DNA from: Spiroplasma endosymbiont of 'Nebria riversi'
Lineage (GTDB): Bacteria > Bacillota_I > Bacilli_A > Mycoplasmatales > Nriv7
Assembly (NCBI RefSeq): GCF_018831625.1
Contig: NZ_CP065193.1
Location: forward strand, 372,001 to 436,000
Direction: 5' to 3'
Length of the DNA: 64,000 nucleotides
Each line of letters begins with the position of its first letter. The stretch's first letter is position 1. The position numbers and the translations under genes are program-made. A model generated the notes under the pieces. It was not told the DNA's origin and did no database searches. It saw nothing but the letters and a program-made list of their open reading frames with translations. This document shows positions 1 through 64,000 of this stretch, piece after piece.

Positions 1-938
1 AATTTTTAGAATTTTATGAAAAAGTCAAACAACAAGCAGAATTAATAAAAAAAAACAAAAACGTTTAAATGAAATTGATCAAAAATTTAGAGCACAAGGT
101 ATTAAATGCCCTAAATGTGAATCTTACCATTGCTTTAAAAATGGACATAATTCAGAAGGAAAACAAAAATATTTATGTAAAAATTGCCATGCAAGTTTTG
201 ACGCTTTTCGTAATCATTTTATTTATTGAAGTCATTTAAATTATGAACAATGAAATTTATTGATTCAAATTTCATTGCTGGGGCAATCTAGTAAAACAAT
301 TTCTCGTTTTATTAAAACTACATTAAAAACTGCTTGATATAATCGATGAAACATTTATTAAAGAAATTCATAAAGGAAATTTCAAACATAAAACTGATCC
401 ACGAAGAATTAACCTTGACCCATTCGCAACTAATACTAAATGCTATATTCAAATGGCAGTTGATAATAATAACAATATTTATGTTAAATCCACAAACACC
501 AAACGTTTACAAAAACAATGAGTTATTGAAAATATGAACAAAGAATTAATTAACCAAAATTCAATTATTACTTCTGATATGAAAAAATTATATTTTTTAG
601 TAGCAAAACAAACAAATTCTACTTTATGTGTAACTAAAACAACAATTAATCCTGAAGCTAGTTATCGTAACTTAAATAAAATCAGTAAATTACAATCTAG
701 TCTTAAAGAAGCCTTAATTCATTATCATGGTTTAGGTTTTACTAATATTCAAAATTATTTAAATCTCTAAAAATGAAAATACCAACATAAGGGTTTAACT
801 CCAAACCAACAAACAGCGGTATTATATTTTAATGTATAAAAAATTAAAGTAAAAATAGTAATTTTACATAAAAGCCTTTTAAAATTATCAAGTTGATGAT
901 TTTTTTTATTTTATCAAGAGTTTTCTACAAAATTAAAA
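1..938 (+). mobile_element. IS1595/ISXO2-like element, copy A (cut by window edge, decayed)
   Basis: The window opens inside a transposase gene whose intact version lies at 13323-14279. The N-terminal zinc-ribbon cysteines (CPKC, then CKNC about 20 residues on) are visible around 107-190, and the DDE-type core (IDETFIKEIHKG, then NTKCCIQMAVDN) at 346-540. An extra A near 50-60 shifts the frame. About 90 nt are missing at 343, between two copies of AATCG, which removes the middle of the protein. The right end reads ATCAAGAGTTTTCTACAAAATT at about 910-938 and matches the other copies inverted. Non-functional. The family call rests on the zinc ribbon plus ISXO2-like DDE layout and is moderately sure. 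Confidence 0.8.
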
Positions 939-1158
939 TTTTTATTCAAACTATCAATTACCGCATCAAAAAGAATATTTCCTTGATTATGAGGTAATTT
1001 TATTAAAATACTCAAAGCATTACCAACATTTAACATTTGTAATGATAATGATGAATTTAAATATGGGGCCAGCATTCAATATCCCCATACACAAACATAT
1101 CCCAAAAATGCCATTATTTTTCCAACATAATTATTTCACCCATAATAAAACAAAATAA
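939..1158 (-). pseudogene. ComEC remnant (DNA-uptake channel, internal fragment)
   Basis: An open minus-strand stretch of about 70 codons, without start or stop, trapped between two IS elements. It reads as a membrane segment (KIMAFLGYVCVWGYW) followed by MLNVGNALSILIKLP and NQGNILFDA. That layout matches the junction in ComEC between the last membrane helix and the metallo-beta-lactamase-like domain, which in intact proteins begins with a D-V-G-Q-G-D motif and ends with N-I-L-I-D-T/A-G. Here the Asp and Gln of the motif are replaced (NVGNA). ComEC moves single-stranded DNA across the membrane in naturally competent bacteria. This piece cannot do so. The call is by motif only. Confidence 0.5.
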
Positions 1159-1161
1159 ATA

Positions 1162-1595
1162 TGGATAGGTTACAATAAGCTGGACCATATTTATGTGGAC
1201 TTTCAAATAAAATAAAATTATTAAGAAAGCAGGAAAATAAAAATGGGGAAAAACTCATATTCAAATGAATTTAAAAAACAAATTGTCATGCTTTATCAAA
1301 ACGGAAAAAGCATTGTTGAAATTATTAAAGAATAGAAATTTCAAAATCAGCCGTATATCAGTGAATTGAAAATTCTAATAATTTTGGGTCATTCAAAGTG
1401 CAAGATAATCTCACTGTCGAAGAAAATTAATTAATTTACTTTCGAAAAGAAAACCAACAATTACGAATGGGAAATGACATTTTAAAGCAAGCAGCACTGA
1501 TAATTGGCAAAAAATAGGAATTATTAACAATAATAAAGAAAAATATTCCAGGCTAAAAATGTGTCAAATATTAAAAATAGCAAAATCAACATATT
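1162..1595 (+). mobile_element. IS3-family element, 5' fragment (orfA and start of orfB)
   Basis: It begins with the terminal TGGATAGGTTACAATAAG and runs through orfA ([15 protein letters not shown]) into the first codons of orfB, where another IS3 copy takes over at 1596. orfA carries frame lesions and stops near 1334. The remaining part of this copy is not present on the far side of the inserted elements, so the tail was lost by deletion or recombination. Confidence 0.8.
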
Positions 1596-1624
1596 TGGTA
1601 TGGCAACCCTTTTTTGGACACTTT

Positions 1625-2416
1625 TTATGTAGACTGTCATTTTCTAAATTCAACAGGCGTTAAATAATTTAAACTGCCATGTGTTCTAAGATTATTGTAT
1701 CAATTAACAAAATCAAATAATTCGCATTTTAATTATGTTAAATTTTCAAATTTTTTACCCTTGATAAATTCCGTTTTAAAAGTTTTGTAAGTTGTTTCGG
1801 CCACAGCATTGTCATACGGGCAACCCTTCGCACTCAATGATATTTTAGTATTAAAGGTTATTAAAATTTCATCAATGATTTTATTTTTGAAATCATTACC
1901 ACGATCAGTATGAAATAAAGTTATTTTATTTAATGGTCGTGTTATTTTATGAAAAGCTTGTTGAACTAATTCAGCGTTTTTGTTTGGTCCGGCACTATAG
2001 CCAATTATTTCTCGATTAAACAAGTCAATTAATAAACAAATATAATGTCATTTTCCTCCAACTTGCAAATATGTTAAATCACTAACAACAACTTCATTAG
2101 GTTTTTTGTTATTAAATTGACGATTTAAAACATTACTAATTTGGTCATTATTAACCATTGTTTTATGATTACGATATTTTAATTTGGTGTATTTAGAAAC
2201 CAAATTATTTTTGATCATAAGGAATCTGATTTTTCGATGTGATAAGATAATATCTTTTCTCATTAAAACAGCTTTAATTTTACGAGCACCATAAATTTTA
2301 CGACTTTTATTAAATGCACTGATAACTTCTTCTTCATAATTATTAACATCATATTTAACACAATTATTGGTTTGATAATAATATGTTGATTTTGCTATTT
2401 TTAATATTTGACACAT
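1625..2416 (-). pseudogene. IS3-family OrfB transposase (nonsense near the C-terminus)
   Basis: It starts MCQILKIAKSTYYYQ and contains the HTH_21-type segment followed by the integrase core. D of VVSDLTYLQVGGKW, D of FHTDRGNDFKN and E of AVAETTYKTFK are the catalytic triad. At 1733 a CAA codon of the other copies is TAA, which cuts about 35 residues after ENLT. The downstream frame stays open through TGA=Trp to a stop at 1625. The closest relatives within the window are at 3.0-3.6, 15.5, 31 and 52.5 kb. Confidence 0.8.
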
Positions 2417-2457
2417 TTTTAGCCTGGAATATTTTTCTTTATTATTGTTAATAATTC

Positions 2458-2733
2458 CTATTTTTTGCCAATTATCAGTGCTGCTTGCTTTAAAATGTCA
2501 TTTTCCATTCGTAATTGTTGGTTTTCTTTTCGCAAGTAAATTAATTCATTTTCTTCGACAGTGCGATTATCTTGCACTTTAAATGACCCAAAATTATTAA
2601 AATTTTCAATTCACTGATATACGGCTGATTTTGAAATTCCGTATTCTTTAATAATTTCAACAATGCTTTTTCCGTTTTGATAAAGCATGACAATTTGTTT
2701 TTTAAATTCATTTGAATATGAGTTTTTCCCCAT
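2458..2733 (-). CDS. IS3-family OrfA, helix-turn-helix protein (intact, 91 aa)
   Basis: It binds the element ends and supplies the N-terminal part of the OrfAB transposase. The sequence has an HTH region ([20 protein letters not shown], then KSAVYQWIENF) and a leucine-rich coiled coil ([19 protein letters not shown]). It ends GKK-TAG. The orfB frame is open upstream of its ATG and overlaps this stop in the -1 frame at an AAAAAAT run. This is the usual programmed -1 frameshift arrangement of the family, and yields a fused OrfAB product in functional copies. Confidence 0.8.
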
Positions 2734-2803
2734 TTTTATCTTCCTACTTTCTTAATAATTTTATTTTATTTGAAAGTCCACATAAATATGGTCCAACTTA
2801 TTG

Positions 2804-4020
2804 GTATGGCGACCCTTTTTTGGACACTTTTTATTTAGACTGTCATTTTCTTAAATTCAACAGGCGTTAAATAATTTAAACTGCCATGTATTCTACGAAT
2901 ATTGTATCAATTAACAAAATCAAATAATTCGCATTTTAATTGTGTTAAATTTTCAAATTTTTTACCCTTGATAAATTCCGTTTTAAAAGTTTTGTAAGTT
3001 GTTTCAGCCACAGCATTGTCATAAGGACAACCCTTCGCGCTCAATGATCTTTTAATATTAAAAGTGCTTAAAATTTCATCAATGATTTTATTTTTGAACT
3101 CATTACCACGATCAGTATGAAATAAAGTTATTTTATTTAATGGTCGTGTTATTTTATGAAAAGCTTGTTGAACTAGTTCAGCGGTTTTTTTGGTCTGACA
3201 CTATAGCCAATTATTTCTCGATTAAACAAGTCAATTAATAAACAAATATAATGTCATTTTCCTCCAACTTGCACATATGTTAAATCACTAACAACAACTT
3301 CATTAGGTTTTTTGTTATTAAATTGACGATTTAAAACATTACTAATTTGGTCATTATTAACCATTGTTTTATGATTACGATATTTTAATTTGGTGTATTT
3401 AGAAACCAAATTATTTTTGATCATAAGGAATCTGATTTTTCGACGTGATAAGACAATATCTTTTCTCATTAAAACAGCTTTAATTTTACGAGCACCATAA
3501 ATTTTACGACTTTTATTAAATGCACTGATAACTTCTTCTTCATAATTATTAACATCATACTTAACACAATTATTAGTTTGATAATAATATGTTTATTTTG
3601 CTATTTTTAATATTTGACACATTTTTAGCGCGGGGTGTTTTTCTTTATTATTGTTAATCATTCCTATTTTTTGCCAATTATCAGTGCTGCTTGCTTTAAA
3701 ATGTCATTTTCCATTCGTAATTGTTGGTTTTCTTTTCGCAAGTAAATTAATTCATTTTCTTCGACAGTGCGATTATCTTGCACTTTAAATGACCCAAAAT
3801 TATTAAAATTTTCAATTCACTGATATACGGCTGATTTTGAAATTCCGTATTCTTTAATAATTTCAACAATGCTTTTTCCGTTTTGATAAAGCATGACAAT
3901 TTGTTTTTTAAATTCATTTGAATATGAGTTTTCTCCCATTTCTATCTTCCTACTTTCTTAATAATTTTATTTTATTTGAAAGTCCACATAAATATGGTCC
4001 AACTTATTGTAACCCATCCA
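2804..4020 (-). mobile_element. IS3-family element, copy 3 (tandem with copy 2)
   Basis: A full-length 1217-bp minus-strand element ending in TGG and CCA (TGGTATGGCGACCC at 2804, GTAACCCATCCA at 4009-4020). orfB is broken twice: a TCA to TAA change near its start (codon for the Ser of AKSTYYY, about 3594) and a base loss in the T-run at 3185. Together with copy 2 it forms a direct tandem with a shared junction at 2803/2804. Confidence 0.85.
3664..3939 (-). CDS. IS3-family OrfA (intact, 91 aa; [11 protein letters not shown] variant)
   Basis: Same protein as at 2458-2733 with a Lys3-to-Glu change. HTH and leucine-zipper-like segments are conserved and the stop is TAG after GKK. Its partner orfB in this copy is broken, so only the small DNA-binding product could be made. 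Confidence 0.7.
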
Positions 4021-4205
4021 TATAACCTATTCATTCTAATGAGTGGACTTTTATTTTAAAATTAGGATTATTACGCTAAAGTCCATAATAGTGTTCTACA
4101 ATTTCAGCAACACTATAATAAACGCCGACTAACTAATTGGTTTCGCAAGAATATATAACATAACAATATTTTTTAGCCATTTCGTACTTGTTCAAGATTT
4201 AATAA

Positions 4206-4575
4206 CTAATTTAAATCAGTTTCTTTTATTCATTCGGGAATAATATAATTAAAATTAATATCTTTATCAAGTTCAGATTTTTTAATATTTTCTAAAAATT
4301 TTTGTCGATTTTTAATTTTAACTTCTTCATACAAATTAATAATTTCTTGCCCCTTAATGGTTGTAATTTTCTGTGCACCGTTGGTATCATACTTAATAAC
4401 TTCATAATCATTTTCTGTAAAAATACCGACCACCATCTGATTTGCATATTTAATTGATGGGTATACTAGTTTGCGAGGAACTCAAGAACCACCACCACTA
4501 TTGGGAATTGATAGTAAAATCACATTTGTTGTTTCGGCAACAATATATTTTTTATTCAAAAATAAATTTTTTAGT
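4206..4575 (-). pseudogene. Plectroviral small protein (KYIVAETTN / IPW family), start deleted
   Basis: It is homologous to 16698-17075 and, more distantly, to 18678-19007, 29287-29616 and 49721-50047. The frame runs from LKNLFLNKKYIVAETTN to NYIIPEWIKETDLN with TGA=Trp. The start codon, its ribosome site and the preceding 60-odd bases are gone. The deletion endpoints lie in CTAACT, which occurs twice in the V1 copy (in the palindrome at 16603-16620 and just after the ATG). Function unknown. No membrane segment or catalytic motif is evident. Confidence 0.65.
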
Positions 4576-4712
4576 TAGCTAACTAGGTGCGAGAAATGCT
4601 CGAAATTACCAAAAAGCATTTTTTGGTGCACCTAAGAAGTGTTCTCATATTTACAACACAATTTTTAGATAGAATTTAGTTTTTTGTTTGAACAAGTTAA
4701 TAAAGTTAGTTT

Positions 4713-5855
4713 TTTTAATTTTGTCGAAAACTCTTGATAAAATAAAAAAAATCATCAACTTGATAATTTTAAAAGGCTTTTATGTAAAATTACTATTTTT
4801 ACTTTAATTTTTTATACATTAAAATATAATAACACTGTTTGTTGGTTTGGAGTTAAAACCTTATGTTGGTATTTTCATTTTCAGAGATTTAAATAATTTT
4901 GAATATTAGTAAAACCTAAACCATGATAATGAATTAAGGCTTCTTTAAGACTAGATTGTAATTTACTGATTTTATTTAAGTTACGATAACTAGCTTCAGG
5001 ATTAATTGTTGTTTTAGTTACAGATAGAGTAGAATTTGTTTGTTTTGCTACTAAAAAATATAATTTTTGCATATCAGAAGTAATAATTGAATTTTGATTA
5101 ATTAATTCTTTGTTCATATTTTCAATAACTCATTGTTTTTGTAAACGTTTGGTGTTTGTGGATTTAACATAAATATTGTTATTATTATCAACTGCCATTT
5201 GAATACAACATTTAGTATTAGTTGCGAATGGGTCAAGGCGAATTCTTCGCGGATCAGTTTTATGTTTGAAATTTCCTTTATGAATTTCTTTAATAAATGT
5301 TTCATCGATTTGGATTTTACCAGATAATTTTTTAAATTTTAATTGGGTATTTTCTAATTATTTTGATTTCATTAATTTTTGACGATTATATCAAGCAGTT
5401 TTTAATGTATTTTTAATAAAACGAGAAATTGTTTTACTAGATTGCCCCGGCAATGAAATTTGAATCAATAAATTTCATTGTTCATAATTTAAATGACTTC
5501 AATAAATAAAAATGATTACGGAAAGCGTCAAAACTTGCACGGCAATTTTTACATAAATATTTTTGTTTTCATTCTGAATTATGTCCATTTTTAACGATGG
5601 TAAGATTCACATTTAGGGCATTTAATACCTTGTGCTCTAAATTTTTGATCAATTTCATTTAAACGTTTTTGTTTTTTTATTAATTCTGCTTGTTGTTTGA
5701 CTTTTTCATAAAATTCTAAAAATTGATCATCTGTTAAAGTATTTACTAGTTCTTGAATTATTTTTTCCATAATTATTATCCACCTCTATCATATTAAAAA
5801 TATACCTAAAATTAAGTATATTCAATAAATATCAAGATTTTTCTAAAAAATTAAA
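4713..5855 (-). mobile_element. IS1595-like element, copy B, 1143 bp with target duplication
   Basis: Both ends can be fixed by comparison with the uninterrupted virus sequence at 16440-16490. A 10-base block AAGTTAGTTT occurs on each side (4703-4712 and 5856-5865), and part of it is the target duplication. IS1595 elements are known to make 8-bp duplications, which fits. The ends are imperfect inverted repeats (AATTTTGTCGAAAACTCTTG and CAAGATTTTTCTAAAAAATT). The transposase is broken by CAA to TAA (KQLEN) near 5357 and a base insertion near 5510. Confidence 0.85.
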
Positions 5856-6012
5856 AAGTTAGTTTAATTTTATTAATTAAAATACCTACCTTCTTTAAAA
5901 AATTATTGTTAAGAGGAGTATTCTTACTGGTCTAAAATGGTTATCTTACACACATAATATAAACCAATCTCCAATATGTATACGAAGTTGCATATTTTTT
6001 TACAAAAGAACA

Positions 6013-6038
6013 AAAAAGACGATAATTATCGTCTTTTT
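6013..6038. terminator. Perfect 26-bp palindromic terminator (bidirectional)
   Basis: AAAAAGACGATAAT is followed at once by its reverse complement, giving an A-run, a GACGATAATTATCGTC stem and a T-run in both directions. The identical palindrome sits at 16305-16330 at the left end of virus V1, so it is viral rather than chromosomal. It separates the virus fragment from the chromosomal block starting at 6101. Confidence 0.75.
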
Positions 6039-6100
6039 CTTATTTCCCTACCTCTTTGTGTTATACACCCTGTTAAATAACATAAGCGTTTTGACATCAT

Positions 6101-7471
6101 CTATCTAAATATACCAACAATATCTAATTTTTCCTGTGAAATTAAACCTAGCTTAACATAATCTTCAAGAATTGTATGAGTTCAACCATCTTCATCAGTA
6201 AAAAAACGATTATTAGTTAAATATAAAATTAATACCACTAACACTAATAGTAAAACAGCAACAACAGCAACACCGCGCTTTCATTCTCATGCTTGTTTAG
6301 CATAACCTAAAAAATAACTAATAAAAAAACTAACGAAAAAAGTCGAAACTAATGGCATTGCTAAACGGTCACCACTTGAAATAAATGTTACAAACATAAA
6401 AACTGTTGGTAAAATTAGTCTTCTGCGAACAACAAAAGCTGAAAAATCATTTTTAGTAAAACTAAAAATATAAAGTGGTGGAATTACCATTCATGCTCAA
6501 TATAAAGGTCCTGTTAAAATATTTGGTATCTTTTGCGACTTAAAATGATACATCGCACTAGCAACAACTGAATGAGTAAAGCCAACAATTACTGTTGTAC
6601 AAAGAATAATTAACCCTAACTTTCATGGTTTATAAAATGACTCAACTAAACGAGCACAATAAAAAATAACTAAACACGATAAAAATAAATTAAACATATT
6701 ATCACCCGCTAATGGATAAACTATTCATCGCCAAAACTGACCAGCTTGAAAAATTAAATGTTTATAAGAACCGCCTAACATTAATTGTGACTCGAATCCT
6801 CCATCAATTAAACTATTATCATTTTTTCCTTGCAAAATCTCACGAATTTGTGGCACAAAAAATGGCACTAAAATTGGCACTAGCATGGGAATAAATGTAA
6901 ACACATAAGCTAAAAATATATTTTGCTTAGTTGTTAAATTATGAAAATCCTTCATTCTTTTTTGTAATAACGAACCTTCTTTTAAATCATCACTAGTAAT
7001 TGACTTCGGGTCAAAAACTTCGTCATCATTACTAGGTTTTTCTTGAAAAGTAATGGTTTTAATTTGATCAATTTGTGAATAAATTGGTTTCAATTGCGCA
7101 ACTAAAGTTTCTGGATTAACAAAAACAATCCCATCGTTATTACTAAAAAGCAATGGTTCATGAATAACCTTAGTTAATACAATTGTTAATACTTGTAATT
7201 TACTATGACTACTAGTAGCAATTTCTTTACGAAAACTATCAATATCTAATTGATTTTGTTTTAAATCTTTTGCCGATCACATCTCTGGATGATTCAAATA
7301 ATCCAAAATCTTAATAACTTGATAACTCTTATTAAATAAATTAATTAAATATAAATTATGTTCTTTATTTCGCTTTCAGCGTCATTTCCGCTGATGAATT
7401 TGATATTTTTCAATTTGTTTAAAATACTCAACTAATTGCATTTTTAAAATATCAAATGTATTTCTTTCCAT
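6101..7471 (-). CDS. Multi-pass membrane protein, rhomboid-like
   Basis: About 456 aa. The N-terminal 170 residues are hydrophilic and cytoplasmic in character (MERNTFDILKMQLVEYFKQ). From about residue 175 there are at least six hydrophobic helices. The stretch FQAGQFWRWIVYPLAGDNMFN, then LVESFYKPWKLGLII, resembles the first half of the rhomboid protease fold (G-Q-x-W-R-x, N-x-F, L-V-E-x-x-x-G). I cannot find the GxSG catalytic serine motif, so an inactive rhomboid-like protein is as likely as a protease. ATG at 7471 is preferred because GGGAG lies at proper spacing. An in-frame ATG two codons upstream is too close. Last gene of the rluD side of the block, with its own spacing of about 50 bp from rluD. 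Confidence 0.65.
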
Positions 7472-7520
7472 TGTCATACTCCCTTATTAGATAAATCTTA
7501 TCACTAAGTGATTAAAAACC

Positions 7521-8447
7521 TTATTGTAAACTATCTAACCTTGTTTTAAAAGATTCTGGTAATTCACGATTCAACTGCATTTTCTTACCACTAATAGGAT
7601 GAATAAATGCAATCTCATGAGCATGTAAATATTGTTCATAAGGTTCATCTAAATCTTGTTTAATTCCATATAAATGATCTCCTAAAATAGGATGTTTAAT
7701 AGAACTTAGGTGAACACGAATTTGATGTGTTCTTCCTGTTAATAACTCGCATTCAAGAAAAGTAATATTACTTTCTAAAAATCTTTTAATAACATTAAAT
7801 TTAGTTTGAGCTGGTTTACTATTTTTAAAAACAATCGCCATTCGTTTACGATTTTTAGGATCACGACCAATGGGACCATCAATAAAGCCATTCTCTTTAT
7901 TAATAATACCACGAACAAGAGCAAAATACTTTCTAGTTAAAGATTTATTTTGTAACTGACTAGTTAACTTTTGATGAACAGAATTACATTTAGCAATAAT
8001 AAGTAACCCTGTTGTATTTTTATCTAAACGATGGACAATACCTGGTCTTGCGATATCATTATCAGATAATTTAATATCTTTAGCTAATAAAATATTAACT
8101 AGTGTATTATCTCAATTACCAACTCCGGGATGAACAACAAGATTTTTTGGTTTATTTATTACCAATAAGTACTCATCTTCATAAACAATATCTAAATCTT
8201 TTTCATCAAGATTTTCGCCTTGTCAAGATTTCTCTTCTTGAAAATTAATTGTAATCACATCATTTTGCTTAACATTATAGTTATTAGTAATAATTTGATT
8301 ATTAACAATAACTTTTTCATTAGTAATTAATTTTTGAATTTGGCTACGAGAAAGTCCTCTAACCGCAGAAAATTTTAATTGCAAATACTTATCAATTCTT
8401 TTAATACTTGGTGCATCTTCGACAATAATAACTAATTTATTTTTCAT
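7521..8447 (-). CDS. rluD: RluD-family ribosomal RNA pseudouridine synthase
   Basis: 308 aa. An S4-type RNA-binding domain comes first (residues 12-60: [20 protein letters not shown]). The catalytic domain follows with [16 protein letters not shown], whose Asp in HRLD is the nucleophile of the RluA/RluD family, and the conserved [13 protein letters not shown] segment. It converts uridines of 23S rRNA to pseudouridine (family knowledge; exact target positions not shown here). It starts 1 nt after the stop of lspA, the standard lspA-rluD gene pair of Firmicutes and Mollicutes, so the two are likely co-transcribed with ileS. Confidence 0.92.
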
Positions 8448-8448
8448 C

Positions 8449-8994
8449 TTATTGTTCTCAATAACTAGTTATTGGTGTTAAAATAATTGCAAAAATAATT
8501 ACCGCTGTTCCGCCAAGCACAAACATATCGGCAATATTAAAAATTGAATATGGCGGAAATAATTGTCAAGAAAAATAATCAACAACGCCTCATTCAACAA
8601 TTTGATTTGAAAACCGATCACCAAAATTGCTTAATGCGCCAGCAACAATTAATGCTAAACCAGTATTCATCATTGTTGTTTGGGCAAATAAAAATCCTAC
8701 TAAAATTAACAAAATAATAATACTTTGCACAACAACCATTAATTGAGGATTTTCAGCACCAATTCCAAATGCCGCTCCTGTGTTATATACTAACTCTATT
8801 TGAATAAATCCTGGTAAAAAATTAACCATTTCATTTTCATTTAAATTATTAATAACAACATTTTTAATTAAAAAATCAATTAAAATCAGAATAAAAATAC
8901 CTATTAAAAATAATAATTTTTTCTTTAAATTTCAAGTATAATTACTGAAATATTCCTTAAATGAATTTTTTCACTGTTTTAAATGACGATTCAT
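8449..8994 (-). CDS. lspA: Lipoprotein signal peptidase (signal peptidase II)
   Basis: 181 aa with four hydrophobic segments. The aspartyl-protease motifs of the family are present: NTGAAFG, then VAGALSNFGDR (first catalytic Asp) and FNIADMFVLGG (second catalytic Asp). It cleaves the leader before the lipid-modified cysteine of prolipoproteins in the membrane. That matters here because the viral lipoproteins described below depend on it. The frame passes a TGA=Trp near its end (TSYWEQ). Its ATG overlaps the ileS stop (TAATG), so the genes are translationally coupled. Confidence 0.95.
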
Positions 8995-11735
8995 TATTTA
9001 TTTTCCTCTAATTTACTAATAACCTTTTGACAACGAGAACAAAGTTCATCCATCGTAACACTCACAATCATTCAACAACGAAGACACTTATCACCAAGTT
9101 TTAATTTTACCGCAATTTTAGCCGTTGGATACTGAACACCCTCACTTAAATTGTTAGTAACAATTAACTCACTAATAATAAACATTTGTCCTAAACTATT
9201 TATTGTTGCTAACTCTTGATAATTATCATTTAACTCCATAATAACTTGAGCTTGTAAAGACTTACCAATAACCTTTTCATTTCTTGCTAGTTCTAATGCC
9301 TTATTAACATCTTCGCGTAATTGTAAAAGTTTATATCCAATATTTTTAATTTCCTTAATATTTTCAAATGTTGGCAAGACGACCATATCCATTAAATGAA
9401 TTGAAGATAATTTATTTGTTAACGATAAATGCTCATAAACTTCTTCACAAGTGTGAACTAAAATTGGTGCCAAATTAAACAATAGCGCTTGTAAAATATA
9501 ATAAATTGTTGTTTGTACTTTTTTTCGACGCATACTATTTGCTTCTTCAATATACAAAATATCTTTAGTAAAATCAAGATAAAATGCTGAAAGGCTATTA
9601 ACAATAAAATTATTTGTTAATACATATACTTCATTAAAATCATAATTATTATATGCTACTTGGGTTGCTTGATGATATTCTTGAGTTTTAACTAATAAAT
9701 ACTGATCAACTATTTCATACTCTTTAACAATATGTTCTAATTTAAAATCAAATAAATTTCCTAACATAAAACGCATTGTATTACGAATCTTACGATAGGT
9801 TTCACTAATTTGTTTTAAAATATCATTACCAATTTTCATTTCATCAGTGTAATCAACTGATGAAACCCATAATCGTAAAATATCACTACCATAAGTAGTA
9901 CATACTTCCAAAGGGTCAACAACATTACCTAATGATTTTGACATTTTTTTACCTTTTTCATCATTAATAAAGCCATGAATAATTACTTGTTCATAAGGAG
10001 CTCGTTTTAATGGACTAATAACACCCGTAGTTAATGAAGAATTAAATCATCCTCGAAACTGATCACTGCCTTCTAAATAAAGATCCACAGGATATTTTCA
10101 ATGCTTTTGTTGCCACAAGTTTCAATGCGAAATTCCACTATCAAATCAAACATCCATAATATCAGTTTCTTTACGAAACTTACCATTAGGGGCTTGATGA
10201 TGCACATAATTTTTTGGCAATAACTTATCTAATGATCAACTTCATCAAATTGTTGTTCCATATTGCGCAATTAAATCACGAAAATGTTTAATTAATGCCA
10301 CATCATAAATCGGTTCATTATCTTCACCATATAAAATAGTAATCGGTACTCCCCATAATCTTTGACGCGAAATACATCAATCATCACGATGCATAATCAT
10401 TTGACGCATTCTTTCTTGCCCTCAAACTGGTAAATATTTAACTTGATTAATTTGTTCCAATAATTGTGATTTAATCGCGCTAATAGCAACAAACCATTGT
10501 TCAGTTGCGCGATAAATAATTGGCTTTTTAGTTCTTCAATCATGAGGACAAGAATGCTTAATAAAAGCTAAAGCTAATAATTTATTGTCAGCTTTTAATC
10601 TGGTAGTAATAATTTTATTAGTATCTTCATAAAATTTACCATATAATTGTTCATCATTAATTATATCAGTAAAATAACCAGCATCATCAACACTAACAAT
10701 TGGGGCCGTATTATTTTGTTGACCAATAATAAAATCATCAACGCCAAAACCACAAGCAGTATGAACTAATGCTGTCCCCTCAGTTAAAGTAATATGATGT
10801 CCTAAAACTACTTTATTAATAATATTGCTATATAACGGATGAAAATAAGTAATACCAACTAAATTAGCACCAATTAATTGGTTAACAACTTTAACATCTA
10901 ATAACTGGCATTGTTCACTAACTTTTGCTAATAATTCCTTAGCAACGACCAATTTACCTTGGTTGGAGTTAATAACAACATATTCAATATCTCTGCCAAC
11001 AGCAATAAATTGATTACTAGTTAATGTTCACGGTGTTGTCGTTCATACTACTAATCGCACATCATTATCTAAAACACCATTACCCGCTTTCAAATCACAA
11101 GCAACAAAAATACTTGGTGATGTCTTTTCCATATATTCTACTTCTGCTTCAGCTAACGCTGTCTGACTACTTGGTGACCAATATACAGGTTTTAATCCCC
11201 GATAAATAAGCTTTTGTTCAATCATCATTATTAAAAAATCAATTTGATAACCTTCATATGCGGGAACACAAGTAATATATTCATCATTAGGAATATTTAA
11301 TAATCCTAAACGAGCAAATTGTTGCTTTTGAATTGCTATTTGCTCTTGAGCATATTCATAACACTTATTACGAAATAAAACTGGATCTGATTTTTTTCAC
11401 TCAATATTTAACTTAGTAATTGCGGTTTCAATTGGCAATCCATGTGTATCTCAACCAAATAATAATGGTACATAATAACCATTAAAACTACGATTTCGCA
11501 CAATAATATCTTTTAAAATTTTATTCAAAGCATGACCAACATGAATACTACCATTAGCATAAGGTGGTCCGTCATGTAAAATAAACTTTTTACCAAATTC
11601 ATTTTTCAATAAAATTTGTGACCATAATTGTTCTTTTTGCCACTTTTGCTGATAATGCAATTCTTTATCTTTTAAATTAGCTCGCATTTCAAACATAGTT
11701 TGTGGCATTAACAAAGTACTTTTTCAATCACGCAT
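8994..11735 (-). CDS. ileS: Isoleucyl-tRNA synthetase
   Basis: 913 aa, close to the usual length of the bacterial enzyme. The class I HIGH motif reads GSIHVGHALNK (near residue 60) and the KMSKS loop is KGKKMSKSLGN (near 600). Landmarks are LHDGPPYANG, the WDTHGLPIE segment, the editing domain (VVWTTTPWTL), the FRGWFNSSL block, and a C-terminal zinc-finger-like tail with CLRC and CSRC. It charges tRNA-Ile in the cytoplasm. ATG at 11735 is preceded by AAAGGAG. Several Trp codons are TGA. No T-box leader motif is visible upstream. Confidence 0.96.
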
Positions 11736-11930
11736 CTATAATTCTCCTTTATTTTTTAGTAAGAAATTTTCTTACTAACTTCAATAAATATCCAAAATCT
11801 AGGTTATTGGACATAAAAATGTCTAACAACTAAAACAAATAATATCACATTTATTAGCGACATTAGAATACTCCCTAAATGAATTTATCGTGCACAACTA
11901 AGCAATCATTAGATAATCATTTCACAATAA

Positions 11931-11959
11931 ATTATAACACTAACCTAAAATAACAAAAA
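11931..11959 (-). promoter_or_regulatory. Predicted promoter of ileS-lspA-rluD
   Basis: On the minus strand, TATAAT (11931-11936) follows TTTTTG at a 17-bp spacing. The -10 is perfect and the -35 weak. It leaves a leader of about 190 nt before ileS. A small hairpin (AGTAAGAAA / TTTCTTACT, 11758-11776) lies just before the ribosome site and may affect initiation. Confidence 0.45.
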
Positions 11960-11990
11960 GTAGAAGGTAATAAATATTTACCTTCTACTT
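11958..11990 (-). terminator. Terminator after the deoxynucleoside kinase gene
   Basis: A 13-bp perfect stem (AAGTAGAAGGTAA with its complement) around a 6-nt loop, with T-rich sequence on the minus-strand side, between the kinase stop at 12003 and the ileS promoter. Confidence 0.75.
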
Positions 11991-12002
11991 AGTGATTTAT
12001 TT

Positions 12003-12605
12003 TTATTTTAATTTACTAATAATAATATTAGTTATTTCATCAATTGACTTATCATCACTTTCAATAACTAAAAAATTAAACTTAGTTTTATATTTTTCAT
12101 ATCATTGTTCATACTTCTCATTTAATAAAACTCAATAATTTTCATCAACTAATAATTCACTAGTTCGGCCACGAACTTTTATGCGCTGAATCGCCGTTGA
12201 TGAAGACACGCGCAAAAAAACAATTAAGTCCGGAGTAATTAAATTATCTAAATAAATACTTTCTAAAACCACATTGTGATAAAAGTCACAATAAACTTGA
12301 TAATCAATATCATTAATAAGTTGTAAGTCTTTTAACACTTCAACAAAAATAACATCTTCCATCACGCTGCGATCAAAAATTACATTTGCTTTACCCTTAG
12401 TTAATTTTAATTGTTGACTTCGCGCCATTAACATATATACTTGCATTTTAAAAGCTGTTTGTTGCGGATCACGATAATATTCATCCAAATATGGATTTTC
12501 ATTTACTGGCTCATTCATTAATAAATAATCGGCATATCTTTTTGATAATTTTTCACTAATAGTTGACTTACCAGCTCCCACAACTCCTGATAATATAATT
12601 CGCAT
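12003..12605 (-). CDS. Deoxynucleoside kinase (dGK/dAK type)
   Basis: 200 aa, the usual size for the bacterial deoxyguanosine/deoxyadenosine kinase family. The P-loop is SGVVGAGKST (residues 6-15), followed by LMNEPVNENPYL, the family's E-x-V substrate segment, FDRSVMEDVIF (the D-R-S motif near residue 80) and the lid-like RIKVRGRTSE. It phosphorylates salvaged deoxynucleosides, which Mollicutes need because they lack de novo purine synthesis. The substrate cannot be read from sequence alone. ATG at 12605 follows an AAGGAG-like site. Confidence 0.85.
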
Positions 12606-12627
12606 TTATTTAAACTCCTTATTTGTG

Positions 12628-12981
12628 TTAATCTTGACTTTCATTTTTAAATTTATCACTGACACCCGTCGTTTCTTCGGTTGTTGTTATTGATTCTGAT
12701 TGGTAAAGTAATATTTGTTGACAACTGCTTTTTGATGTTAAGAACACCAAATTCATTATGACAATTATTTTATTTAAAATTAATTTGTTAGATTTTTCTG
12801 CTTGTTTTTTAGTAGAAAAAATTTTAACTAAATTACTACTTATTTTTAATAAAACTTTACTCATACTTCTTCTGATTAATGAACAATAATTAAAGATAAT
12901 ATCTATTTCTGCAAGTTCTACTGTGCTACCGGCGATAGCAATAATTGTTATGTTGCTTAACAACTTTAAAATTTTTGCCAT
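12628..12981 (-). CDS. Small exported or membrane-anchored protein, unknown
   Basis: 117 aa, MAKILKLLSNITIIAIAGS, which looks like a spiroplasma secretion leader without a lipobox cysteine. A basic middle (STKKQAEKSNK) contains a second hydrophobic stretch (IIVIMNLVFLTS). The tail is acidic and Thr-rich (ITTTEETTGVSDKFKN). A good ribosome site (GGGAGG) precedes ATG. It lies 22 bp upstream of the kinase on the same strand. It could be the shortened relic of a longer surface protein. No family recognised. Confidence 0.5.
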   Translation of the reverse strand: MAKILKLLSNITIIAIAGSTVELAEIDIIFNYCSLIRRSMSKVLLKISSNLVKIFSTKKQAEKSNKLILNKIIVIMNLVFLTSKSSCQQILLYQSESITTTEETTGVSDKFKNESQD

Positions 12982-13220
12982 TTTTTATCCTCCCAAATAA
13001 ATATATTTATCTAAATATTATTATTTATTTTACATTTTTTATCATTTTTTAGCAATATTTTAAAAAGGTCGCGTTTAGTTTTCTTAGGTATTGCTTTGAA
13101 GAAATAAAAAATCAGCTAATTATATTATTTAATTACTAAACTAACCCTGCCTTTCTTGTTATTGTCATTTTTATTCGTTACCATTTTATCATATTATTGA
13201 ATTTTTACACAATGAAAAAT

Positions 13221-14370
13221 TTTTTTTAATTTTGTAGAAAGCTCTTGATAAAATAAAAAAAATCATCAACTTGATAATTTTAAAAGGCTTTTATGTAAAA
13301 TTAATATTTTTACTTTAATTTTTTATACATTAAAATATAATACCACTGTTTGTTGGTTTGGAGTTAAACCCTTATGTTGGTATTTTCATTTTCAGAGATT
13401 TAAATAATTTTGAATATTAGTAAAACCTAAACCATGATAATGAATTAAGGCTTCTTTAAGACTAGATTGTAATTTACTGATTTTATTTAAGTTACGATAA
13501 CTAGCTTCAGGATTAATTGTTGTTTTAGTTACACATAAAGTAGAATTTGTTTGTTTTGCTACTAAAAAATATAATTTTTGCATATCAGAAGTAATAATTG
13601 AATTTTGATTAATTAATTCTTTGTTCATATTTTCAATAACTCATTGTTTTTGTAAACGTTTGGTGTTTGTGGATTTAACATAAATATTGTTATTATTATC
13701 AACTGCCATTTGAATACAGCATTTAGTATTAGTTGCGAATGGGTCAAGGTTAATTCTTCGTGGATCAGTTTTATGTTTGAAATTTCCTTTATGAATTTCT
13801 TTAATAAATGTTTCATCGATTTGGATTTTACCAGATAATTTTTTAAATTTTAATTGGGTATTTTCTAATTGTTTTAATCTCATTAATTTTTGACGATTAT
13901 ATCAAGCAGTTTTTAATGTAGTTTTAATAAAACGAGAAATTGTTTTACTAGATTGCCCCAGCGATGAAATTTGAATCAATAAATTTCATTGTTCATAATT
14001 TAAATGACTTCAATAAATAAAATGATTACGGGAAGCGTCCAAACTTTCATGGCAATTTTTACATAAATATTTTTTTCCTTCTGAATTATGTCCATTTTTA
14101 ACGCAATGGTGAGATTCACATTTAGGGCATTTAATACCTTGTGCTCTAAATTTTTGATCAATTTCATTTAAACGTTTTTGTTTTTTTATTAATTCTGCTT
14201 GTTGTTTGACTTTTTCATAAAATTCTAAAAATTGATCATCTGTTAAAGTATTTACTAGTTCTTGAATTATTTTTTCCATAATTATTATCCACCTCTATCA
14301 TATTAAAAATATACCTAAAATTAAGTATATTCAATAAATATCAAGAGTTTTCTACAAAATTAAAAAATTT
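13221..14370 (-). mobile_element. IS1595-like element, copy C (only apparently intact copy)
   Basis: About 1150 bp with ends AATTTTGTAGAAAGCTCTTG at 13228 and the matching inverted end at about 14340-14365. The insertion point is clear because the ISLre2 3' end it interrupts is uninterrupted at 32290-32345. Exact ends are blurred by T/A runs. Confidence 0.85.
13323..14279 (-). CDS. IS1595/ISXO2-like transposase (318 aa, full length)
   Basis: The frame is open from MEKIIQELVNTLTDDQF to QQTVVLYFNV when TGA is read as Trp. An N-terminal helical region is followed by a four-cysteine zinc ribbon (CPKC at about 52-55, CKNC at about 73-76), a helix-turn-helix-like stretch (GQSSKTISRFIKTTLK) and a DDE catalytic domain (IDETFIKEIHKGNFKH; TKCCIQMAVDNNNNIYV; IITSDMQKLYFLVA). 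It would catalyse cut-and-paste or copy-paste movement of this element. As the only unbroken copy of seven, it is the likely source of activity for the others. Family assignment by domain order. Confidence 0.8.
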
Positions 14371-14405
14371 TTTTAATTTTATTAAATTTTAACTAATATT
14401 TTTAC

Positions 14406-15128
14406 TTACTTAAATCTATTATATTTATTTGTTACAGCATTATCTTTATAGTTAATTCAACTATCATCATTTTTATTATTATATTTATTTCATAATGAAT
14501 TTTTATATATTTGTTTTCTGATTTTTATTTCTGAATTAATACTTTCATTAATATAATGTAATACATTTAATTTGTTTAAATTTGCCATTCTTAAATGTAA
14601 TAGGTTATTTAAATTCTTATGATTATATATTTTCGCCCCATATCCTAATTGTTGTTTTACTAAATGAGATACATCACTTTCAATGCTACAACCAATATTT
14701 CATTCTAAATTTTGATGATGAATGCCATGCTTATTATTACTGAAATAATTACTCGCCTTCCTTAAATTTATTTTAATATCTTTATTTAATTCATTTTTAG
14801 CAATATTACGAATGGTTTCGATTAATTCTTGATGATTGCCATCCTTATATAATTTAATTCAACTATTTAATGCTACTTTGCGATTTTCAAAAATAATATT
14901 AAATGCCGTTTGTTTTAATTTTTTAATAGCGTGACAACCATCTAAAATATATCTAACATTACCAAAACTATTGGCAATTTCTCTAATTGAAGCATCACCA
15001 TCACCACAAACAATTATTTTGTCATAATTAATATTTACATAATGTTTTTGTAATTCTTTAATTAATAAATCACGATAATCCATCGTATTTATTCGTTTAC
15101 CAACTTTTAATATTAAAAAATGACCTCG
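14406..15128 (-). pseudogene. ISLre2 transposase, C-terminal half
   Basis: It reads RGHFLILKVGKRINTMDYRD to NAVTNKYNRFK with the family block IVCGDGDASIREIANSFGN and the LDGCHAIKKLK segment. In the sister copies the first is GDGDAWIRE and the second LDGYHAIKK. The N-terminal half was replaced by an IS3 end, giving a false start in IS3 sequence. Confidence 0.8.
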
Positions 15129-16272
15129 TGGATAGGTTACAATAAGTTGGACCATATTTATGTGGACTTTCAAATAAAATAAAATTATTAAGAAAGTAGG
15201 AAGATAAAAATGGGGAAAAACTCATATTCAAATGAATTTAAAAAACAAATTGTCATGCTTTATCAAAACGGAAAAAGCATTGTTGAAATTATTAAAGAAT
15301 ACGTAGTTTCAAAATCAGCCGTATATTCAGTGAATTGAAAATTTTAATAATTTTGGGTCATTTAAAGTGCAAGATAATCGCACTGTCGAAGAAAATGAAT
15401 TAATTTACTTGCGAAAAGAAAACCAACAATTACGAATGTAAAATGACATTTTAAAGCGAGCAGCACCGATAATTGTCAAAAAATAAGCATTATTAACAAT
15501 AATAAAGAAAAATATTCCGTGCTAAAAATGTGTCAAATATTAAAAATAGCAAAATCAACATATTATTATCAAACTAATAATTGTGTTAAGTATGATGTTA
15601 ATAATTATGAAGAAGAAGTTATCAGTGCATTTAATAAAAGTCGTAAAATTAAAGCTGTTTTAATGAGAAAAGATATTATCTTATCACGTCGAAAAATCAG
15701 ATTCCTTATGATCAAAAATAATTTGGTTTCTAAATACACCAAATTAAAATATCGCAATCATAAAACAATGGTTAATAACGACCAGATTAGTAATGTTTTA
15801 AATCGTCAATTTAATAACAAAAAACCTAATGAAGTTGTTGTTAGTGATTTAACATATGTGCAAGTTGGAGGAAAATGACATTATATTTGTTTATTAATTG
15901 ACTTGTTTAATCGATAAATAATTGGCTATAGCGCCATACCAAACAAAACCGCTGAACTAGTTCAACAAGCTTTTCATAAAATAACACGACCATTAAATAA
16001 AATAACTTTATTTCATACTGATCGTGGTAATGCGTTCAAAAATAAAATCATTGATAAAATTTTACTAACCTTTAATATTAAAAGATCATTGAGTGCGAAG
16101 GGTTGTCCTTATGACAATACTATGGCTGAAACAACTTACAAAACTTTTAAAACGGGATTTATCAAGAGTAAAAAATTTGAAAATTTAACACAATTAAAAT
16201 GCGAATTATTTGATTTTGTTAATTGATATAACAACATTCGAATTCACGGCAGCCTAAATTATTTAACGCCTG
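15129..16272 (+). mobile_element. IS3-family element, copy 4 (3' end lost to the virus junction)
   Basis: It begins TGGATAGGTTACAATAAG inside the ISLre2 copy. orfA (15210) is shifted by an extra T at 15329. orfB (15519) lacks the YGARK codons after SRK and has TAA for the Glu of NREIIGYS near 15915. The right terminal sequence is missing: at about 16272 the sequence changes to plectroviral leader (GGGCGTATAACAAAGAGG). Confidence 0.85.
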
Positions 16273-16697
16273 TGGGGCGTATAACAAAGAGGTAGTGAAA
16301 TAATAAAAAGACGATAATTATCGTCTTTTTTGTTCTTTTGTAAAACAAAATATGCACTTCGATAAATATTGGAGATTGGTTTATATTATGTGTGTAAGGT
16401 AACCATTTTAGACCAGCAAGAGTACTCCTCCCTCTTAACAATAATTTTTTAAAGGCGGTATTTTAATTAATAAAATTAAACTAACTTTATTAACTTGTTC
16501 AAACAAAAAACTAAATTCTATCTAAAAATTGTGTTGTAAATATGAGAACACTTTTTAGGTGTACCTAAAAATGCTTTTTGGTAATTTCGAGCATTTCTCG
16601 CACCTAGTTAGCTAACTAGGAAATTGCATATAAGGAAGGATATATATTATTTTTTTACAAAAAATAAAAAATTATTGATATGAGGAGTTAATAAATA
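16273..16697 (+). promoter_or_regulatory. V1 leader region: terminator and palindrome cluster
   Basis: Non-coding, 425 bp. From left to right it holds the 26-bp palindromic terminator (16305-16330), an AT-rich stretch, then three inverted repeats within 70 bp: TTTTAGGT-GT-ACCTAAAA (16553-16570), CGAG-5-CTCG (16588-16600) and the perfect 18-bp palindrome CCTAGTTAGCTAACTAGG (16603-16620). The first viral gene follows. The region is shared with fragment V0. An origin or operator role is inference. Confidence 0.55.
16305..16330. terminator. Palindromic terminator at the V1 left end
   Basis: Same 26-bp perfect palindrome as at 6013-6038. It would stop transcription entering from either side of the virus. 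Confidence 0.75.
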
Positions 16698-17075
16698 ATG
16701 ACTAACTTAAAAAATTTATTTTTAAATAAAAAATATATTGTTGCTGAAACAACAAATGCGATTTTACTATCAATTCCCAATATTGGCGGCGGTTCTTGAG
16801 TTCCTCGCAAACTAGTATACCCATCAATTAAATATGCAAATCATATGGTGATCGGTATTTTTACAGAAAATGATTATGAAGTTATTAAGTGTGATACCAA
16901 CGGTACACAGAAAATTACAACCATTAAGGGGTAAGAAATTATTAATTTGTATGAAGAAGTTAAAATTAAAAATCGACAAAAATTTTTAGAAAATATTAAA
17001 AAATCTGAACTTGATAAAGATATTAATTTTAATTATATTATTCCCGAATGACTAAAAGAAACTGATTTAAATTAG
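16698..17075 (+). pseudogene. Plectroviral small protein (KYIVAETTN family), nonsense at codon 79
   Basis: 125 codons, MTNLKNLFLNKKYIVAETTN, then SWVPRKLVYPSIKYANHMVIG, with TGA=Trp. Codon 79 is TAA where the V0 copy has CAA (TTIKGQEI). The rest of the frame remains open to NFNYIIPEWLKETDLN. Related proteins at 18678, 29287 and 49721 share the pattern N-x-F-L-N-x-K-Y-x-x-x-E-T-x-N-A, W-x-P/S-K/R, F/L-V-Y. V1 therefore encodes two diverged members of one family. Function unknown. Confidence 0.7.
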
Positions 17076-17100
17076 TTATTAAATCTTGAACAAGTACGAA

Positions 17101-17325
17101 ATGGCTAAAAAATATTGTTATGTTATATATTATTGTGAAACCAATGAGTTAGTCGGTGTTTATGATAGTATTGCCGAAATTGTAGAACGCTATTATGGGC
17201 TTTCGCGCAATGATCTTAATTTTGAAAGAAAAGTCCACTCATTAAAAACTGTAATTTATTACAAGAAAAAAGCCATTCGTCCGCGGAAATGAATTATTTA
17301 TAAAGAAATAATTGAGGAAGATTAA
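17101..17325 (+). CDS. Small plectroviral protein, 74 aa, unknown
   Basis: MAKKYCYVIYYCETNELVGV, then YDSIAEIVERYYGLSRND and a basic C-terminal half (YYKKKAIRPRKWIIYKE) with a TGA=Trp. The middle resembles a short DNA-binding helical pair, but no family is recognised. An in-frame TTG at 17086 could extend it by five residues. It is followed after 3 nt by the next gene. A decayed copy lies in V0 (about 4030-4190). Confidence 0.55.
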
Positions 17326-17328
17326 TTA

Positions 17329-17664
17329 ATGGAAAACAAACATTTTTATTGACTTAAAGCGTTACGCCAAAAATATTCTTATAAAGAATTAATTACAGCG
17401 TTAAAAGCAATTAATTGTCAATTGAAAGAAAAATCATTGCAATGTGAGTTTAAAAGAATAGAAAATTATTGTAAGCGGAGAACTAAAAAAAACTTATGAT
17501 TATCAAAATTGCTGTGTGCCACAAGAAAAATGTACTCATTTTCTTTGCTAACAACACATAAGGATAAGGAGAAAAATATAATATTTCTAAATCTTTATTG
17601 AGGCGTGGTTCGCCGCTTCCGATTACTCAACAAAAAATGTGGTTGTCATAAGGTAAGTATTTAG
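17329..17664 (+). CDS. Small basic plectroviral protein, 111 aa, possibly frameshifted
   Basis: MENKHFYWLKALRQKYSYKE with a Lys/Arg-rich first half (LKEKSLQCEFKRIENYCKRR) that could bind nucleic acid. After the A-run at about 17480 the composition changes. An alternative frame there ends in a Cys-rich tail (YDYQNCCVPQEKC), so a one-base slip may have fused unrelated codons. The C-terminal part covers a small GC-rich inverted segment. It ends 3 nt before the RuvC-like gene. Confidence 0.4.
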
Positions 17665-17667
17665 TTT

Positions 17668-18129
17668 ATGAATTATATAATTGGTATCGACCCCGTAGGA
17701 ATCGGTTCTACTGGTATTGTTCTTTGGAATTTTGAAAATTCATGCATTGAATTTAACGAAACAATAATTTCTGAAAGCGTTGAACAAGCAATTTTTAAAA
17801 TCAAAAAATTATTTGATAATTTTAAAAGAATAGAAAATTTTAAGCCATTGTTTATTATTGAAAATTTTTTCTTAACTAAAGGTAGAACGATTACCAATCC
17901 TTTAGAAACCTCAGAACTTATTGGAGCAATAAGCAGTCTTTTAAGGTTTAAATATCATTGACACTTTCTTAGACAAGAGCCTTCTAAAAATAAAGGATTT
18001 TTTTACAAAGGAAATTTAAAACTTACCAAACACGAGCACGATGCGTGAAAACATATTCAATACTTTTTAGGTAATGAGGTAAAACAAAATGTTAAAAGCA
18101 CTAAAAACAAAAAAAATAAAATAAAGTAA
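17668..18129 (+). CDS. RuvC-like Holliday-junction resolvase of plectrovirus V1
   Basis: 153 aa. The RNase H-fold active-site pattern of RuvC is visible: IGIDPVGIGSTGIVLW at residues 5-20 (first Asp), LFIIENFFLTKGRT at about 68-81 (Glu, as in RuvC I-E-x-x-F), then SELIGAISSLLRF, which corresponds to the RuvC helix with its conserved Gly, and KHEHDAWKHIQYF near the C-terminus (last Asp plus His). Length fits RuvC (150-175 aa). Such enzymes cut branched DNA. In a filamentous virus it could resolve replication or transposition intermediates. Assignment is by motif and spacing. Confidence 0.65.
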
Positions 18130-18455
18130 TTGACTATGTTAATTTTGTAAATTTGACAGTTATTTTAAAAGATATTCCCAAAATCACAGAATTTAAACAA
18201 AAAATAGCTATTAGTAGTGTTGTTGTTAAAGTTGGTAATGTTCAAGTTAGTTGAGCGAGTCTTAACTACACAATGCTCTCTATTTATGAAGAAAAGTTGC
18301 AAAAAGAATTCTTAAAATTAAAAGAACACAATATTATTTTAATTGAGGGAAAATTACACAATCGTTATTATCCAAATAAGACCACCCGCAAAACATTTTT
18401 TAGTAGAAACCATATAAATATGACAAGATTTTGGTTTCTACAAACTTGCTGTTAA
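18129..18455 (+). CDS. SSB-like OB-fold protein (start uncertain)
   Basis: About 108 codons, IDYVNFVNLTVILKDIPKIT at the start and LKEHNIILIEGKLHNRYY near residue 80. The order resembles a single-stranded DNA-binding OB fold: N-x-V-x-L...ILKD, a beta strand with SWASLN, then a K-G-x-x-I-x-V-E-G-x-L-like strand. The frame overlaps the RuvC-like stop and has no ATG. ATT at 18129 or an upstream start in a healthy copy is possible. The last 20 codons run through an inverted repeat (18403-18441). A ssDNA virus needs such a protein to coat viral strands. Moderate confidence. Confidence 0.5.
18403..18441. repeat. Inverted repeat GTAGAAACC ... GGTTTCTAC
   Basis: 9-bp perfect arms separated by 21 bp, at the 3' end of the SSB-like gene. 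It also occurs at 29867-29905, where the outer edge of one arm is exactly the point at which V1-type sequence changes to V2-type sequence. Candidate viral recombination, nicking or termination site. Confidence 0.5.
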
Positions 18456-18677
18456 TTAATAAATAAATATGAGCTCATTTATTTATTGCAAAAAAATATA
18501 AGGTTAAATTAACACTTATTATTTTTAATTATGCCTTATATTTTTTTGTGCCTTGATAATAATAAACTAAGTTAATTAGTAAACGAAGTTTACTAACAAA
18601 TTTTGTTAAACATAAATGTTTAAAAAAATAAATATTTAACTTAGTTTAATATAACTAAATATATTTGTAAGGATGGT
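18456..18677 (+). promoter_or_regulatory. V1 internal intergenic region with hairpins
   Basis: 222 bp without a gene. It contains TTAGTAAAC-GAA-GTTTACTAA (18576-18596), a GTTAAACAT/ATGTTTAA pair just after, and repeated AACTTAGTT motifs. Equivalent sequence is found inverted at 29640-29830, and a related arrangement precedes the V2 gene at 49721. It probably carries the promoter of the structural genes. No clean -35/-10 pair stands out. Confidence 0.45.
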
Positions 18678-19007
18678 ATGTATGTGAGAAATATTGAAAA
18701 TATTTTTTTAAATACTAAAAAATATCTTTTAAAAGAAACACAAAACGCAATTCTTATTAAAGCACCAGAAATTCCGTGATTTAGTAATCCTATTGGTATT
18801 TGATTTTCAAAACGATTTGTTTATAAAGGCAAATATGAAAATTCTATTTGTATTGGAATAATTAGAAATGGTGAGTATCAGTTGGTTTCAGTTAATAAGA
18901 AAGAGCAGGAGTCTAATTTGATTATAGGACAAGAATTGTTAAATTTTTTTATTGTTGAAAAAGAGAACGATAAAAAGGATGTAAGTTTTAATTATTTTAA
19001 AAATTAA
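18678..19007 (+). CDS. Plectroviral small protein, 109 aa (IPWF family)
   Basis: MYVRNIENIFLNTKKYLLKE, then IPWFSNPIGIWFSKRFVYKG with two TGA=Trp, and an acidic tail (VEKENDKKDVSFNYFKN). A near-identical copy lies at 29287-29616 and an ortholog in V2 at 49721-50047. A more diverged relative is at 16698. No membrane helix. GGATGGT precedes the start. Its position at the head of the structural block in both viruses suggests an early regulatory or assembly role, which is inference. Confidence 0.65.
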
Positions 19008-19020
19008 TTTTAAAGGTGTT

Positions 19021-19113
19021 TTAAGGTGCCTTAAGAATAGAGGTAAATAAAAAAAACATCTTGGTTGATGTTTATAGTGGCGAAGCGGTGCGGAAAGCGT
19101 ATGCTCCGCCCGC
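19021..19113 (+). promoter_or_regulatory. Viral hairpins and GC-rich element (candidate packaging signal or terminator)
   Basis: Three inverted repeats in 93 bp: TTAAGG-TG-CCTTAA (19021-19034), AAACATC-TTGGTT-GATGTTT (19054-19073), and a GC-rich run at 19079-19113 with GCGGA/TCCGC arms, striking in an AT-rich genome. All three are kept, inverted, at 29163-29290. Filamentous phages use a hairpin in an intergenic region as packaging signal (established for inoviruses). Applying that here is inference. Confidence 0.5.
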
Positions 19114-19198
19114 TAGTTATGGATGAGTTGAGTTATTTAACTAAGTTATTGCATTTTTTTGATTTCGTGTAGTAAAAAATAGTTTTGGAGTTTTAGAA

Positions 19199-19393
19199 AT
19201 GACAATGTGAGTTAGCGTGGATGAACCACCTAAAAATTATTGTCGAGAGTTTATATATTCTATTAATAAAAAAACTGGATTAGAACAAAAAATTTGAGCT
19301 TATAAATCTACAGTTGATTCTGTTAGAACTGATTTAGTTGGTGATAATTGACTTTGTGTTGATTTTGTTGAACATAATTGTTTAAAAAAATAA
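19199..19393 (+). CDS. Small plectroviral protein, 64 aa
   Basis: MTMWVSVDEPPKNYCREFIY, soluble in character, with three TGA=Trp and an acidic C-terminal half (VRTDLVGDNWLCVDFVEHNC). TTTTGGAG precedes the ATG. It has no counterpart at this position in V2. Unknown function. Confidence 0.55.
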
Positions 19394-19423
19394 ATTAATT
19401 AAAAAATTAAGGAGAAAAGGAAG

Positions 19424-19636
19424 ATGAATATATTTGGATTAGTATTTTTTACGATTTTAACATTATTACTAGCATACTATATTGCTGTTAATATTTATCG
19501 GTTTTTTAAAGATAAAAAGAAATATGGTAGTGAAGCAAAACAGCTACCAAAAGATTTTACTTATTCACAACGAATATTTATTGCAAAGTTTAAACGAAAT
19601 TTGTTAGAACAAGATGAAAAAGAAATTAAAAAGTAG
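19424..19636 (+). CDS. Small single-pass viral membrane protein, 70 aa
   Basis: One N-terminal membrane helix (IFGLVFFTILTLLLAYYIAV), then a basic/acidic cytoplasmic tail containing FTYSQRIFIAKFKRNL. The V2 ortholog (50050-50271) keeps the F-T-x-x-x-x-I-F-I-A-x-F pattern. AAGGAG ribosome site. Likely a minor structural or assembly protein by position. Confidence 0.65.
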   Translation: MNIFGLVFFTILTLLLAYYIAVNIYRFFKDKKKYGSEAKQLPKDFTYSQRIFIAKFKRNLLEQDEKEIKK

Positions 19637-19645
19637 GTTTAGAAA

Positions 19646-19795
19646 ATGTTTAAAAAAATAATTATTGAGTTAATTGAATTAATTTATCCAACTGCCGATT
19701 TACCACCCCAAGTTGTATTTTTGTTTTCAATTTTAATAATTGTAATGCTGTTTTCAGCCATTATTTTTCTACTCTTTTGACCTTTTAAGCGGTAA
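19646..19795 (+). CDS. Small viral membrane protein, 49 aa
   Basis: MFKKIIIELIELIYPTADLP, then one membrane helix ending FWPFKR. The V2 ortholog at 50271-50432 keeps the P-x-x-x-x-P-x-Q-V-x-F core. Too short for most gene finders but conserved in both viruses and preceded by a viral-type ribosome site, so it is likely real. Candidate minor coat protein. Confidence 0.65.
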
Positions 19796-19800
19796 TTATT

Positions 19801-20031
19801 ATGTTTTTAGTTGCTTGAAAAGATTTAGATTGAGAAATGACAAAATTGTATTTTTGAGATTTATTTATCCAAATTACAACTATTCCGGCGTGAGTTTCTG
19901 GTAAAGAAATTGATTTAACCAAAGAACTACCTTGACTTTTAATAGCAAATATTGCGTTTTGAATGGTATTAGTATTCATCGTCTTATTTATGTTTATTTT
20001 ATTTTATAAGGTTAAATCATATTTTGTTTAG
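19801..20031 (+). CDS. Small viral membrane protein, 76 aa
   Basis: The first 40 residues are amphipathic (YFWDLFIQITTIPAWVSGKE) and the C-terminal 30 form a membrane helix. There are six TGA=Trp codons. The V2 ortholog at 50436-50666 has the same length and the shared block DLFIQITTIPA-x-x-S-G. Ends just before the strong GGGGG-type ribosome site of the major coat gene. Confidence 0.65.
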
Positions 20032-20046
20032 AAAGGGGGTGATTAT

Positions 20047-20292
20047 ATGTTTAGAATTTTTCTTGATGGAGCAACAACACCACCAGTAGCAATTACTGGT
20101 GAACAAGCGGTTACTAACTTATGAAAAGCATTAATTAAAGCATTTGGTAATATTTGGACTGATATTATTGGTGGTAATATGCCAAATGTCGTTAATTTTT
20201 TTGCTACATATTGAGTTTTCTTGCTTGGCGTGATTATTGGTTTATTTTTAATCGCTTTCAAAATGTTTGAAAAATTAATGCCTGGCAGATAG
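20047..20292 (+). CDS. Major coat protein of plectrovirus V1
   Basis: 81 aa, MFRIFLDGATTPPVAITGEQ, an amphipathic middle (LWKALIKAFGNIWTDIIGGN), one membrane helix (VFLLGVIIGLFLIAF) and a short basic end (KMFEKLMPGR). This is the layout of filamentous-phage major coats: surface-exposed N-terminus, helix, basic DNA-facing tail. The strongest ribosome site of the operon (GAAAGGGGGTGAT) precedes it in both viruses, as expected for the most abundant virion protein. Ortholog at 50832-51080. Confidence 0.75.
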
Positions 20293-20320
20293 TAATAAAA
20301 ATAAAGAAAGTGTGATTTAA

Positions 20321-21316
20321 GTGGTGCTATTATTCAAAAAAATAAATTTAAGATTATATGATTTTGTCGCTTTAAATCGCGCTTTATTTATTATTGCGTG
20401 ATTCTATGGCGCGATTTTGCATTATTATAATCCTCAAAGTTGAAGAATGTTATTTGATGTTATTTACTTACTAATTGCTTTGTATATTTTATATACTAAA
20501 ATTTCTCATTTCTTTGCTCGTCTTAGTTTTATTAATTTCTTATTAAATTCACCCTTAAATTTAATAATTGGTGCCTTAGGGACTGGGAAAAACGCTTTAA
20601 TGGTTTTAGCTCCTTACTTATTAAGCGATTGAAAAATGATTTCTACTTCTCCGATTACCAATAAACAAATGCTTTCATTAGGACATATGTCTTTATTGGA
20701 TTATAATTATCCGATATTAGAAGAAAAGCATTTGCTGTTATGAGATGAAACTAACTTATTTTTAGAAGGAACTGACTATAAAGAAAATGATAGAGTAACT
20801 CAAGGTTTACAAGAATATTTTGCTTCAGCACGGCAATTTACCCATATTGTATTAGCAAGCGGACAACGATCCGAACATATATGAGTTAAAGTTCGTGATA
20901 TTGCGAATTCAATAATTGTTGGTATTAGAAAAAAACCGGTTAGTATCTTTCGTCCTTATTTACAAGTTATTTATGGCACTTTAAAAATGGCGAGCGAAAA
21001 CGAACAATGACGATTAACTTTAATAAATGCTAAAAATGATAAAAAAGGTCGCAAAATCAAGTATCGTAGCATTCCGGAATTAGATATTTATTTCTTTAAA
21101 TTGAAAATTCCAATGTCAATTTTAAATCTTTATGATAATAAATATTTATCATTCTTGCGTGAATTAAGTAATCGTGCTTTGAATGATAATTATCAACATA
21201 AATTTTGAAATGATAATGTAATGGATATTGAAGCATTAGAATATTTAAAAATGGAAAAATTTAGCAAAATACTTACTAAGTTAAAAAATAATCTGAAGAA
21301 GAAAAATAACGGTTAA
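20321..21316 (+). CDS. Zot-like virion assembly ATPase
   Basis: 331 aa from GTG. Two N-terminal membrane helices (ALFIIAWFYGAILHYY; VIYLLIALYILYTKI). The ATPase domain has Walker A GALGTGKNA at about residue 93 and Walker B LLLWDE at about 145, followed by RQFTHIVLASGQ, a sensor-like segment. This matches the Zot/gene I family that drives extrusion of filamentous virus through the membrane. It follows the coat gene, the standard order. V2 has a split ortholog (51105-53295). Confidence 0.8.
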
Positions 21317-21319
21317 CCC

Positions 21320-21583
21320 CGTTTTTAGTAGCGATAATTATTATTTAGACATTAATTAAATTAAATTAAGTTTTATTTAATATTTTTGTTTCATTATCAG
21401 CACAATTCCAATAACAATCATAATTCAGAAAAAAATTGCTATTGGTGCAAAACCAAATAAAAACTCAAATATATTATATACAAGAGTTCAGGCGCCTTTT
21501 AAAAATTTTAAAGAAAGCTTCTTCTGCGGTTGGACTATTTATCATATTTCAGCTCCTTTCTAATATTGTCGCTACTAAAAACG
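21320..21583. repeat. 264-bp cassette bounded by 15-bp inverted repeats
   Basis: CGTTTTTAGTAGCGA at 21320-21334 recurs as its exact reverse complement at 21569-21583. The similarity continues loosely inward (AATTATTA and AATATTA). The cassette lies between the Zot-like stop and the next plus-strand gene. V2 has only six bases there. Inside is a minus-strand gene with a good ribosome site just inside the right repeat. Could be an invertible segment, a minimal mobile cassette or a very large hairpin. Confidence 0.7.
21377..21545 (-). pseudogene. Antisense small membrane protein in the cassette (one-base frameshift)
   Basis: It reads MINSPTAEEAFFKIFK, then after removing one A near 21497, GAWTLVYNIFEFLFGF and a membrane helix ending VLIMKQKY (55 aa). 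AAAGGAG stands 6 nt before ATG. The pattern F-F/Y-K-x-F-x-x-x-W-T-L resembles the start of the plus-strand neighbour at 21630 (FYKVFDLIWTL), so it may be an alternative version of that protein. The short length makes this tentative. Confidence 0.5.
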
Positions 21584-21629
21584 CAATCAACCACAACATT
21601 ATTTTACTCTATGAAAGGAACAATAAAAA

Positions 21630-21956
21630 ATGGAAAACTTAGAAAAAATGGCTAGTTTGATTGGCGATATGTTTTATAAAGTTTTTGATTTAATTTGAAC
21701 TTTAACCATTCCGGGAACAGATATTCGCATTATTATTTTTCCGCTAATTATACTTGTGATAAATCTTGTGATTGGTGGCATTTTAGGTATTCATATTGAA
21801 CGACCAAAAGTTGGTTTTCGTAAAAAATATCGAAAATCAGTTGCTAATTGAGGAACTAAGAAACAATCATCTAGTAGTCCAATTAAGAAATTTAGTGGTA
21901 ATAGTTCTAAAAACAGACCGTGAGTTAACCAACACGGACGGCGAATAAAAAGGTAG
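21630..21956 (+). CDS. Viral membrane protein with basic tail, 108 aa
   Basis: MENLEKMASLIGDMFYKVFD, one membrane helix (FPLIILVINLVIGGILGI) and a strongly basic, Ser/Asn-rich tail (KKYRKSV, WVNQHGRRIKR). The V2 ortholog 53302-53586 keeps MENL-x-KMA and the basic tail. Likely a minor coat or DNA-contacting assembly protein. Ribosome site GAAAGGAAC. Confidence 0.65.
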
Positions 21957-21966
21957 TTTTTAGAAA

Positions 21967-22221
21967 ATGTTTAAATTAATAATGTTATTTATTCTTGTTT
22001 CTGTTTTTTCTATTTTTGCTTTAAATGACTTTTTAGGTTTATGAGCCTATGTGCGTGAGGGTTTAGAATATTTTAATAAAGTTCTATCAAGTAATATTAA
22101 AATTTTAGATTTGTTTAAACCAATGATAAGGTTATTTTCCCAACATCCGATTTTCCAAATTTTAGGAACGATTTGTATTTTATCAACAATATATTTAATT
22201 TTAAGAGGACCTACTGAATAA
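21967..22221 (+). CDS. Viral membrane protein, 84 aa
   Basis: Two hydrophobic segments around a conserved centre (IKILDLFKPMIRLFSQHPIF). The V2 ortholog at 53589-53837 shares LFKPM-x-R-x-FSQHPIF and length. Structural or assembly role inferred from position between the Zot-like gene and the adsorption-type protein gene. Confidence 0.65.
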
Positions 22222-22247
22222 AAAAATATTTTAAAAGGAGTTAAAAA

Positions 22248-22631
22248 ATGAAAAAGTTAAAGAAAATATTAAGCATTAAATGATTTAAAAGCATTTTAGG
22301 TTTTATACATTTTTTTATTATATTTCATACTGTTATGGTTATAATTTGAGTATTTTTAACAAGAATTAGAACTAACACAGATGAGTTTTTTAAAGATTTT
22401 ATATTATTTGATTTTCAAAATGTATTTCTTAAAGTGTATTTTTGATTATTAATGGTTTATTTGTTAATAACTGCTATTAAGTTATTTATTAGGGGTTATT
22501 ACTTTAATAAAGTTTTTAGAAAGCATCAAATGCAAGTTGCTAATTGTGAATGTCCACAACATCAACAGTATAAATTTTCTGATGCTTTTAAAGTGATAAA
22601 AAATAGTTTTAAGGCGTGATGAAATGCATAA
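22248..22631 (+). CDS. Viral two-helix membrane protein, 127 aa
   Basis: MKKLKKILSIKWFKSILGFI, two membrane helices (about 18-40 and 65-85), and a cytoplasmic tail with a CECPQHQQ cluster. V2 has a positional counterpart at 53860-54252 with the same two-helix plan but little identity. It overlaps the next gene by 8 nt, implying coupling with the adsorption-type protein. Confidence 0.6.
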
Positions 22632-24506
22632 GATTATTTCTTGATTTATTATAATGTTTATTAGTTTGGTACCGCTAGGGGCGTTCTTTGATACAAAACA
22701 ACCATCAAAACCTAATATGGAACAATCCTTTATAAAGCGAGAAAAACGAGCTACAAATCCCGGTCAATGTGGTAATAGTTGTAATTTAAAGTTTGCTAGT
22801 TTAAAAAACACTAAATTAATTCATCATGGTGATTATTGATTAGATATAAGTGAAAGCGGTTTTACCTGACCTAGTCTAGTGATGTTGAGCTTGAATATCC
22901 AAACCGATTTCGTTTGTTTGGTTATAAAAACTGAATTTCTGCGTTTAATTTTTATAAAAAAAATGGAACATTACAATCTTTTAATACTCCTGGTAGTGGA
23001 TTTAAAACAGATATTTATACTATATCAGAAATTGTCAATGTAAAAATTACAATTGGATTAGTGGATAAACTACACGATTTTAAACATTATTTAACTTCAT
23101 TCTATGCCGAAATGCCTCCTTTACTTGAAAAAGATAACGAGCAATTATTACCAACAGTAATAACTAAAAATGATGGTGAATATCAGTATAATCAGTTTCA
23201 AGATAAACTTGATTATTTAATGATACAACGCCGAGATTTTGATAAATTTAATTATAGTTATTTATATTGAGTGCCAATTTTTAATTTCTTTGATGATAAT
23301 TTTAAATATATGAGTGAAATGTCAATTGAATTAAATGGTTTTAAACAAAATAGTAAATTTAATTTAAGTCGCAAAAATTTATATCCTAAACCTGATATGA
23401 TGGAAAAAGTTATTTTTATAGAACTTTCCTTTTCTAGTTTCGGTGATGTTATTACTATAAAAACTGAGCATGGTAGTATTGTGGGTTATAATGAGTTTTT
23501 AGAAAATGGTAAATCGCTTTGAAAATCTGGCTCGCAAACAAGTTTTGGAATAAATTTTATTAATACCTTTTTTGGGCAAATTAATTATTATGGTAATACT
23601 TTCCATTTTTTACGCTATGATGACAAATTAAAAACTGATTTTAAAGATTTTATGCTTTATTACCAAAAAGATTTAACTATTGATTTCATTAATGATTTAT
23701 TTAATAAACTTTATAAAGTTTTAGGTGAGTTTTTTGTACAATTCTTTTATGCCAGTGTTGATATGGACGCCTCTACTTATGTAGAATTAGATTACAAAGG
23801 GATGCAACAAATTCCTAAAAATGTTTTACAAATGGGTTTTTTCTATCGTTCCTTAATTACTTTTTATCCCAAACAGTATTTAATTAACTTTGGTTCAACA
23901 ACGGAAAATAGTAAGAATATGATTTTTCGTTCCTATTTCTTTGTTAAAGATAAACAAATTGCCAATGATTTTAATACTGGTAAAAGAAGTTCTTATCAAA
24001 TAGATTTTAATGTGTTAAAAGCATATGATAACCAATTATGAAACGCTACTAGTGATAAACTGCATTTTTATAACGCTAAAGTCGATGTAATGTATGGAAT
24101 TAATATTTTTACACTGACTTTCCCGCTATATAAAAAGAAAAATGAAAGCACTGAATATCATTATTCTTTATACGATTTTAACATTTTGAATTCAACGGCT
24201 TTTATTGGTGGCGGCATAAGCGGTAATGTGGATGATTTAATTCCAACACCCAACTGTTCTTATTGAGGTTTATTTAGTGCCATATCTTGTGGTATTCAGC
24301 ACGCTTCTGTTAGTGTCTTAAATTGATTACTTGGTCTTTCTGGGATTAATCTTTTAATTCGCCCCCTTGGGGATATTGCCAAAACAACGATTAATTTTAC
24401 CAAAATCGCCTTTCCAGTATTTGAAGTCATCCCGGCGTTTCAAATGTTATTTGAATTTATAGTGCCTTTGGCGATTTTATTAATGATATTAAAAAAGTTT
24501 TATTAA
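22624..24506 (+). pseudogene. Large adsorption-type virion protein of V1 (frameshifted)
   Basis: About 625 aa once a 5-nt duplication at about 22872 (CTAGT repeated) is removed. Signal peptide MHKIISWFIIMFISLVPLGA, a K-R-E-K-R basic motif, then a variable N-domain of about 105 aa (LIHHGDYWLDISESGFTWPS onward), a long conserved core (LDYLMIQRRDFDKFNYSYLY; FYRSLITFYPKQYLINF; YGINIFTLTFPLY) and a C-terminal membrane helix (VPLAILLMILKKFY). Signal peptide plus C-terminal anchor is the plan of filamentous-phage tip proteins of the pIII type. The N-domain is repeated in the lipoprotein gene downstream (24563). V2 ortholog at 54518-56360. Confidence 0.7.
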
Positions 24507-24562
24507 AATATTTCTAATGCTTTTATATAATATAATTCCTTTGAAAGGAGGGTTTTTTTGTT

Positions 24563-24976
24563 ATGCGAAAATTTTTATCAGCTTTAAATTCAGTTTGTAT
24601 AATGTTTATTTTTGGATGTAGTTCTAGTGTTTTTGAAAAAAAACTGCAATTTCCCAGTTTGAAAAAAACTAAATTAATTCATCATGGTGATTATTGATTA
24701 GATATAAGTGAAAGCGGTTTTACCTGACCTAGTGATGTTGAGCTTGAATATCCCAACCGATTTCGTTTGTTTGGTTATAAAAACTGAATTTCTGCGTTTA
24801 ATTTTTATAAAAAAAATGGAACATTACAATCTTTTAATACTCCTGATAGTGGATTTAAAACAGATATTTATACTATATCAGAAATTGTCAATGTAAAAAT
24901 TACAATTGGATTAGTGGATAAACTACACGATTTTAAACATTATATAACTTCATTCTCGGCGGAAATGCCTCATTAA
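24563..24976 (+). CDS. Viral lipoprotein carrying a second copy of the adsorption protein N-domain
   Basis: 137 aa. Lipoprotein leader MRKFLSALNSVCIMFIFGCS with Cys19 in an I-F-G-C lipobox. From LKKTKLIHHGDYWLDISESG to FSAEMPH the protein is almost identical, at DNA level too, to the N-domain of the preceding gene (22800-23110). A strong ribosome site (GAAAGGAGGG) precedes it. The mature protein should be a lipid-anchored N-domain on the outer face of the cell. By analogy with immunity from phage pIII and with phage lipoproteins that block superinfection, it may exclude related viruses. That role is inference. Confidence 0.7.
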
Positions 24977-24999
24977 TTAGTAATTTAATAAAAATGTTT

Positions 25000-25030
25000 G
25001 AAAATCGTATTTTTGTAATACGGTTTTCTT
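25000..25030 (+). terminator. Terminator between the viral lipoprotein and transposase genes
   Basis: GAAAATCGTAT pairs with ATACGGTTTTC (one mismatch) around a T-rich loop, followed by TTAATTT. It likely ends the structural operon. Confidence 0.6.
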
Positions 25031-25050
25031 AATTTAAGGAGTTTAAAAAA

Positions 25051-26133
25051 ATGAAATATATTATTTCTCAAGCTGATTTAGCAGATTTAAAAGCAAAAGT
25101 ACAAAGTTGATTAAGTGCTAATTGCCGTAATCCTTATTACTATAAAACTAAAAAACGCATTACTGCCTATTTAAATTTATGTACTTATTTCTATATTGAA
25201 GAAACTACTTTAACAAAACTTATTAAAAAATATTTTAAGAACGCAACGAAAACATTTTATCGTTGAGCACAAAAAATTATGACGGCTTATTATTCTGACA
25301 ATTTAGATTTATTATTGTTTAAAAGTACAAAACCACAAAATCTTAATTATCAATATAGTTTAAATTCTCGTGAAAAAGTATGTGATTTATATTTTGATTA
25401 CAAAAATCTTCAAGCTGGCGGAATGTGGTCTTTATTTAATAATTTAAAAATCGGTTTTCACGATATTAAAAATTCAAAAATTCCAAAAAATATCAAAACT
25501 TTTTATCGTTGAATTAAATCTGACCCTCGCTGAAAAGAATTAAAACAACAAATCAAACAAACAAAACGCCATTTTAAGCGTTATGAAGTTTCTGAGATTG
25601 TTCTTTTACAAATGGATGCCAAAATTATTACCACATCAAATTTTCCGGTTGATAAAAAATATTATATTTATGATTTCATTGACGAAATAACACGCATAGT
25701 ATTTGGTTATGTTTATGATAGTTTAGGAGCTAACAATGCCATTAACGCCGCGCAAAGAGCAATAAAAGATTTTAGTGAACTTGGCATAATAATTAAACGC
25801 CTCCGCACTGATAATGCTCCTGAATTTACTACTACTAATTGAAGTAATAAAAAATCGTACAAAGTAAAAGAAAGGCCTTTTACAACCTTTCTTTCTAGGA
25901 ACGGAATTGTTCACGAAATCACACCAATCCGTTCTCCTCAGAGCAATGGAAAGATTGAACGATTCCACCAACATTATAGCAAATTATTTTATGCTAAGGA
26001 CAAAAAATTAAATCAAAACGAACTCCAACATTATTTAAATCAATATTATTATTTTTACAACTTTGAACGCCGTCATTCGGCATTACAAAATAAATCACCA
26101 TTTCAAACATTACAAAAACTTTTAATAAAATAA
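25051..26133 (+). CDS. DDE (rve) transposase of plectrovirus V1
   Basis: 360 aa. An N-terminal helical DNA-binding half (LCTYFYIEETTLTKLIKKYF) precedes the integrase core: LLQMDAKIITTSNF (first Asp), IKRLRTDNAPEFTTTN (second Asp), then SPQSNGKIERFHQHY (catalytic Glu). The ending RRHSALQNKSPFQTL is typical of IS3/IS481-like enzymes. SpV1 viruses are known to carry such a transposase and to integrate with it (family knowledge), which fits the lack of a Rep gene here. AAGGAG precedes the ATG. Intact. Confidence 0.85.
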
Positions 26134-26138
26134 TTTGT

Positions 26139-26234
26139 TTATATTTTGAATTGTTGTTTTTTACAAGTAATTAAATTGGTTGTGCTTGTTCCAATTAAAG
26201 TGATTGTTCTTAAAAGATTTAATATCTTTTTCAT
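26139..26234 (-). pseudogene. Lipoprotein gene stub, 31 codons
   Basis: MKKILNLLRTITLIGTSTTN, then LITCKK: a textbook spiroplasma lipoprotein leader with lipobox L-I-T-C, followed by only a few residues before a stop 5 bp from the end of the viral transposase gene. AGAAAGGA precedes it. It lies downstream of the repeat-protein gene on the same strand. Probably the 5' end of a lipoprotein gene cut off by the virus insertion. Confidence 0.55.
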
Positions 26235-26334
26235 ATATATCCTTTCTATTTTTTATAAAATTTGTTAATTTAATTAAAAATAGAAACAATTTAAATTGTT
26301 TCCATAAACTAAATAGCAATATTATTTCTTTGTA

Positions 26335-27820
26335 TTAATTTATATAAATACTGTTGTTTGGGTTGTTGACATCTCAGTAACCAATTGTATTTGTTTTTAT
26401 AATGATTTTTTGAGAATTTGTCAGATTTTCAAATGTTTCATGAAAATCTGGAAAATGTTGCCAGACAATATTTGCGATTGTATTTACATCTTCTTTTGTT
26501 ATTGCGCCTCCAGCTCCAGAATGATCTGATTTTGGTATTTTATTAACTATTATTTTTAATTCTTTTATAAACTCTTGTTTTTTATTTTTTTCGAAAAGAA
26601 TTCTAATTTTATTAACAGTATTAAAATTAAATTCAATTTTTAATTCATCATGTGCTAAAAATTTATATCATTTTTCAAAAATTTCATTTGCTTCATCTAC
26701 TATTGGGTTGTATTCATATACATGACTAAATGTACCAAAATATAATTTATTATTTAATACAATTCCAGAAGAATGTATTGCACTATCAAGAATAGTAACA
26801 ATTTTTGATTTTTGTGTTGCGGGATCATACTCATATATTTTACCGTTAGTTGTGCCAAAATATATTTTGTCGTTTAATATAACCCCAGAAGAAATAAAAG
26901 TAGTTTCATTATCAACAATAATATTATTTAATTTTTGTGTTTGTGGATCATAATCATATATAGTTTTTCCGTTTGTATTAAAATAAAGTTTATTTTTTAA
27001 AGCATTACCGTTAAATTCGAAACCAAGTCGTGATATTATTTCAGTTTCTTGTTTTGTTAATAAATCATATTCATTAAATATGAGCATTTTCAAGTGCGCC
27101 TGCTTGAAAATATACTTTATTATTTAAAATTACTATTTTAGAAGTAATATATTCTTTTGATTTAAAAAATAATCTTTGTTCTTGTGTTGCCGAATCATAC
27201 TCATATACTTCACCTTTATCATTCATAATAATATATAACTTATTATTTAAAGAAGTAATATAATCTCACTTTCAATTCTCACCTATGGTTATTTTTTGTT
27301 GTTGTCCTGTTATTGGATCATATTCATATATATCAGGATTTATCCCTGTTGTTTGAGCATATATTTTATTATTTAATACTACACTAGAATTATAGAATTT
27401 ATCACTAAACCTTTTTGCTGTAATAACAATTTTTTGTGTTTGTGGATCATACTCATATACTCTACCATTATAGGATGTAAAGTATAGCTTATTTTTTAAT
27501 ACTACACCTGGAGATTTAAATTCGGCTCGTGGTTTTCATTGTGAAGTTTCGGCTTTAATAACAATTTTTGATTCTTGTGTTTGTGGATCATACTCATATA
27601 CTCTACCATTATTAGTGGATCCAAAATATATTTTATTATTTAAAACTATACCAGAAGCAGTGAACATATCATTTTTTCCATTAATAACAATTTTTGATTC
27701 GTTTGTTTTTAATTTAATATTATCATAAACTGTTATTACATAAGGTTTATTTGCGATTACCATCGGTAGGATAGTCCCTGTAGTTGTTATTATACTTAAT
27801 AAACTAAGTAATTTTTTCAT
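26335..27820 (-). pseudogene. Secreted beta-propeller-like repeat protein (one frameshift)
   Basis: About 495 codons. Signal peptide MKKLLSLLSIITTTGTILPM without lipobox Cys. Then at least seven repeats of about 45 residues with the motif VLNNKIYFGS-x(6)-VYEYDPQTQ, as in kelch or PQQ-type propeller blades, and a distinct C-terminal domain of about 110 residues (SGAGGAITKEDVNTIANIVW). A base change near 27090 shifts the frame at QAGALE. The frames on both sides are otherwise clean. Expected on the cell surface. Binding partner unknown. Related designs are at 57198 and 63636. Confidence 0.7.
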
Positions 27821-28090
27821 ATTAATCAAATCCCTTGCGTGAATTTTTACTAATTAATAAAATTTACCGAATAATCAACAACCTTTCTCCAAAAATTAAT
27901 CTACAGTCTCTTTGCCTTGGAATCTACTATTTTATAATTTATCATCCCTTTTTTAAAAACCCTCTTGTGCTTGTCATAAGTCTGTGGTATATTACACACA
28001 AAACATTTTTTAGCATTGAGGTTGAAAAATTTAAAAAAATTGGAAAAAAAAGAAAAAATAAATAGCTAAAAACTCAATAATTAGAAAAAC
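27821..28090 (-). promoter_or_regulatory. Upstream region of the secreted repeat-protein gene
   Basis: 270 bp without a gene. The block at about 27840-27905 (TTACTAATTAATAAAATTTA on the plus strand) is repeated before the other secreted protein (58420-58490) and, without a gene, at 49086-49180. It probably contains the promoter. An AAGGGA ribosome site precedes the ATG at 27820. Confidence 0.4.
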
Positions 28091-29133
28091 TTTTTAATTT
28101 TGTAGAAAACTCTTGATATTTATTGAATATACCTAATTTTAGGTATATTTTTAATATGATAGAGGTGGTTAATAATTATGGAAAAAATAATTCAAGAACT
28201 AGTAAATACTTTAGCAGATGATCAATTTTTAGAATTTTATAAAAAAGTCAAACAACAAGCAGAATTAATAAACAAAAACGTTTAAATGAAATTGATCAAA
28301 AATTTAGAACACAAGGTATTTAAATGCCCTAAATGTGAATCTTACCATTGCGTTAAAAATGGACATAATTCAGAAGGAAAACAAAAATATTTATGTAAAA
28401 ATTGCCGTGCAAGTTTTGACGCTTTTCGTAATCATTTTATTTATTGAAGTCATTTAAATTATGAACAATGAAATTTATTGATTCAAATTTAATTGCTGGG
28501 GCAATCTAGTAAAACAATTTCTCGTTTTATTAAAACTACATTAAAAACTGCTTGATATAATCGTCAAAAATTAATGAAATCAAAACAATTAGAAAATACC
28601 CAATTAAAATTTAAAAAATTATCTGGTAAAATCCAAATTGATGAAACATTTATTAAAGAAATTCATAAAGGAAATTTCAAACATAAAACTGATTCACGAA
28701 GAATTCACCTTGACCCATTCGCAACTAATACTAAATGCTGTATTCAAATGGCAGTTGATAATAATAACAATATTTATGTTAAATCCACAAACACCAAACG
28801 CAAAAAAAATTCTACTTTATGTGTAACTAAAACAACAATTAATCCTGAAGCTAGTTATCGTAACTTAAATAAAATCAGTAAATTACAATCTAGTCTTAAA
28901 GAAGCCTTAATTCATTATCATGGTTTAGGTTTTACTAATATTCAAAATTATTTAAATCTCTGAAAATGAAAATACCAACATAAGGTTTTAACTCCAAACC
29001 AACAAACAGTAGTATTATATTTTAATGTATAAAAAATTAAAGTAAAAATAGTAATTTTACATAAAAGCCTTTTAAAATTATCAAGTTGATGATTTTTTTT
29101 TATTTTATCAAGAGTTTTCGACAAAATTAAAAA
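28091..29133 (+). mobile_element. IS1595-like element, copy D (decayed)
   Basis: Left end AATTTTGTAGAAAACTCTTG at 28096, right end at 29110-29133. The transposase frame breaks twice before the zinc ribbon (28272, where an A-run lost bases, and 28320, GTATTTAAATG). About 115 nt are deleted at 28800 between NTNTKR and NSTLCV, removing the second catalytic region. Confidence 0.8.
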
Positions 29134-29286
29134 AAATTGCAATAACTTAGTTAAATAACCTCAACTCATCCATAACTAGCGGGCGGAGCGCATACGCTTT
29201 CCGCACCGCTTCGCCACTATAAACATCAACCAAGATGTTTTTTTTATTTACCTTTATTCTTAAGGCACCTTAAAACACCTTTAAAA

Positions 29287-29616
29287 TTAATTTTTAAAAT
29301 AATTAAAACTTACATCCTTTTTATCGTTCTCTTTTTCGGCAATAAAAAAATTTAACAATTCTGGCCCTATAATCAAATTAGACTCCTGCTCTTTTTTATC
29401 AACTGAAACCAACTGATACTCACCGTTTCTAATTATTCCAATACAAATAGAATTTTCATATTTGCCTTTATAAACAAATCGTTTTGAAAATCAAATACCA
29501 ATAGGATTACTAAATCACGGAATTTCTGGTGCTTTAATAAGCATTGCGTTTTGTGTTTCTTTTAAAATATATTTTTTAGTATTTAAAAAAATATTTTCAG
29601 TATTTCTCACATACAT
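29287..29616 (-). CDS. Plectroviral small protein, 109 aa (second copy)
   Basis: Same length and nearly the same sequence as 18678-19007 (MYVRNTENIFLNTKKYILKE, IPWFSNPIGIWFSKRFVYKG). Differences are conservative (Ala for Val in AEKENDKK, Pro for Gln in IIGPELLN). The frame is intact. Isolated from other viral genes. The hairpins that follow the V1 copy also follow it here (29163-29280). Confidence 0.6.
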
Positions 29617-29639
29617 ACCTTCCTTACAAATATATTTAG

Positions 29640-30433
29640 TTATATTAAAATAAGTTAAATATAACTAAGTTAAATATTTATTTTGTTAAACATTTATGTT
29701 TAACAAAATTTGTTAGTAAACTTCGTTTACTAATTAACTTAGTTTATTACTATCAAGGCACAAAAAAATACAAGGTATAACTAAAAATAATAAATATTAA
29801 TTTAACCTTATATTTCTTGTAATAAATAAATGAGCTCGTATTTATTTATTAATTAAAAACAGGTTTGTAGAAACCAAAATCTTGTCATATGTATATGGTT
29901 TCTACAGTTTTCAATGTTTTTAATAGTAAATTACCTTTCTTATAGATAAACTAAGTTATATATTAACTAAGTTAGTTAACTTAGTTTTTTAAACACTTAA
30001 ATATCGCAGATTTAAGTGTTTAACAAGCTGTGTTAGTAAATTTTTTTTTTAATTAGATAAAGATTTTAATAATTTTAAACTTAACATACCCCTATATAGA
30101 AATTTCTACACTTTAATATCCGCGTCCTACCCTTGGAACTAATTTAATAGCGTGTATATTTTTAGGAAATCCACCCATTCATTTTTTTATTGCAAAATGA
30201 AACAAATTGCTATAGCTAATAGGGTGTTATCTATCAACTGGTAAACTTCTTTTGGTTATGGCGACCACCCACAATTTATCGTGCTTTAATACATACCAAC
30301 ATTATTAATTCACTTGTATTTAATTTTCAAAGAACAAATTTTAACACCTTATAAAATAAAAAGACAATCATTGCTGACTGCCTTAATACTTATTCAAATC
30401 TTTATCTATCTAACAAAACTTTATGCGTCCATT
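29640..30433 (-). other. Viral non-coding DNA in the chimeric fragment
   Basis: About 800 bp. It holds the V1 intergenic hairpins (29640-29830), the inverted repeat at 29867-29905 and a copy of the V2 leader (29906-30433). Short open stretches exist (KKWMGGFP region near 30170), but the base differences from the V2 copy there change the amino acids, which argues against a conserved protein. Confidence 0.5.
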
Positions 30434-31525
30434 CGCATTTTAATTGTGTTAAATTTTCAAATTTTTTACCCTTGATAAATTCCGTTTTAAAAGTTTTGTA
30501 AGTTGTTTCGGCCACAGCATTGTCATAAGGACAACCCTTCGCACTCAATGATCTTTTAATATTAAAGGTTATTAAAATTTCATCAATGATTTTATTTTTG
30601 AACTCATTACCACGATCAGTATGAAATAAAGTTATTTTATTTAATGGTCGTGTTATTTTATGAAAAGCTTGTTGAACTAGTTCAGCGGTTTTTTTGGTCT
30701 GACACTATAGCCAATTATTTCTCGATTAAACAAGTCAATTAATAAACAAATATAATGTCATTTTCCTCCAAATTGCACATATGTTAAATCACTAACAACA
30801 ACTTCATTAGGTTTTTTGTTATTAAATTGACGATTTAAAACATTACTAATTTGGTCATTATTAACCATTGTTTTATGATTACGATATTTTAATTTGGTGT
30901 ATTTGAAAACCAAATTATTTTTGATCATAAGGAATCTGATTTTTCGACGTGATAAGATAATATCTTTTCTCATTAAAACAGCTTTAATTTTATGAGCACC
31001 ATAAATTTTACGACTTTTATTAAATGCACTGATAACCTCTTCTTCATAATTATTAACATCATACTTAACACAATTATTAGTTTGATAATAATATGTTGAT
31101 TTTGCTATTTTTAATATTTGACACATTTTTAGTACGGAATATTTTTCTTTATTATTGTTAATAATTCCTATTTTTTGCCAATTATCAGTGCTGCTTGCTT
31201 TAAAATGTCATTTTCCATTCGTAATTGTTGGTTTTCTTTTCGCAAGTAAATTAATTCATTTTCTTCGACAGTGCGATTATCTTGCACTTTAAATGACCCA
31301 AAATTATTAAAATTTTCAATTCACTGAATATACGGCTGATTTTGAAATTCCGTATTCTTTAATAATTTCAACAATGCTTTTTCCGTTTTGATAAAGCATG
31401 ACAATTTGTTTTTTAAATTCATTTGAATATGAGTTTTTCCCCATTTTTATCTTCCTACTTTCTTAATAATTTTATTTTATTTGAAATTCCACATAAATAT
31501 GGTCCAATTTATTGTAACCTATCCA
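30434..31525 (-). mobile_element. IS3-family element, copy 5 (right end missing)
   Basis: The left terminal GTAACCTATCCA is at 31514-31525. orfA is shifted by an extra A at about 31326. orfB (from 31126) is open to the T-run at 30690, where a base is lost. The orfB C-terminus and right end are cut at 30434, where virus sequence begins. It abuts the ISLre2 fragment that follows, mirroring 15129. Confidence 0.85.
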
Positions 31526-32470
31526 AAATACAAACATGCTCATAGAGAATTAGAAAACAAACGAGGTCATTTTTTAATGTTAAAAGTTGGTAAACGAATA
31601 AATACAATGGATTATCGTGATTTATTAATTAAAGAATTACAAAAACATTATGTAAATATTAATTATGACAAAATAATTGTTTGTGGTGATGGTGATGCTT
31701 GAATTAGAGAAATTGCCAATAGTTTTGGTAATGTTAGATATATTTTAGATGGTTATCATGCTATTAAAAAATTAAAACAAACGGCATTTAATATTATTTT
31801 TGAAAATCGCAAAGTAGCATTAAATAGTTGAATTAAATTATATAAGGATGGAAATGATCAAGAATTAATCAAAAAAATTCGTAATATTGCTAAAAATGAA
31901 TTAAATAAAGATATTAAAACAAATTTAAGGAAGGCAAATAATTATTTCAGTAATAATAAGCATGGCAATCATCATCCAAATTTAGAATTAAATATTGGTT
32001 GTAGCATTGAGAGTGATGTATCTCATTTAGTAAAACAACAATTATGATGCGGGGCAAAAATATATAATCATAAGAATTTAAATAACCTATTACATTTAAG
32101 AATGGCGAATTTAAACAAATTAAATGTATTACATTACATTAATGAAAGTATTAATTCAGAAATAAAAATCAGAAAAGAAATATATAAAAATTCATTATGA
32201 AATAAATATAATAATAAAAATGATGATAGTTGAATTAACTATAAAGGTAATGCTGTAACAAATAAATATAATAGATTTAAGTAAGTAAAAATATTAGTTA
32301 AAATTTAATAAAATTAATAATTTTTCATTGTGTAAAAATTCAATAATATGATAAAATGGTAACGAATAAAAATGACAATAACAAGAGAGGCCGGGTTGAT
32401 TTAGTAATTAAATAATATAATTAGCTGATTGTTTTATTTCTTCAAAGCAATACCTAAGAAAACTAAACGC
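31526..32470 (+). mobile_element. ISLre2-family element, 3' half
   Basis: C-terminal half of the transposase (31538-32284: HRELENKRGHFLMLKVGKRI to NAVTNKYNRFK, with GDGDAWIREI and LDGYHAIKKLK, frame open with TGA=Trp) plus the 3' non-coding end to AAAACTAAACGC at 32470. It is the uninterrupted equivalent of 13071-15128 in opposite orientation. Confidence 0.8.
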
Positions 32471-32489
32471 GATCTATGTGTTATTTAGT

Positions 32490-32518
32490 TTGACTTAATA
32501 AGGATATGTCTGTAAAAT
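32490..32518 (+). promoter_or_regulatory. Predicted promoter of rpmH-rnpA-yidC
   Basis: TTGACT, 17 bp, TAAAAT, 83 bp upstream of rpmH. It lies just outside the ISLre2 end, so the IS insertions stopped short of it. I see no dnaA gene or clear DnaA-box cluster, although rpmH often neighbours oriC. Confidence 0.6.
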
Positions 32519-32600
32519 TAATTGGAACTATAATTACTTTTTTAAAATTTTTTTATTTTAGTTTAAAAACAGTAACTTATTTTTAAAGAGGAGAATGACA

Positions 32601-32735
32601 ATGAAAAGAACCTACCAACCATCAAAAGAAAAGACAAAAAAAGTTCATGGTTTTCGTTCAAGAATGGCAACAGTTGCAGGAAGAAAAGTTTTACAAAACC
32701 GACGCAGAAAACAACGCGCTAAGTTAACAGTATAA
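32601..32735 (+). CDS. rpmH: Ribosomal protein L34
   Basis: 44 aa, [20 protein letters not shown], then [20 protein letters not shown]: the standard L34 sequence pattern, rich in Arg/Lys, and standard length. Part of the 50S subunit. AGAGGAGAATGA precedes the ATG. First gene of the conserved rpmH-rnpA-yidC-jag-mnmE order. Confidence 0.97.
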
Positions 32736-32752
32736 AAGGATTTAAATACACC

Positions 32753-33082
32753 TTGCAAAAGAAATTTCGTTTAAAAAAGAATTATGATTTTCAAAGAATT
32801 ATTAATGGAAAACAAAAAATTCATAATAATTCATTTGTTATTTATTATGCAAATAATTCATTAGATCATTGTCGTTTTGGAATATCAGTTAGTAAAAAAA
32901 ATGCGAATGCTGTTAATCGCAATCGGATTCGTCGCCAAATTCGCTCAATGTTACAAAAGGTTTGATGCTTAAAAAATAATAATAAGGATATTATTATTTT
33001 AGTAAGACCGCCTTATTTAAAACAGGAATATAGTAAAAATCAAAATCTTTTAGATATTTTATTAAAAAAAATTATTAAATAA
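32753..33082 (+). CDS. rnpA: Ribonuclease P protein component
   Basis: 109 aa from TTG at 32753. QKKFRLKKNYDFQRIINGKQ at the N-terminus and the RNR-type motif NANAVNRNRIRRQIRS at about 45-60, the RNA-binding signature. It helps the catalytic RNA mature tRNA 5' ends. AAAGGA precedes the start. The frame contains one TGA=Trp. Usual position 17 nt after rpmH. Confidence 0.93.
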
Positions 33083-33094
33083 TGGAGAAAAATT

Positions 33095-34153
33095 ATGGAC
33101 TATAAAAAATATTTATTTGCACCTAATAAGCCACAAACTCCATGGTGAAAACAAGTTTGAAAATTTGGTAAAATTTTCATTTATACCTTTTTTATTGTTA
33201 CCTTTTTATGAGGTTGTGGACAGATGTTTGATCCTAATGTATCAACAAGTGGAAAAACTACGGGTGCGGGTTCAATATTTGGTACTTATTTTGAATTACT
33301 TTTCCCTGGTGATGGCAATAAGACACATTTTATAAATGGTGAAGAAGAATTACCTTTTAATGGTATTTCTAGTTGAAGTGAAGCTTGAACAGTTACTAAA
33401 TCACCATTTTTTGGTTTATTTGTTTATCCAATTGCTGCATTATTATGAGTATTACTAAAAGGTTTTAGTGGCGGAATTGCTGCCGAACCAACAGCGGCGG
33501 CAGCAATTGGAGCAATGTTTGTTACCGCTTTAATAATTAAATTAATTACTTTAGCCTTTTCTTGAAAATCCCAAAAAAATCAGGAGAAAATGCAAGCAAT
33601 TCAATTAAAACAAGGCGAGATTCAAGCCAAATATAAAGGTTCAACTGATCCCCAAGCAAGACAAAAAATGCAATTAGAATTAATGGGATTATATAAAAAA
33701 GAAGGGGTTAAACCTTTAGCATCATTTGCAAGTTTATTTTTATCAATGCCATTTTTATATGCGATGTTTATGGTTGTTCGTTCAATGAGAATTTTGAAAG
33801 AACAAGATTTTGGAGCAATTTCTTTTACAGTAACACCGTGAGAAGGATTAAAATCAGGAGACTGAGCATATTTAGCAATTGTTTTTGTTTATTTACCAAT
33901 TCAAATTATTTCAATGTTATTACCAATGTATTTAAATCGTGGTAAGAAAAAAGTTTTTACTAAAGAATCAAAAGCAGCGCAAAATAAACAATTAATTACA
34001 CAGTTAATTATGACGGGGGTGTTTATGTTACTGGTCTTTACAATTGGTTCAGGAGTTGCGATATATTGAATTTTTTCTGGGGCATTGCAAATTGGACAAA
34101 CAGTTTTATTTCATTATATAAATAAGAATGCTAAGTATAAAAAGAAAAAATAA
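33095..34153 (+). CDS. yidC: Membrane protein insertase YidC
   Basis: 352 aa, five to six membrane segments. N-terminal helix (FGKIFIYTFFIVTFLWGCG), then an insertion with Gly/Ser-rich loop, the conserved core FGLFVYPIAALLW, QAIQLKQGEIQAKYKGSTDP (the cytoplasmic helical hairpin), LFLSMPFLYAMFMVVRS and SGALQIGQTVLFHYI. A basic tail (KNAKYKKKK) may contact the ribosome. It inserts proteins into the membrane, probably including the many small viral membrane proteins. Many Trp are TGA. Confidence 0.92.
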
Positions 34154-34170
34154 ATTTGGAGTTGAATTAA

Positions 34171-34305
34171 ATGGAACAAAAAATATTTAAGAAACGCGAA
34201 GATTTAAAAACTTTTATTGAGTAACAAGATGAACCCCATTTTTATATTATTAAAGAAGAAATTAAAACATTTTTAAAAAAACAAGTGATTGCCTTAATAA
34301 TATAA
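34171..34305 (+). pseudogene. Jag N-terminal domain remnant
   Basis: MEQKIFKKREDLKTFIE, stop, QDEPHFYIIKEEIKTFLKKQ: a short frame with TAA inside at codon 18 and a second TAA just before the jag ATG at 34307. The position is that of the Jag-N domain in full-length proteins. The gene may have lost this domain by mutation, leaving a shorter product. A short upstream peptide is the alternative. Confidence 0.45.
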
Positions 34306-34306
34306 T

Positions 34307-34777
34307 ATGAGTGATGTTAAAACCTATTTAGTTGCTGTTTTGCAAGGACTTTTAACAGAGTTAGACTTTAATGATATTGAAATTAAAATTTCACAAATTA
34401 ACTATGAAACGATTAAAGTTAATATTAATTGTGATAATAATGCGTTATTAATTGGTAAAAATGGTTATGTATTAAGTTCTTTACAAAATTTATCTAACTG
34501 TTATTTATCAAGTAAGTTCCATCGTCATTATATTGTTAAAGTTGATGTTAATGACTATTTTCAAAGACAAGAGAGTAATTTAATTAATTTAGCAAAAAAC
34601 ACTGCTAAAAAAGTATTGTTTACTAAAAATGATATGGCATTATTACCAATGCCTAATAATCAGCGAAGAATTATTCATAATGAATTAAAAAAATTCGATA
34701 AGGTTATTAGTGAGTCTCAGGGTTCAGGTAATAAAAGAAATATTGTTATTAAATATCTTGAAAGCAGTGAAATCTAG
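34307..34777 (+). CDS. jag: Jag/KhpB RNA-binding protein (KH plus R3H domains)
   Basis: 156 aa. KH domain with the GxxG-type loop LIGKNGYVLSSLQNLSN (about residue 46), then the R3H domain MPNNQRRIIHNELKKFDKV, whose R-x-x-x-H pattern is clear. It binds RNA in the cytoplasm. In Firmicutes it partners with KhpA in division control. Its place between yidC and mnmE is standard. It lacks a fused N-terminal Jag domain. Confidence 0.88.
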   Translation: MSDVKTYLVAVLQGLLTELDFNDIEIKISQINYETIKVNINCDNNALLIGKNGYVLSSLQNLSNCYLSSKFHRHYIVKVDVNDYFQRQESNLINLAKNTAKKVLFTKNDMALLPMPNNQRRIIHNELKKFDKVISESQGSGNKRNIVIKYLESSEI

Positions 34778-34826
34778 TCGTTAATGTCTAGATTTTTATT
34801 TTTAAAAAAGAAATTTGGTGATATTT

Positions 34827-36191
34827 ATGATTAATGATACGATTATTGCTTTAGCAAGTGCTCCTCTTAAACAAGCCATTGCTATTATTAGAGTTAGTGG
34901 TCCAGAAACATTTTCACTTATTAATAAAGTATTTAATAGAAATATTTTAAATGCTTCAAAAGAAAAATATTTCGGAAGGATTATTAATCCTAATACAAAG
35001 ATAATTATTGATGAAGTAGTTTTAGTTTGCTACTATAAAAGTAGTTCATTCACTGGTGAAGATACTATTGAAATTAATTGTCACGGCAGTATGTTAATTG
35101 TTAATAAAATTATTCATTTGTTATTAACAATTATGAAAAATGATAATATTCGGTTAGCAACTGCGGGAGAATTTACAAAAAGAGCATTTTTAAATGGAAA
35201 AATTGATTTATTACAAGCACAAGCGGTTAATGATTTAATTAATGCGCCTAATGATGAGGCTTTATCATTAGCAATGAACAGTTTAAATGGTAATAATAGC
35301 AAATTATTAAAAGAACTTGAAACAAGATTATTAGAATTAATAGCTAATATTAGTGTTAATATTGATTATCCTGAATATGATGGCGTTGAAAAATTAACCC
35401 AAAAATTAGTTTTAACTCGTACAAATGAACTTTATAGTGATTTATTAACCATTACTAAACAAAATAAAATTGCTCAGGTTATTAACGATGGCATTGATAC
35501 TGTAATTATTGGTAAACCTAATGTAGGGAAATCAACTTTATTAAATGCTTTATTAAAAGAAAATCGCGCGATTACTTCAACAATTGCTGGAACAACTAGA
35601 GATATTGTTACCGGAAAAATAAATATTGATAATATTTCTTTAAACTTAATTGATACCGCAGGAATTAGAAATACTAATGATATTATTGAACAATTAGGAA
35701 TTCAAAAATCAAAACAGTATTTAGAAAAAGCCCAGTTAATTTTATTAATGCTTGATGGTAGCAATATTTTAGATGATAATGATATGCTATTACTAGAACT
35801 AGTTAAAGATAAAAATTGTATTATTGTCATTAATAAAGTTGATTTACAACAAAAACTATCTGCTTCGCTTTTGCCATTAAGTTTAGTGCCCATAAGTGCT
35901 TTAAACAATGATTTTAATCCCTTGATAGATAAAATTAAAGAGATGTTTTTACAAGAAAAAATTAATTATCATAATAATTTAATTTTGACATCAACCCATC
36001 ACCAAATGTTATTAGATAAAATTAAAATGACAATTGATGAAGCAATTCAAGCTTTAAACAATAGTGTGCCGTTAGATTTAGTAATCCTTCATTTTCAAGA
36101 AGCGTGAGATTATTTACAAGAAATTAATGGTAAAATAATTAAAGATAATCTCTTAGACGAAATGTTTAGTCGCTTTTGTCTAGGTAAATAA
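34827..36191 (+). CDS. mnmE: tRNA modification GTPase MnmE
   Basis: 454 aa. N-terminal tetrahydrofolate-binding domain (DTIIALASAPLKQAIAIIRV; FTGEDTIEINCHG), central helical domain, GTPase with P-loop IIGKPNVGKST (about 226), DTAGIR (about 271), NKVD (about 335), and the invariant C-terminal FCLGK with the catalytic Cys. With MnmG it modifies U34 of tRNAs. ATG at 34827 chosen because it fits the family start. A TTG 12 nt upstream is in frame but lacks support. Confidence 0.95.
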
Positions 36192-36203
36192 GGAGCTTAA
36201 TTA

Positions 36204-36972
36204 GTGAATGGTTTATTTGATACGCATTGTCATTTAGTCTCAGATTCATATCAAGATGAAGATATAAATAATATTTTAGAAGAAGCGAAATTAATTGGTG
36301 TTAATTTAATTTGTAATGTTGGTTATGATTTAAAAACTAGTAAATTAGCAGTTGACCAAGCATTTTCTTCACCCGATGTATTTGCAGCTGTTGGCATTCA
36401 TCCTAACGATGTTAGTAATCATCAAGAACACCATCTTTATGAATTGGAAGAACTAATTAAAACAGGAAGTGTCTGTGCTATTGGTGAAATTGGATTAGAT
36501 TACTATCGTAATCAAGATAGTAGCAATTTACAAAAAGAATGATTTATTAAACAAATTAAATTAGCTAAAAAATATCAATTACCAATTTTAGTTCACATTC
36601 GTGATGCTTTTGATGATGCTTATGAAATTTTAAAACAATATGATGTTGTTGGCATTATGCATTGCTTTTCAGCAAATACAAAAACTGCTAATAAGTTTAT
36701 TGAATTAGGATATTATATTTCTTTTTCAGGAATTCTTACTTTTGAAAATGCTAAAGATTTGCAACAAGTTGCTAAAGATCTTCCCTTAAATAAAATTGTT
36801 TTAGAAACTGATGCTCCGTATTTAACACCTGTTCCTTATCGGGGAACAAAAAATTATCCAAAAAATATTATTTTTACTGCTAAAAAATTAGCAAGTTTAA
36901 AAAAAAATATCCTTAAATGATGTTATTATCACAACAACAAATAATGCAAAACGAATTTTAGGAATTAAATAA
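36204..36972 (+). CDS. TatD-family metal-dependent deoxyribonuclease (C-terminal frameshift in an A9 run)
   Basis: About 256 aa from GTG at 36204, well spaced after AAGGAG. Metal-binding motifs of the family: LFDTHCHLVSD, GEIGLDYYR, ILVHIRDAFDDA, MHCFSA and LETDAPYLTP. The frame of the body ends early at 36944, but shifting one base at the A-run 36899-36907 gives the expected ending DVIITTTNNAKRILGIK at 36972. Either a sequencing or strain indel, or a real truncation of the last 20 residues. Role: 3'-5' nuclease in DNA/RNA turnover (family). Confidence 0.85.
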
Positions 36973-36973
36973 A

Positions 36974-37010
36974 AAAATGCTCTTAAATTTTATAAGAGCA
37001 TTTTTTTATG
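36974..37010. terminator. Terminator between tatD and mreB
   Basis: AATGCTCTTA pairs with TAAGAGCATT around a short A/T loop, with A-run before and T-run after. It serves the tatD operon and, from the other side, the converging mreB gene. Confidence 0.8.
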
Positions 37011-37038
37011 TTTGTAATTTTATTTTTTTATAAAAATC

Positions 37039-38054
37039 TTAGTAAGAATTTTGAGTTTGTTCAAAAATATCAGTTTCAAACTTTTTAGTACCATTAATAA
37101 CTGATAATAAAGGATATTCACCAATTTTATTTGGTAATTCTAACTTTTCTGTAATGTATTTATCCATTCCTTTTAATAATGTCCCACCACCACAAATCGT
37201 AATGCCATTTTTATAAATATCACCAGATAGTTCCGCTGGAGTTATTTCTAATGTTTGAGTAATTACTTCAATAACTGGTAGCATAGCTTGTTGTAAAACT
37301 TGCCGAATTTCTTCTGGTTTTAATTTTGCTGCTTGGGGTCTACCATTAACATAGTGCCGACCATAAATTTTAAAATTATTTTCATCATCATATTGTGTTA
37401 AAGAACCAATTTTAATTTTAATATTTTCTGCTGTCGTGCTACCAATTTCAATTACATATTGAGTACGAACATATTTTTGAATTTCATTATTAAAATAGTT
37501 TCCCACAATTTTAATAGATTTAGATAATACAATGTTACCAGATGCAATAACGGCAATATCAGTAGTTCCGCCTCCCATATCAATAATTAGTTGTCCGTGA
37601 GGACTATTAATATTTACGCCTCCCCCAATGGCCGCCATTTTTATTTCTTCTTCAATAAATACTTTTTTAGCACCTAAATTGTGACCAATTTGTTTTAAAG
37701 CTTTATTTTCTAAATCAGTAACCGCTGAAGGACGAGCCAATAATAATGCTGCATCATTAATACGGTTTAAAATTTTTAAATTCATAAAAATATATTGTAA
37801 TTGGGCTTCTGTAGCTTTAACATCACTAATAACCTCATTGGTCATTGGTTTGATAACACGAATATTTTTATTACCTTTTCCTACCATTTTTCTAGCAGCT
37901 TCGCCTACTGCAATAATTTCATTACAATTAATATTGTATACAATGATTAAAGGTTAATTATAAACAATGCCTTCTCCTAAAATATAAATTAATGTATTTG
38001 CTGTGCCTAAATCAATTGAAATATATTTAGGTTTTTGCCTTTTTCCTTTGAAAC
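37039..38054 (-). pseudogene. mreB: MreB-type actin homolog, 5' end cut by IS3, nonsense at the start
   Basis: The frame begins at an IS3 end (38055) with KGKRQKPKYISIDLGTANTL, the MreB phosphate-1 motif. It then meets TAA in VYN-stop-PLIIV near 37953, where MreB proteins have VYNEPS. The remainder is open: RKMVGKGNKNIRVIKPM, ARPSAVTDLENKA, IIDMGGGTTDIAVIASGNIV (phosphate 2) and ITICGGGTLLKGMDKYI. Spiroplasmas use several MreB paralogs for helical shape and swimming. This paralog appears lost. A product could only start internally (37887) and would lack part of the nucleotide pocket. Confidence 0.85.
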
Positions 38055-38474
38055 TATGGATAGGTTACAGTAAGTTGGACCATATTTATGTGGACTTTCA
38101 AATAAAATAAAATTATTAAGAAAGTAGGAAGATAAAAATGGGGAAAAACTCATATTCAAATGAATTTAAAAAACAAATTGTCATGCTTTATCAAAACGGA
38201 AAAAGCATTGTTGAAATTATTAAAAAATACGGGGTTTCAAAATCAGCCATATATCAGTGAATTGAAAATTTTAATAATTTTGGATCATTTAAAGTGCAAG
38301 ATAATCGCACTGTCAAAGAAAATGAATTAATTTACTTGCGAAAAGAAAACCAACAATTACGAATGGAAAATGACATTTTAAATCAAGCAGCACTGATAAT
38401 TGGCAAAAAATAGGAATTATATTAACAATAATAAAGAAAAATATTCCGTGCTAAAAATGTGTCAAATAAAAAAA
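38055..38474 (+). mobile_element. IS3-family element, 5' fragment inserted in mreB
   Basis: It starts TGGATAGGTTACAGTAAG at the mreB break and runs past orfA to the first codons of orfB (AAAAATGTGTCAAATA), where a deletion derivative of the same element follows. Confidence 0.8.
38138..38413 (+). CDS. IS3-family OrfA (intact, 91 aa)
   Basis: [20 protein letters not shown] to [11 protein letters not shown] with minor changes (KKYG, KENEL, ILNQ). HTH and coiled coil intact. No orfB follows, so only the DNA-binding protein could be made, which in IS3 elements can act as a repressor of transposition. Confidence 0.75.
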
Positions 38475-38812
38475 TGGAGAGGTTACAAGTAAGTTGGACC
38501 ATATTTATGTGGATTTTCAAATAAAATAAAATTATTGATGAAATTTTAAGCACTTTTAAAATTAAAAGATCATTAAGCAATAGGGGTGTCCTTATAACAA
38601 CGCTGTGGCTGAAACAACTTACAAAACTTTTAAAGCGGAATTTATCAAGGGTAAAAAATTTGAAAATTCAACATAATTAAAATGCGAATTATTTGATTTT
38701 GTTAATTGATACAATAATCTTAGAGTACATGGCAGCCTAAATTATTTAACGCCTGTTGAATTTAGAAAATGACAGTCTACATAAAAAATGTCCAAAAAGG
38801 ATGGCCATACCA
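38475..38812 (+). mobile_element. IS3 internal-deletion derivative I, 338 bp (MITE-like)
   Basis: Left end (about 65 bp) joined directly to the orfB C-terminal region (from ATTGATGAAATTTTAAGCAC) through to the right end GGCCATACCA. The join lies in AAAATAAAAT, which is present in both parent regions. The same junction is present at 48747-49085. Confidence 0.8.
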
Positions 38813-39402
38813 TTTATTAAAGAAATTTATAAAGGAAATTTCAAACATAAAACTGATCCACGAAGAATTAACCTTGATCCATTCGCAACTAATACTAAAT
38901 GCTGTATTCAAATGGCAGTTGATAATAATAACAATATTTATGTTAAATCCACAAACACCAAACGTTTACAAAAACAATGAGTTATTGAAAATATGAACAA
39001 AGAATTAATTAACCAAAATTCAATTATTACTTCTGATATGCAAAAATTATATTTTTTAGTAGCAAAACAAACAAATTCTACTTTATGTTTAACTAAAACA
39101 ACAATTAATCCTGAAGCTAGTTATCGTAACTTAAATAAAATCAGTAAATTACAATCTAGTCTTAAAGAAGCCTTAATTCATTATCATGGTTTAGGTTTTA
39201 CTAATATTCAAAATTATTTAAATCTCTGAAAATGAAAATACCAACATAAGGGTTTAACTCCAAACCAACAAACAGCGGTATTATATTTTAATGTATAAAA
39301 AATTAAAGTAAAAATAGTAATTTTACATAAAAGCCTTTTAAAATTATCAACTTGATGATTTTTTTTTATTTTATCAAGAGTTTTCGACAAAATTAAAAAA
39401 AT
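38810..39402 (+). mobile_element. IS1595-like element, copy E, 3' part
   Basis: The transposase is present from FIKEIYKGNFKHKTD to the C-terminus. The 5' half has been replaced by the IS3 derivative ending at 38812. The right end ATCAAGAGTTTTCGACAAAATT is at 39376-39397. Confidence 0.8.
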
Positions 39403-39477
39403 TATTTATAATGTTTTTAATTTCCAATTTCTTATTTATTTAATAAATAAAAATGGATAATTTTATTTTGTTATTAT

Positions 39478-39506
39478 TTGCATTAAATTGATAAAAAATA
39501 TAAAAT
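39478..39506 (+). promoter_or_regulatory. Predicted promoter of the RavA-ViaA operon
   Basis: TTGCAT, 17 bp, TAAAAT, 57 bp before the first gene, whose ATG follows AAAAGGAGAAA. It lies between the IS1595-like copy E and the operon. Confidence 0.5.
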
Positions 39507-39562
39507 TAAAAAGTAGATGTTGAATAAAATTAAAAACTATTAATAATTTTTAAAAGGAGAAA

Positions 39563-41095
39563 ATGATATTGATTAAAAAAAATTCTAACCATTGAAAAAA
39601 TATTAATAAAATTACTAAAAAAGTAACTATTGCTAGTAAAAATAAATTGTGATTAGGATTAATTTTAACTTTTACAGTTATTGCGATAATTATTCCTGGT
39701 GTATATTTATTAACATTAGATATGGTTAGTGTTTTTACCAATGCCATTAATTTAGAAGATGGCGAAAGTAAAAAGATTCCGGATATTAGTCCTAAAATCC
39801 TTAATCCTGATGATGGTGAAGGGTTAACTGTTAAACCGATTCCTGATGATGATTCAGCACTGGGGATTGTTAATGATAGGTTACTTTTAGATGGTGCTAA
39901 AATTAATGTTAAAAACTATGATAAGTTTAAAAGTTTACGGCTTATTGAATTAGAGAATTTAGTATTAAAATATTTTAAAAATTATGTTCAAAATAATAAA
40001 TTTTTACAGACAAATAATAAAACTTATAAAAAATTTGATTATCGTTATAAATATCTTACTGCCGAAAATGGTAAAAAAATTGATAATAGTTTTATTCAAG
40101 ATGATGTGAAAGTAAAAAAAGTGTTAGTTAAAGATATTGAAAGATATGAGATTAATCGCCCTGATATTTATGAAGTTGTTAATGCTAATATTTTTTCACT
40201 ATCCTTTAATTTAAAAATTATTAATACAAATGTGTTTTATAAAAATTATTTTGACTTTTATTCATTTCAAGGGTCTAGAGAGCAAATTTCTCAAAATAAT
40301 ATAACTAATGCTATTACTGGTTATTTAACTAGTGAACGGGTGTTGTTTACTGATAAAGTATTAGGAAAAGAAATTTATCGCGAAGTAAATGATTCGTTAA
40401 GAGATTTTATTTTTGCAAATCCAATTGAGTTTGATAATGATATTAAGATTAAACCAATAATTACTACACAATGTCTTAATGAGTGCGCCACTATTAATGA
40501 TTGAGATACTTTTAGAGAGAAGTTATATGATGCATCGCAAGTTCTTATTGAAGAAAATAAAATTTATCATTCTGATTTAGTAATTTATATTTATTTTATT
40601 AGTACTAATATTAAAGTTGATAAGTTATATGAATCCTATGAGCAATTGCCAATTCAGCCTTTTATTGTAACTAATCATTATACTAATAAAGTTGCTAGTC
40701 AGAAATTATTAATTAGTTCCACGAATTGATTGAAACAGAAGCGCAATAAAACTATTGCTGAATATATTGCTTTTGCTATTTCATTTCCAAAACTTGTTTT
40801 AGATAAAATTCAAGATTGAGAATTTTTAAATGATAATTGAAAAGATAGGGTACAAAAAGGAATTTATAATTATCTTTATAATTATCTTGTAACTAATAAA
40901 AAATTTAATATTATTGATGATGTTAGTTTACCAATATTATCGAAAAATCAATATCCTAATTTATTAAATTTAAAAAGGAAGTTAAACATTATTGAAATTA
41001 AGCAGATTAATTTTAATGCCTACAAATATACTATGAATATTATTGGGTTTAATGATGAAGAAATTATTTTAACGGGAATTAGTTTTTTTGCTTAG
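39563..41095 (+). CDS. Operon protein 1: single-pass membrane protein with large ectodomain
   Basis: 510 aa. A basic cytoplasmic N-terminus (LIKKNSNHWKNINKITKKVT), one membrane helix (LWLGLILTFTVIAIIIPGVY, about 30-50), then about 455 residues predicted outside, mixed alpha/beta with many Asn, Lys, Asp. No Cys pairs or known domain. First of seven genes. Its plan resembles protein 4 (42348). Unknown function. The context suggests a surface complex handled by the RavA/ViaA pair. Confidence 0.65.
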
Positions 41096-41142
41096 AGAAA
41101 TTATTGTTAATATTGTTGCTAAAAATATTGTGTTATTAAATA

Positions 41143-41754
41143 ATGAAAGAATGGTTAAAAATGTTAAATAGAAATGATTTAAATGAAAGTAATGATATTT
41201 ATGAATTAGGTAAAAAACGATTAGATCAAAGTAATAATCGCATTATTACTTTAAAGCAAGATATTAATGCCACAAGAATTTACTATGGTTCATTTTTAGA
41301 AATAATGGCACGATTAATATTAATTTTAAGTCAGGTTTTATTTATTGTTACTATTTTTTTGAATGCTATTAATTATGCGAAATGATTTTTAGATTTTAAT
41401 AGTGAAGTCACAATAACCATTAGAATGATTATTATTTCCATAATATTTATTTTTTCAACGATTATGGCGTTGTTGTCATCATTATTTTTTATTATTCCAT
41501 TATTAGTGTGTAAAACTATTGCTAGTATTAAAAGTTGGTTAATTGTGTTTATTTTAACTGGTAGTATTATTTTTTCTCTTGTTTTTGCATTTAGTATTTA
41601 TTTGAGAAATTATAGTCTTGGAACAAATAATAGTATTATTTTAAGTATTGTGGGATTTATTTTATTAATAAGTGGGGCGATATTGTTATTAAGGAAAGTA
41701 AAAAATATGTCGCGTGGTTTAGAAAAAGCAATTATTGAAAGTTATTTTCTTTAA
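41143..41754 (+). CDS. Operon protein 2: four-helix membrane protein
   Basis: 204 aa. A charged N-terminal 50 residues (NDIYELGKKRLDQSNNRI), then four hydrophobic helices and a basic tail (LRKVKNMSRGLEKAIIE). The first helix MARLILILSQVLFIV and the STIMALLSSLFFIIPLLVCK block resemble protein 5 (GARILIIFAQICLVV; STLYSLLYFIPMAVCR), so the two look paralogous. Unknown family. Confidence 0.6.
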
Positions 41755-41814
41755 ATATTATTTTGAACATTAAATTTAAAATTTTATAAAAGATGATGAA
41801 AAATGGTGATATAA

Positions 41815-42348
41815 GTGAGTTTTAAATTAATAAAAAAAGCAACATTAAAAGTTTGGTGAAATACTAAACGAGAAATAACATTGCGGTTATTAATAATTAT
41901 TAATGTTGTTTTATTTTTATGCTTAAGTTATTTCATCGGTTTTGGTTGAGGACAAAATTTGCAAATTGATAAATTTATTATTGGTTTAATAGCGGATAGA
42001 AAATTTTTTAAAAATTCATATTATTTAGGACTAAGTAGTTGTGGTTTGACAGCATTTTTAACATTAATTACGCTTATTGTAATATTAAAAGTTAAAGAAG
42101 AAAATTTTTTGAAAACATGAGTCATCATAATTGCTGTCTTATGAATAATTTATTTTTTAATAGTTTTTACTATTAGTTTATTAAATAACTATTGACCACA
42201 ATGATTATTAACTAGTTTTATTATTTTTAATTTAAATTTTCTTATTTTAGAAGTTAGTACCATTTGTTTATTTAAGGAAATAAAATATCAAAAAATTTTA
42301 AAGTTATCTTTTGAATATAAAAATGATAATAAAATTGGAGTAAAATAA
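41815..42348 (+). CDS. Operon protein 3: four-helix membrane protein
   Basis: 177 aa from GTG. Hydrophobic helices at about 25-45, 70-95, 105-130 and 135-155, with a short basic tail (FEYKNDNKIGVK). Its stop overlaps the next ATG (TAATG), showing translational coupling. Unknown family. Confidence 0.6.
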
Positions 42349-43442
42349 TGACAAAAAAAGCTAAAAAATCACAAAAGAAAAAAATAACGATTAGTAATAA
42401 TCTTTATTTAAAATTATCAGTTTTTTTTTCAATTTTAATTATTATTAGTAGTACTGGTTTTACTATTTTTAAATCTTATGATTGGCCATTTGAATATAAT
42501 CCTTATAATAAAGATTGGATTAATTTTTCAAAAGATATTGATAATATTTTTTTATCCGGCAAAGAACATAAATTTTTTGTTGCTGAAAAATCTAACGAAC
42601 AAAATTTCTTAACAAAAGATTTAGCGAATTCAATTGTTAAAGAATTTAATGAACGTTCACTAGTTAATAGTTTATCTTTATTTAATTATAGTTTACGAAA
42701 AGAATTCTTAGATAAATTAAATATTAAAAAAGATGGTTTAAAGTTTTTTTATGAAGCAAAGGAAATTAAGTATCTGAAACTTTTGCCAGTTAGACATAAT
42801 ATGAATAGTTATGGTGTTGTTAATCTTAGTCATAATAACTATTGGTATAATTTAAAAATTAATTATTTATATCAAATAGTTATATATACTGATAAACATC
42901 CGAAACCAATAATTTTAAATAAAAGATCTTTATTTACTTATGAGATAAATAATATTGATATAAAAACATTAATCCAAAAATATGTTAAAAATTTCCCTAG
43001 TTTTTTTGATTTAAATAATTTTATAAATAATCATTTTCTTGAAATTTGTAATTATGATATTAATCATATTCATCAACATTTTCAAAATCAACTTGAATTT
43101 AAGGTATACTATAATACGCAATATATTAATATTTTAAAGCAGTTAGATAGTTTTAGCTTTAATAAACAAAATTTATTGTATATTAAACTAAGAAACTTAC
43201 AAGTTAATTTATCAAAAACAAATATTAATTTTAATATTAAGGAATTACCTAAATATGAAGGAAGAAAACAAATTGATAATAACCCCAGTTTACCACCAAC
43301 TTTTTTGGGAACAATCCTATTAACTGTTAATGATCAGCAATTAGAAGTAAAATTTAAGTTTCAACCACAAGAAATTATTATTTTTGAATCTGAGGCTGAC
43401 AATGTTGCGAATTTAAAAATGAATACAGGAGAAGTTAAATAA
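42348..43442 (+). CDS. Operon protein 4: single-pass membrane protein with ectodomain
   Basis: 364 aa. A very basic start (MTKKAKKSQKKKITISNNLY), one membrane helix (LSVFFSILIIISSTGFTIF), then about 320 external residues (WINFSKDIDNIFLSGKEHKF onward). Stop overlaps the next ATG (TAATG). Same topology as protein 1. Unknown family. Confidence 0.65.
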   Translation: MTKKAKKSQKKKITISNNLYLKLSVFFSILIIISSTGFTIFKSYDWPFEYNPYNKDWINFSKDIDNIFLSGKEHKFFVAEKSNEQNFLTKDLANSIVKEFNERSLVNSLSLFNYSLRKEFLDKLNIKKDGLKFFYEAKEIKYLKLLPVRHNMNSYGVVNLSHNNYWYNLKINYLYQIVIYTDKHPKPIILNKRSLFTYEINNIDIKTLIQKYVKNFPSFFDLNNFINNHFLEICNYDINHIHQHFQNQLEFKVYYNTQYINILKQLDSFSFNKQNLLYIKLRNLQVNLSKTNINFNIKELPKYEGRKQIDNNPSLPPTFLGTILLTVNDQQLEVKFKFQPQEIIIFESEADNVANLKMNTGEVK

Positions 43443-44101
43443 TGGTGTCAAAAGAAAAAAAATTATTTAGTTTTAGTGAACAATTCCCAGAATTTGATAA
43501 ACTAGAACAAGAATATAATGCTTCACCGCCAACTGAGAAATTAAATGAATTAGATGAACAACGATTTCAATATGTTAATCCGCTTCAAAATAGTTTGTCG
43601 CAACGAAAAATGTATTGAGATTCGAAATCGGAAAGAGGTGCTCGGATTTTAATTATTTTCGCACAAATTTGTTTAGTAGTTATTTCGTATTTTTTTGGTC
43701 GCGATATTCTTGGGCAATCAATTTTATTATTAGCTGATCAATTAGATTTTCAATTTATTACAGATTTAGAAGTATCATTTGATAAAATAATTGGAATAAT
43801 TTTTTTAACTTTATCGACATTATATTCATTATTATATTTTATTCCTATGGCCGTTTGTCGGCGTGCGGGCACTATTTTTGGTTGAGCAATAGCATATATT
43901 ATTTTTGCTGTTTTTTATTTTTTAATAATGATGGTTTTTATTGTAATGGCTTTAGTAGTTTTTTCTAGTTTTAAATTAGTCGCGACTAATTTAGCAATTT
44001 ATTTAACAATGATTTTTATTTTAGTAGTAATATGAATTGTTGGTGCTGCGGTGTTAATTGTCAAAGCTGATGATATTAAACAACAAATAAGTGTTGAATA
44101 A
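43442..44101 (+). CDS. Operon protein 5: four-helix membrane protein, paralog of protein 2
   Basis: 219 aa. An acidic cytoplasmic N-terminus of about 65 residues (FSEQFPEFDKLEQEYNASPP), then four helices (ILIIFAQICLVVISYFFG; IIGIIFLTLSTLYSLLYFIP; WAIAYIIFAVFYFLIMMVFI; YLTMIFILVVIWIVGAAVL). It ends 17 bp before the ATPase gene. Unknown family. Confidence 0.6.
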
Positions 44102-44118
44102 AAAGGAGAATGAAAATA

Positions 44119-45618
44119 ATGGCAAACACAGAACTTAGGCAACGAATTTTAAAGTTAATGCAACAAGCATCAGTTGGTATTTTTGAGAAAGAAAATGTTT
44201 TTAAATTGGCAATATTGGCAATGTTAACTGGTGAATCAATTTTTCTTTTGGGAAAACCAGGCGTAGCTAAGTCATTAATTTCACGGCGAATGAAATATTT
44301 ATTTTGCCAAGCCAATGTTTTTGAAAATTTAATGAATCGTTTTTCAACGCCAGAAGAAATTTTTGGACCAATTTCAATAACTGATTTACAAAATGGTATT
44401 TATCGGCGGTTAACAACAAATTATTTGCCAAGTGCGGATATTGTATTTTTGGATGAAATTTGAAAAGCTGGACCTTCAATTCAAAATACATTGTTAACTA
44501 TTATTAATGAAAAAATATTTCGTAATGCGGGGAAGGATTATAAGGTACCATTAAAATTATTAATATCAGCATCAAATGAATTGCCAGAAGTCAATCAAGG
44601 ATTAGAAGCATTATTTGATCGCTTTATTATTCGTTATGTGGTTCACGGTATTGCTAATGAAGAAAATTTTAATGCTATGATTGAATCAGCAACTAAATTA
44701 GATGTTATTGTTGATGAACAATTACAAATTACTAATAGTGATTATCATACTTGGTTACAAGAAATTGCTAAAGTAAAATTATCAGATTTGTCATTAAAGT
44801 TTATTTCTCGGTTTCGGAAAAAATTATATTTAGTAACTGCAGGTAAAGCATATATTTCTGATCGCCGTTGAAATAAGATTGCTTTTTTGATGAAAGCATC
44901 AGCTTTTTTTAATGCTCGTCTTGAAACTGATAAACCAGATTGAATTATTATTGTTCATTGTATTTGAGATACAGTAGAACAACAAAAAGAATATGCTAGT
45001 TTATTTTATGAAGTTTATACTAATGCATTAACATATGAGTTAAAAGAAAAACAAGAACAACTAGAAAATCGATTAGATAAATTAAATGAACAATTAAATA
45101 AAGTTCAATTAGAAAATATTAGGTTTTCAGTATATACTAATCCTTTTAAAGGTCAATTAGTTGGTAAATATCACCGCTTATTAGTAACAAATAAAGATTT
45201 GCCGATTTGTTTTCTTTCATTAGCTGATTATCAAAAAATTAGAAAAAATTTTGATAATTTTGAAATTATTAAATTATCTTTCGGGAAAACCTTAAATCAA
45301 TTAAATCGTCATATTAAAGTCAATTTATCTTATCATACCGATAACAAGTTAATTGATAGCAAAAAAAATATTTATCCGATTGAAATTGAAGATTTAGAAT
45401 CAACTTTAAATCAAGTTATAAAAATAACAAAAGAGGTTGATAAAACGGAAAAAGAAATTAAAAATTTAACAAAAGATTTTAAAAATGAAAAAGAACGTTT
45501 ATGTTCTTTATCAGCAATATTTTTTGATGAACAGTATAAAATGATTTTAGATGTTGTTTTTAATGATTTAGAAACTATTGATGAAGAAAAATTTGATATT
45601 TTACAAATTAATTCATAA
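44119..45618 (+). CDS. RavA-type MoxR-family AAA+ ATPase
   Basis: 499 aa, the length of RavA. Walker A LLGKPGVAKSL at about residue 40, the RavA block FENLMNRFSTPEEIFGPISI, Walker B DIVFLDEIWKAGPSIQNTLL, sensor 1 LLISASNELPE, arginine-finger region EALFDRFIIR and sensor 2 AYISDRRWNK. The C-terminal half has a coiled coil and a small beta domain, as in RavA. In E. coli RavA acts with ViaA as a chaperone on membrane complexes and lipids. Those respiratory clients are absent in Mollicutes, so the client here is probably in this operon (inference). Confidence 0.88.
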
Positions 45619-45636
45619 GAAAAAGAGTTGTTACAA

Positions 45637-47130
45637 ATGATAAAGTTTTTAGAAAATGCTATTGATTTAGAATTAAAAAAGCAAATTTTACGATTAAAAG
45701 AAGTTGATAAAAATATAGCATCATTTCAAACTTTTAAAACTAATTTTAAATGATTGGCAACAGCATTTGATGATGCAATTAATCATTTTTATGCGAGTCA
45801 AATTGAATCAGAAATTATTTCTCAATCATTATCGGTTAACATTAAACAAGAAATTTATTTATATTATTGAATTCGTGAAAATGGCATTAAAGGTTTAAAA
45901 GATAATTATGAAAAAGTATATTTTACTTTAGAAAAGGTATTATCACCATTTGTAATGAAAATTAATTACTATCACTATCTTTTGAATGATAAAACGAAAG
46001 ACTTACAACTTATTTTTCAAAATTTTATTAATAATTGAGAACAATTATTAATAAAGCGAGTTATTGATTTTAAATTAGCATCAATTAATGAATTAAGAAA
46101 AAAATATTTACGCGAAATATATGACCGCATTGAAGTTGTTAAAAAATTTCGTCGTTTATATGGATTTATTTGAAATTTTTTTGGTCGTTTTTGAGATGGT
46201 AATGTTAAAGAACTTGAAAAGTTAGATTTAACACAATTACAAAAATTGGCAAATTTTTTGCAGACTGATCCGGCAATTATGACAATTGCTAAATTATTAG
46301 GACGATTAAAAGGGCAATCTGATAAATTAGAAGTGGTAATTACTGAAAAGATTAATATTGAATATGAAATTCGTCCTGCTAGTAAATGACCAGAAGAAGT
46401 TATTGGGATTACCGAAAGTGCTGATTTAGAACATTTATTACCAACGGAACTAGTTAACTTAAATATTCCTAATTTACAACCAATTTTTTATAAAAAATTT
46501 CTTGAAAAAAAATTATCAACATTTGAATTTATTTCTAATGATGTAGTTAATGTTGAAACAATAACAAAAGAAAAAAGTAATCATCCACTTCCAGAAACTG
46601 ATGGACCATTTATTTTGTGTATTGATACTTCAGCTTCAATGTGTGGCGAACCGGAATATATTGCTAAGGCATTAAGTTTAGCAATTGTTAAACTTGCTTT
46701 AAAGCAAAGGCGAGATTGTTATATGATTAATTTTTCTGATTCGTTAGAAGTATTTGATTTAACGACAGTTAAATCATCATTAAAAACTTTAGTTAAATTT
46801 TTATCACATTCATTTCATAGTAGTACGAATATAACTCCCGCTATTGTTCAAACTATTAATGTGATGAATCATAAAAAATATCAAAATGCTGATGTATTAA
46901 TTATTAGTGATTTTTTAACAATTGATTTATCATCAAAAATAGTGAATCAAATTCAAGAACTTCATAATAATCGTAATCGTTTTCATTCAATAACTATTGG
47001 TAGTAATGGGAATGAACAAGTAACAAGATTTTTTGATAATAATTGAATATATGACCCGCAAAATCCTTTTACTAAAAATGATATTATTGCGGATTTAGAA
47101 ATTAAAACCAGGAGTAAAAGTAGTGAATAA
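45637..47130 (+). CDS. ViaA-type VWA-domain protein
   Basis: 497 aa. A long helical N-terminal part comes first, then a VWA domain from about residue 325. The MIDAS motif is FILCIDTSASMCGEPEYIAK (D-x-S-x-S), followed by SSTNITPAI (the MIDAS Thr) and DVLIISDFLTIDL (the MIDAS Asp). The arrangement SFHSSTNITPAI, RFHSITIGSNG matches ViaA. It is the standard partner of RavA and is 18 nt downstream. An IS1595-like copy sits right after its stop. Confidence 0.85.
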
Positions 47131-47136
47131 AAAAAA

Positions 47137-48281
47137 TTTTTAATTTTGTCGAAAACTCTTGATAAAATAAAAAAAATTATCAACTTGATAATTTTAAAAG
47201 GCTTTTATGTAAAATTACTATTTTTACTTTAATTTTTTATACATTAAAATATAATACCGCTGTTTGTTGGTTTGGAGTTAAACCCTTATATTGGTATTTT
47301 CATTTTCAGAGATTTAAATAATTTTTAATATTAGTAAAACCTAAACCATGATAATGAATTAAGGCTTCTTTAAGACTAGATTGTAATTTACTGATTTTAT
47401 TTAAGTTACGATAACTAGCTTCAGGATTAATTGTTGTTTTAGTTACACACAAAGTAGAATTTGTTTGTTTTGCTACTAAAAAATATAATTTTTGCATATC
47501 AGAAGTAATAATTGAATTTTGGTTAATTAATTCTTTGTTCATATTTTCAATGACTCATTGTTTTTGTAAACGTTTGGTGTTTGTGGATTTAACATAAATA
47601 TTGTTATTATTATCAACTGCCATTTGAATACAACATTTAGTATTAGTCGCAAATGGATCAAGGTGAATTCTTCTTGGATCAGTTTTATGTTTGAAATTTC
47701 CTTTATTAATTTCTTTAATAAATGTTTCATCGATTTGTATTTTACCAGATAATTTTTTAAATTTTAATCGGGTATTTTCTAATTGTTTTAATCTCATTAA
47801 TTTTTGACGATTATATCAAGCAGTTTTTAATGTAGTTTTAATAAAACGAGAAATTGTTTTACTAGATTGCCCCAACAATTAAATTTGAATCAATAAATTT
47901 CATTGTTCATAATTTAAATGACTTCAATAAATAAAATGATTACGAGAAGCGTCAAAATTTGCATGACAATTTTTACATAAATATTTTTGTTTTCCTTCTG
48001 AATTATGTCCATTTTTAACGCAATGGTGAGATTCACATTTAGGGCATCTAATACAATACCTTGTGCTCTAAATTTTTGATCAATTTCATTTAAACGTTTT
48101 TGTTTTTTTATTAATTCTGCTTGTTGTTTGACTTTTTCATAAAATTCTGAAAATTGATCATCTGTTAAAGTAGTTCTTGAATTATTTTTTCCATAATTAT
48201 TATCCACCTCTATCATATTAAAAATATACCTAAAATTAAGTATATTCAATAAATATCAAGAGTTTTCTACAAAATTAAAAA
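47137..48281 (-). mobile_element. IS1595-like element, copy F (decayed)
   Basis: Right end at 47137-47165, left end AGTTTTCTACAAAATT at about 48260-48281. The transposase is broken by a 10-nt loss at 48170 (ACTAGTAAAT missing, so MEKIIQELL-stop) and a small insertion at 48050. Otherwise it is close to copy C. It starts 6 bp after the viaA-like stop. Confidence 0.85.
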
Positions 48282-48327
48282 AAATATTTAAGATCTAATT
48301 TTTTATAAAAAAGAGGAATTCATTGAT

Positions 48328-48746
48328 ATGAATAAAATTTAAGGCAATACTTTTTAAAAAATCATTTAGTTTAACTTTTTGTGGGTGCATACTATTATTA
48401 TTTTCGTTACCATTGTGTGTTTTGATTGTTGATAATTCTAATAGTAACCAATTATTAAAAATTAATCTTGCATATATTTTAAGTCTTTCGCCACTAACTT
48501 CATCATCAAATGTGGCTTTGATAACTTTTTTGTTATGAGGATTTTTATTTTCTTTAGCAATTATTCCTTTTGTTTATTGAATGAAAAATGATCATCACTA
48601 TTGACGATTAGCATCATTAATATTACTAATTTGTGTTATTACGATTATTAGCGTTACTAATGAGGGATTAAAAATTATGAATGTTTGAATGGTTTTATTC
48701 CTTTTGTAATTGGCATTACTTATGAATGCTATGAGTGATTGTTATT
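48328..48746 (+). pseudogene. Membrane protein fragment, cut by an IS3 derivative
   Basis: After a one-base shift near the start (MN-K-FKAILFKKSFSLTFC), about 125 codons with three membrane helices (CILLLFSLPLCVLIV; VALITFLLWGFLFSLAIIPFV; LASLILLICVITIISVTN). A second shift near 48690 gives IPFVIGITYECYEWLLFG up to the IS end. Separated from the RavA-ViaA operon by copy F and possibly its former last gene. Unknown family. Confidence 0.5.
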
Positions 48747-49085
48747 TGGATAGGTTACAATAAGTTGGGCCATATTTATGTGGACTTTAAAATAAAATAA
48801 AATTATTGATGAAATTTTAAGCACTTTTAAAATTAAAAGATCATTAAGCACTAAGGGGTGTCCTTATGATAATGCTGTTGCTGAAACAACTTACAAAACC
48901 TTTAAAATGGAATTTATTGAGGGTAAAAAATTTGAAAATTTAACATAATTAAAATACGAATTATTTGATTTTGTTAATTGATATAACAACATTCGAATTC
49001 ACGGCAGCCTAAATTATTTAACGCCTGTTGAATTTAGAAAACAACAGTCTACATAAAAAGTGTCCTAAAAAGGGTTGCCGTACCA
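48747..49085 (+). mobile_element. IS3 internal-deletion derivative II, 339 bp (MITE-like)
   Basis: Same structure and junction (AAAATAAAATTATTGATG) as 38475-38812, with its own base changes (GGGCC for GGACC). Ends TGGATAGG and GCCGTACCA intact. It is placed in a membrane-protein gene remnant. Confidence 0.8.
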
Positions 49086-49196
49086 AATTAATAAAATTTA
49101 CCAAACAATCAACATCCTTTCTCAAATTTGTAAAGTCTAATTAATACAAATTAATTATAAATCATCAAATAAGAATTTCTATCATTTTTTCAAAAT
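49086..49196. other. Orphan copy of the secreted-protein upstream block
   Basis: About 110 bp, AATTAATAAAATTTACCAAA and on, matching the region upstream of the secreted proteins at 27840 and 58425, but without a coding sequence. The gene seems to have been replaced by the IS3 derivative on one side and virus V2 on the other. Confidence 0.45.
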
Positions 49197-49720
49197 ATTG
49201 AATACTAATATAACGGACGCATAAAGTTTTGTTAGGCAGGTAAAGATTCGAATAAGTATTAAGACCATCGGCAATGATTGTCTTTTTATTTTATGAGGTG
49301 TTAAAATTTTGTTCTTTGAAAATTAAATACAAGTGAATTAATAATGTTGGTATCTATTAAAGCACGATAAATTGTGGGTGGTAGCCATAACCAAAAGAAG
49401 TTTACCAGTTGATAGATAACACCCTATTAGCTATAGCAATTTGTTTCGTTTTGCAATAAAAAAATGAATGGGTGGATTTCCTGAAAATATACACGCTATT
49501 AAATTAGTTCCAAGGGTAGGACACGGATATTAAAGTGTAGAAATTTCTATATAGGGGTATGTTAAGTTTAAAATTATTCAAATATTTATCTAATTAAAAA
49601 ACAAAATTTAATAACAAGGCTTGTTAAGCGCTTACGTCTGCGATATATAAGTGTTTAAAAAACTAATTTAACTAACTTAGTTAATATAACTTAGTGTATC
49701 TATAATAAAGGTAACTTACT
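49197..49720 (+). promoter_or_regulatory. V2 leader, conserved long non-coding region
   Basis: 524 bp, also present at 29906-30433. It contains an imperfect hairpin (GACCATCGGCAATGATTGTC, 49261-49280) followed by T-run, GC-richer conserved patches (GGGTGGTAGCCATAACC; CCAAGGGTAGGACACGG) unusual in this genome, and AACTTAGTT repeats just before the first gene. No convincing gene. An origin, packaging region or structured RNA is possible. Confidence 0.5.
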
Positions 49721-50047
49721 ATGAAAAACATTGAAAACATTTTCTTAAATACTAAGAAATATCTTTTAAAAGAAACACAAAACGCAATGCTTATTAAATC
49801 ACCAAAAATTCCGTGATTTAATGAACAAATCGGTATTTGGTTTCCAAAGCGATTTGTTTATAAAGGAAAATATGAAAATTCTATTTACATCGGAATAATA
49901 AAAGATAATAAATATCAAGTAATTTCAATTAATCAAAAAGAAAATGAAACCAAATTAATTAAGGGACAAGAATTATTCAGCTTCTTCATTGCCGAAAAAG
50001 AAAACAACAAAAAAGATATAAATTATAAATATTTTAAAGGAGTTTAA
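49721..50047 (+). CDS. Plectroviral small protein, 108 aa (V2 ortholog)
   Basis: MKNIENIFLNTKKYLLKETQ, then IPWFNEQIGIWFPKRFVYKG and a charged tail (AEKENNKKDINYKYFKGV). Ortholog of 18678-19007. A GGTAAC leader and AAAGG site precede it. Its stop region (GGAGTTTAA) supplies the ribosome site of the next gene. Confidence 0.65.
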
Positions 50048-50049
50048 AA

Positions 50050-50271
50050 ATGAATATTGCGATTGGATTAATATTTATTATTATCAGCATAATGTTATCG
50101 GCATATGTTGCTTATAAAATTTATGCCAAAATAAAAATTATAATTAAATATAAAAATGCCATTAATAATAATACTGGTAATTTCACGAAAGACGAAAAAA
50201 TATTTATTGCCCGCTTTGAGGAATGAGTTAAAGCTCCTAATTCAAAAGAAAATAACGCGGATAAAAAATAA
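50050..50271 (+). CDS. Small single-pass viral membrane protein, 73 aa
   Basis: MNIAIGLIFIIISIMLSAYV (membrane helix), basic region, then NFTKDEKIFIARFEEWV. Ortholog of 19424-19636. Overlaps the next gene by TAATG. Confidence 0.65.
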
Positions 50272-50432
50272 TGTTTTGAAAAATTATCACGGAATTCTTA
50301 GAACTGTTTATTCCGATAGAAAAAATGCCTGCACAAGTTGCGTTTATTGCCGGATTAATTATTATCACCACTTTTCTTTTCGCATTAATTTCAATTATGT
50401 ATTTACCAATAAAAATGATTTTTGGTAGATAA
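50271..50432 (+). CDS. Small viral membrane protein, 53 aa
   Basis: MFWKIITEFLELFIPIEKMP, then AQVAFIAGLIIITTFLFALI. Ortholog of 19646-19795. Starts on the stop of the preceding gene. Confidence 0.65.
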
Positions 50433-50435
50433 AAA

Positions 50436-50666
50436 ATGACAGTAAATTTAAAAGAATTTAATTGAGAACAAATTAAACAAACTTTCTGAGATTTATTTAT
50501 TCAAATTACAACTATTCCGGCTCATATTAGTGGTGGTAAAGAAATTAATTTAACCCGAGAAACACTTTGACTTTTAATAGCAAACATTGCTTTTTTATTC
50601 TTAACAGCGATTATGGTGTGATTTATTCTAATGCTACTTTGAAAAACCATATCAGTATTTAGATAG
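50436..50666 (+). CDS. Small viral membrane protein, 76 aa
   Basis: Shares length and the TFWDLFIQITTIPAHISGG block with 19801-20031. C-terminal membrane helix with several TGA=Trp. Candidate minor coat protein. Confidence 0.65.
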
Positions 50667-50677
50667 AGACAAAAGTA

Positions 50678-50812
50678 ATGTCAAGAAGTTACATTGTGAT
50701 ACATTCCCAAAGAAATTCAAAATTAATTAGGAAAAAATACAATCGTGTTAAGGTTAATCGTGGTTTTAACAAATTTAAGAAAAACTTTGAATATAAATGA
50801 TGAATGTTTTAA
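50678..50812 (+). CDS. Small basic protein, 44 aa (V2 only)
   Basis: MSRSYIVIHSQRNSKLIRKK, then KVNRGFNKFKKNFEYKWWMF: about one-third Arg/Lys, so probably nucleic-acid binding, perhaps a DNA-condensing virion or ssDNA-binding protein. No counterpart in V1 at this position. Followed by the coat gene. Confidence 0.5.
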
Positions 50813-50831
50813 AAAGAAAGGGGGTGATTAT

Positions 50832-51080
50832 ATGTTTGTAACTTTCTTAGCAGGAGAGGCGCCAGCAACAGTAGAAAAAATAACAGCTAGTGGCGCAATG
50901 ACTAAATTATGAAATGCAATTATAACGGCTTTTACTAAAATGTGAGAAATTATTGCTGTTAATATGCCACAAGTCGGTAACTTCTTTGCTGACTATTGAA
51001 TCTTCATTTTTCCATTTATTTTAGCAATATTCTTTATTTGTTTTAAAATGTTTGAAAAATTACTTGGAGCGGTACGCTAA
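50832..51080 (+). CDS. Major coat protein of plectrovirus V2
   Basis: 82 aa, MFVTFLAGEAPATVEKITAS, an amphipathic middle (LWNAIITAFTKMWEIIAVNM), PQVGNFFADYW, one membrane helix and the basic end KMFEKLLGAVR. Ortholog of 20047-20292, with conserved NMP-x-V-x-NFFA-x-YW and KMFEKL. The same strong ribosome site (GAAAGGGGGTGAT). Confidence 0.75.
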
Positions 51081-51104
51081 CAAAAAAATAAAGTGAGGTG
51101 CAAG

Positions 51105-53295
51105 ATGAAATTTTGCAAATGAATAATAGAAAAAAATAACCATTTTATTGAATTGAATCGCACCTCATTTTTAATTTTATGACATTGCGGAGCAATTTGA
51201 TATATTTACAACGGTTATTTTAAAAACATTGTAAGCTATTTATTTTTAGCAGGTTGTATTTTAATTTTTCTTTTTAAAATCAGTAATTTAACACAAATTA
51301 ACAAAGTTATTAATTTTTTAAAAAATTCACCATTAAATATTGTTATTGGTTCATTAGGAACTGGAAAAAATGCTTTTCTAGCATGCGCGTCGAAATTACT
51401 AAAAAAGAAAAAATATCATATCGCATCAACATTTCCATTACTAGAAACCCAAAAATTAAGTTTAGGTCGTATGGGATTATTAGACTTTGATTATCCGGTA
51501 TTACCAGACAAAACCTTACTTTTATGGGATGAAACCAATTTATTTTTAGAAGGAACTGATTGAGAAAAAAATAATACCAAAAACGAAGAAACCGGTATTC
51601 AAGAATATTTCGCTCTAGCACGACATTTTGGTCATATTGTTCTCGCTAGCGGTCAAAGAGATAAACATATTTGAGTTAAAGTTCGTGATATTGCCAATAA
51701 TGTGATTGTGGGCATTCGCAAAAAACCAGTTAATATTTTTCGTCCCTACTTAAAAGTCATCTATGGCACCTTTACGAGCATTGAAGAATATGAACGCTGA
51801 CGAAACGCCTTAATTGATGCCAAAAATAGCAAAAAATGGGCGCCGCATTAAATGCCGCGATATTCCTGAACTTGATATTTATTTTTTTAAACTAAAAATT
51901 CCTTTACCAATACTTAACACTTACAATTATTTTTACCTAGCGTTTTTAAGAGATTACTTAAATTCAAAAGCATGGTATGGCAACCCTTTTTTGGACACTT
52001 TTTATGTAGACTGTCATTTTATTAAATTTAACAGGCGTTAAATAATTTAAACTGCCATGTATTCTACGGTTATTGTATCAATTAACAAAATCAAATAATT
52101 CGCATTTTAATTGTGTTAAATTTTCAAATTTTTTACCCTTGATAAATTCCCTTTTAAAAGTTTTATAAGTTGTTTCAGCCACAGCATTGTCATAAGGACA
52201 ACCCTTCGCACTCAATGATCTTTTAATATTAAAGGTTATTAAAATTTCATCAATGATTTTATTTTTGAACTCATTACCATGATCAGTATGAAATAAAGTT
52301 ATTTTATTTAATGGTCGTGTTATTTTATGAAAAGCTTGTTGAACTAGTTCAGCGGTTTTGTTTGGTCTGGCACTATAGCCAATTATTTCTCGATTAAAAA
52401 AGTTAATTAATAAACAAATATAATGTCATTTTCCTCAAACTTGCACATATGTTAAATCACTAACAACAACTTCATTAGGTTTTTTGTTATTAAATTGACG
52501 ATTTAAAACATTACTAATTTGGTCATTATTAACCATTGTTTTATTATTACGATATTTTAATTTGGTGTATTTAGAGACCAAATTATTTTTGATCATAAGG
52601 AATCTGATTTTTCGACGTGATAAGATAATATCTTTTCTCATTAAAACAGCTTTAATTTTACGACTTTTATTAAATGCACTGATAACTTCTTATTCATAAT
52701 TATTAATATCATACTTAACACAATTATTAGTTTGATAATAATATGTTGATTTTGCTATTTTTAATATTTGACACATTTTTAGCACGGAATATTTTTCTTT
52801 ATTATTGTTAATAATTCCTATTTTTTGCCAATTATCAGCGCTACTTGCTTTAAAATGTCATTTTCCATTCGTAATTGTTGGTTTTCTTTTCGCAAGTAAA
52901 TTAATTCATTTTCTTCAACAGTGTGATTATCTTGCACTTTAAATGACGCAAAATTATTAAAATTTTCAATTCACTGAGTATACGGCTGATTTTGAAATTT
53001 CTTATTCTTTAATAATTTCAACAATGCTTTTTCCGTTTTGATAAAGCGTGACAATTTGTTTTTTAAATTCATTTGAATATGAGTTTTTCCCCATTTTTAT
53101 CTTCCTACTTTCTTAATAATTTTATTTTATTTGAAAGTCCACATAAATATGGTCCAAATTATTGTAACCTATCCAGTAAATCCTGACTATGAAAATAAAT
53201 ACTATACTGACACCGCAATTGATTTAGAAGACTTAGAATACTTAAAAATGGATAAATTTAGCAAATTTTTAAGAAAAATGAAAGAAAAGGAATAA
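51105..53295 (+). pseudogene. Zot-like assembly ATPase of V2, frameshifted and split by IS3
   Basis: Walker A GSLGTGKNA and Walker B LLLWDE match 20321-21316. A one-base insertion at about 51836 (AAAAAATGGG for AAAAAAGGG) shifts the frame before GRRIKCRDIPELDIYFF. The gene is then interrupted at 51973 by an IS3 copy and resumes at 53176 with DLEDLEYLKMDKFSKFLRKM to the stop. Without these lesions it would be about 330 aa. Confidence 0.8.
51973..53175 (-). mobile_element. IS3-family element, copy 6 (1203 bp) inside the V2 Zot-like gene
   Basis: Complete ends TGGTATGGCAACCC and GTAACCTATCCA. No clear target duplication in the flanks (GCA / GTA). orfA is shifted at about 52976. orfB lacks part of the YGARK region and has further stops (TAT/TTA changes near 52690). 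Confidence 0.85.
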
Positions 53296-53301
53296 TAAAA
53301 A

Positions 53302-53586
53302 ATGGAAAATCTCGCAAAAATGGCCGACTTTCTCGCTCAAATGCTTTATAAAGTTTTTGAATTAATTTGAAGTTTAGAAGTACCAGGAACAAATATTCAA
53401 CTAATATTTTCTTTATTCTTAACGCTGGCTGTAGAATTTATTATGGCAATTATTCTTGGATTTGGTAGTCAACAAGTTAATTTAGAAAAACAACGCCAAT
53501 ATGCGTTTAAAAATAAGGGGCGTTTAAGTGCGCGAGGAAAAGTTAAAAAACAAATAAAACCAATAAAACCAAAGCAAGGTAACTAA
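53302..53586 (+). CDS. Viral membrane protein with basic tail, 94 aa
   Basis: MENLAKMADFLAQMLYKVFE, one membrane helix (FSLFLTLAVEFIMAIILGFG) and a basic tail (SARGKVKKQIKPIKPKQGN). Ortholog of 21630-21956. It directly follows the Zot-like gene with no cassette between, unlike V1. Confidence 0.65.
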
Positions 53587-53588
53587 CA

Positions 53589-53837
53589 ATGTTTAAACTA
53601 ATTATTATTTTTATCTTAATAACTGTTCTTGGATTATTAGCTGGTAGTCATTTTGAAACTTTAACAAAATATATTAGCGGAGGCCTTACCAATTTCCAAA
53701 AATTTATTACTAGCAATTTAACAATTTTAGAACTATTTAAACCAATGGCACGAACATTTTCGCAACACCCAATCTTTACCATTCTTGGTGTCACTTCTGT
53801 ACTTATTGCTTTATTTATTGTGATTAAAGCACGATAA
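53589..53837 (+). CDS. Viral membrane protein, 82 aa
   Basis: MFKLIIIFILITVLGLLAGS, then LTILELFKPMARTFSQHPIF and a second helix. Ortholog of 21967-22221. Confidence 0.65.
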   Translation: MFKLIIIFILITVLGLLAGSHFETLTKYISGGLTNFQKFITSNLTILELFKPMARTFSQHPIFTILGVTSVLIALFIVIKAR

Positions 53838-53859
53838 AAAATATGAAAGAAAAATTAAA

Positions 53860-54252
53860 ATGAAAAAATTTTTAGGGAAATTATTTAAAAAAGATAATTC
53901 AAAAGAAAAAATGCCATTAAAATTAAGAATTAAAAACTCTTTTAAAAAGCAGTGGTTAAAAATAGTATTAAGTATCATTTTCATCTTTATAAGCTTATTA
54001 ATTTTTGCATTAACAGTAATAGATACTAAATGAATAACTGGAACAAGTGACGAATTTAATGATTTTATGAATAAAGAAATGGTTAAATTCTTTGACAAGT
54101 TCAATAGTGGTATTATGTTGGCAGGAATATTTGTTTTTTGATGATGCAGAGCAATGTATTTTGCACTTAAATTTGAAAAATTAATCCGCTTTATTATTCA
54201 AAAAATTAAAGTAAAAAGAGCCTTGAAAAATGAAATCAAACAAACTCATTAA
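53860..54252 (+). CDS. Viral two-helix membrane protein, 130 aa
   Basis: A basic N-terminus (FLGKLFKKDNSKEKMPLKLR), helix IVLSIIFIFISLLIFALTVI, a short loop, helix MLAGIFVFWWCRAMYFAL, and a basic tail. Positional counterpart of 22248-22631 with similar topology. Overlaps the next frame by 23 nt. Confidence 0.6.
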
Positions 54253-54502
54253 TTCTTTAAAAAAATATTGATGGAGAATTTTACCTTACATTTTTATGAT
54301 TGCTATCTTTTTCATTCCATTTTTAAAATTGGAAATTAATGATTTGAAATTATTATATGAAAAATTTGAAGCATTAATTTCACTTATGATACTAGGTTAT
54401 TTAGATATATGCATTACAATAGCGATAATTATGAACTGTAGCATTGAGTAACTTATTGAAAAAATCAAAGCTAAAAGAATAATAAAAAATAAAATATTTT
54501 AA
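54230..54502 (+). pseudogene. Viral two-helix membrane protein, late nonsense codon
   Basis: MKSNKLINSLKKYWWRILPY with two membrane helices, ending at TAA 54449-54451 (73 aa). The same frame stays open for 16 further codons (LIEKIKAKRIIKNKIF) to 54502, and this basic tail matches the end style of the neighbours, so the TAA probably replaced a sense codon. Confidence 0.5.
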
Positions 54503-54517
54503 AAAGGAGTGATAAAA

Positions 54518-56360
54518 ATGTTTATGGAAATATTTACCGTGTTAATTATTAGTTTCAATAACATTTTTATCACTCCTCAAAACATTAACAATGATGAAAT
54601 AACAACACAATCACTAATTAGAAATAAAAGAGAAAGCGAAAAAACTTATGTGTTAAATTTATCAAATGTTAAAATTCAAATTACATATAACTATAACGAT
54701 AAATATGAAATAGATTTTTATAACATCAAAAAAGAAGAAATTATTAATATTCCAAAATGATTAAAATATGATGGAACTAGTAGTTGCGAAGAAAATTGAA
54801 GACCTAATTGTGGTTTAAAAAGTTTACATTTTGAGAAAAATGATATAGTATGAGACGGGCTTAAAAGATTAAAAATTACAATAAAAAATGACAAAATGTT
54901 TGATAAAACAGAATTTATTGCCTCAAATATTCATGTTAAAATTGCTAATGAAACAATTGCTAATCCAATAAAAATATTATCTTTTAAAGCAGAAACACAA
55001 ACCAAACCAACAACTGATATTGATTTACCAGAAGCAACCACCAGATTTGATGGAACCCATAACTATAAAGATATCATTGATAATCTTGACTATTTAATGA
55101 TTCGCCGTGGTGATTTTGACAAATTTAATTATTCTTATCTTTATTGAACGCTGGTATTCAATTTCATTGACACTTTAGAAAAAGGTTGCTATAAAGAATT
55201 CGCCATTAAAAATCACGGCTTTAAAGATGAGAGCTATTTTTATCATAAAACTTCTAGTGATGAGAGTGTTTTAAAAATTAAGGCATTTAACAAAACCCTA
55301 ATTGCTGGAAACAATTATTTACAATTACTACACGGTGAGGCTGAGATCTGAAAATATAACACCAAAAGTACTAACGATTACTACCTAATTAAGTACCCTT
55401 TTTGGAACCTTAAATTATCTCAATGTTAAATTTAGTTTTTTACGCTACGATCCCGAATTAAGGAACGACATTTACCTTTATTTTAAAAACAAAATTTCTA
55501 GTATTAACAATAGCGATTACAAAAATGTTTTTAACGAAATCTACGAAGTTCTTGGTAATTTCTTTGCTAGTTTATTTTATGCTACTTTTGATATGGACGA
55601 GAAAACTCATACCAAAATTGATTTTAAGGGAGTAGATAATTACAACAAAGATTACTTTATTCAAATCGGTTTCTTTTATCGTTCGTTAATTACCTTTTAT
55701 CCCAAAAAATATTTAATTAATGTTACTGGTAATTCGGAATTATTACTAAGAAGTTATTTCTTTACTTTTGATAAAAAAACGCACCAAGATAATTTTAATG
55801 CTATTAAAAATAATAACAGTATCTATCAAATTGAATTTAATGTCCTTAAATCTTATGATAATAAACTCATCGCCTTACCAACCAACAAAACCGCTAACAG
55901 TATTAATTATCTCAATACTGACATTGATATTCGTTATGGTATTAATATTTTTACCTTAACTTTTCCACTTTATCACGAAGGTAATGCCTATAACTACAAT
56001 TTTAAAATTTATGACTTTAATGTTTTAAATTCCACAGCGTTTATTCCTGATGGTTCAAATAACAGTGAATGAGACGAATTAATTACGCCGGCAAATTGCA
56101 AATATTCAGGGCGGTGAATACCAACATTTAATGATATTGGTTGTGCAACTCAGAATGCTAGTATTAAAATAATAAATTGAATGCTGACCGCTTCACAAGT
56201 CATTACCATTTTACGACCGCTAGCAATTATTGCGAAAGCAACAGTTAACTTTTAAACTGCTATTTTTCCAGTTTTTAACACAGTACCGGCTTTTTATTAC
56301 ACATTTCAATTTTTAATCGGTTTTGCCATTTTTCTAATGATATTAAGAATTTTTGTATAA
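54518..56360 (+). pseudogene. Large adsorption-type virion protein of V2 (frameshift and nonsense)
   Basis: About 610 aa if repaired. Signal peptide MFMEIFTVLIISFNNIFITP, a basic RNKRE motif, then an N-domain of about 110 aa (NLSNVKIQITYNYNDKYEID onward) unlike that of V1. The conserved core follows (LDYLMIRRGDFDKFNYSYLY; FYRSLITFYPKKYLINV; YGINIFTLTFPLY), then the C-terminal anchor (LIGFAIFLMILRIFV). The frame shifts near 55393 and TAA interrupts VNF-stop-TAIFPVF at about 56252. The N-domain recurs in the next gene. Confidence 0.7.
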
Positions 56361-56381
56361 TTATATATATATATATATATT
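56361..56381. repeat. TA dinucleotide run
   Basis: Ten or so TA units directly after the adsorption-type gene stop and 28 bp before the lipoprotein gene. Length-variable by slippage. Could sit in the lipoprotein promoter or leader. Confidence 0.8.
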
Positions 56382-56408
56382 GAAAAAATAAAACAAAGGA
56401 GTTAAAAA

Positions 56409-56875
56409 ATGAAAATTTTAAGTATAATGGCTATTTTAGGATTAACAATATTACCCGCAACTGCTTGTTCAAACAAAAAAAACAATTGTCACCGACCGAA
56501 CCGCTAATAATTAACGAATTAAATTTATCAAATGTTAAAATTCAAATTACATATAACTATAACGATAAATATGAAATAGATTTTTATAACACCAAAGAAG
56601 AAGAAATTATTAATATTCCAAAATGATTAAAATATGATGGAACTAGTAGTTGCGAAGAAAATTGAAGACCTAATTGTGGTTTAAAAAGTTTACATTTTGA
56701 AAAAAATGATATAGTATGAAACGAGCTTAAAAGATTAAAAATTACAATAAAAAATGACAAAACGTTTGATAAAACAGAATTTATTGCCTCAAATACTCAT
56801 GTTAAAATTGCTAATGAAACAATTACTATTCCAATAAAAATACTATCTTTTAAAGCAGAATTAAAAAATAATTAA
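56409..56875 (+). pseudogene. Viral lipoprotein carrying the V2 N-domain (frameshift in an A8 run)
   Basis: Leader MKILSIMAILGLTILPATAC with lipobox A-T-A-C at residue 20. An A8 run directly after it (56477-56484) is one base off frame: as written the product stops after CHRPNR, while one extra A gives QLSPTEPLIINELNLSNVKI and the whole N-domain to FKAELKNN (155 aa). From there it is nearly identical in DNA to 54646-55005. AAAGGAG precedes the ATG. The A8 run could be phase-variable. Confidence 0.65.
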
Positions 56876-56928
56876 ACTGTAAAATGGGGAGGGTTGGGAA
56901 CTGTGCAATTAACTGTGTCTCTAAGTGA

Positions 56929-57110
56929 TTAACTTAAATTCACTCTGTCCTCAAATTTTATCATTAAATGTGAAATTGCACTACCCCAATTTTGAATTGA
57001 CATCGTTCATTTCTTAATCATATTTTGAAATGCTAAATAAAATATTTTAAAAACTGATGCGTCATTAGGAAAAATATTTTTATTCTTAATAACTAAACAA
57101 TTTTTTCATT
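56929..57110 (-). pseudogene. IS256-family transposase, C-terminal remnant
   Basis: About 60 codons: FVIKNKNIFPNDASVFKILY, LAFQNMIKKWTMSIQNWGSA, ISHLMIKFEDRVNLS. This is the typical end of mutator/IS256 transposases (FP-x-D-x-x-x-x-K-x-L-Y-L-A, KKW, W-x-x-A, F-x-x-R). No start. It occupies the place where V1 carries its rve transposase. Confidence 0.6.
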
Positions 57111-57141
57111 TTTTCAAAATAGAAAGGATGATAAAAAATGA

Positions 57142-57171
57142 AAAATGACAATTTAATTAAATTGTCATTTT
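57142..57171. terminator. Perfect palindromic terminator
   Basis: AAAATGACAATTTAA followed by its complement, 30 bp, A-run and T-run on both sides. It lies between virus V2 and the converging secreted-protein gene. Confidence 0.75.
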
Positions 57172-57197
57172 AAATATTTATTTATATTACAAATTTT

Positions 57198-58390
57198 TTA
57201 TTCTATTTCTCCTGCAACATTTCCGGCAAGGCCACTATAAAGTACCGCCTTTAGCAAGTACTTTATAAGAATTTGCTAAATTATTTATTCTGTTTTCTAA
57301 ATAATTAAGTTTTAATTCTATATTTTTAATTTTTAATTTCTAACTTATAAATTTTATTTGAATCACGCCCCCAAACCAAAAATAATGTATCTGACATTTT
57401 ATAAAATGAGAATACTTTTATATCTCCACTTAAATTTGTTCAAATTGGATTACTTTGATTTGAAAAATCTAAATGTCAAATAGTTGAAGGCCCTAAATCG
57501 GGGATCCATTCTAAAAACATAAATTTATTATTAGATAAAAATCAACTTAATGATCCTTGTTTACCTAAATCATTTCATATTGGATTTTTTGGATTTGAAA
57601 AATCTAAATATCAAAGTTTATTCGTATTATATTCCAAAATTAAAGCCGTTGTGCTTGAAATAATAGTAATTGCATTGTTTGCATTTTTACCCAAGTCAGT
57701 TCAAACAGGGTTATATGGATTTGAAAAATCTAAATATCAAAGTTTTTGAGTATTTTTTTACATAATAAAAGTTATGGCACTAGAAACACGACCATATCAA
57801 GGAGGATTCATAATATTTTTTCCTAAGTCAACCCATCTTTCGCTAGCTGGCTTTGTTACATCCAAATAATAAAGCTCATTGGTATCTTTTTCTAAAATAA
57901 TAAAAACTGTATTTGACATTTGAGCAGGACCGAAAGTTACTTTTTTACCTACGTCAGTTCAAACAGGGTTATATGGATTTGAAAAATCTAAATATCAAAG
58001 TTCATCAGTTTTAAATTCTTGAACAATAATACTTGTATTTGAAACTTTAATAGTTGACCCACTTTGTTTTCCTAATTCAACCCATATTTCGCTAGCTGGC
58101 TTTGTTACATCCAAATAATAAAGTTGTTGATTATTTGTGGAAACAATACTAATTGTATTTGATATTACTGTTGTTAAACCCCCAAATGTTTTTTCTAGAT
58201 CAGTTCAAATTGGTGTAATTTCAATTTTATTTTGATAACTATCAATTATTATTGGTTTATTTTTGCTTTTTTTATATCTTTGTAAATAATTAATTTCATT
58301 TTTTGTTAAAACTGGAACATTTCCAACAAGCCCTGTCATTCCGCTTCCTGTTATTGTTGTAGTTCCTAAGATTCCTAATATTTTTTTCAT
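57198..58390 (-). pseudogene. Secreted WYLDFSNP-repeat protein (decayed)
   Basis: Signal peptide MKKILGILGTTTITGSGMTG, then at least seven repeats of about 40 residues with LWYLDFSNPYNPVWTDLGK or LYYLDVTKPASE-x-WV-x-LGK, a propeller-like pattern. A coiled-coil-like end follows (LNYLENRINNLANSYKVLAK). Broken by TAA after SAITFIM (about 57759), a one-base shift after KLEIKN at 57328, and another near the end (GGTL / YSGLAGNVAGEIE). Surface protein in origin. Target unknown. Confidence 0.65.
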
Positions 58391-58786
58391 TAATATCAAA
58401 TCCTTTTCACAAATTTTTACTAATTAATAAAAATTTAATAAACAATCAACATCCTTTCTCTAAATCTGAGCCTAGAATCTTTCTTGCTTTGGAATTTCCT
58501 TATACACCAACAAATAAAAATTTCTACTTTTTCAGGTCATTAAATATGAAAAAATTTAATAACAATTTTATATTTAATTCTTGATATCCTTATTTTTTAT
58601 CATAAAGTTATGAGTATTTTGTTCTAGCGAATTTTATTAAATAAATATGAATAAAATTAATATAATCATTCAAACGAATTTATAAAATAACAATAAATTT
58701 TTAGAAAAACATTTATCTTTAAAAAAGAAAAATAAGTTAACTAAATTTAACTTAGTTAAAATTACTACCAAGAAAGGTAATTTATT
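58391..58786. other. Intergenic region between secreted protein and ISLre2
   Basis: About 395 bp. 58420-58490 repeats the upstream block found at 27840 and 49086. 58700-58785 contains AACTTAGTTAAAATTACTAC and GAAAGGTAATTTA, similar to the viral pre-gene sequence at 49690-49720, ending at the ISLre2 start codon. Nothing else recognisable. Confidence 0.4.
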
Positions 58787-60169
58787 ATGTTAAAAATTAA
58801 TAATAATGTAAAAACCTTAGAAAACAAGCATTGGTTCAGTTTATTTACAACCCATAAAAATATGTACACTAACAAATGTGAACAACTAGCTAATGAATAT
58901 GAAAAATTAGATGAATACTTATATAAATATCATTATCGGTTAAAACAAGGTTATAAAGTATTTCATTTTGCTTTAAGAACAATTATTACAATTTTTGGTG
59001 AAGTTACTTTTAAACGACGCCGATATAAATATTGAAATCAAAAATCAGGTAAATTTGAATACGTATGTTTGGTAGATAAAGAAATTGGTCTATTATCCAA
59101 ACAACGCATTTATTTTGATATCCAATTTAAAGTTTTAAGTCTTTTGGGCGATGGTAAACGCTATCGCGATGTTTTAGATGCTCTAAATCATTGTTATATT
59201 TCAAAAGCTAGTATTTCAAATATTTTAAATAAATATGATATTGCTGAATATTTCCAACTAGCAGAGAAAGAAACTAAAACTAGAATTGATGTCAAAAATA
59301 AGGATTTATATATTCAACTAGATGAGACCTTTTTAGCGACATTAGATCATAAAGTTAAACAAGACCAAAGAATTCGTTTAGTTACTTTTCATACCGGACA
59401 TAAAGAAAAAAATTACAAAAATGCTCGTAGATAATTAGAAAACAAACGAGGTCGTTTTCTAATGTTAAAAGTTGGTAAACGAATAAATACAATGTATTAT
59501 CGTGATTTATTAATTAAGGAATTACAAAAACATTATGTGAATATTAATTATGACAGAATAATTGTTTGTGACGATGGTGCTACTTGAATTAGAGAAATTG
59601 CCAATAGTTTTGGTAATGTTAGATATATTTTAGATGGTTATCATGCTATTAAAAAATTAAAACAAACTGCATTTAATATTATTTTTGAAAATCGTAAAGT
59701 AACACTAAATAGTTGAATTAAATTATATAAGGGTGGAAATCATCAAGAATTAATCAAAAACATTCGTAATGTTGCTAAAAATTAATTAAATAAAGATATT
59801 AAAATAAATTTAAGAAAGGCTAGTAGTTATTTCAGTAATAATAAGCATGGCATTCATAATCAAAATTTAGAATGAAATATTGGTTGTAGCATTGAAAGTG
59901 ATGTGTCGCATTTGGTAAAACAACAATTAGGATATGGGGCGAAAATATATAATCATAAGAATTTAAATAACTTATTACATTTAAGAATGGCAAATTTAAA
60001 CAAATTAAATGTATTACATTACATTAATAAAAATATTAATTCAGAAATAGAAATCAGAAAAGAAATATATAAAAATTCATTATGAAATAAATATAATAAT
60101 AAAAATGATGATAGTTGAATTAACTACAAAGGTAATGCTGTAACAAATAAATATAATAGATTTAATTAA
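58787..60169 (+). pseudogene. ISLre2 (UPF0236) transposase, two nonsense codons
   Basis: 460 codons in one frame: MLKINNNVKTLENKHWFSLF, TLRTIITIFGEVTFKRRRY-type HTH region, LYIQLDETFLATLDHK, VKQDQRIRLVTFHTG, then DGATWIREIANSFGN and LDGYHAIKKLKQTAF. Two GAA codons of the sister copies are TAA (59431 in RR-ELENK, 59782 in KN-ELNKD). Otherwise full length for the family, so recent inactivation. Confidence 0.8.
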
Positions 60170-60355
60170 GTAAAAATATTAGTTAAAATTTAATAAAATT
60201 AATAATTTTTTATTGTTTAAAAATTCAATAATATGATAAAATGGTAATGAATAAAAATGACAATAACGAGAAAGGTGTGGTTAGTTTAGTAATTAAATAA
60301 TATAATTAGTTGATTGTTTTACTTCTTCAAAGCAATACCTAAGAAAACTAAACGC
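58787..60355 (+). mobile_element. ISLre2-family element, most complete copy
   Basis: The transposase gene plus the 3' non-coding end to AAAACTAAACGC at 60355, which matches 13071-13220 and 32285-32470. The left end is not delimited by a second full copy. Confidence 0.75.
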
Positions 60356-60374
60356 TACCCCTTAAAATATTATT

Positions 60375-60403
60375 TTGACATTTAAACGGATTAATGTTAC
60401 CAT
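60375..60403 (+). promoter_or_regulatory. Predicted promoter of the permease gene
   Basis: TTGACA (perfect), 17 bp, TACCAT, 33 bp before a leader peptide. It lies just beyond the ISLre2 end. Confidence 0.6.
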
Positions 60404-60435
60404 TTATATTGGCAAAAAAGAAAGGAGTTAATGTA

Positions 60436-60498
60436 ATGAAAATGATAATAATTACCAATAATTCTTTTCTTAAATTAATTCCAGTTTTTAGCACTTAA
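60436..60498 (+). CDS. Leader peptide, 20 aa, of the base permease
   Basis: MKMIIITNNSFLKLIPVFST, with AAAGGAG in front of the ATG. Its stop codon lies inside the 5' arm of the terminator stem at 60490-60517. A ribosome completing the peptide would cover the stem and prevent termination, the classic layout of translation-coupled attenuation. The signal sensed is not evident: Ile-rich, no purine- or pyrimidine-related clue. Confidence 0.5.
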   Translation: MKMIIITNNSFLKLIPVFST

Positions 60499-60521
60499 AT
60501 ATAAATATTTAAGTGCTTTTT
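60490..60521 (+). terminator. Attenuator-type terminator before the permease
   Basis: AGCACTTAAATA pairs perfectly with TATTTAAGTGCT around T-A-A-A and is followed by TTTTTAAT. It stands between the leader peptide and the permease ribosome site (AAAGGAAGCGG). Confidence 0.7.
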
Positions 60522-60541
60522 AATATAGAAAGGAAGCGGAC

Positions 60542-61911
60542 ATGGCTCAAAATTTACTTTTAACAGCATCACAAAAACCGCAAAATTATTATCAATGGTT
60601 TTTATTTTCTTGTCAGCATGTTTTTGCAATGTTTGGCGCGAATATTTTAGCACCATTAGTTATCAATAATATTTCCGGTCAAATGATAATTACTACTTCA
60701 ATGGCATTATTTGCTTCGGGATTAGGAACCTTAATTTATATATTAGTTACTAAGGCAAAAGTTCCAGTATATTTAGGTTCTTCTTTTGCATATATGACAA
60801 CTATAGGCACATTATTAAAAATAACGGATCGGACTAGCAATGGTTCTGTTTTTTTAGCGTTATTTTTTGTTGGTTTAGGATATATGTTAGTTGCTTTAAT
60901 TATATATTTTATTGGTAATAAGTGAATTAATAAAATCTTACCACCCGTAGTAATTGGACCAATGATTATTATAATTGGTTTATCGGCGGCAGGAATTGCT
61001 ATTAATAATTCAGGTTTAAATCCTCCAAATTGATTAAGTGAAAAAGAGTTTTATCCTTACTGAATAGCAATTTTAATTGCAGGAATTACTTTATTGGCAA
61101 TTATTAGTTTTAATATTTTATGTAAAGGAATTTTTAAGGTAATTCCGATTTTATTGGGAATGATTGTTGGATATTTAGTCGCATTAATATTTCATTTTAG
61201 TAGTAGTTATGAAATTATTAATACATCTTTACTTACAAATATTAATAATTGAAGCTGACACCCTTGAAATAAAAGTGTTTTTAAAGGAATTTGAAACATT
61301 AATAATAAAATATTAGTTACTGCTATTTTTAGTTTATTACCATTAATATTTATTACGATTGCTGAGCATATTGGTGATCATATAAATATTGGTCAAATTA
61401 CAGGAAATAATTATTTAAAAAATCCGGGATTACACCGGACATTATTAGGTGATGGTTTAGCTACTTCGGTGTCAGCAATTATTGGGGGCCACCTAATACA
61501 ACATATAGTGAAGATGCTTCGGTTATTTCAATTACTAGAATGGGTTCTGTTTGGGTAACTGGTGGAGCGGCATTAATCGCAATTGGGGTTTCATTTTTAG
61601 CTCCGGTTACGCAAATAATAACGATGTTTCCCAAACCCATTATGGGAGGAGTAGGAATTTTTCTTTTTGGATTAATTGCTACTAATGGCATTAAAGTATT
61701 ATTTGATAATCAAGTAAATTTAAATGATATGAAAAATATATTTGTTATTGGTATTGTGCTAATTTTAGCCATTGTTCAAGCTGTTATGAATATTGCAGAT
61801 GGTTTAAGATTAACAGGTATGTCATTATCTTCAATTGTTGGTATTATTTTAAATTTATTATTGCATAGTAATTTATGAATTAAACTTAAAATTTTATTAA
61901 ATAAGGAATAA
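60542..61911 (+). pseudogene. NCS2-family uracil/xanthine permease (one-base frameshift)
   Basis: 456 aa if repaired, a usual length. FLFSCQHVFAMFGANILAPL is the conserved first helix of UraA-type nucleobase transporters. GITLLAIISFNIL, AEHIGDHINIGQITG (the substrate/proton helix with its Glu) and GGPPNTTYSEDASVISITR follow. At 61486 GGGGGCCACC lacks one base, so the frame shifts exactly in the GGPP motif. The remainder (MGGVGIFLFGLIATNGIKVL) is clean. It could be a sequencing error. Imports uracil or xanthine with protons across the membrane. Confidence 0.8.
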
Positions 61912-61953
61912 TCGTATTTAAATTTATTCTTGTGTTGTATCTTAAAGTTATAT

Positions 61954-62114
61954 TGGAGAGGTTACAAGTAAGTTGGATCATATTTATGTGGACTTTCAAA
62001 TAAAATAAAATTATTAAGAAAGTAGGGGGATAAAAATGGGGAAAAACTCATATTCAAATGAATTCAGAAAATGACAGTCTACATAAAAAGTGTCCAAAAA
62101 AGGGTTGCCATACC
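61954..62114 (+). mobile_element. IS3 internal-deletion derivative III, 161 bp (MITE-like)
   Basis: Left end to the tenth codon of orfA ([10 protein letters not shown]), then directly the last 60 bp of the right end (GAAAATGACAGTCTACATAA). The join lies in GAATT(T/C)A, present in both regions of the parent. A shorter derivative than the two 338-bp ones, with its own junction. Confidence 0.8.
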
Positions 62115-62178
62115 TTATTGTAACTAAAAAATCCGGAAATTTAATAAATGCAAAATTGTTAAACTATGGCATTTTTAG

Positions 62179-62206
62179 TTGCAAAAAAATTAAAAGCAGA
62201 TATAAT
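62179..62206 (+). promoter_or_regulatory. Promoter of the tRNA-Asn/tRNA-Glu pair
   Basis: TTGCAA, 16 bp, TATAAT, ending 24 bp before the first tRNA. Confidence 0.7.
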
Positions 62207-62230
62207 TTAAAATGATTGAATTAAACAATT

Positions 62231-62306
62231 GCCTAGTTAGCTCAGTTGGTAGAGCACCCGGCTGTTAACCGGTAGATCGTAGGTTCAAGCCCTACACTAG
62301 GCGCCA
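62231..62306 (+). tRNA. tRNA-Asn (GTT)
   Basis: 76 nt including an encoded CCA. Acceptor GCCTAGT pairs with ACTAGGC. The anticodon stem CCGGC/GCCGG-type encloses CTGTTAA, giving anticodon GTT. The T-loop is GGTTCAAGCC. The only other tRNA in the window follows 6 nt later. Confidence 0.95.
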
Positions 62307-62312
62307 TTTTAG

Positions 62313-62388
62313 GGCCCGTTGGTGAAGCGGTTAACACACACGCCTTTCACGCGTGCATTCACGGGTTCAAATCCCGTACGGGTCACCA
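62313..62388 (+). tRNA. tRNA-Glu (TTC)
   Basis: 76 nt including CCA. Acceptor GGCCCGT pairs with ACGGGTC (one G-U). Anticodon loop CTTTCAC gives TTC. T-arm ACGGGTTCAAATCCCGT. Co-transcribed with tRNA-Asn. Confidence 0.95.
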
Positions 62389-62426
62389 TTAAGTGATATA
62401 AATAATCTAACTTTAAAATAAAGTTT

Positions 62427-63566
62427 TTTATTTTTGTAGAAAACTCTTGATATTTATTGAATATATTTAATTTTAGGTATATTTTTAATATGATAGAGGC
62501 GGTAATAATTATGGGAAAAATAATTCAAGAACTAGTAAATACTTTAACAGATGATCAATTTTTAGAATTTTATGAAAAAGTAAAACAACAAGCAGAATTA
62601 ATAAAAAAACAAAAACGTTTAAATGAAATTGATCAAAAATTTAGAACACAAGGTATTTAAATGCCCTAAATGTTAATCTTGCCATGGCGTTAAAAATGGA
62701 CATAATTCAGAAGGAAAACAAAAATATTTATGTAAAAATTGCCGTGCAAGTTTTGACGCTTTTCGTAATCATTTTATTTATTGAAGTCATTTAAATTATG
62801 AACAATTAAATTTATTGATTCAAATTTCATTGCTGGGGCAATCTAGTAAAACAATTTCTCGTTTTATTAAAACTACATTAAAAACTGCTTGATATAATCG
62901 TCAAAAATTAATGAAATCAAAACAATTAGAAAATACCCAATTAAAATTTAAAAAATTATCTGGTAAAATCCAAATCGATGAAACTTTTATTAAAGAAATT
63001 CATAAAGGAAATTTCAAAAATAAAACTGATCCACGAAGAATTCACCTTGACCCATTCGCAACTAATACTAAATGCTGTATTCAAATGGCAGTTGATAATA
63101 ATAACAATATTTATGTTAAATCCACAAATACCAAACGTTTACAAAAACAATGAGTTATTGAAAATATGAACAAAGAATTAATTAACCAAAATTCAATTAT
63201 TACTTCTGATATGCAAAAATTATATTTTTTAGTAGCAAAAAAAATTCTACTTTATGTGTAACTAAAACAACAATTAATTCTGAAGCTAGTTATCGTAACT
63301 TAAATAAAATCAGTAAATTACAATCTAGTCTTAAAGAAACCTTAATTCATTATCATGGTTTAGGTTTTACTAATATTCAAAATTATTTAAATCTCTGAAA
63401 ATGAAAATACCAACATAAGGGTTTAACTCCAAACCAACAAACAGCGGTATTATATTTTAATGTATAAAAAATTAAAGTAAAAATAGTAATTTTACATAAA
63501 AGACTTTTAAAATTATCAAGTTGATGATTTTTTTTATTTTATCAAGAGTTTTCGACAAAATTAAAA
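62427..63566 (+). mobile_element. IS1595-like element, copy G (decayed)
   Basis: Ends TTTTTGTAGAAAACTCTTG at about 62433 and ATCAAGAGTTTTCGACAAAATT at 63541-63562. The transposase breaks at GGTATTTAAATG (62658), where the zinc ribbon should continue, lacks its first Cys codons (TTAATCTTGCC), and loses bases at 63240 (GCAAAAAAAATTC). Otherwise close to copy C. 38 bp downstream of tRNA-Glu. Confidence 0.85.
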
Positions 63567-63600
63567 CATTACTTTCATATTCTTTTTACAAAAATAAAAA

Positions 63601-63620
63601 ATAGCAATCTTAATTGCTAT
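63601..63620 (-). terminator. Terminator of the secreted-protein gene at the window end
   Basis: ATAGCAAT-CTTA-ATTGCTAT with a T-rich run on the minus-strand downstream side, 16 bp after the stop at 63636. Confidence 0.7.
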
Positions 63621-63635
63621 AAAATATTTTCATTT

Positions 63636-64000
63636 TTATTTAATTAATCATTTTCATATATTTCCATTTTTTGCTGTTATATACATAATTTTTTTATCAA
63701 TAATCAGCGAGGTTATTGAATAATTAATAACTTCACTAAAAATTTTTCTTGCTTGTTTTTTTGGATCATTAAGCTCAATTACAAATAAGCCCCCACTTCC
63801 TCCAACATAAAGTTTATCATTTATAGCAATTAAACTTCAAACTGCACAATTAATGCTCTTAATTTCTATAGGTTTTTTATTGGAATCATCTAAATCTAAT
63901 TCATATAATTTCCCATTTTCTAGAGTAGAATATCAAGAATTTCTTGTATGAAAGTAAAGTTTATTTTTCACAACATACGAAGTATAAATAGTATCAAATT
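63636..64000 (-). CDS. Repeat protein, 3' end (propeller-like), cut by window edge
   Basis: 121 codons: SYVVKNKLYFHTRNSWYSTL, GKLYELDLDD, INDKLYVGGSGGLFVIELND, IIDKKIMYITAKNGNIWKWL. The VxNKLYF ... LYELD repeat style matches the protein at 26335-27820. Three tryptophans are TGA. No lesion in the visible part. Likely a surface propeller protein. The N-terminus lies outside the window. Confidence 0.6.

Follow-up and report, generated by a model that had tools for sequence, protein, structure and literature searches.

A broken mreB gene beside tatD

The window, a stretch of 64,000 nucleotides from the genome that we call G000, carries on its minus strand a broken mreB gene that lies between tatD and a group of insertion sequence remnants (Table 1). 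Four other genomes of the same genus (G001–G004; n = 5 with G000) were available for comparison, and the intact orthologue of G002 (C1:1323710-1324738), hereafter gene D, was taken as the reference.

Table 1. Position of the mreB remnant, its lesions and its neighbours in the window
Feature	Position	Strand	Basis or remark
mnmE, second conserved neighbour	34815..36191	+	sequence recognition; blastp to the same position in G060 and G194
tatD, conserved neighbour marking the ancestral mreB locus	36204..36944	+	TatD_DNase, 253 bits
mreB pseudogene, MreB4/MreB1 class	37039..38056	-	codons 5-342 of the intact G002 orthologue; start codon gone
Remaining 282-aa open frame from an internal ATG	37039..37887	-	without the first 60 residues, including DLGTANT
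Premature stop, TAA for GAA (Glu38 of the orthologue, in VYNEPS)	37954..37956	-	comparison with G002
IS3-family piece 1: left end, OrfA (38138-38413), start of orfB	38057..38474	+	PF01527 (HTH_Tnp_1)
Second IS3 left end, repeat of 38057 onward	38475..38536	+	
IS3 piece 2: 3' part of orfB and right end	38523..38812	+	
Another repeated element	38811..39401	+	ORF 38756-39298, IS1595/ISXO2-like match

Translation of the minus strand over the pseudogene reads ...DLGTANTLIYILGEGIVYN*PLIIVYN...QNSY*, with stops as asterisks. The MreB_Mbl profile (PF06723) matched this whole stretch with 368.2 bits (profile positions 3-322) and its open 282-aa part with 304.9 bits, the cut-off being 27. Identity to the G002 orthologue was 97.2% at the DNA level (1018 bases) and 95.7% at the protein level (282-aa frame from the internal ATG), and the assignment to mreB is therefore not due to chance. 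The homology stops at 38056, and the left end of an IS3-type element, beginning at the next base, replaces the first four codons. The premature stop cuts off the N-terminal DLGTANT segment, which has a role at the ATP site, from the remainder, and the frame is thus not intact. Beyond this TAA, no further stop or frameshift was seen in the window mreB.

The original prediction, made from the letters of the window alone, was of a broken MreB paralogue with an IS3 inserted at its 5' end and a TAA for the Glu of VYNEPS. The broken paralogue is borne out by the profile score, the lost start and the stop, and the TAA was found exactly where it had been placed, with the rest of the frame open. As for the insertion, an IS3-type left end does abut the gene, but it belongs to a decayed nest and not to one intact IS3. 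OrfA of piece 1 scored 43.7 bits with the HTH profile PF01527, and this domain and the repeated ends identify the IS3 family; the pieces match other copies in the G000 genome at 91–96%. The IS1595/ISXO2-like match of the neighbouring repeated element (E = 0.00087, 19.8 bits) is below the Pfam cut-off of 27.

A few other features of the surroundings were recorded. A row of large ORFs at 39563-45618, two of which (510 and 364 aa) had no Pfam match, leads to a MoxR-type AAA ATPase (bpMoxR, 164 bits). The A-run of tatD (36890-36944) is one base longer than in the four relatives, through sequencing error or in reality; the extra base changes the end residues, giving a protein of 246 aa where three relatives have 255 and G002 has 271. 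The jag/khpB gene (R3H and KhpA/KhpB KH domains; 34171-34777) has a frameshift near its start in G000. Of the relatives, G002 has it whole, G004 has it with two frameshifts, G003 has it in fragments, and in G001 an IS3-type element interrupts it.

An ancestral cluster, intact in one of five genomes

In G002, four intact mreB genes stand in the order ksgA-A-B-C-D-(IS)-tatD-mnmE, all four with full-length PF06723 matches (393–413 bits). RrnaAD (ksgA), tatD and mnmE also flank the mreB clusters of two genomes of another family, G060 and G194, which indicates that the locus is ancestral. ksgA is present in 5/5 genomes of the genus. Relics of D adjoin tatD in all four genomes other than G002, with 95–99% DNA identity to it. 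Apart from the window gene, these relics measure, among the matches listed, 296 bp in G003, 86 bp in G004 and 83 bp in G001, and they consist of the end of D including a few bases past its stop. G001 and G004 have retained nearly the same end of the gene, yet the sequences adjoining it differ. On the ksgA side, homology to the spacer between ksgA and A of G002 stops 172–181 bp into the probe in the genomes that have lost the cluster, except for G003 (775 bp), and in all four it ends before the start of gene A.

The original prediction had proposed phylogeny for deciding which paralogue this is. We built a maximum-likelihood tree of the window gene, the four G002 genes and MreBs selected from elsewhere in the order. 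Class names were taken from the S. citri gene order (mreB2, mreB3, HP, mreB4, mreB5; PMC9663586), which the cluster of G060 fits, and from PDB 7BVY, the S. citri MreB5 (PMC8432965), which is nearly identical to the G060 gene on the tatD side. The window gene grouped with the MreB4/MreB1 group of other genomes (UFBoot 100), and by this position it is classed as MreB4/MreB1, two classes that the tree does not separate, and not as MreB2, 3 or 5. In the same tree, A and B fell on the MreB2/5 side and C on the MreB3 side (86), with weaker placing.

Remaining mreB copies in G000

We searched the whole G000 genome (1.44 Mb, two contigs, 97.6% complete) with PF06723 and obtained five hits, four of which belong to broken genes. 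The fifth is not an mreB; read by eye, it is a DnaK (617-aa frame, 620-aa ORF). We also compared the genome at the DNA level with the G002 cluster (4951 bp), setting aside repeats and short low-scoring matches and scoring the best 40 of 404 candidates; among the matches listed, only 1355-2774 and 3896-4920 of the cluster were represented. Copy B and the start of copy C lie together at C1:690266-691691, beside an IS3 end. Copy B is frameshifted, with stops at codons 96, 123 and 280 and insertions of one and five bases, and copy C is reduced to its first 90 codons, a 5' quarter. By the profile search and the cluster comparison, neither a trace of copy A nor an intact mreB was found in G000. Since the assembly is 97.6% complete and some stretches of the genus genomes contain runs of N, an intact copy could lie in missing sequence.

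A second intact copy of the same paralogue, which the original prediction had named as the observation that would speak against it, was thus searched for across both contigs and not found. The accompanying expectation, that the loss might be buffered by the other paralogues, fails: none of them was found intact. For the same reason it is very improbable that a single paralogue was lost recently while the others keep the cell helical. The frame of D, open apart from its one stop and close to its orthologue, would agree with such an isolated loss, but the stops and frameshift of B, the truncation of C, the missing A and the lack of any intact mreB in the whole-genome search all stand against it.

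Slightly less probable again is that sequencing or assembly errors make intact genes look broken. The one-base difference in the A-run of tatD and the one-base frameshift of jag in G000 are typical of long-read error; the lesions in the mreB copies, on the other hand, are a base substitution, an insertion of an IS, large deletions and additional nonsense changes, and the cluster is also missing from three other species, each assembled separately. Finally, retention of the 282-aa internal ORF as a shortened MreB with a new role would agree with its ATG and open frame, but has next to nothing to commend it: the ORF is without the first 60 residues including the DLGTANT segment, it has changed at 4/4 of the differing positions in the tail, at which G002 and G003 are alike, and most or nearly all of the gene has been deleted in three other species.

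Number and timing of the losses

In the protein tree, G000, G002 and G004 stood apart from G003 and G001 (support 99), and G000 was sister to G002 with a support of 82; the four genes behind this value include one whose tail is frameshifted in G000. The nucleotide species tree, with a saturated outgroup and supports of 50–69, was used as a hint only. Breakpoints inside ftsA coincide to within 5 bp in G001 and G003, and this agreement supports their kinship. Because of the tree grouping, and also because the remains at the locus differ between genomes, the MreB set appears to have been lost repeatedly in the genus; two separate losses are well supported by these sequence comparisons and three would fit the best tree, the third depending on the support of 82. 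The absence of the cluster from 4/5 genomes would also follow if the set had been lost once, at the base of the genus, and regained later by transfer in G002, but this is hardly credible, since the G002 cluster occupies the conserved ksgA/tatD position, the closely matching D relics of the four losers adjoin tatD, and D of G002 and the window gene are together sister to the whole outside MreB1/4 group.

We next considered the age of the loss of D. Between G000 and G002, D differs at 27 sites in 330 codons, 10.5 synonymous (S) and 16.5 amino-acid changing (N), and ten control genes gave 56 N : 78 S over 3009 codons. We had expected significant relaxation of selection on D; the excess of N against the ten controls is a trend only (Fisher p = 0.085). 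Copy B had no N excess (12 : 10, p = 0.35), and four single control genes also showed N > S (9:4, 8:4, 5:4 and 3:2). The contrast looked larger against yidC and mnmE (0.42 for D versus 0.06 and 0.12); in the same comparison the values were 0.28 for rnpA and 0.43 for tatD, whose tail is frameshifted. Over the final 94 codons of D, G003 sides with G002 at 4/4 of the amino-acid differences from G000, which places all of them on the G000 branch. The loss of D is probably recent, with the decay of the system as a whole further along in A, B and C. The original prediction of a recent loss of one of about five paralogues therefore holds for the little change in D since the split, but not for the extent, as the whole set is affected and the loss recurs in the genus.

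Lineage of the genome and MreB across the order

Among 298 genomes drawn from the order, an MreB match at E <= 1e-30 was obtained in 70. Five or more matches, a count that may include a DnaK, were found in 40/298, all from family f6, which we label the Spiroplasma family because its genus g25 has fib and an MreB5 like that of S. citri. Smaller sets elsewhere in f6 (two matches in G182, three in G158, four in G197) argue against a simple rule of five. Matches to the MreB profile in other families, at about 1e-60 in f5 (1–4 per genome), 1e-114 in f10 and 1e-102 in f11 (one genome each), are possibly MreB-like proteins.

G000 shows the marks of a Spiroplasma lineage, namely plasmid matches, the ksgA-mreB-tatD-mnmE order and TGA inside ORFs. 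The first 20 kb of its contig 2 (28.8 kb) match 33 PLSDB records, 33/33 from Spiroplasma, and the matched genes are annotated as an ICE-type conjugation ATPase, ParA and T4SS DNA-binding proteins. From genome size and plasmid content, and from a family standing apart from other spiroplasmas, we infer that the genus corresponds to the Ixodetis clade.

Fibril gene and predicted cell shape

We searched for the fibril gene with the N-terminal half of the fibril protein as query. Outside the genus, fib was found in 10/10 genomes tested (E 1e-148 to 1e-73), with ORFs of 507–512 aa in the eight loci checked. With the same query, fib was found in 0/5 genomes of the genus; four gave matches of 25–29% identity only, at places also matched by the nucleosidase family, and G001 gave no match at all. 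The best match in G000, a 237-aa ORF of 27% identity, is itself a PNP_UDP_1 protein (99.4 bits). The nucleosidase-like domain PF01048 was rejected as a marker, as it picks up nucleosidases and does not single out fib.

Spiroplasmas owe their spiral shape and their swimming to the MreB family of actin-like proteins. As neither an intact MreB nor a fibril gene was found, the gene content predicts that G000 cells are non-helical and non-swimming, that is, unable to swim by kinking. A single MreB suffices to make a wall-less mycoplasma helical, and S. citri ASP-I without functional mreB5 is nonhelical and nonmotile (both PMC9663586). S. ixodetis is described as tightly helical (PMC7609405), and the loss would thus not be clade-wide if the genus is the Ixodetis clade. 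An Ixodetis-clade Spiroplasma of Cephus cinctus, probably from the same broad clade as G000, forms non-helical filaments by SEM, the shape predicted here (PMC6716498). The source itself warns that this shape may be an artefact, and its main text has 0 occurrences of mreB. Given this non-helical symbiont and the helical S. ixodetis, variation within the clade is to be expected.

We compared this situation with other losses of shape genes, all as far as the cited texts describe them. In S. citri ASP-I an mreB (mreB5) is inactive, as here, and helicity and motility return with a working mreB5 (PMC9663586); that case concerns one gene in one strain with four others present, whereas here the MreB4/1-class gene and its paralogues are affected in several species. 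Helical form has been lost among Spiroplasma relatives in the Mycoides-Entomoplasmataceae clade (PMC8025503), which is comparable, but there the loss is old, completed and confined to one clade, whereas here relics are visible, there are several losses and one relative has four genes. In S. sabaudiense and S. helicoides the fibril gene is probably disrupted (PMC7609405), as 5/5 genomes here have no working fib; those species are still helical, whereas 4/5 genomes here have lost MreB too.

The mreB5 defect of S. citri ASP-I is reportedly a nonsense mutation.

Division genes

The ftsZ, ftsA and sepF genes are open in G000, in a block MATE-mraZ-mraW-ftsA-ftsZ-sepF at C1:242400-249100 (mraZ to sepF by Pfam names). 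FtsZ is encoded by 394-aa ORFs in G000, G001, G003 and G004; in G002 the search gave no hit and no first-look candidate. Of this 6.7-kb block, only a repeat of about 38 bp was found in G002 with the best 40 of 451 candidates scored, and the five repeat matches examined did not reveal the position where the block would have stood. The four genomes that have lost mreB keep ftsZ and sepF, and G002, the sole keeper of MreB, shows neither. FtsA is whole in G000 and G004; in the other two a rearrangement has cut its gene, with about 33 C-terminal residues separated in G003 and only decayed pieces left in G001. The C-terminal end of FtsA is membrane-anchoring, and this anchoring end may have been lost in G003 and G001. 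mraZ is also decayed in G001.

Reciprocal loss, with two ways of wall-less division in the genus (G002 by MreB-driven movement, the four relatives by FtsZ) and the two systems mutually dispensable, is a doubtful reading of this distribution, because it turns on one genome in five. The absence of ftsZ from G002 may also be a repeat-flanked block lost in assembly, the result of missing stretches, or coincidence. The G002 sequence begins with dnaA (Bac_DnaA, 188 bits) and ends on the rnpA/yidC side, as a closed chromosome would, which argues against a fragmentary assembly; the dropping of a repeat-flanked block would be compatible with it. For an ftsZ deletion of M. genitalium, replacement of FtsZ by motility is reported (PMC7609405), and reciprocal loss, if true, would offer a natural test of this idea.

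Probable dismantling of a bacterial-actin system

Taken together, we consider the window to hold the best-preserved relic of a dismantled bacterial-actin system whose losses are repeated in the genus, and give this reading a probability of roughly 85%. The ancestor had the ksgA-mreB(A,B,C,D)-tatD-mnmE cluster that is intact in G002. In G000 the cluster is split, and insertion sequences border the cuts: D remains at tatD, with a nonsense mutation and its start covered by the IS3 nest, and B with the front of C lies 280 kb away. Selection on the cluster seems to have stopped, because all copies are lost, and division would proceed with FtsZ, FtsA and SepF, judging from the gene content. Other lineages of the genus, at least one and probably two, would have lost the set independently. 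A host-bound life with passage from mother to offspring probably removes the need to swim, and the many IS copies would have been available to break genes.

Both the family (MreB) and the process (reductive loss) are known; here the process appears to be caught in progress and repeated. Within the listings and abstract beginnings searched, there was no report of mreB loss in this group, and mreB is unmentioned in the main text of PMC8025503, PMC6716498, PMC13049210, PMC13085286, PMC9742256, PMC13240588 and PMC10849345. All Spiroplasma are stated in PMC9663586 to have at least five mreB genes. If the genus counts as Spiroplasma, 5/5 of its genomes break this rule, four with no intact copy found and one with four. 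The four would serve as natural knock-outs that have decayed to different extents, next to a closely related genome in which all four genes are intact and no fibril gene was found. A comparison of such sister strains could show what MreB and fibril do in a symbiont, and could also address whether passage to the host's offspring needs swimming.
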